This document shows positions 1-22,726 of a stretch of 22,726 nucleotides of DNA, in pieces. The first letter of the stretch is position 1; each line of letters starts with the position of its first letter. The position numbers were made by a program, and so were the translations under genes. The stretch comes from a virus. The stretch covers positions 1-22,726 of IMG/VR virus record IMGVR_UViG_3300037584_004438; one strand, written 5' to 3'. The notes beneath the pieces are model-generated. The model was not told the origin of the DNA and ran no database searches. It saw only the letters and a list, made by a program, of their open reading frames with translations.

Positions 1-956
1 ATTATACAAGGGAATACAAGAAAGACCCCGAAGGTACTATCGGCACTGGTAGGATTGGTGTGTACGAGGATGATGATGGTGCTTGGTCGTTAAGGACATC
101 TAATGGTGTTACACAACTTGATGAGCCATCAAATTCAAACCCACCTTACGCATTCAAAGTTGGCAAAGAATGGTTATGCTTGACCACAAAGGCAGGTAAA
201 CCTTCTCCTAACGTTCGTATGGGTAGGTATGCATATTTCCTTGGTGGAGAAGAAAACGATTTCGTTTCCAATGGTGCGATTGAATTGTGGCGTGTTGACA
301 TCACTGGTGGTCAAGTTGATTTAAATCTCAACATTGGAAGACCGTGTAAGATACCTGTCATCCCACCAAAGGATGATGCGAAAGATTTCTTCAAAACAGT
401 TCTTAGTACATACGCTGACTTTGAACCTATTTACACTGATGAGTTCGTAGGTGAAAACTTGCGCCCACTCCTCCAACCAAGCAAATTTTGGGTCAATCCT
501 GAATTTCACAACATGTATTCTCCGATAGATGACTTAGAAGAAGCGTTTGAAAGTGGTAAAGAAAGTGGTAAAATTGAGGGTGAAAGAAAAACTTGGGGGC
601 CACTGGTAATCACCAAAGGTACAGTCGTGAGTATGAGTACAGAACGACGTGAGACTGAGTTCGACCCTGATGGTTACAACTACAGTATGACACTTAGCAG
701 CAGTATTACCGGTGATGTAGACTGTTGGATTCCGGGCGCAGTAGGCGACATTACAAAGCCATTCCATTGTGGATGGGGAGATGATACACGTGAATACGCT
801 GAACTTTCCACAGTCTTCGCATTTGGCCGTCTTGGTATGAAAGACCGTGATGGTATGCTTTCACCAAAGATGACAGTGTTTGGTGTTTATGCAGACCCAA
901 GACGTGTTCGCCAAAGAGTAAGTGGTGGCAACACAGGAGTAGGTCAATTCGATTGA
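1..956 (+). CDS. Probable RPA-like ssDNA-binding protein (5' partial)
   Basis: The frame is open from base 3 through the GTG at 60 with no stop, so this is the C-terminal part of a gene that starts left of the window, and the GTG is unlikely to be the real start. At least 317 residues are visible. Two stretches resemble OB-fold beta barrels: one near GKEWLCLTTKAGKPSPNVR and GRYAYFLGG, and one near GPLVITKGTVVSMS followed by DVDCWIPG. A final segment, STVFAFGRLGMKDRDG then MTVFGVYADP, has the look of the last strands of an RPA domain. An acidic, Lys/Glu-rich linker lies between the putative barrels. It sits 19 nt upstream of a Sak4/RadA-like ATPase and close to the clamp and PolB, which fits a single-stranded-DNA-binding role in replication and recombination. 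The family call is by pattern only; an unrelated beta-rich protein remains possible. Confidence 0.45.
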   Translation, partial: YTREYKKDPEGTIGTGRIGVYEDDDGAWSLRTSNGVTQLDEPSNSNPPYAFKVGKEWLCLTTKAGKPSPNVRMGRYAYFLGGEENDFVSNGAIELWRVDITGGQVDLNLNIGRPCKIPVIPPKDDAKDFFKTVLSTYADFEPIYTDEFVGENLRPLLQPSKFWVNPEFHNMYSPIDDLEEAFESGKESGKIEGERKTWGPLVITKGTVVSMSTERRETEFDPDGYNYSMTLSSSITGDVDCWIPGAVGDITKPFHCGWGDDTREYAELSTVFAFGRLGMKDRDGMLSPKMTVFGVYADPRRVRQRVSGGNTGVGQFD

Positions 957-975
957 ATTGAAAGGTTGTGATTAG

Positions 976-1968
976 ATGGCAGGATTTGGAGCAACAGTAA
1001 AAAATGAAAGTGAAAGTAAAAGTAAAAGTAAAAGTGAAAGTAAAGGTAAAGATGTTAAAGAATCTCCATTGCTAAGTTCTGACCCTTTTGCTGCTCTTAG
1101 AGCAGAAGAGGCGGCTCAAAAGCCTGTGTTGCTTACGCATCAATTCATCGGTGTAGCAGCGCATGATGGTGCTGGAAAGTCGGCTTGCATACTTGATGCA
1201 TTCGGAAAGTGGTTGGACATACATGACCCTGAAAGAGAGGTTGGCTACAAACTACCGGCAGTTGATTTTGACGGTGGTGTAGCAATGCTTAACTCCGCTA
1301 TTTACAAAGAAGAAAATATCATTTCTTGGAACCCATGGAAAATGGGAATAAACGATAGAACGGCATACAATTATCCCGGCACTCATGAAAGAGTGATGAA
1401 CATAATGAAGTACATCATAAGTGAAGTTGAGAAGGGTGTTCCTTACTGGGGCGTTCTGATAAGTGGTATTGACTCTTGGCTTGAGATATGTACCAACAAC
1501 ATGCGTATTGTGGATTTAAATCTCGCAAGTGATGGTATCGAGTCAGCAGATATACGTGGGGCTGGAGAGGCCAAGCGTGTTGAAAGACAATCTGATTGGG
1601 CCATTCGTAACACACGTTTCCATCAACTGACAAAGTTGAGTCGTGACCTCGTAAGATTAGGTGTAAGAGTATTTTGGGAGACTCACTTGAGAGCCACCAA
1701 TTTTTCCTACAAGGAAGATGCACCTGTTACGTGGCAACCCGAATGGGAGAAGAGAACAAACAACTACCTTCCTACAATCATATGGATTGAAGATGAAGAT
1801 GTGTTGAATGAAGAAGGCGATGTTGAGAAGACAATTTACAAAGCGAAGTTCGTTAAGTGTAAAACTAATCCTCAACTTGTCAATCAATCCCGTACACTTT
1901 GGATTACACATACAGACGGACAACCTGAATGGTTTGGTTTACCCGAACTATATGATGGGAGTTTGTAA
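976..1968 (+). CDS. Sak4/RadA-like P-loop ATPase (recombination/annealing)
   Basis: A 330-residue protein with a clear Walker A at residues 62-69 (AHDGAGKS, Lys68) and a likely Walker B ending at Asp166 (GVLISGIDS). This layout matches the RecA-fold ATPases of viruses known as Sak4 or AAA_24, which promote single-strand annealing with a partner ssDNA-binding protein. The gene just upstream looks like such a partner. Residues 11-25 are a Ser/Lys/Glu-rich, probably disordered tail encoded by a hexanucleotide repeat, placed before the ATPase core. The ATG at 976 follows an AAAGGTTGTGAT ribosome-binding site. A T7 run follows the stop codon, so a transcript may end here. The P-loop ATPase call is firm; Sak4 versus another RadA paralog is inferred from length, context and the lack of an obvious N-terminal HhH domain. 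Confidence 0.7.
   Translation: MAGFGATVKNESESKSKSKSESKGKDVKESPLLSSDPFAALRAEEAAQKPVLLTHQFIGVAAHDGAGKSACILDAFGKWLDIHDPEREVGYKLPAVDFDGGVAMLNSAIYKEENIISWNPWKMGINDRTAYNYPGTHERVMNIMKYIISEVEKGVPYWGVLISGIDSWLEICTNNMRIVDLNLASDGIESADIRGAGEAKRVERQSDWAIRNTRFHQLTKLSRDLVRLGVRVFWETHLRATNFSYKEDAPVTWQPEWEKRTNNYLPTIIWIEDEDVLNEEGDVEKTIYKAKFVKCKTNPQLVNQSRTLWITHTDGQPEWFGLPELYDGSL
1006..1047 (+). repeat. Hexanucleotide microsatellite in Sak4-like gene
   Basis: Seven consecutive 6-nt units of the forms GAAAGT, AAAAGT and one AAAGGT encode a Glu-Ser/Lys-Ser dipeptide run (residues 11-24). Because the unit is two codons, gain or loss of units changes the length of a flexible N-terminal tail without a frameshift. Confidence 0.85.
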
Positions 1969-1975
1969 TTTTTTT
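1969..1975 (+). terminator. Candidate oligo-T terminator
   Basis: Seven T residues directly follow the TAA stop (1966-1968) of the Sak4-like gene and precede a 125-nt gap. Archaeal RNA polymerases often terminate at oligo-T tracts without a strong hairpin. I see no convincing stem before it, so this is only a candidate. Confidence 0.35.
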
Positions 1976-2088
1976 ATCCCACCCAGTAGGTTTTGTGAGG
2001 TAATGAAGGAAAAGTCTTGCTTTATTGTTTTGGCGCTCATCACACGGTTTTCGCTCTCTCAATGTAATCGCTCCTTCCCCTACACCAT

Positions 2089-2094
2089 GGAGGT
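2089..2094 (+). promoter_or_regulatory. Strong ribosome-binding site for the clamp gene
   Basis: GGAGGT lies 6 nt upstream of the ATG at 2101. It is among the strongest Shine-Dalgarno matches in the window and supports that start. The preceding 1976-2088 stretch holds no gene I can support; a leader or promoter is likely there but I see no clear TATA box. Confidence 0.7.
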
Positions 2095-2100
2095 ATTAAT

Positions 2101-2853
2101 ATGACAAAAGTAATAGTTGATACGAAGAACTTTTTGAATTTCTTAACAGGATTTTCAAAAGGTGTACCCGACCTGCGTATAGACTGTGCAGGTTCACGTA
2201 TTACGATTGAGGTCGCTTATGCGTGGTACTACCTTCGTAAGCAATACATACCAGTAAGTATTGAAGAAGAAGGTGCATTACACATTGCAGACCTCGATAA
2301 GGTAATTAAATTCTTCAAGGCTACTAAAAACGCTCAAGTGACAATGAGACAGGCTTCCCCAAAGAAGCCGCTTCACTTAGTTGCTGGAGGTAATAAACTT
2401 CAACTACCAAGTACCGATGATATTGAATCAGGTATCAAAGCAGTAGTTATCAGAAAACTATTAAAGAACTGCGAGCAAAGCGGTTGGTCAAAACTCGGTG
2501 AACTTTCCCTTAGCACACATTCAACTATCGCAACTAAAGATTTAGTTTCATTATCAGCAATGAAAACTTTAATTGCTAAAGATTCTCAATTTAAACTCCG
2601 TATTCATTGTGGTGAGAATGAAATGGGTATCGTGGCTGGAAAGGCATCGAGTGGGCGTTTGTTCACTTCATTGACGGCCACTGATACTGATGGCCCTCCC
2701 ACTACTGTTGAATCGTATTTTGGTGAGTGGCTACCTTCATGTTTACAATTCCTTGATGAGGGGAATGCACGTATGCATTTAGGAATTGAAACACCTGTTA
2801 TATTTGAACAGGATAATACTTTACTCTTTATTTTAGATGAGAGTGATGACTAA
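2101..2853 (+). CDS. pcn: Divergent PCNA-like DNA sliding clamp
   Basis: A 250-residue protein, the usual length of an archaeal/eukaryotic PCNA subunit (about 245-260). The middle segment (ALHIADLDKVIKFFKATK, then LHLVAGGNKLQLPS) and the end (ARMHLGIETPVIFEQ followed by LLFILDESD) match the pattern of the interdomain region and the C-terminal beta strands of PCNA, which trimerises around DNA to tether polymerase. The N-terminal domain is poorly conserved and the usual acidic 'D..HV' loop is not apparent. The stop overlaps the PolB ATG (TAATG), so clamp and polymerase are translationally coupled, which strongly supports the call. No clamp-loader genes are seen in this window. The identification rests on length, C-terminal pattern and position; structure prediction would settle it. 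Confidence 0.6.
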   Translation: MTKVIVDTKNFLNFLTGFSKGVPDLRIDCAGSRITIEVAYAWYYLRKQYIPVSIEEEGALHIADLDKVIKFFKATKNAQVTMRQASPKKPLHLVAGGNKLQLPSTDDIESGIKAVVIRKLLKNCEQSGWSKLGELSLSTHSTIATKDLVSLSAMKTLIAKDSQFKLRIHCGENEMGIVAGKASSGRLFTSLTATDTDGPPTTVESYFGEWLPSCLQFLDEGNARMHLGIETPVIFEQDNTLLFILDESDD

Positions 2854-5264
2854 TGATTATCGATTGGTATTCGGACTTTATCGATGAGCCACCGATATTA
2901 TACCTACGCACACGTGGGGCTGATGGTGTACTTCATGAAAGATACATTACTGAGGATGATGAAGACTACGTTAAACCGTTCTTTTGGGTTCCTGAAAAAG
3001 CCCCTTACTGGGTAATGAATCGCCTCAAGTCATACAATGCAACTATCCATGAAGACATTAAAGCGGTAGGTCTTGATAATAAAATACTACTGAAAGTAAC
3101 TGTTGACCATCCGAATACATTATGGGAAATTAAAGACAAGTGTCCAAAGTACACTTATGAAGCAGACCTAAATTATCTTGACCAAATCTTACTCACAAAT
3201 TATCCTGAAAAGATACCTGAGTTCAAACCTCGCATTTGGTACTTTGACCTTGAATGGGATACGGGTGAGGATGATTTCACAACTGTCATGGCCGTATCTG
3301 ATTCATTCAGTGAACACCCTGTAGTGTTTGCTTGGAGTGAAGTGAGCATACGTGATACAATCCGAAAGAAAGTTTGGATTGATAGATATGGTGGGTATGA
3401 ATTACGCATCTTCCCGAATGAAGATGAAATGCATGATGCATTCCTCGGTTATCTTGAGGAGTGCGACCCCGATATTCTTGTAGCACACGCCATCGCTTGG
3501 GCTGACCTACCTCACTTGTACAGAAGGCTAGGAGCGCAGCGTGACAGACTCTCTCCGGTGAATCATGTTATACCACCACCAAAGAAAACTAATTCATACC
3601 GAACTACGGCTCAACCAATCAAAGGTCGTCTGATATACGATACTGCTGCTCAATGGACTGACGGTAGTGGCTTTGAAGCGATATGGCAAAAGTCAGGTAG
3701 GGGCCAAGCACAATCACGTAAGTTAGATTGGTTTGCTACGGCACTTGGATTTGAAGGAAAATTAACAAGTAAAATAGACGGGATGACAGTTCACAATGGA
3801 TGGTATGAATACTGGGATGACTTTGTTGATTACTGTTTAGTGGACACTACTCTCTTGCGTGACTGTGATGAGAAGTTGAATTGTATATCTTATCACGTCG
3901 CTATGCAGCAATTAGCAGGTATATCTTTTGGTAGCACACACAAGGTTAGCAGATACTTCCGTGGTTTGATAGGGAGGAGGACTGAGTTGAAAGCCCCTTC
4001 TTCTTACATAGCAGAAAGACCTGAACTACAGGCAGCATGGGTGATGCCACCCGTTGCTGGCCGTCATGAGAATGTTGCATTGAAAGATTTCGCTTCTCTA
4101 TATCCAAACATCATAACAAGTGCAAACTTATGTTATACGACACTGGTTGACGAAGGCGGAGAGAATATTTTAACAGTTAAAGTTCCTCCAAAGTATGATG
4201 ATAAAGGTACTGCGTTGCCGGGTACTGGGGGTACTTTCCACTGGAAACAAGATGTTGAGGGAATCCTTCCTTCAGTCGTAAAGGAGATGCTTGCGTTAAG
4301 GAAACACTACAAAAAACTCATGCGTGAGGCTGATGACCCTGATACTAAACTTGGTTACAACATGTTACAGATGGCCGTAAAGGTCGCCGTAAACGCAATC
4401 TATGGACTCACTGGTAGTAAAATAGTTGCAGGACAATGGAGTAGTTATCCTATCGCACAATGTATTACTTACCTCGGAAGAGAAGCAATTACTATGCTTG
4501 TAAAAGAAAGTGAAAAGAGAGGTTACAAGGCATTGGCTGGTCATACTGATTCCGTGTATGTTCAAGTTCCCTTTGATGAGGCAGAAGAATTATGCAGCAC
4601 ACTTACAGATATAGCACAAAATGAAATGAACCTACCTTATCTTGATGTTGAGTTTGAAGCCTTCTTCCCTTACTGGTTTACGGCTGCTACGAAGAACAGA
4701 AACTTCGGCATCAAATCTTGGCCTCCCGAAGATGAAGGGGATATGAAAGTTACAGGATTTGAAATGAAAGCGGCTAACGCTCCGCCTTTGAGTAAAAATC
4801 TTCAACGTGAAGTATTCACTATGATATGTAATGGTGCTGATGAGAAAGTGGTCTTCGATAAAATAAGACCTATAGTAAAGCGAGTTTACAGTGGTGAATG
4901 TGAAATTGATGATGTCGTTGCTTATGGAAGAGTGCAGAAGAAACTGGATGAATATGATAAGGTAGTCCCGAATGTAGCAAAGGCAGCAAGATACTCAAAC
5001 AAGTTCTTGGATACTAATTACGATAAGGGTGAAAGTATTAAGTGGCTTTTCATCAATGGGGTTCCCGAAGGTCAACCTCAGTGTAACGTCCTTGCTTTCA
5101 GTGAAATAGAACAACTTGATGGGTATTCCATTGACTGGACAACTTGTGTAAACAAATGGATTACTAAGAAGTTAAAACTTGTTTTTGATACGTTAGAATG
5201 GGATGTAGAAAGATTAACGGTGAGAAGAATACCGAGAACGTTTGAGTCGATGATAGGTGATTAA
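2853..5264 (+). CDS. polB: Family B DNA polymerase with 3'-5' exonuclease domain
   Basis: An 803-residue replicative polymerase. The exonuclease domain has Exo I (FDLEW, Asp132/Glu134), Exo II (DPDILVAHAIAWADLPHL, Asp218; the usual Asn and Phe of this motif are Ala) and Exo III (Tyr327-x3-Asp331), so proofreading should be intact. Polymerase motif A is DFASLYPNI (Asp412), motif B is KVAVNAIYG (Lys510, Asn514, Tyr517, Gly518), and motif C reads GHTDSVYV, with His564 where most family members have the first Asp of DTD and the second, metal-binding Asp566 kept. Length is close to archaeal cellular PolB enzymes; no protein-priming TPR insertions are evident, so it probably extends RNA/DNA primers laid down by the primase encoded downstream. 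The ATG overlaps the clamp stop. No PCNA-interacting motif is apparent at its C terminus. Confidence 0.97.
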   Translation: MIIDWYSDFIDEPPILYLRTRGADGVLHERYITEDDEDYVKPFFWVPEKAPYWVMNRLKSYNATIHEDIKAVGLDNKILLKVTVDHPNTLWEIKDKCPKYTYEADLNYLDQILLTNYPEKIPEFKPRIWYFDLEWDTGEDDFTTVMAVSDSFSEHPVVFAWSEVSIRDTIRKKVWIDRYGGYELRIFPNEDEMHDAFLGYLEECDPDILVAHAIAWADLPHLYRRLGAQRDRLSPVNHVIPPPKKTNSYRTTAQPIKGRLIYDTAAQWTDGSGFEAIWQKSGRGQAQSRKLDWFATALGFEGKLTSKIDGMTVHNGWYEYWDDFVDYCLVDTTLLRDCDEKLNCISYHVAMQQLAGISFGSTHKVSRYFRGLIGRRTELKAPSSYIAERPELQAAWVMPPVAGRHENVALKDFASLYPNIITSANLCYTTLVDEGGENILTVKVPPKYDDKGTALPGTGGTFHWKQDVEGILPSVVKEMLALRKHYKKLMREADDPDTKLGYNMLQMAVKVAVNAIYGLTGSKIVAGQWSSYPIAQCITYLGREAITMLVKESEKRGYKALAGHTDSVYVQVPFDEAEELCSTLTDIAQNEMNLPYLDVEFEAFFPYWFTAATKNRNFGIKSWPPEDEGDMKVTGFEMKAANAPPLSKNLQREVFTMICNGADEKVVFDKIRPIVKRVYSGECEIDDVVAYGRVQKKLDEYDKVVPNVAKAARYSNKFLDTNYDKGESIKWLFINGVPEGQPQCNVLAFSEIEQLDGYSIDWTTCVNKWITKKLKLVFDTLEWDVERLTVRRIPRTFESMIGD
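5255..5260 (+). promoter_or_regulatory. Ribosome-binding site deciding the MazG-like start
   Basis: AGGTGA, inside the 3' end of polB, lies 5 nt before the ATG at 5266. It favours that ATG over the in-frame GTG at 5257, which overlaps the site itself. Confidence 0.7.
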
Positions 5265-5265
5265 A

Positions 5266-5457
5266 ATGAGTAGGATAGAAGATGAAGTGTGCAAGAAGAT
5301 TCAAGCAAGGTCTGATGTTGGAAAAGAGAAGTATGGAGTGACCATGGAGACAGCGCCTCTGTCTCGTCTACAGTGGCTTATTCATGCACAAGAAGAAGCC
5401 ATGGACTTAGCGGTGTATCTCCAAAAACTGATTGAGTTAGAAGGTGAGAGTAAGTGA
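5266..5457 (+). CDS. Small MazG-like (NTP pyrophosphohydrolase-type) protein
   Basis: A 63-residue, mostly helical protein. It matches the short phage MazG-like/dNTP-pyrophosphohydrolase pattern: R-x3-GKEKYG near residues 15-24, then a helix with HAQEEAMDLAVYLQKL (residues 40-55) carrying the EExxD metal-binding motif (Glu43, Glu44, Asp47). Enzymes of this all-alpha family hydrolyse nucleoside triphosphates to monophosphates and pyrophosphate, and viral copies are thought to adjust nucleotide pools or alarmone levels. At 63 residues it holds only part of the four-helix fold, so it would have to work as a multimer or have a binding role. The start was chosen from the AGGTGA site upstream. Its stop overlaps the GTG of the next gene (GTGA). 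Confidence 0.6.
   Translation: MSRIEDEVCKKIQARSDVGKEKYGVTMETAPLSRLQWLIHAQEEAMDLAVYLQKLIELEGESK
5442..5448 (+). promoter_or_regulatory. Ribosome-binding site supporting a GTG start
   Basis: AGGTGAG lies 5 nt before the GTG at 5454 and supports initiation of the Cas4-like nuclease at this overlapping GTG rather than at a later ATG. Confidence 0.6.
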
Positions 5458-6482
5458 GATGGAATCCATCAGGTGATGATAGTCGTCAGAGGATTGATGA
5501 TTACTTAGAAAAGACAGGTAATAACAAAGAGGCAGAGTCATACAAGAAAAGCACATACGCTTGGAATCCAAACACAGACCAAGATAAGATTTTACGTGTC
5601 ACTAAGTCAAGTATCGGTACATACAACTGGTGTCCTGAACAATACTACATTGAAAAATTCAAAGGAGTGAGGGGCGAGGAACAACCTCATCACGTAAGAG
5701 GTAAAAACGTACACGATATGGTTGAATGGTTTTGGGATAATTTCACACTGAAAGATGACGTTCTAGCACTTATCAAAGAAGGAAAAGAAGAAGAGGCAAA
5801 AGAAGTCATGTACAATTTTATTCCATCTCCTCCCGAACCATATCAGTATGGGGAGGAGTTTCAAATCAGGCAATGGGTGGACTGGCAATTCTATAGACTG
5901 ATGCATACAGAAGGTGTTGAGTGGGAACCTGTAGCCGTTGAAGCAAATATTCAGGCCACTCGTTTTGTCGAAGTTGACGGTGAACATATCCCGATTCACA
6001 TGAATGGTTTCATCGATAGTATATTTTCTGATGATATGGGATTCGCATTGATGGAACTGAAGTCTGGTAAATATAAGGCTAAAAGTAAAGTCCCATCTAT
6101 GCGTAAAGAAATGGCGTTTTACAAGATGATGCTTGAACACAGTCCACATCAGGAGTTCTTACCCATTACAAACTGGGGTTGGGAGTTTCCGGGTGGTGAC
6201 ATAAACGGTGGAGAAGGTGCAGCCATATATTATGAAGATGCTAAGAAAGGTGGTAAGTACGCCATGAGAAGTGTTGAAAAGAGTTTAGTCAAATTAATTA
6301 GGGCACACATGGATATGGACTTCCCATCTAATCCGTGGCTTGGAAAAATGAGGGAAGGAGAAACCCTAGAAACAATGCTTGAGAACAATCGATTGAAATG
6401 TTCTTGGTGCGACTTGAAAGAACACTGTTCTTTTTGGTCAATTACAGATGAATTCCTTGATGAAATAATGGAGGATGTATAA
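5454..6482 (+). CDS. Cas4/RecB-like PD-(D/E)XK nuclease with Fe-S cysteines
   Basis: A 342-residue protein of the Cas4/RecB-type PD-(D/E)XK superfamily. In order: the SxSxI-type motif with the first cysteine (SSIGTYNWCPEQYY, Cys60); a His motif GKNVHDMVEWFW (His87); the nuclease core with GFIDSIF (Asp188) and MELKSGK (Glu201, Lys203); and a C-terminal cysteine trio (Cys316, Cys319, Cys325). One N-terminal plus three C-terminal cysteines is the 4Fe-4S pattern of Cas4, AddB and related end-processing exonucleases. It probably resects DNA ends in viral replication, recombination or packaging; there is no cas1/cas2 or CRISPR array nearby, so adaptation is not implied. A Glu/Lys-rich insertion lies at about residues 100-120. 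The GTG start overlaps the previous stop; its own stop overlaps the next ATG (TAATG). Confidence 0.85.
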   Translation: MRWNPSGDDSRQRIDDYLEKTGNNKEAESYKKSTYAWNPNTDQDKILRVTKSSIGTYNWCPEQYYIEKFKGVRGEEQPHHVRGKNVHDMVEWFWDNFTLKDDVLALIKEGKEEEAKEVMYNFIPSPPEPYQYGEEFQIRQWVDWQFYRLMHTEGVEWEPVAVEANIQATRFVEVDGEHIPIHMNGFIDSIFSDDMGFALMELKSGKYKAKSKVPSMRKEMAFYKMMLEHSPHQEFLPITNWGWEFPGGDINGGEGAAIYYEDAKKGGKYAMRSVEKSLVKLIRAHMDMDFPSNPWLGKMREGETLETMLENNRLKCSWCDLKEHCSFWSITDEFLDEIMEDV

Positions 6483-6781
6483 TGGAAACAAGATTGAAAT
6501 TAATGGAAATGCTGGTGAACGAAAAAATGAGAAATGATGACTACGTTGTTTTTCTCAAGAAAGGAAGAGGGTTTAGAAACGCAAGAGATGTTTTCAAACG
6601 TAGTATTGGAAGACAAACTACTTTGGATGAATTCTTTGATGTGGGTGTAGAGGCAAGATTACAACACCCTACAGAAATAGTCTATTACATCAATCCCGCT
6701 CACTTGAGGGAAGATAATACCATTGGAACTGTGAAAAAGATATTAGCAGATGTTGATAGTTACTTACATAATAAAAGGTGA
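6482..6781 (+). CDS. Unknown 99-residue protein with PIP box
   Basis: I do not recognise the fold. The protein is small and basic, with a helical N terminus, a central Arg/Lys-rich stretch (KKGRGFRNARDVFKRS) and then RQTTLDEFF at residues 44-52. That fits the PCNA-interacting consensus Q-x-x-(L/I/M)-x-x-(F/Y)-(F/Y), with Gln45, Leu48, Phe51 and Phe52, and a basic residue in front. In many PIP proteins the motif sits in a flexible segment next to a folded domain; here it is mid-protein. The gene lies between the Cas4-like nuclease (TAATG overlap, GGAGG at 6470-6474 as ribosome-binding site) and the primase, three genes after PolB. I infer an adaptor or regulator that docks on the viral or host clamp. 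It could also be a nuclease or primase cofactor. Confidence 0.6.
   Translation: METRLKLMEMLVNEKMRNDDYVVFLKKGRGFRNARDVFKRSIGRQTTLDEFFDVGVEARLQHPTEIVYYINPAHLREDNTIGTVKKILADVDSYLHNKR
6614..6637 (+). other. PIP-box coding segment (QTTLDEFF)
   Basis: These 24 nt encode Q-T-T-L-D-E-F-F, a full match to the PCNA-interacting peptide consensus. It closely resembles the KQ-T-T-L-type PIP boxes of clamp loaders and nucleases in archaea and eukaryotes. Confidence 0.75.
6776..6781 (+). promoter_or_regulatory. Ribosome-binding site deciding the primase start
   Basis: AGGTGA overlaps the TGA stop of the PIP-box gene and lies 4 nt before the ATG at 6786. It favours 6786 over the upstream in-frame ATG at 6750, which would lie inside the previous gene. 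Confidence 0.75.
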
Positions 6782-6785
6782 TTCT

Positions 6786-7874
6786 ATGACGTTTGTCCCT
6801 ATCGACTTCCCAAGAGAGGTTCTTGAGATAACGAGTAACGGCGATAGGGGTTGGAGAAGGCTAGTAAAATCGTCTGATGATTTGGAAAGATATTGGAAAG
6901 GTAAAAACGGTAGTGGTAATGTTTACTTTACCGCTTATGGTTTTTCACATACAGAAGCACCAAAACATCACCGTGTCGATTACAACACACCGAAGATACA
7001 TCACTTTATCATGGATTTTGATTGTAAGGATTTCAAGAACAATGGAACAAATGTACCTTTTGAAGTGCCACATAAAGAAGTGACAAAATTACACAGGATG
7101 TTAATGAAGGACAACATACTTCATTTTGTTTGGTTTAGTGGTGGTGGTTTTCACGTATGGGTTCCATTAGCAAAGTCACTCCATCCTAGAAATGGAAATG
7201 AACTTTCACGAATAAAGTATTCAGGGAGGGTTCTTCTGAATGAGTGGGATAGAAAATTAGGCGGTCTGAGGTGTAATGACCCTACAGTTGCATTTGATAC
7301 TAGCGGAATGATAAGAATACCTAATTCGTATAATGCAAAGAGAGAATGCTGGTCTATCCCTTTAACAAGTGAAGAAATTACCAACGGAGATTTTGACTTC
7401 TTCATGAATAAGGCACAAGAGTCCGACTCCGGCTACATCGCATTAGGAGAAGTACCGCTCGAATTTGAAGTAGTCAAAAATAAGTTTATGGATGTAAGTA
7501 ATATTAAACCAGTGTATGTTCCACCTGTTTCTTTTGACAATATACACATTCTTCCTTGTTTGGCTCAAGCCGCTTTGGGGGAGGGAAATCCTATTCACAG
7601 GGCTAGGTATCACCTTGCCTCATACTTGGCAGATAGACTTCGTATGTTCTTCCCCGCTTGGCGTGTAACTAATGAAGAAAAGAAAAAACATGTCAAACAA
7701 ATTAGTGCTTTCTGTGCGAGTCAAGGTTGGGTCGATTACAAGAAAGAAAAAACTATTGAACAAGTTCAAAGCATCGTGATGAAAGGCTACCCTCACGCCA
7801 CTTGTGCCACTCTATATGAAGAGGGGTTCTGCGTGGGTAAATGTCAGTATTACGATGGAAGCATGGGTGATTAA
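6786..7874 (+). CDS. priS: Single-chain archaeo-eukaryotic primase: PriS core plus PriL-type Fe-S domain
   Basis: A 362-residue protein from the ATG at 6786. The AEP catalytic core shows all three signature motifs: FIMDFD (Asp77, Asp79, metal ligands), WFSGGGFHVW (Ser118 to His123, nucleotide binding) and VAFDTSGMIRIPNSYN (Asp171 with Arg177). The C-terminal ~110 residues match the PriL C-terminal iron-sulphur domain: a first cysteine (Cys258), H-R-A-R-Y-H-L near 271-277, a T-x-x-Q-V helix (323-327), then Cys340, Cys349 and Cys353 near the end. In cells these domains sit on two subunits; here they form one chain, as in some archaeal plasmid and viral primases. It should synthesise primers for the nearby PolB. 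Start choice follows the AGGTGA site. The core identification is firm; the Fe-S assignment rests on the four-cysteine spacing and flanking motifs. Confidence 0.9.
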   Translation: MTFVPIDFPREVLEITSNGDRGWRRLVKSSDDLERYWKGKNGSGNVYFTAYGFSHTEAPKHHRVDYNTPKIHHFIMDFDCKDFKNNGTNVPFEVPHKEVTKLHRMLMKDNILHFVWFSGGGFHVWVPLAKSLHPRNGNELSRIKYSGRVLLNEWDRKLGGLRCNDPTVAFDTSGMIRIPNSYNAKRECWSIPLTSEEITNGDFDFFMNKAQESDSGYIALGEVPLEFEVVKNKFMDVSNIKPVYVPPVSFDNIHILPCLAQAALGEGNPIHRARYHLASYLADRLRMFFPAWRVTNEEKKKHVKQISAFCASQGWVDYKKEKTIEQVQSIVMKGYPHATCATLYEEGFCVGKCQYYDGSMGD

Positions 7875-8282
7875 ATGAGGGCAATGATAAGAATTGAGGG
7901 AAAGAGGGCACGTATAATTTCACAACTTATGCGTATTTTTATTGGTAAAGATAAAATGAATATCGAAATGGTAAAAACGTGTATGCTTGATTCTCCTGTA
8001 CAGGTTACTTCAACTGCTTTGACGGGGATATTAACTGTTTATCCCTTTTTTAAAAACGTAGGTGAAGCGAGTAAAACTTCTTTTAGTAGCAAAGGTAACT
8101 ACCCTGTTGTATTATGGAAAATTGATTTACTTTCTTTGATTAAAAAATATAGAATTTCGCCTTTAGAATATAAAAGTGGCTTGGCTAATCAATTTTTAAT
8201 TAACACTGAAAGTAATACCTTTACTAGAATAACAAAGAAAAATTTTGACGAGTGTGTTTTAGAATTACACTGGGAGGAATAA
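7875..8282 (+). CDS. Unknown protein, possible winged helix-turn-helix
   Basis: A 135-residue protein starting right after the primase stop, with GGGTGA (7865-7870) as ribosome-binding site. I do not recognise a family. The first ~70 residues read as three helices (ISQLMRIF, NIEMVKTCML, STALTGILTVYPFFKN) followed by a possible wing (residues ~60-85, KGNYPVVLWKID). This resembles small archaeal and viral wHTH regulators. The rest is Lys/Ile-rich and helical. From about 7990 the DNA is clearly richer in A and T than the flanking replication genes, and the same holds for the next gene, hinting at a separate origin for the pair. A DNA-binding regulator is the best guess, with low certainty. Confidence 0.6.
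   Translation: MRAMIRIEGKRARIISQLMRIFIGKDKMNIEMVKTCMLDSPVQVTSTALTGILTVYPFFKNVGEASKTSFSSKGNYPVVLWKIDLLSLIKKYRISPLEYKSGLANQFLINTESNTFTRITKKNFDECVLELHWEE
8273..8277 (+). promoter_or_regulatory. Ribosome-binding site deciding the 86-residue gene start
   Basis: GGAGG lies 7 nt before the ATG at 8285, inside the last codons of the previous gene. It favours this ATG over the upstream in-frame ATG at 8252. Confidence 0.75.
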
Positions 8283-8284
8283 AT

Positions 8285-8545
8285 ATGTTATGGACTGAAA
8301 AAGCAAAAGAAATATTTAACAATACAGAACAATGGATAGATTTTAATAAATTTATTTGTTTAAGAAAAAAAGAAAAAGAATTTTTTAAAAGGTTTAACGT
8401 AACTAAAAATGACCCGTTACCTACTGAATTCCCTCTAATGAATTGGTTTTTAGCAGGAGCGGTTATGAACGATGATGAAGTAATCCATGATATGGAATTA
8501 CTTTTTCATCTATTTAAACAATGGAAAGGGGATAATGATGAGTAA
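8285..8545 (+). CDS. Unknown 86-residue protein, AT-rich gene
   Basis: No family recognised. The protein is rich in Lys, Phe, Asn and aromatic residues and looks helical throughout, with amphipathic segments (WTEKAKEIF, FNKFICLRKKEKEFFKRF and a C-terminal DMELLFHLFKQW). There is no signal peptide or membrane span. A good GGAGG site and tight coupling (8-nt overlap with the downstream ERCC4-type gene) support it as real. It shares high A+T with the preceding gene, unlike the primase and nuclease that flank the pair. A small inhibitory or adaptor protein is conceivable, but nothing in the sequence shows a function. Confidence 0.6.
   Translation: MLWTEKAKEIFNNTEQWIDFNKFICLRKKEKEFFKRFNVTKNDPLPTEFPLMNWFLAGAVMNDDEVIHDMELLFHLFKQWKGDNDE
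8525..8531 (+). promoter_or_regulatory. Ribosome-binding site for the ERCC4-type nuclease
   Basis: AAAGGGG lies 6 nt before the ATG at 8538 and supports a start at 8538 (or the adjacent ATG at 8535) over the far upstream ATG at 8487. Confidence 0.6.
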
Positions 8546-9236
8546 ATATCCTGACTTGATAATCGATACAAATGAAAGAGGTAGCCTTTGTGAATCTATA
8601 GAACGACGTGCTAAGAAGTCAGGGATGTTTGTTGTAAGAAAAAATTTGATAGTAGGTGACTACTTACTTGGGGGTGCTTTAGTTGAGGCCAAGTCAATCC
8701 CTGACCTCTTTCAGTCATCTCATTCAGGTCATCTTTGGAGACAACTTGATAATATGGATGCAAACTTTGAAAGATTCTTTTTAGTCGTGCATGGTACTGT
8801 TGAGAAGTATGTGGCGATTGCGAGAAAGAACGGTAACAGATTATCTTATTCCAAAGTACAAAACGAACTCACAGGTACATTAGCGAGAGTGATGAGTGAC
8901 TTTGATTGCCAAGTGTTCTTCACTTCAAACACCAGTGAAGCAGCACAGTTTATTGTAAAACTCCACGAGAAGATACACAAACCAGCAAGTAAGCATGGGG
9001 CACAGTCTTTACGTCGTGTCGCTAGTAATGATTTGAGATTGGATATGTTGATGACAGTACCGGGTATAGGTAGGGAAATTGCTGAAAGGATTCTTGAAAA
9101 GTGTGGTAGTATCGAGGAGATGTGTTTTCCTGAATCACTGAAACAAATCAAGGGATTGGGCGAGGTAAGAAGAAAATTAATTGTTAAAATACTTACTAGC
9201 GAAGAACCCGTAAAACAACAAAACAAGAAGCGTTGA
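8538..9236 (+). CDS. ERCC4-family (XPF/Hef-type) nuclease with helix-hairpin-helix domain
   Basis: A 232-residue protein matching the nuclease half of archaeal XPF/Hef. The ERCC4 nuclease domain has IIDTNERG (Asp10, Glu13, Arg14), VGDY (Asp41) and VEAKSIPDL (Glu50, Lys52, Asp56). In most XPF/Mus81 enzymes this last motif reads ERKx3D; here the Arg is Ala51. The C-terminal part has two hairpins, MTVPGIGREIAERIL and IKGLGEVRRKLI, forming an (HhH)2 DNA-binding unit. Enzymes of this family cut 3' flaps, forks and nicked junctions, so this one may process viral replication or recombination intermediates. The N-terminal helicase of Hef is absent. It ends in a Lys/Gln-rich tail with no PIP box. The start follows an AAAGGGG site and overlaps the previous gene. 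Confidence 0.9.
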   Translation: MSKYPDLIIDTNERGSLCESIERRAKKSGMFVVRKNLIVGDYLLGGALVEAKSIPDLFQSSHSGHLWRQLDNMDANFERFFLVVHGTVEKYVAIARKNGNRLSYSKVQNELTGTLARVMSDFDCQVFFTSNTSEAAQFIVKLHEKIHKPASKHGAQSLRRVASNDLRLDMLMTVPGIGREIAERILEKCGSIEEMCFPESLKQIKGLGEVRRKLIVKILTSEEPVKQQNKKR

Positions 9237-9244
9237 AGAAAATT

Positions 9245-9253
9245 CTATTTAAA
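9245..9253 (+). promoter_or_regulatory. Possible archaeal TATA box
   Basis: CTATTTAAA lies in the 45-nt gap between the ERCC4 nuclease and the ATPase gene, about 30 nt before its ATG at 9282. The sequence resembles an archaeal TATA element, but I see no clear BRE, and a chance match in AT-rich DNA is quite possible. GGTGTGAT at 9271-9278 is the ribosome-binding site. Confidence 0.25.
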
Positions 9254-9281
9254 CTGATAAAGAGTAAATGGGTGTGATATT

Positions 9282-10676
9282 ATGAAAGCGATAAATTATC
9301 AGGCAGTACAAAAGTTTCCTATTCTTGAAGCATACCTTAATCATTTTTCACGTACATCAATGAAGAATGAGATACCGGGTCTTCTTTCTTTCTTTTTCAT
9401 ACAGGGTCAAACACTATTACCATATGTTCGTGTTCCGACTGGTGACTCTCATCTTGATTCAAGAGTGCATGTATTTTGGATTCAACCGAGTAGGACTGGT
9501 AAATCAATAGCGTGGGATTTCATTGGTGATATTATGAAAGAAATCAATGTTCCTTTTGAAATGTTTTCATCTGGTACTGATGCTGGACTTATCGGTTCGC
9601 TTCAACCTGTGCTTGATGAGGAGAATAAACCAACGAATGAAATGGAAACCGTACCCGGTTTACTGGCTGGAAGAAAAGGTATCAACTTTGATGAAGGTTC
9701 AGTTTTGTTAACCCCAAACAAACATAGTCAAGAGACTGTATTGTATTTACAAACTGCCTGTAACGCTATCGGTAGTGGTGGTAACATTTTGGTTAAACAC
9801 ATGAAAGGTGATAAAGTTGAATGTGAATCTTTAGTTTCGTTATGGATTACTACATATCCACCGAAGGGGGTCAAAGAGTATGTACTCACGAAAGGTATTT
9901 TTCAAAGAGTATTACTTTATTGGGCACACTGGGACATGGATATGCGTCAAGAAGTGAGTAATGAAAGACTCAGTACGTTTTACAAAAAACCGAGTGAGAT
10001 GGATATTACAAGAGATGATATTGTTGACTACTTCAAAGACACAGATAAAATAGTTCGTGACCGTCTTTTGAATTTAAGTGAGACTACTTTTACAGAATGG
10101 AGTGAGATGGGTAGGGATGAGCAAGAAAATATCGCACAGAAATACATGTGGGATATGTTTACCGCAGGTCCTAACTTTACAACCGCTTTATATCAAGCAT
10201 CTGATGATATTTTTGAAAGGCTCAAAAATATGGATGCCAATATGTCCGAAGTAGTTGCATCATTCACCCCCGCTATTGAAAACTACCTTGGTATATTTTC
10301 CACACACCTTGCGGTATTAGATAGAAAGTGGGTCATATCTGATACTCACGTTGATATGGCGAAGGAGTTTTTATTGGACTTATTTGATAACCTCATATCT
10401 TGGCTTGAAGATTCGGTTGAAATAGGCGGTAATAAAGCCAAAGAAGGTAAGATAATTGATGAACTACTCTATGCCTTCAACTCTTGCACAGAGTACGAAC
10501 TGGATGGTAGTGGAGATGGATGGAGAAGGAAAACTGCCATGTTGAATCAGTACATGGAAATTACAGGTGTATCGAAAAGTACCGCCGAGAGACACTTCAA
10601 AGATTATAGTGTTAAATTATTTAACAGTAAAAAGAGTGGAAAGCGTGTATATTTAAAACGTAAAGGCACTAAGTAA
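9282..10676 (+). CDS. P-loop ATPase with C-terminal winged-helix-like segment, candidate replicative helicase
   Basis: A 464-residue protein. Walker A is the variant IQPSRTGKS (Lys74, Ser75) and Walker B is INFDEGS (Asp137, Glu138). Downstream, SLWITTYPPKG followed by TKGIFQRVLLYW fits sensor-1 and arginine-finger positions of AAA+/DUF3987-like ATPases. An all-helical N terminus (residues 1-60) precedes the ATPase core, and the last ~50 residues (YMEITGVSKSTAERHF then a basic, beta-rich end) look like a winged helix, as in MCM. It sits among primase, nucleases and exonuclease, and no other helicase candidate is visible in the window, so I infer a replicative helicase or helicase loader. A packaging or DUF3987-type primase-associated ATPase is the main alternative. 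The ATPase call is firm, the role is inferred. Confidence 0.7.
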   Translation: MKAINYQAVQKFPILEAYLNHFSRTSMKNEIPGLLSFFFIQGQTLLPYVRVPTGDSHLDSRVHVFWIQPSRTGKSIAWDFIGDIMKEINVPFEMFSSGTDAGLIGSLQPVLDEENKPTNEMETVPGLLAGRKGINFDEGSVLLTPNKHSQETVLYLQTACNAIGSGGNILVKHMKGDKVECESLVSLWITTYPPKGVKEYVLTKGIFQRVLLYWAHWDMDMRQEVSNERLSTFYKKPSEMDITRDDIVDYFKDTDKIVRDRLLNLSETTFTEWSEMGRDEQENIAQKYMWDMFTAGPNFTTALYQASDDIFERLKNMDANMSEVVASFTPAIENYLGIFSTHLAVLDRKWVISDTHVDMAKEFLLDLFDNLISWLEDSVEIGGNKAKEGKIIDELLYAFNSCTEYELDGSGDGWRRKTAMLNQYMEITGVSKSTAERHFKDYSVKLFNSKKSGKRVYLKRKGTK

Positions 10677-10691
10677 GGTGAGGGCTAACTC

Positions 10692-10796
10692 ATGAAATGC
10701 CAAAAACCGCTTCTTCACAGACCGCAATTTGAAGGTAAACTTCATTGTAAACATTGTTATAGAGAATTGATGAAAAGGTGGGATGAACTTCAATGA
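10692..10796 (+). CDS. 34-residue Cys-motif microprotein
   Basis: A short ORF with an AAGGTGAG ribosome-binding site at the end of the previous gene and an ATGA overlap with the exonuclease start (10793-10796). The product begins MKC and contains HCKHC near residues 18-22, giving Cys3, Cys19, Cys22 and nearby His residues, enough for one zinc site. The rest is basic. The operon fit and codon-length overlap make translation likely, but a peptide this small could also act mainly in coupling translation to the next gene. No function can be read from it. Confidence 0.5.
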   Translation: MKCQKPLLHRPQFEGKLHCKHCYRELMKRWDELQ

Positions 10797-11401
10797 GCGA
10801 TATACTAGCCTTGGATATTGAGACAAGTAATTATTCTTGGGAGATAGGAGGTTGGGATAAAACCGCTTCATTTGACCCTACAGTGGTTGCTACATGGAAT
10901 GGTAAAGATGGTACAGTGTATTGTAATAAATCACTTGACATTGATGCTACAGTTAAAGCATTACACCCAAAAACACTGGGAGATGATTTGATTGACCACG
11001 TAAACAAGGGTGGTGTTATCATAGGACATAATATCAAAGGATTTGATTTACCTGTCCTAAGAGATGCTTTGGATTGTTGGAGTGCGGGTGACTTGCTAGG
11101 TAAAACTGAGAGTGTGATTGATACAAAAATATTGACTCAAAAGGCAGCAATAGTTAGCGGTGGTGTAGTGACCACTTTAGATATGCTCGTAAAGACCACT
11201 TTAGAGGACAATAAATTAATGAACAGTGAGGATGCCCCCGTTGCATGGAGGGACGGGAAGTATGACGAGGTGGCTAAATATTGCCTAAGTGATGCTCGAC
11301 TCACATATGATTTTTACGAATTCGGTAAAAGTGAAGGTTATGTTCAAACAAGAAAATTAGAGACAGGTGAAATAATAAAAATAGAGGTTGATTGGAAATG
11401 A
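10793..11401 (+). CDS. DEDDy-type 3'-5' exonuclease (DnaQ/RNase H-like fold)
   Basis: A 202-residue protein with the three exonuclease motifs of the DEDD superfamily: LALDIETS (Asp8, Glu10), IIGHNIKGFDLPVL (Asp85) and YCLSDARLTYDFY (Tyr163, Asp167). Tyr four residues before the last Asp marks the DEDDy class. The layout resembles the detached exonuclease domain of a family B polymerase, and its motif II matches the PolB consensus (N..FD) better than the PolB encoded upstream does. It may trim 3' ends in recombination, proofread in trans, or degrade host DNA or RNA. It is framed by overlaps: the microprotein stop upstream, and the thermosome ATG at 11398 downstream (ATGA). Confidence 0.85.
   Translation: MSDILALDIETSNYSWEIGGWDKTASFDPTVVATWNGKDGTVYCNKSLDIDATVKALHPKTLGDDLIDHVNKGGVIIGHNIKGFDLPVLRDALDCWSAGDLLGKTESVIDTKILTQKAAIVSGGVVTTLDMLVKTTLEDNKLMNSEDAPVAWRDGKYDEVAKYCLSDARLTYDFYEFGKSEGYVQTRKLETGEIIKIEVDWK
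11384..11392 (+). promoter_or_regulatory. Ribosome-binding site deciding the thermosome start
   Basis: GAGGTTGAT lies 5 nt before the ATG at 11398 and supports that start over the in-frame TTG at 11392. Confidence 0.6.
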
Positions 11402-12900
11402 ATGAAATAGAAAACGCAAGAAGTAAAGCACAAACACATAACATAAAAGCGGCGAAAACTGTTGCTGAAACAGTAAAATCTACGCTTGGCCCGATGGGTA
11501 TGGACAAACTCATGATGGATGGTGGAGGGAACGTCATTGTAACAAATGACGGTGCCACTATTCTCCGTGAGTTAGACGTAACGCATCCCGGCGGTAAGAT
11601 GATAGTTGAGGTAGCAAAAACTCAAGAGAGTCTGTGTTATGATGGAACAACCAGCACAGTGATACTGGCTGGTCAACTGTTAGCAAATAGTGAATCATTA
11701 TTTGAAAAAGGGTTACACCCGAATGTAATCTGTCGTGGTTATCATGAAGCAACACGTATGGCGATTAAATTCCTTAACGAAGAAATTACTATTACAAGTA
11801 AAGAACGTAATGACTTAGTTGCAGTTGCTAAAACAGCAATAACAGGTAAAACGCTAGAGAATGCAATTGAAGACGTAGCCGAACTTTGTGTAGCAGCCGT
11901 TGAAAAGGCTGGAGATGCTGAGTCGGTAAAAGTTGTTTCTTTCCCCGGTGATTCCATACAGGATTCGTATTTATATGATGGATGTATTGTAAACAAAGAC
12001 TATGTGTTAGAGGGTCGTGATGAATACTCTCACCTTGTATTAATGAATACAGGATTAGAAAATGAAAAGTCAGAAGATAACATACAACTTCAAATGAACT
12101 CAGAATCATTTCAATCATACAAAGCGTCAAGTAAAACACATTTGATTGAGTCTGCAAAAAGATTGGTTGAATACATGCCCGAAGGTGGTGTAGTTTTCGT
12201 AAGAGATAATGTAAACGACTTTGTATGTTCATACTTAAAGAAAAATCATATTATGGTTGTAAGGAGAGTTCCTGAATCAACACTACGTACACTTTCACGT
12301 GTGGCTGACACACCTATATGTCAAACACCTGAGGAAGTTGAATTTTGCGCTCCTGTTAAAATCAAAAGAGAAAAACACAATGATGTATGGTATTTGTTTG
12401 TAAACGGAGAATTAGAGAGTAACGTTGCTACGCTCGTATTACGAGGGGCTACCTCACATACCTTAGATGAAGTTGAAAGAGGATTTGATGATGCGTTAGG
12501 AGTTGTGTCATTAGTTATGAATAGCAAAGAATACGTAATAGGTGGCGGTAACTCCTATGCAAGAATGTCATCCCATCTAAGGCAACATGCTGCTAAGATA
12601 GGCGGTAGGGCACAAATGGCTATAGAAGCGTTTTCTGATGCATTAGAAATTATACCTGCTACCATTGCTGAGAATGCTGGTCATGACCCATTGGATGTGG
12701 TTCTTGCTATGCGACATGAAATCCTTCAAGGTAACTTGACTTTTGGCCCCGATGTTGAAAACGGCGGCGTTTGCGATATGTTGAAAGCAGGTGTCATAGA
12801 ACCGGCTTCTTTGGTCAAACAAGCAGTTCAAAGTGCGAGTGAGGTAACAAACTCAGTACTGAGAATTGATGACATCATTGCACGAAGACCTACACAGTAA
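11398..12900 (+). CDS. ths: Group II chaperonin (thermosome/CCT-type) subunit
   Basis: A 500-residue homolog of the archaeal thermosome, an ATP-driven double-ring folding chamber in the cytoplasm. Equatorial motifs are STLGPMGMDKLMMDG (about residues 28-42) and VTNDGATIL (Asp51). The ATPase P-loop motif, normally GDGTT, reads YDGTT (Tyr81, Asp82). The intermediate and apical domains are present, including the region of the helical protrusion that forms the built-in lid (SFQSYKASSKTHLIESAKRL) and VVRRVPESTLRTLSRVAD. FDDALGVVS carries the general-base Asp region, followed by VIGGGNSYARMSSHLR, IEAFSDALEIIPATIAENAGHDPLD, and a standard C-terminal VLRIDDIIARRP. It is about 40-50 residues shorter than cellular subunits, mainly at the termini. 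With no second subunit here, it would form a homo-oligomer or join host rings. Confidence 0.95.
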   Translation: MNEIENARSKAQTHNIKAAKTVAETVKSTLGPMGMDKLMMDGGGNVIVTNDGATILRELDVTHPGGKMIVEVAKTQESLCYDGTTSTVILAGQLLANSESLFEKGLHPNVICRGYHEATRMAIKFLNEEITITSKERNDLVAVAKTAITGKTLENAIEDVAELCVAAVEKAGDAESVKVVSFPGDSIQDSYLYDGCIVNKDYVLEGRDEYSHLVLMNTGLENEKSEDNIQLQMNSESFQSYKASSKTHLIESAKRLVEYMPEGGVVFVRDNVNDFVCSYLKKNHIMVVRRVPESTLRTLSRVADTPICQTPEEVEFCAPVKIKREKHNDVWYLFVNGELESNVATLVLRGATSHTLDEVERGFDDALGVVSLVMNSKEYVIGGGNSYARMSSHLRQHAAKIGGRAQMAIEAFSDALEIIPATIAENAGHDPLDVVLAMRHEILQGNLTFGPDVENGGVCDMLKAGVIEPASLVKQAVQSASEVTNSVLRIDDIIARRPTQ

Positions 12901-12909
12901 GTGTGAAAC

Positions 12910-13074
12910 ATGGGGAGACTCATTGATAGATTGAAAGTAAAATGTAGGGCTTGTACCCATTGGCACATAGCCCGTCGTGTTTCAGCACGTTATCTCGATG
13001 ATGAAAGAGAACGTTTTACTTTGTTACAGTGTCGTAAGTGTGGTCATTTTTGGCAAGATTCCGCTATGAAGTAG
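12910..13074 (+). CDS. 54-residue zinc-ribbon protein
   Basis: The ATG lies 9 nt after the thermosome stop. The product has CRAC (Cys12, Cys15) and CRKCGHFW (Cys41, Cys44), two CxxC knuckles about 25 residues apart, the pattern of a treble-clef or zinc-ribbon fold. A basic N-terminal helix (RLIDRLKVK) and an Arg-rich segment between the knuckles suggest nucleic-acid contact. Small ribbons of this kind are common in archaeal viruses and may act in transcription or as adaptors. The ribosome-binding site (GTGTG) is weak, so it may depend on coupling with the thermosome gene. Its stop is 2 nt from the stop of the convergent minus-strand gene, ending the replication module. Confidence 0.7.
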   Translation: MGRLIDRLKVKCRACTHWHIARRVSARYLDDERERFTLLQCRKCGHFWQDSAMK

Positions 13075-13076
13075 TA

Positions 13077-13523
13077 TCAAAACGCACATATTACTCTTGC
13101 ACTAAAAGTATAATTTGCCGATGCAGTTGCACCAGCAGAATCAGTAACGGTGCATGTAATTCGATATACTCCCTCAAATTCTTGACCACCTGAACCACTA
13201 GAAGCATCACAAGTTAATACCAAACCATTGTACGTTGCTTGATTTGTAGTGCCAGAAGTATTTACTGACCATACACCAGTGCCGCCAGCCCCATCACTAT
13301 CTACTAATTCAGTGTTAGTCCAAGCAAAACTATTTCCACCAGCACCTCCACTCGCAGTAGCAGTTAAACCTATAAAATCCCTAATTGCTATATTAACACT
13401 TGAAGCAGAAAAAATTTCTGTGTCAACTTCAACCTCAGTTCCGCCTCCACCATCTGCTACTGTAAGACCTAATGATGCTGCACCAGCACCTTGTTGAGCG
13501 CAACCCATTAAAGCAATATACAT
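13077..13523 (-). CDS. Ig/PKD-like beta-sandwich protein, probable virion or tail accessory
   Basis: A 148-residue, Gly/Ala/Ser/Thr-rich protein with almost no Lys. The segment from SFAWTN to GVYRITCTVTDSAGA and a final TFSARV strand follows the pattern of PKD/Ig-like domains: a 'W' strand, then GxYxxxxxVTDS-G. Such domains decorate phage capsids and tails and may bind cell-surface sugars. It is the last gene of the minus-strand run, starting 1 nt after the tail-fibre stop (TGA-T-ATG), so it is probably co-expressed with the fibre as an accessory tip or decoration. The N terminus (MYIALMGCAQQG) superficially resembles a lipobox but lacks the basic and hydrophobic stretch of a signal peptide. 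Three cysteines could form a disulphide. Confidence 0.6.
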   Translation of the reverse strand: MYIALMGCAQQGAGAASLGLTVADGGGGTEVEVDTEIFSASSVNIAIRDFIGLTATASGGAGGNSFAWTNTELVDSDGAGGTGVWSVNTSGTTNQATYNGLVLTCDASSGSGGQEFEGVYRITCTVTDSAGATASANYTFSARVICAF

Positions 13524-13524
13524 A

Positions 13525-16500
13525 TCAACCGACTACCATCCAATTGTTAGAACCAATAGCAATACAAGTAGCCGCTTTGAATGTTGCTAAAGTAAAGTCT
13601 GAACCCGCACCATTGATATTATTTCCATTACGACCAATAGTAATATTACCACCTGTTGTATTCAAAATGGCATAATGTTCACCAGCGGTTGAAGTCGAAG
13701 GAAGCGTTATGTTCCCCGCACATATATTGTATCTACCTGCGTGTGCTGCTTCTGTTAAAGTAGTACTTCCTGATACTGATACTGTAAGTAATCTTGTGTT
13801 TCTAAATGTTCCACCTGTCAGTAAGTCTAATGTGGCAGAAGGAGTATTCAAACCAATACCTACTGCGTCAGCAGAAGCATCTACAAAGAGCATATTTGCA
13901 TTACCATTGCCTTCGACTCTAAAATCAAGAGAGGCACTGTCTTCATTAATGGCTATTTCAGTAGGGTCAATATGAATTCTATTTGTTAAGGCTCCACCCA
14001 CCATAGTTCTGATGTTTAATTCCCCATCTTCTGTACCATCTGATGCATCTCTTATGGTTCCATAAAAGTCAGCATATTCAACGTCTTCCGGTGTACCTGC
14101 ATCATTTGTACCTCTAAATTTTATATGCCCTATACCATCATTATCGGCAGCAGACGCACTGTTACGATAAAAAATAATATCAGGAGCATGATTAGCATCT
14201 GCACTTGTGCTTTCAACAATAAAGGTGTCATCAGTTCCAGTAGTTTTAATATGCAAAGGTGCAGTAGGAGCGCTATTTTGAATACCTATTCCTTCTGCAT
14301 GAGCATCTACAAAAAACATGTGTGTGTTAGTAGCAGATTCAACCCTAAACTCCATAGTGGTTGATGCCTCGTTAATTACACATTCACCTTTACCGATTGT
14401 AAATAATTCATTTACAGCACCATTTCTTAACATATTAATTTGGAATTTAGAATCTTCACTACCATCTGTTACATCTGTCAGTTTTGTTTCTAATTCAACA
14501 TAACTAACATCATTACCACCAGCATCTTTACCTCTAAACTTAACGGAACCAGTAACGTCATTTACTGCTGGACTTGCTGAATTCCTATAAAGAATCAAAT
14601 CTGGAGCATCAGTAGCACCATCTTCCGTACTTTCAATGATAACCGCATCTCCAACACCAGTGGTTTTAACATGCAAAGGAGCAGTAGGAGTATTTTGACC
14701 AATGCCTACTCTTGAAGTCGAACCATCTATTCTCATTACTTCAGTTGTAGCACCACCATCATTTACTTTGAATATAATATCCTTATCACTGGTTACATTT
14801 TCAATTATAGCATCATCAGAAGAAGTAGAGAGTTGCAGGTCGGTTCCTATTACTACTTCTCCCGAATCTTTTATCCTCATTCTTTCTGCTAATGTTCCAG
14901 CATCAGCAGTAGATAATACTAAACTCCCATCATCAACCCCTGTTGCTTCATTAATAGCCGCAATTCTCGCACCAACATAAGTAGCCGGACTACCGGAATT
15001 AGAATCATAGTTTTTAAGGTCAATTCTTGCATAATCCGTACCCGTAGCGTTTCTTGCACCTTCGATACTTAATGTCCTTGTTTGTCCTGAATCAGCACTT
15101 CTTGAAATCGCTGTATCGCCGCTTACTTCTAATTTCGATGTAGGTGCGGTTGCCCCGATACCCACTCTTGAACTCGAACCATCTACTCTCATTACTTCTG
15201 TATTCGCAGAACCCCCATCATTTACTTGGAAAATAATATCCTTATTACTGGTTACATTTTCTATTACTACATTATCAGAAGATGTCGTTAATTTTAAATC
15301 AGTACCGACTGTAACTCCTGATTGTAATACTAATGTAGACTCTCCTTCAACTGCTGCAATAGCATTTGCGTCTGTATATGCAGTAGCACCATCAGCGACA
15401 TTGAGCATGGTTCGTACATCAGCCGGGCTAATTTCTTCAATTATGCCTGCGCCTGCACTATCACGACCAAGTAATTTATTTGTTGCTGATACATTTTGTA
15501 TCTTTGCGTATGTTACTTGGTCATCGCCAATATGTGCTGTATCTATTGAACCATCAACATAGTGCTGACTGTCAATCTTATCATTACCAATAGTTACAGC
15601 ACCAGCACTTATGGTTACATCACCACTTACAGTAGTCCAAGAAGGGTCACCGTTTGCATCAGCAACGAGTAGTTTACCATTACTACCAGCAGCAAGGTGT
15701 GAAGGGTCACCACTTGCATCTCCTACTATGATTTTTCCTCTTGGTATTCCATCTAATTTAGCAAGTGTAACTGCGTTGTCTGCTAATTGTACAGTTTCAA
15801 TTGAGTCATCTGATAACACACTAAATACAGGAGTAGTAGCGTGACTTGTAGTACAAACAAATCTTGTAAGTGTTCCACCCGCTACAGAATAATTACTCGC
15901 ACGAGTAAATACTACAGCGTTACTTGCATGTAGGTTTCTTAATTCAATAATATAACCAGCAGGGAAAGAGCCACTTGTAGTAACTGTTGCACTCCCACCC
16001 GGTGTAAGAAGTAATATGTTGGCATCAGTTGATTTGAGAGTTATACTTGTTGCTGTACTTGTTAATACCCTGTCGAATACAGAACGGGTATATCTTGCTG
16101 CATGGTTACCTGAATAGTATAATGTATCTTTTTCATTGTCGGGTGCAGTTGTACTACTTAATTGAGAACCATGTGATTGCCATAAAGCACCATATCTTGA
16201 GTCGCTAAAATCACCAGCCTCATCTCCACCGCCATGTAAGTTATCAAGTTCAGTGTGTAAATCAACAGGTGCGTTTGCTGCCCCAACTGCACCAGTGGTA
16301 ACAGGTGAAAAGTAAAGTGGTGAGGGGCGAACGAACACTCTTTTGTCATTTGATTCAGAAATGCTTACTTTCAAATCTCCACCACTAGCAGAAAATACTA
16401 CTCTTAACACCGCAAGTACAACACTTTGTTTTACTGTTAAAGATGAATCAGGGAAATTTAAAAATGAACTAGGTGCAGATGGGTAAGTGTTTGATGCAGC

Positions 16501-16965
16501 AGTTACGGCTGAACCCATTTCCCAATAGATATTGTTTGCGCTACCGCCGTCACTTGATACATAAACAACTACTAACGCTTCTTGTCCTGAAGACAAAGCA
16601 GAAGGACTACCAGTTTTGTGTGCGCTAGAAGTTGTTATGGGAATATTTGCTGAACTACCCGGACCACCTGCAAAAGCGTACATCAAACCGTCAACTATCG
16701 CATGTCCTCCAGTTACGGTAAATGTGTAACTGTTTGTAACTTGTTCGCATACACCGGGTAAGTTTTCAGGTACACTTCTATTTGAGGCACCATTAGCAGT
16801 ATCCTCTTCCAGTATGACACCATTACCGTGTACACCTTCCAACATGTTAGTAAGTGTAGGCGATACAATGTGGTCACCATCAGCCAAACCATCAACCGCT
16901 GATGCAGAACCACTTAATGCGGGCATGTTATGATTTGAGTGACCTGAGAGTGGATTACCTGTCAT
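13525..16965 (-). CDS. Large tail fibre with tandem beta repeats
   Basis: An 1146-residue, Ser/Thr/Gly/Asn/Asp-rich protein. The N-terminal ~60 residues (SGHSNHNMPALSGSA, DGDHIVSPTLTNMLEG) resemble virion-attachment segments of phage fibres. A beta-rich middle part follows, with AVTLAKL, GKIIVGDASGDPSHLA and ADVRTMLNVADGATAYTD, phrases typical of phage fibre and trimeric-stalk repeats. The C-terminal half holds repeats built on (D/E)V.RVDGS.SRVGIG..APT..L.V, with a period of about 140 residues where most complete. The end (GRYNICAGNITLPSTST then GNNWMVVG-type strands) looks like a trimeric tip that could bind the host surface. It overlaps the upstream 114-residue gene (TAATG) and has a GAGGTGG ribosome-binding site. 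A tail-fibre role is inferred from composition and repeat style; the bound receptor cannot be read. Confidence 0.8.
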   Translation of the reverse strand: MTGNPLSGHSNHNMPALSGSASAVDGLADGDHIVSPTLTNMLEGVHGNGVILEEDTANGASNRSVPENLPGVCEQVTNSYTFTVTGGHAIVDGLMYAFAGGPGSSANIPITTSSAHKTGSPSALSSGQEALVVVYVSSDGGSANNIYWEMGSAVTAASNTYPSAPSSFLNFPDSSLTVKQSVVLAVLRVVFSASGGDLKVSISESNDKRVFVRPSPLYFSPVTTGAVGAANAPVDLHTELDNLHGGGDEAGDFSDSRYGALWQSHGSQLSSTTAPDNEKDTLYYSGNHAARYTRSVFDRVLTSTATSITLKSTDANILLLTPGGSATVTTSGSFPAGYIIELRNLHASNAVVFTRASNYSVAGGTLTRFVCTTSHATTPVFSVLSDDSIETVQLADNAVTLAKLDGIPRGKIIVGDASGDPSHLAAGSNGKLLVADANGDPSWTTVSGDVTISAGAVTIGNDKIDSQHYVDGSIDTAHIGDDQVTYAKIQNVSATNKLLGRDSAGAGIIEEISPADVRTMLNVADGATAYTDANAIAAVEGESTLVLQSGVTVGTDLKLTTSSDNVVIENVTSNKDIIFQVNDGGSANTEVMRVDGSSSRVGIGATAPTSKLEVSGDTAISRSADSGQTRTLSIEGARNATGTDYARIDLKNYDSNSGSPATYVGARIAAINEATGVDDGSLVLSTADAGTLAERMRIKDSGEVVIGTDLQLSTSSDDAIIENVTSDKDIIFKVNDGGATTEVMRIDGSTSRVGIGQNTPTAPLHVKTTGVGDAVIIESTEDGATDAPDLILYRNSASPAVNDVTGSVKFRGKDAGGNDVSYVELETKLTDVTDGSEDSKFQINMLRNGAVNELFTIGKGECVINEASTTMEFRVESATNTHMFFVDAHAEGIGIQNSAPTAPLHIKTTGTDDTFIVESTSADANHAPDIIFYRNSASAADNDGIGHIKFRGTNDAGTPEDVEYADFYGTIRDASDGTEDGELNIRTMVGGALTNRIHIDPTEIAINEDSASLDFRVEGNGNANMLFVDASADAVGIGLNTPSATLDLLTGGTFRNTRLLTVSVSGSTTLTEAAHAGRYNICAGNITLPSTSTAGEHYAILNTTGGNITIGRNGNNINGAGSDFTLATFKAATCIAIGSNNWMVVG
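13815..15300 (-). repeat. Tandem fibre repeats in the tail-fibre gene
   Basis: Four diverged copies of a unit with core (D/G)..(S/A).(R/G)(V/I)GIG....PT..L, at roughly 15130-15201, 14661-14743, 14242-14325 and 13815-13893. Spacing is about 420-460 nt, all in frame. The two upstream copies also share a long, near-identical DNA stretch (14711-14824 and 15167-15285), suggesting recent duplication or ongoing recombination there. Confidence 0.75.
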
Positions 16966-17309
16966 TATGCCACCTCAATAAGAATTTCTATTTTAACTTC
17001 ATTGTTTTCACTTTTAAATATTTCTTTAGTATTATACCTTGCTACGGGTGTAAAATCTTCACTACCACGATATTGTATATACACTTCTTTTATGTTCTCA
17101 CTAAACGAACTTGACCGTTCTAATTTTGCTTCAACAAGTAAACTGCTGTCATCTACAATTGTAACTTTAGGTGTTAAAGTAACTGCTGGCCTACCTGCTG
17201 ACCCATCATCTGATGTCGCTGGTGTGCCGTCAAACCCGACTATTACTTCGTTTATGTTATCTGCTATGGTCTGTAAAAGTATTCTTTTTATTCTGTTAGA
17301 AATCGGCAT
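16965..17309 (-). CDS. 114-residue virion protein, possible baseplate-fibre connector
   Basis: I do not recognise a named family. The N terminus (SNRIKRILLQTIADNINEVIVG) is an amphipathic helix followed by a Gly/Asp/Ala loop, then repeated beta strands (VTLTPKVTIVDDSSLLVEAKL, NIKEVYIQYRG, VARYNTKEIF, VKIEILIEV). Short helix-then-beta proteins of this type often sit between baseplate and fibre genes in tailed viruses. It overlaps the stop of the hub-like gene upstream and the start of the fibre gene downstream (TAATG in both cases), so the three should be made in fixed proportion. GGAGC upstream serves as ribosome-binding site. A structural connector is the best guess from position. Confidence 0.55.
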   Translation of the reverse strand: MPISNRIKRILLQTIADNINEVIVGFDGTPATSDDGSAGRPAVTLTPKVTIVDDSSLLVEAKLERSSSFSENIKEVYIQYRGSEDFTPVARYNTKEIFKSENNEVKIEILIEVA

Positions 17310-18718
17310 TAATATCTGCTCCTACTCTTTTTTATTGTTCCTATTGTCAATCCATTCTTACCTATGACACCTCTTGATGGGTATCCTCCGATTAAGAATG
17401 CGCCTTCCCCTATTTCCCTTATCGTATAGGAAGAATAAATGTTTACTCTTATTCCCCCAAACATTGTCAAGTTTTCTTCTTGATTTTGTATATACGTTAA
17501 AGGACTTACCTCGTTTGATTGGAAAACAACTCCTTCTTCAATACCTTGTAAGATTCCTTCTATACCTACGTCAATACTTAACAAAGACAAATCTGTTGAT
17601 TTTGAAGTGGTGTTGTGTTTACTTTCAGAAACAAAGTATTGCTTGCCACCGTAATTAATACTCATACCGGGTCTAACAGACAGTATGTTTTGATGCCCCG
17701 AACTTTGTATGGCACCTTCTTCTAAAGCAAAACCACGTAATATCTGACGTGCCACTCTTCTTGCTGACATACTGTTTCTTACTGTCATATCTGTAATAGG
17801 GCCTGATGATTCTCTTACTTCACCATTAACCCCGCTTTGACGGTTAGTATCATTTACAGTAACTACAACTTGGTCATTCAATGCCATAGGTAATCCTTGC
17901 ACTGTTACTCTATTAGGTGTGTTACTTACATTATCTATAGTTTGATTTCCGAATCGTAAATTAGGATTAACTGAATAACCACTTTCTGAAAAACTAATTG
18001 GTACATACAATAAATTACCAAATCTGTCAAGTAAAACCATTCTTCCATCGTTTCTTGAAAGAAAACGTAAAGCCGTCATGATGTTTACATTATGAAAGTC
18101 TTGACCAATAAATCTCGTTGAGTGTAGTTTTCTACCTGTATCATTAGCGGTGCTGCTTAAACTTCTTCCGATATTGGCACTATTTATTCCACCACTTACA
18201 GTTTGAACTATTTTTATAGCAAAATCACTTGTTCTAAGACCTATATCAATTGGTTGACCTAATTTAACTGTGTCACCATTAAATCCTATGTCGGATAAAG
18301 TACGTCCTTTCATATTTCTTAAATTTAATTTTACACCATCTGTAGCAGACTCAAGGGATGATGCAACTAATCTGTTGGATGGTTGTGCGCTATCATACAT
18401 TAAAATAGGTAAATTAGATGAATTAATTGCATTATTACCAAAGAAAGGCGCTACTGTGCTTGTATGACCATGTGCTTCTTTGTGGGTAATTTGTAAGAAT
18501 GACTCTCCTTCAACGATTTGATATTCTCTTTGAGGCATAACTTGAAATGTATTTGAATTCGATTTTTCAATTGTAATTTTATTCTTAACTCCACTTGTAA
18601 TATCGTATTTACCAAAATGAATTGCGTTATCAACAAATACTGGTTTTCTTGCATTTTTTACATACAAACTAGAATCAGTGTTATGCCTACCAGTAACGGT
18701 ATTTTTAATTACAGTCAC
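17309..18718 (-). CDS. Probable baseplate-hub / tail-tip protein (gpD/gp27-like)
   Basis: A 469-residue protein. Residues 208-242 (NIMTALRFLSRNDGRMVLLDRFGNLLYVP) and 318-368 (SARRVARQILR, then SVRPGMSINYGGKQYFVSESKH) follow a pattern I associate with late-control D / gp27-type hubs: a helix before 'D.xGnL.y.P', a short helical pair, then a barrel with 'l.PGm.i...g..y.V....H'. Such proteins form the ring at the tip of the tail tube. The region 240-310 is beta-rich. The C terminus is a Gly/Ile-rich beta stretch. Initiation is at GTG, overlapping the stop of the giant gene upstream (GTGA), with GGTGGTGAT as ribosome-binding site. The position between a giant tail protein and the fibre genes supports the assignment. 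Another tail-tube or distal-tail protein is possible. Confidence 0.55.
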   Translation of the reverse strand: MTVIKNTVTGRHNTDSSLYVKNARKPVFVDNAIHFGKYDITSGVKNKITIEKSNSNTFQVMPQREYQIVEGESFLQITHKEAHGHTSTVAPFFGNNAINSSNLPILMYDSAQPSNRLVASSLESATDGVKLNLRNMKGRTLSDIGFNGDTVKLGQPIDIGLRTSDFAIKIVQTVSGGINSANIGRSLSSTANDTGRKLHSTRFIGQDFHNVNIMTALRFLSRNDGRMVLLDRFGNLLYVPISFSESGYSVNPNLRFGNQTIDNVSNTPNRVTVQGLPMALNDQVVVTVNDTNRQSGVNGEVRESSGPITDMTVRNSMSARRVARQILRGFALEEGAIQSSGHQNILSVRPGMSINYGGKQYFVSESKHNTTSKSTDLSLLSIDVGIEGILQGIEEGVVFQSNEVSPLTYIQNQEENLTMFGGIRVNIYSSYTIREIGEGAFLIGGYPSRGVIGKNGLTIGTIKKSRSRY

Positions 18719-21700
18719 GGTAAATCACCACCATCAAGATTCAAATCTCCTTTGTGACCCTTTGGATGTAGAGATTGGCTAAATCTTGGTTGTACAGAAA
18801 AGTCTTTTCTTAAGAAAGAAGTACCTGTATCATCTTGGAAAGTCCTCCTTCTTGATGCATCAGAACGATAATGTTCCAATGTGTTTTGACTCATTACCAC
18901 TCTTGTTACTTCGTTGTTAATAGTAGTGGAGTCATAACCTGTAACTCCTGTCCCCTTCAACTTAGGACCTTTGCTAATAGGTTTTGATTCATCAGCACTT
19001 ATATCCATAAAATAAGCAGGGGTATATGGTGCATTAGTGTTAGGACTACTTGAAGTCATAAACTGACCTCCACCTGTTGCTCTCCCGTTAGTAGTTTCAT
19101 AAGTAAACAAACCGTATTTACCACCAGCCGTAGCAGCAAAATAATTACTACCGTATTGTGGTGACGTAGTAGCAAGGTTGAGATTTGAACGGAACATTTC
19201 AATGTGTTGTTTATCAAGCAACCTAACAGGTTTTAGCATAAAAGAAATTGATTTGTCTTTTGTATTTGCTCTCTTTGATGCACTTGTGAAAACATCAGTT
19301 ACATACGGGTTACTACCCTTACCTACAGGTGGACCGAAAGTAAGTGTAGTATTTGCATTTGTAGCAGTTGTATCAGCGCTTAGTGTGAAACAAGTCGCAT
19401 TGTTGATAGCGGTTACAGTAGCACTTGATGGGATGCCTGTTCCTGTTACTGTCATACCAACAACTAACTTTGCAGTTGAATCCATTGTAATGTGTCTAAC
19501 ACTTGTTGATGAGCCATCAGACAATCCCGATGTATGATTTGTATCACAAGTAGCATCACTGAATGAACCCCAATCTGTATCGTCAATTGGAGATAAGTAA
19601 TTTTTAGTCTCAGCAATATACACTCCACCTAACGGGTTAAAGTTAGACGTGTGGCTCATTCTCATTACACCACCAGCCGGTTGAGCGGTAAAAGTCAAAG
19701 CGGTTAAATCGTAATCTGCTAAAGTTTGTGAACCAGTAGTCATTCCACCTTGCAATACCACTCTTTGCCCAACGTTTCTATCTGTGTGTAAACTATGTGC
19801 TTCGGTATTGAGAACGATTAAGTTTACATCTTCGCCTTCAATATTCTCGGTATCGATACCTATACGTGGACTACTTCGACTTATTGCATCTTTATGCGGT
19901 GTATCGCCGGATATGTTTTCAACTCTATCACTAACTACTGCTTCAGGTTTAAGTAATCCATCTTCATCTATTTCCAATCTTGCACTTATTCCTCTTGGTA
20001 CTTCATCATTTTGTAAAGTATCATTTCTTGCTCTTAAGTATCCATCGTTCAAATTAGGTTCAGCAGTATGGTGAGACAAAACCATACCAGTAGTGTGGTT
20101 TGGTTCGTTTAACGCCGTAAGAACATCTTCATTGAACATAGTAGGGTATCGTACTCCTCTTCCATTACCCATGTCACCTACACGAAGTGAATGTCTTGGG
20201 AAAAATACATCAATTAAAGTTGATGCACTTGCATTATTATGTATATTTAATCTGCCACCAAATCTTGGTAGGCTTCTTCCATCAGTGAAAGTTAATGTTT
20301 GAGATGACTTACTCCCACCTGTAGTTGCCACGGATAATTCAAAATGTGTGGCATCCGTAACTGATGCTACATACGCACCGGATGGGATACCTGAGCCAGC
20401 AACACCCATTCCTGCTACAATAGAACTGCTAGAAGTATGTGTAATAGTTGGGTCATTATTGTAAGAACCTCCGCCAACAGTAAACGATTTAATTGTAGCA
20501 TATCCATCATCAGAATTGTATGCTGATTTAAGATTAAACAAACCAGCAGAACGTGTGGCTGGCGTTTCGTTAGAAGACCTATCAAATTCATAAGAATCAC
20601 CAGCATCCCAAGCAGGTCTTATACCAAACCCACGGACAGGGAAACGCCTGACATCTTCACCACGAGTATTACCCCACCAATCGACTATGTAATATCCTGC
20701 CATGTCTTCAATAGTGGATAAGTTCTTTCCGAAACTATCTCCCCACCAGTCTCTTGCCACTGATGATGCGTTTCTAAGTGTCCTTACGGGACAACCAAAC
20801 GGTCTTGTAAATCTCATCCCGTCACTATATCTTACTTGATAGCCGGGTTTGTCAACATTTAACATACCACTGAAATTTGTTTGCCTTTCTAATATACCTA
20901 CATACATATCAGATAAAGTAGGATTGCTAACTCCTGCTTCTCCACCAGCATAAGTCCATGTTCCACCCTCGACTTGTACAAGCGGTCCATGCTGATATGC
21001 TACACTTGCATTAGTAGCCGTAATTGCACTTTCTCTTAACGCTCTTAATCCGTAAGTTGCCCACTGAGGTTTGTTGTAAGGTTGTCTTAAACCAAACCTA
21101 TAACCGAATGGTCTTGTTCTTAGTGTATTAGATAAAGAACTGTAATTTGATTTACTTATACCACTACTTACAGTGTATGAACCGTCATCATCAGCATCAG
21201 TCCATATTGGTTTATCATACCCGTAATCTCTTGGATATATCCAACTCGATGAAACATAACCGTAACCATCTAAACGACTTGTGATAGGACCACCCCTACT
21301 TCCACAAGGCCAAAAGTGATTGAGCATTGTACTCGTACCGGCTTGCGCTTGATACGCTACTGCTTTGTAAAAAGTCAAAGTTTCACTTGACTTAGCACCG
21401 CCTGTTGTACTTACTGAAAGTTCAAATGTATCTGCATCGGTTATTGATGCTATAGTTGCACCACTTGGAATACCATCTCCATCAACTCTCATGCCAACTT
21501 CTAATGAAGCCGTTGATGCCAAATCAATTGTTGGGTCGTTGTTATAACTCGCACTTCCTACTGTAAGTATATCATAAGTATTCAAGGCTTCAATTTCTGT
21601 AACAGTTCCTCCATCACCATCTGCGCCGTATTGTACAAATTCTCCTCTAAATCTTCTTGTGTTAAATTCAGTAGGTGTGTCTTCTATCACAGTAATTACT

Positions 21701-22726
21701 GTGCCGGTATCTGCGCTTGAACTACTTACAGTAAATGTCCTGTCGGCAAGAGAAATTTTAGTTCCTCCTGCAAATTTTAATCCGGGTGAAGTTGTAATAG
21801 CATTGGCAGCACGACTTACAAATCTTCGTGGTTGACTTGTAATAGTAAGTGTACCTGAAGGAGTTGAGCCGGGTGTAACAGATAAATCAAATTGCGTACC
21901 ACTAACTACATTTGCTACAGTAGCATTAGTTGGTATGTTTGTACCTGTTACTTTACTTCCTACAATTATGTTACCATTACTACTATGTGTTATTCTTGCA
22001 CCTGATATACTTGAGAAAGTTACAGTTATATCACCAAAAGTAAGTGTTTGTCCACTTTTTACACCACCAGTTGTTGATGCCGATAACTCAAATTCAGTAT
22101 CACTTGTTACGGATGAAATTGTAGCACCGACAGGGATACCAGTACCGCTTACAGTCATACCAGCAACTAACATCTTTGTTGAATTATGCGTGATAGTTGG
22201 GTCGTTATTATATGCAGCACCGCCTATAGTGAAGTTATTTACTGTAGATGGCTTCGGGGTTTTTATTTTAAATCCAAAAGGACCGGGGCTTGTAAAGTAA
22301 GTTGCATCGTGATAATGAATTGTTTCAAAGTGTTCAGGCATACTGTTAAGTGGTTTTTGGTCAATTGCTTTATCTGCTGAACTACTTAACCATGTTCGTG
22401 TACTGTCGCTATAATAAGTGTGCGGTCTACCAAGATTAGGATGCCATAGACACAAGAAAGCATCTGCCATGTGGAGACTGTTTGTATCTCGTGTGCCCTG
22501 TAAATTCTGTGGTAAATTCCTTGTCATAATGCTTGTCTTTGATTCTTTTAATATCGCACCGGCTGGTCTAAAATCATTCATACGAGAAAGTCTAATTTTT
22601 GTACCAGCAGTTAAATTATCAGTGAAAGTAGTGTTAGCAGCGATTGTGAATAATTTTGGTTTATTCATATTGGTTGCGTCATAACCACTTCTTTCAGTAT
22701 AAGTGTGAGTTCTTCTAATACCGTTT
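18715..22726 (-). CDS. Giant virion/tail protein with five repeated beta modules (5' partial)
   Basis: At least 1336 residues. The reading frame stays open from the ATG at 22668 to the right edge with coding-like residues (ERSGYDATNM), and no ribosome-binding site precedes that ATG, so the N terminus lies outside the window. Residues below are numbered from that ATG. Five copies of a ~65-residue beta module occur at about 147-211, 213-278, 369-434, 730-795 and 1047-1112, separated by unique parts. A Tyr/Trp/Arg/Gly-rich block (440-700) repeats RPFG (RPFGYRFGLR, RPFGCPVRTLR) and includes DWWGDSFG and DWWGNTRG, a likely folded core. The protein is probably secreted only as part of a virion, since there is no visible signal or membrane span. 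Coding with the hub and fibre genes points to the tail tip or head-tail surface. Exact role unknown. Confidence 0.8.
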   Translation of the reverse strand, partial: NGIRRTHTYTERSGYDATNMNKPKLFTIAANTTFTDNLTAGTKIRLSRMNDFRPAGAILKESKTSIMTRNLPQNLQGTRDTNSLHMADAFLCLWHPNLGRPHTYYSDSTRTWLSSSADKAIDQKPLNSMPEHFETIHYHDATYFTSPGPFGFKIKTPKPSTVNNFTIGGAAYNNDPTITHNSTKMLVAGMTVSGTGIPVGATISSVTSDTEFELSASTTGGVKSGQTLTFGDITVTFSSISGARITHSSNGNIIVGSKVTGTNIPTNATVANVVSGTQFDLSVTPGSTPSGTLTITSQPRRFVSRAANAITTSPGLKFAGGTKISLADRTFTVSSSSADTGTVITVIEDTPTEFNTRRFRGEFVQYGADGDGGTVTEIEALNTYDILTVGSASYNNDPTIDLASTASLEVGMRVDGDGIPSGATIASITDADTFELSVSTTGGAKSSETLTFYKAVAYQAQAGTSTMLNHFWPCGSRGGPITSRLDGYGYVSSSWIYPRDYGYDKPIWTDADDDGSYTVSSGISKSNYSSLSNTLRTRPFGYRFGLRQPYNKPQWATYGLRALRESAITATNASVAYQHGPLVQVEGGTWTYAGGEAGVSNPTLSDMYVGILERQTNFSGMLNVDKPGYQVRYSDGMRFTRPFGCPVRTLRNASSVARDWWGDSFGKNLSTIEDMAGYYIVDWWGNTRGEDVRRFPVRGFGIRPAWDAGDSYEFDRSSNETPATRSAGLFNLKSAYNSDDGYATIKSFTVGGGSYNNDPTITHTSSSSIVAGMGVAGSGIPSGAYVASVTDATHFELSVATTGGSKSSQTLTFTDGRSLPRFGGRLNIHNNASASTLIDVFFPRHSLRVGDMGNGRGVRYPTMFNEDVLTALNEPNHTTGMVLSHHTAEPNLNDGYLRARNDTLQNDEVPRGISARLEIDEDGLLKPEAVVSDRVENISGDTPHKDAISRSSPRIGIDTENIEGEDVNLIVLNTEAHSLHTDRNVGQRVVLQGGMTTGSQTLADYDLTALTFTAQPAGGVMRMSHTSNFNPLGGVYIAETKNYLSPIDDTDWGSFSDATCDTNHTSGLSDGSSTSVRHITMDSTAKLVVGMTVTGTGIPSSATVTAINNATCFTLSADTTATNANTTLTFGPPVGKGSNPYVTDVFTSASKRANTKDKSISFMLKPVRLLDKQHIEMFRSNLNLATTSPQYGSNYFAATAGGKYGLFTYETTNGRATGGGQFMTSSSPNTNAPYTPAYFMDISADESKPISKGPKLKGTGVTGYDSTTINNEVTRVVMSQNTLEHYRSDASRRRTFQDDTGTSFLRKDFSVQPRFSQSLHPKGHKGDLNLDGGDLP
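18724..18732 (-). promoter_or_regulatory. Ribosome-binding site supporting a GTG start
   Basis: On the minus strand GGTGGTGAT lies 5 nt before the GTG at 18718 and supports initiation of the hub-like protein at this overlapping GTG. Confidence 0.65.
19333..19530 (-). repeat. Beta module, copy 5 (diverged)
   Basis: Keeps VGMTVTGTGIPSSATV, F-T-L-S and a TTLTF end, but the N-terminal YNNDPT strand is replaced by VRHITMDSTAKL. Confidence 0.75.
20284..20481 (-). repeat. Beta module, copy 4
   Basis: Carries GGGSYNNDPTITH, VAGMGVAGSGIPSGA, FELS and TTGGSKSSQTLTF. It follows the aromatic RPFG/DWWG block. Confidence 0.85.
21367..21564 (-). repeat. Beta module, copy 3
   Basis: Carries SYNNDPTI, VGMRVDGDGIPSGATI, FELS and TTGGAKSSETLTF. 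It follows a unique ~90-residue stretch after copy 2. Confidence 0.85.
21835..22032 (-). repeat. Beta module, copy 2 (diverged)
   Basis: Directly follows copy 1. It keeps the VG..V.GT.IP..A.V core, F-D-L-S and a final TLTI strand, but lacks YNNDPT and the TTGG turn. Confidence 0.7.
22036..22230 (-). repeat. Beta module, copy 1
   Basis: Encodes the unit pattern G.A.YNNDPTI, VAGM.V.G.GIP.GA.I, then FELS, TTGG.KS.QTLTF. This is one of the three closest copies, with the YNNDPT and TTGG hallmarks complete. Confidence 0.85.

Follow-up and report, generated by a model that had tools for sequence, protein, structure and literature searches.

The 99-aa protein encoded at positions 6482–6781 (+ strand) of the analysed viral DNA is probably a clamp adaptor of a magrovirus replisome, acting for the adjoining nuclease or primase. 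The analysed DNA, called the window below, is the whole stretch of 22,726 nucleotides of the IMG/VR record IMGVR_UViG_3300037584_004438. The adaptor idea is supported by the conservation of Q45, L48 and F51 of the protein, by its gene order, by the co-occurrence of a virus-encoded clamp and by the recurrence of the box on other, unrelated small ORFs. In the proposed mechanism, a flexible loop between the second and third strands would present a PIP-type box (Q-x-T-L-x-x-F), which would dock into the peptide-binding pocket of the PCNA-like clamp that the virus itself encodes. What remains of the small fold would hold an enzyme, the primase and the PD-(D/E)XK nuclease being the most likely partners. 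We infer the binding of the box to the clamp, the virus clamp rather than host PCNA as its target and the client enzyme alike; the nuclease and the primase are the most likely clients because the three genes form an unbroken triad.

Gene context and the virus clamp

The replication genes of the window lie on the + strand. A sliding clamp (2101–2853) is followed by a family B DNA polymerase (PolB, 2853–5264), lacking a C-terminal PIP box, and by a 66-aa protein (5257–5457) that matches PHROGs of unknown function. Then come a PD-(D/E)XK (Cas4/RecB-like) nuclease (5454–6482), the 99-aa gene, an archaeo-eukaryotic type primase (6786–7874) and an ERCC4/XPF-Hef nuclease with an HhH domain (8535–9236). 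The 99-aa gene, defined by ORF calls, translation and 60 distinct positional homologs, starts with an ATG that overlaps the nuclease stop codon by 1 base (TAATG), and the primase gene starts 4 bases after its end.

The order nuclease, 99-aa gene, primase is unbroken across the relatives. In each of the 60 distinct homologs, 0 to 14 bases separate the gene from the primase; for the 54 in which the nuclease was seen, the distance from the nuclease is between −37 and 65 bases. The interval from PolB to the nuclease ranges from 175 to 4023 bases, and most other operon intervals vary by hundreds to thousands of bases. A tree comparison singled out neither the nuclease nor the primase as a partner of the 99-aa protein (partial correlations all ≤ 0.15).

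The gene content of the window (PolB, a PCNA-fold clamp, the PD-(D/E)XK nuclease, the primase, the ERCC4/Hef nuclease and a thermosome) matches published descriptions of magroviruses and suggests that the window virus is one of them (PMC10768690, PMC10160649). These viruses form the order Magrovirales, which includes Aoguangviridae and unclassified relatives and is linked to Poseidoniales (PMC10768690, PMC10160649). Tail-type late genes are found on the opposite strand of the window. The window primase gave no match to named phage records, and a chaperonin-based genome scan for the host returned one distant archaeon only. Magroviruses infect marine archaea, are widespread and have replisomes that are nearly complete; to our knowledge, none has been cultured.

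The clamp named in the preliminary description as part of the same operon was borne out by structure prediction. Its model (pLDDT 92.7) has the two-domain PCNA fold and aligns with Haloferax volcanii PCNA over 221 residues (Z 19.3, rmsd 3.0). No PCNA match to the clamp sequence was found among Pfam models or in a PDB sequence search, since the sequence is too divergent. Wherever the DNA upstream of PolB was long enough to show it, the clamp gene was there (49/49 loci). In the model, the connector between the two domains (about residues 103–138) contains a helix and is apparently longer than that of cellular PCNA, so that the peptide pocket may differ from that of PCNA. A long helical connector has been reported for the PCNA of African swine fever virus (PMC10506467).

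The larger replisome enzymes were reviewed for boxes of their own. No conserved box was seen in PolB across the relatives, the C-terminus of which is usually a short run of basic residues closed by an aromatic one (PKKHW, PRKLW). None was found among the primase sequences reviewed, and a motif scan of the replisome regions listed no box in the XPF and 464-aa proteins. We did not accept the nuclease motif QYY[IL]EKF as a PIP box; by our own reading, it belongs to the PD-(D/E)XK fold, in its conserved N-terminal region. Among the ligase-domain proteins of six relatives, a good box (GQMTLDQF) was found, ahead of the ligase-like domain, in G010 only; for G001 and G012, the scan covered part of the protein.

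Two side observations concern these enzymes. The C-terminal Cys pattern of the primase (HATCATLYEEGFCVGKC) resembles by eye the iron-sulfur domain of PriL, and the enzyme may thus be a fusion of PriS and PriL. In magroviruses, very long proteins of about 1750–1930 aa carry the DNA ligase domain close to the C-terminus (L117, 4565–9808, in G010; counterparts in L132, L135, L140, L112 and L146), which is an unusual ligase context.

The box and its conservation in the 99-aa family

Translation confirmed that QTTLDEFF (residues 45–52; 6614–6637, + strand) is a complete match to the PIP-box consensus (Qxx[LIMV]xx[FYWH][FYWH]), as the preliminary description had stated. Its other statement on the protein, that no recognised domain is present, agrees with the lack of matches in Pfam, PHROG and NCBIfam. 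In shuffles of the 99-aa protein, a canonical box arose in 0.77% and a loose box in 4.8%; therefore, the box in a single sequence is weak evidence. The strong support for the box is comparative.

A direct search of viral contigs and phage records with the 99-aa sequence found no relatives, and no segment of the family profile was sufficiently conserved to be used for scanning the collection. Homologs were reached by searches with the adjoining primase and nuclease, which gave about 110 loci; every locus with the primase start covered has an ORF of about 92–147 aa directly upstream of the primase. Conservation was counted in 60 distinct positional homologs from magrovirus-like contigs. With a profile of the family, a single full-length copy was recovered from every one of 12 long relatives. 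The family evolves far more rapidly than the neighbouring genes, its mean pairwise distance being 1.49 vs 0.33–0.89 for them.

After the start Met, the most conserved columns in the 60 homologs are Q45, F51, L48 and T47. The first box position is Q in 58/60, the fourth is L/I in 59/60, the seventh is F/Y/W in 57/60 and the third is T/S in 55/60. The family motif is thus Q-x-[TS]-L-x-x-[FYW]. The preliminary description had proposed conservation of Gln45, Leu48, Phe51 and Phe52 as a check of its idea; the first three residues stood, and Phe52 did not, an aromatic residue at position 8 being present in 4/60 only (the window virus, L078, L079 and L095). Of the confirmed PCNA motifs collected in one curated set, 43% lack one of the two aromatic residues (PMC6881253), so the family motif is still within the known range of clamp binding. 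Acidic residues usually follow the box in the homologs, and such residues have been associated with weaker PCNA binding (PMC6881253).

Loss of the box from a retained protein, which the preliminary description had counted against its own proposal, does occur. In L108 and L110, the only two viruses in which the Gln is lost, the box is gone outright (RILIENY at the box position in L110), while the remaining sequence is still alignable. It is degenerate in L097 and L103, and the homologs of L098, L100 and L101 have Q-L-[VI]-[LI]-x-D-Y at this position. L108 and L110 carry tandem boxes instead on a mini-ORF directly behind PolB.

The box fits the Qxx-aliphatic-xx-aromatic-aromatic pattern of archaeal and eukaryotic PCNA partners such as MSH6, UNG2, p21 and FEN1, and the proven PIP peptides of MSH6, UNG2 and p21 resemble it closely (PMC6881253). 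MSH6 (RQSTLYSFF) and p21 (RQTSMTDFY) share with the 99-aa protein the Arg before the Gln and Thr/Ser at position 3 (PMC6881253). The family differs from these proteins in the rarity of the second aromatic residue and in that its candidate partner is a viral and very divergent clamp. In addition, the archaeal PIP boxes in PMC6881253 are C-terminal, whereas the 99-aa protein has its box in a loop within a small fold.

The model of the 99-aa protein (pLDDT 79.9, pTM 0.70) has the order helix, strand, strand, box loop, strand, helix. The box follows the second strand, with a short predicted helical turn at residues 48–51, in a loop of lower confidence (mean pLDDT 69 for residues 41–50 and 56 for residues 51–60). 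In the model, this turn looks like the conformation of bound PIP peptides (PMC6881253). Foldseek and VIA searches with the model gave no clear fold match, and the family profile, the box peptide and a tandem-box mini-protein had no significant matches when searched against PDB sequences. The best structural neighbour was a selecase/minigluzincin of M. jannaschii (4qhh; Z 7.7, rmsd 2.6, 75 residues), at a Z below the level that separates it from chance; a selecase function was rejected, HExxH being present in 0/60 homologs.

The same box on other small proteins

Two further types of small ORFs with the same box came out of a motif scan across the replisome region. The first comprises zinc-ribbon-like ORFs of 61–77 aa, with sequences such as CCNCGGKIMRQTTLDEFFD, which lie between PolB and the nuclease in L023, L038, L040, L048, L050, L063 and L079. 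The second is a tandem-box mini-protein encoded directly behind PolB in L095, L098, L100, L101, L108 and L110 (in L110, MKKTRQTTLDEYGLTTDGRRQTKLTEFGMTFEV). The mini-ORFs of L098 and L101 differ at 5 codons synonymously and at 1 non-synonymously, the pattern expected of a gene. The viruses with this carrier look like a single clade, so the swap to tandem boxes would be one replacement event. The profile of the 99-aa family matched the zinc-ribbon ORF of G002 over 17 box residues only, and hence the types of carriers seem not to be homologous.

In seven long relatives, with the 99-aa homologs included, QTTL/QMTL occurred 16 times vs 3.9 expected, and Qx[TS][LIM]xx[FYW] occurred 23 times vs 12.2 expected. 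Control patterns with a different first residue showed no enrichment.

It should also be mentioned that about 25 otherwise unrelated proteins have a common N-terminal tag, M-x-x-F-[DEQ]-x-AW-x-LLK (e.g., MNPFDQAWGLLK and MFEKAWRFLK). The tag was found in the first 26 residues of 34/993 ORFs vs 29/6451 other windows of 26 residues; examples are in L116 (1731–7356), L141 (8660–17187), L134/L135/L137 and L123, from the relatives G010, G005, G002 and G012. Hypothetically, it could be a capsid-targeting or cargo signal. In several tagged late proteins, a PIP-like box directly follows the tag (FLKATRQTTLGEFHPDFPSP, FLKASRQMKLYNY), as in L137 (1244–2344), L050 (12850–13323) and L061 (12259–12741) and also in L055, L024 and L057. 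Going by these motifs, virion-associated tagged proteins may bind a clamp too.

Proposed role and alternatives

The preliminary description had offered two roles for the protein, a clamp adaptor bringing the nuclease or primase to the fork and a decoy. The first was strengthened by the conserved Q45, L48 and F51, the gene order, the clamp in the same loci and the reuse of the box, and was weakened by the behaviour of Phe52. Several further points count against it: besides the aromatic residue missing in 56/60 homologs, these are the acidic residues after the box, the losses in L108 and L110, the degenerate boxes of L097 and L103, the restriction of the tandem-box swap to one clade, the location in an internal loop, the possibly different pocket of the modelled clamp and the tree comparison that gave no partner.

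More tentatively, the adaptor may be part of a wider arrangement, in which the replisome would be tethered to the clamp in trans. The polymerase and, among the sequences reviewed, the primase and nuclease would have no conserved box, and interchangeable small carriers (the 99-aa fold, the zinc-ribbon-like protein and the tandem-box mini-protein behind PolB) would bear an RQTTLxEF clip and replace one another; the late tagged proteins may share the clip.

The second proposed role, the capture of host PCNA, we consider unlikely; a decoy or inhibitor comparable with p21 or the Thermococcales inhibitor of PCNA (TIP) would serve to stop host replication. In its favour, the 99-aa protein is small and free-standing and, in the window virus, bears a canonical box, and small archaeal PCNA inhibitors such as TIP are known (PMC10506467). 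Both TIP and p21-type inhibitors are small proteins with clamp binding as their main feature, as is putatively the case here. However, these inhibitors act on cellular PCNA, whereas every virus locus able to show a clamp has one, so that a decoy would risk titrating the virus clamp. The overlap or near contact of the gene with the nuclease and primase genes in all relatives also fits a part of the replisome better.

It is similarly unlikely that the box is a portable viral short motif with a partner other than the clamp, for example, another viral hub protein. Similar boxes directly behind the N-terminal tag in apparent late or virion-module proteins (e.g., FLKATRQTTLGEFHPDF), where a clamp role is not obvious, would speak for it. 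However, the box agrees with the PIP consensus position by position, three of the types of carriers sit in the operon that encodes the clamp, and the data suggest no other partner.

Slightly less probable still is a role in transcription, in which the protein, through a putative clamp-binding box, would connect the virus clamp, once loaded, with the machinery that transcribes late genes. In phage T4, the sliding clamp is reported to be an activator of late genes through small clamp-binding proteins (PMC2988020, PMC7892883). T4 gp33 and gp55 are comparable in being small, encoded by the virus and dependent on its clamp for their action in late transcription (PMC7892883). The small size of the 99-aa protein, its lack of an enzyme domain and the TFB encoded by a related magrovirus (PMC10768690) are in line with such a role. 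Against this, the 99-aa gene is within the replication operon, always between the nuclease and the primase, the protein has no transcription-related domain, and no sequence match to gp33 or gp55 and, in structure searches with the model, no gp33-type fold match was seen.

A purely structural role of the Q-T-L-F residues, with a coincidental likeness to PIP boxes, is the least likely reading and very improbable, because, although the model places these residues beside a strand and partial burial has been described for some PIP motifs within ordered regions (PMC6881253), the box recurs outside the 99-aa fold, in short, unstructured-looking ORFs, and the homologs of L108 and L110 lack these residues while the rest still aligns.

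The binding of PIP boxes to clamps is a known mode. What appears to be new, as judged from the sequences compared, is a fast-evolving, uncharacterised virus family that keeps little besides the box, together with the apparent exchange of this box between unrelated small carriers in one operon. A literature search that took in few subscription journals found no paper on PIP boxes or box exchange in magroviruses. The clamp-adaptor idea is directly testable with a few recombinant proteins. If it is true, RQTTLxEF would be a sequence handle for finding clamp partners in magroviruses, and a conserved adaptor with an exchangeable clip would explain the processivity of a polymerase without a recognisable box.

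Follow-up and report, generated by a model that had tools for sequence, protein, structure and literature searches.

A likely exchange slot for small, predicted nucleic-acid-binding proteins between the primase and ERCC4 nuclease genes of a probable marine archaeal virus

The place between the primase and ERCC4 nuclease genes of the virus record analyzed here is probably an exchange slot for small accessory proteins predicted to bind nucleic acids, and the second of the two genes that fill it in this record would be a recent rider. The record, hereafter the window, is the whole stretch of 22,726 bases that was analyzed. It holds a replication block on its + strand, and this strand encodes a PolB, a PD-(D/E)XK nuclease, a primase, an ERCC4 nuclease and a chaperonin. 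A sequence-only reading had pointed to two small genes between primase and ERCC4 nuclease, and both are open frames: gene A (7875-8282, + strand), coding for 135 aa that comprise a winged helix and a C-terminal tail, and gene B (8285-8545, + strand), coding for 86 aa from its ATG (or 97 aa from an alternative GTG start at 8252), with an all-helical structure model and without known family. The left flank of the slot is the primase gene (6786..7874, + strand), which matches the PHROG 'primase' (E 3.9e-8), has no match in Pfam and, by motifs read in the alignment, would be of the archaeo-eukaryotic type; its frame is open from position 6750, and an alignment of 13 relatives places the conserved start at the ATG at 6786. 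The right flank is an ERCC4 nuclease gene with an HhH domain (8535..9236, + strand; PF02732, E 7.7e-19), whose two ATGs (8535 and 8538) overlap the end of gene B.

The virus is probably a marine archaeal virus. According to passages of their published descriptions, magroviruses (order Magrovirales, of Poseidoniales) encode PolB, primase, and PD-(D/E)XK and ERCC4 nucleases (PMC12999244; PMC10160649, PMC10768690), and the window carries the same four enzyme genes within one replication block. This resemblance, the sole basis of the assignment, suggests Poseidoniales as hosts. The chaperonin was uninformative in this respect, its single match (37%) lying in a Woesearchaeota contig, and a tblastn search with the ERCC4 nuclease gave no match in a phage collection.

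The slot was followed in related contigs, all of them metagenomic assemblies, whose loci are given L numbers (L002, L082, etc.). A scan with ERCC4, from which the best 80 of 125 confirmed relatives were used, provided 79 loci with both flanking genes, and every one of these 79 held a small gene between primase and ERCC4. An independent scan with the primase (best 80 of 241 confirmed relatives) recovered 61 contigs already known by name and 19 further ones, whose slots contained by profile a zinc-type protein in 12 cases and a winged helix in six, with the remaining locus (L169) holding a 51-residue CxxC...CxxC frame that was judged by eye, without profile support. The slot was consequently occupied in 98 of 98 related contigs, many of which are near copies of one another. 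Its fillers nearly always belonged to one of two unrelated kinds, a winged helix or a Cys/His protein of putative zinc type. When the 79 loci and the window were labeled from Cys patterns and by reading, the 80 rows comprised 39 of the zinc kind, 34 winged helices, four members of a second winged-helix group and three with both kinds (L041, L042 and L057, the two being fused in L057). The second, small winged-helix group owes its identity to one weak Pfam match (F-93, E 0.0024). The slot of L064 held two winged helices, and the slots of L049 and L055 held a zinc-type gene and a larger gene with an HNH-type motif. Profile searches of the loci identified 38 slot frames as winged helices and 41 as zinc-type, and the only matches outside slots were gene A of L082 and L084 and, in the cut contig L066, the frame that precedes ERCC4. 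In L057 a single chain (6604-7005) joins the winged helix to a CxxC...CxxC piece, and the free 51-residue frame of L169 resembles this second piece.

The zinc-type proteins occupy in relatives the same slot as gene A and are unrelated in sequence to either A or B. Seven Cys and one His were invariant in the 18 that were aligned, a pattern absent from A and B, and Pfam models matched some of these rows (DUF5763 in three of 18, best E 1.5e-9; zf-primase in seven of 18, best E 0.0023). Exceptions to slot occupancy came from two other records. The L084 record retains the order PD-(D/E)XK, primase, ERCC4 and g9282 at 24-32% protein identity, with primase and ERCC4 matches that abut and no slot gene between them. 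The L086 record has about 150 bases between primase and ERCC4 without a recognized slot protein, and its ERCC4 frame contains one TGA. A slot gene is therefore not needed in every lineage.

That the first gene could be a winged helix, as had been suggested from the sequence, was borne out at the level of both profile and predicted fold. Gene A matched nothing in Pfam, PHROGs or PADLOC and gave one sub-threshold match in NCBIfam (E 0.14), and it had no match in phages at E 0.1. Against a profile built from 18 slot winged helices it scored 44.8 in hhalign (probability 94.5%, columns 11-84), while controls reached at most 17.7 in 100 shuffles and at most 15.7 in 73 other frames of the window, gene B scoring 12.1. 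The matching part (residues 11-84; 7905..8126, + strand) was modeled with high pLDDT as three helices (12-24, 30-39 and 46-55) and two strands (59-68 and 75-83) that form a two-stranded wing; pLDDT by blocks was 91-95 over residues 11-90 and fell below 50 from residue 103, within a C-terminal tail (residues 85-135; 8127..8279, + strand) seen only in gene A of the window, L082 and L084. In VIA-align comparisons PadR/LmrR-type and other winged-helix proteins came first and PDB 2od5 ranked 13 (Z 7.7 over 76 residues), with Z values so closely tied that the fold of A is clear and its family is not decided by structure.

The slot winged-helix family itself matches 2od5 (E 3.8e-9), a winged helix of an uncultured marine organism that belongs, according to part of the published account, to a set of five solved structures representing novel marine families (PMC2557142). 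Eight of 20 aligned rows of the slot family, A not among them, match the corresponding model DUF3860 (PF12976). At the curated cut-off of 27 bits this model matched neither A nor anything else in the window, and we therefore call A a relative of the slot family and not a member of DUF3860; it aligns to the family that matches 2od5, lies below the DUF3860 model and adds a tail of 50 residues. By profile and model, gene A is then best described as a divergent winged helix of the kind found in the slot, extended by a 50-residue tail. The earlier statement that neither gene had a recognized family holds for B and fails for A, a distant relative of a winged-helix family with a solved structure. A search of 14 control genomes with the DUF3860 model gave no match and was uninformative, and a literature search for DUF3860 found no paper.

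Gene B matched nothing in PHROGs or PADLOC, and in Pfam it gave one sub-threshold match (E 0.2). It had no match in phages or plasmids at E 0.1, and comparison with solved structures gave no sequence match at E 1 and no fold match better than E 3.9. Its frame is open beyond chance, since shuffling the bases of its body left the frame open in only seven of 20,000 cases. Inspection by eye and its position had suggested the T4-type clamp-loader subunit gp62, a candidate rejected because the scores (8.9 and 9.8) lay below the shuffle means (11.0 and 11.2); that B is a piece of a clamp loader (RFC small subunit) was also rejected, as residues 1-8 alone align well.

The richness of the pair in A and T is real. 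GC content was 31.4% in A and 27.9% in B compared to 34.4-43.7% in 18 other tabulated frames, and the 671-base stretch of A and B had 29.7% GC, when no stretch of the same length elsewhere in the window fell below 32.2%. The reported bias toward Lys and Asn was strong in B (Lys+Asn 20.9%) and only slight in A (14.8%, with 14.1% in the highest other frame). Taken as a mark of recent gain, this composition finds no support in the relatives. In 75 of the 80 rows the slot had less GC than its two flanking genes (mean difference -6.2 points), and the slot of the window, 9.7 points below its flanks, was the 18th lowest of the 80. Low GC is thus a general property of the slot, and because the slots of nearly all relatives are AT-rich with other genes inside, it is no sign of recent gain. 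Codon use of A and B was ordinary and showed no foreign character: of 1004 pieces of other genes equal in length to A, 838 fit the codon usage of the window as poorly as A or worse, and all 1150 of the pieces compared with B fit no better than B. GC content and codon use were therefore set aside as evidence of foreignness.

Recent gain itself was supported on other grounds. Searches with A and B against 186 loci (tblastn) found matches only in the two contigs behind L082 and L084, so that the slots of the 98 related contigs contain no close relative of either gene, and a very different virus carries DNA of 87% identity (see below). Conservation of both genes at this site in all relatives, together with their composition, would have spoken against the earlier reading; the composition bias is conserved and the genes are not.

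The two slot kinds have been exchanged repeatedly. On a quick primase+ERCC4 tree of the 80 rows (59 of them different), the labels required at least 12 changes (mean of 30.0 when shuffled, with none of 200 shuffles as low), and its starred branches force at least eight changes for the zinc kind. Junctions were compared in nine pairs, six of which carry different kinds (window/L002, L006/L007, L078/L077, L021/L020, L024/L019 and L037/L034). In these six swapped pairs DNA similarity stops 7-13 bases before the primase stop and restarts between 29 bases before and 8 bases after the start of the ERCC4 match, the limits being blurred in the more diverged pairs. In L057/L050 similarity stops 6 bases after and restarts 3 bases before these points, and in the same-kind pairs L055/L044 and L049/L052 it continues into the zinc gene up to an inserted gene. 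Tree and junctions together show at least 8-12 apparent replacements of one slot kind by another, in which similarity stops at the gene borders. For example, the zinc genes most similar to that of L006 (62%) are found in L034 and L035, whose core is only 72% like the core of L006, and the viruses nearest to L006 in the core have a winged helix, unlike L006 itself. Both kinds are under purifying selection: dN/dS of the slot gene was 0.03-0.33 in 14 of 16 pairs, and the other two were saturated at synonymous sites.

Repeated one-for-one replacement, purifying selection and the exchange of almost no flanking DNA suggest that either fold can do one job. Contact with nucleic acids on behalf of the neighboring enzymes would be the simplest job to share, and we consider it reasonably probable that both slot kinds contact DNA or RNA in a single accessory task for the replication and repair enzymes of the operon. 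A single shared task would make whole genes exchangeable without regulatory DNA. The exchange itself might proceed by homologous recombination through the conserved flanking genes.

The limits of the swaps also bear on the idea that slot proteins are small transcription regulators, repressors or activators swapped as immunity-type determinants. PadR/LmrR-type regulators are indeed, together with others at tied Z, nearest in fold to the winged helix of A. Swaps, however, change only a few bases beyond the gene and leave nearly all outside DNA as it was, so a swapped regulator would leave behind any operator that lies outside the slot; moreover, replacement by a zinc-type protein is atypical of repressor swaps. 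We regard this explanation as doubtful.

A different possibility is that the junction is a landing site whose occupants share no function, a permissive place opened by endonuclease genes or recombination, with A and B playing no part in replication. This fits the large HNH-motif gene found in the slots of L049 and L055 and not in those of their near relatives L052 and L044, the neutral appearance of B and the empty slot of the L084 record. It sits poorly with the recurrence of only the same few kinds, under purifying selection, and we hold it improbable. The HNH-motif genes themselves (L049:6043-7005 and L055:6067-7005; 310-320 residues) lie between the zinc-type gene and ERCC4 and are 40% identical over 323 columns; Pfam finds the gene of L049 to be NinG-like (E 2.2e-9) and has no match for that of L055. 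A homing endonuclease is a possible driver of the swapping, the HNH assignment being made from the motif alone. Exchange hot spots and intergenic homing are known in tailed phages, and the slot resembles such hot spots in the turnover of small genes at a fixed junction of conserved replication genes and in the HNH-motif gene of L049 and L055. It differs from them in the one-for-one swap of two unrelated folds in place of presence and absence, and the slot of the window has no endonuclease.

A second virus sheds light on the history of the pair A+B. A scan with B recovered one contig, L082, which has 33% GC over the 12,246 bases compared and shares with the window a single stretch (window 7872..8537, + strand; L082:5588-6254) of 87% identity over 667 columns, delimited by the TAAATG that opens A and the ATG after B. 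The order of A and B is the same in both viruses. Outside this stretch the window DNA did not align to the 12,246 bases of L082 at E 1e-5, and the PolB proteins of the two viruses are 28% identical. Directly after B, L082 encodes a clamp loader (RFC small subunit), whose nearest named relatives are those of haloarchaeal tailed viruses (about 31%). A further locus, L084, matches L082 at 99% identity in three pieces (5.0, 3.6 and 2.2 kb), but B is absent from its whole record and A is followed directly by the clamp loader. In L085 the position before the clamp loader, taken by A in L082 and L084, is occupied by a different small protein (1118-1456) with weak similarity to the helical portion of CARF/Csa3 proteins (E 0.00035 and 0.022).

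B of L082 is bracketed by an 18-base direct repeat, the clamp-loader start in two copies that agree at 17 of 18 positions and stand 251 bases apart. The first 18 bases of B in the window (8285..8302, + strand) are identical to the start of the clamp-loader gene of L084, although ERCC4 comes next in the window, and the identity to L084 extends over 50 bases (8253..8302, + strand) that span the end of A and the clamp-loader start. These 18 bases appear to be a fossil of an earlier location before a clamp loader. Since B opens with a clamp-loader start and kept it in the window, the pair most likely came from a virus like L082. In the simplest account B would have been inserted ahead of a clamp loader, after which the pair entered the lineage of the window; that A+B was assembled next to the clamp loader before moving into the primase-ERCC4 slot is, in our view, very probable. 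Note that L084 also lacks about 209 further bases of L082, most of a 78-residue frame (L082:9814-10050) that constitutes another small gene that comes and goes. Given this second missing stretch, the difference in B between L082 and L084 may equally well reflect its gain or its loss through the repeats.

The two genes of the pair differ in age of sharing. Between the window and L082, dS was 0.82 and dN/dS 0.11 for A, which is under purifying selection, and dS was 0.06 and dN/dS 1.09 for B, which gave no sign of purifying selection over its 16 differences only. Synonymous divergence differed between A and B (Fisher p 1.9e-7), and divergence falls in the region from about 8220 to 8252, with 8220 as the best single break (2 delta lnL 23.8). 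The low dS of B relative to A indicates that B was shared much later than the divergence of the A copies, perhaps via a third virus, and B would then be a recent rider under relaxed or diversifying selection. Eight flanking genes compared between the window and L002 had dS of 1.6-2.8 or were saturated, which makes both the A and the B events younger than the split of these two viruses. Pattern scans of IMG/VR for further copies, using patterns from A, from both copies and a degenerate motif of B, returned only the contigs of L082 and L084, and the pattern from A alone gave none that was confirmed; these scans need short exact peptide matches and may miss more distant relatives.

Another reading, with host takeover or anti-defense already raised from the sequence, is that A and B form a cassette of this type; the slot would then be an arms-race locus of counter-defense turnover. 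Slot genes turn over fast, B is present or absent between 99% identical viruses, and it evolves without purifying selection. But anti-defense islands are usually patchy in content, unlike the slot, which is filled in 98 of 98 contigs, mostly with two recurring kinds under purifying selection, and neither A nor B has a match in PADLOC. We judge a takeover or anti-defense role to be unlikely. A more speculative extension of the exchange-slot reading, which we offer as a long shot, would make the slot a switch of nucleic-acid recognition for the primase-nuclease pair, with winged-helix and zinc-type proteins as interchangeable subunits supplied in trans, swaps that let related viruses evade one another's interference during co-infection, and B a young gene, born at the start of a clamp loader and spreading between virus families.

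We return to the preferred reading, an exchange slot with B as a recent rider. The primase-ERCC4 slot is not mentioned in the consulted portions of the magrovirus descriptions (PMC12999244, PMC10160649, PMC10768690), nor is it described in the consulted portions of the literature on Poseidoniales viruses that concerns gene transfer and primase, or clamp loader. What is added here is a place for the 2od5/DUF3860 family within a viral replication operon: an orphan winged helix of structural genomics gains a genomic home in the primase-ERCC4 slot of a large group of marine viruses. A single locus with two interchangeable folds also makes a shared job for primase or nuclease testable, and gene swapping between uncultured viruses can be tested directly at the slot. 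Furthermore, the apparent cassette transfer between two very different viruses is accompanied by a direct repeat, by a near-identical virus that lacks B and by a sequence fossil indicative of its direction.

Other places of the replication block also appear variable. A small gene before the primase (g6482; window 6482-6781) looks like a second exchanged gene: its counterparts in L006 and L007 differ with a dS of 1.73, compared to 0.17-0.29 in neighboring genes, and its dN of 0.42 between the window and L002 was the highest among the eight genes compared. DNA similarity is also interrupted about 2.4-2.8 kb before the end of the primase gene in the pairs L006/L007 and L021/L020, at a place near window 5200-5450. 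This break lies between the PolB and PD-(D/E)XK genes, where one member of several pairs carries inserted stretches, and marks a further variable place; a 66-residue frame after PolB (window 5257-5457) has matches among PHROGs of unknown function, several in number, with phrog_11184 as the best (E 1.5e-15). Finally, the counterparts in L077 and L078 of an exonuclease-like gene (window 10793-11401) had a dS of 0.02, compared to 0.15-0.33 or no value in seven neighbors, a sign of recent exchange.
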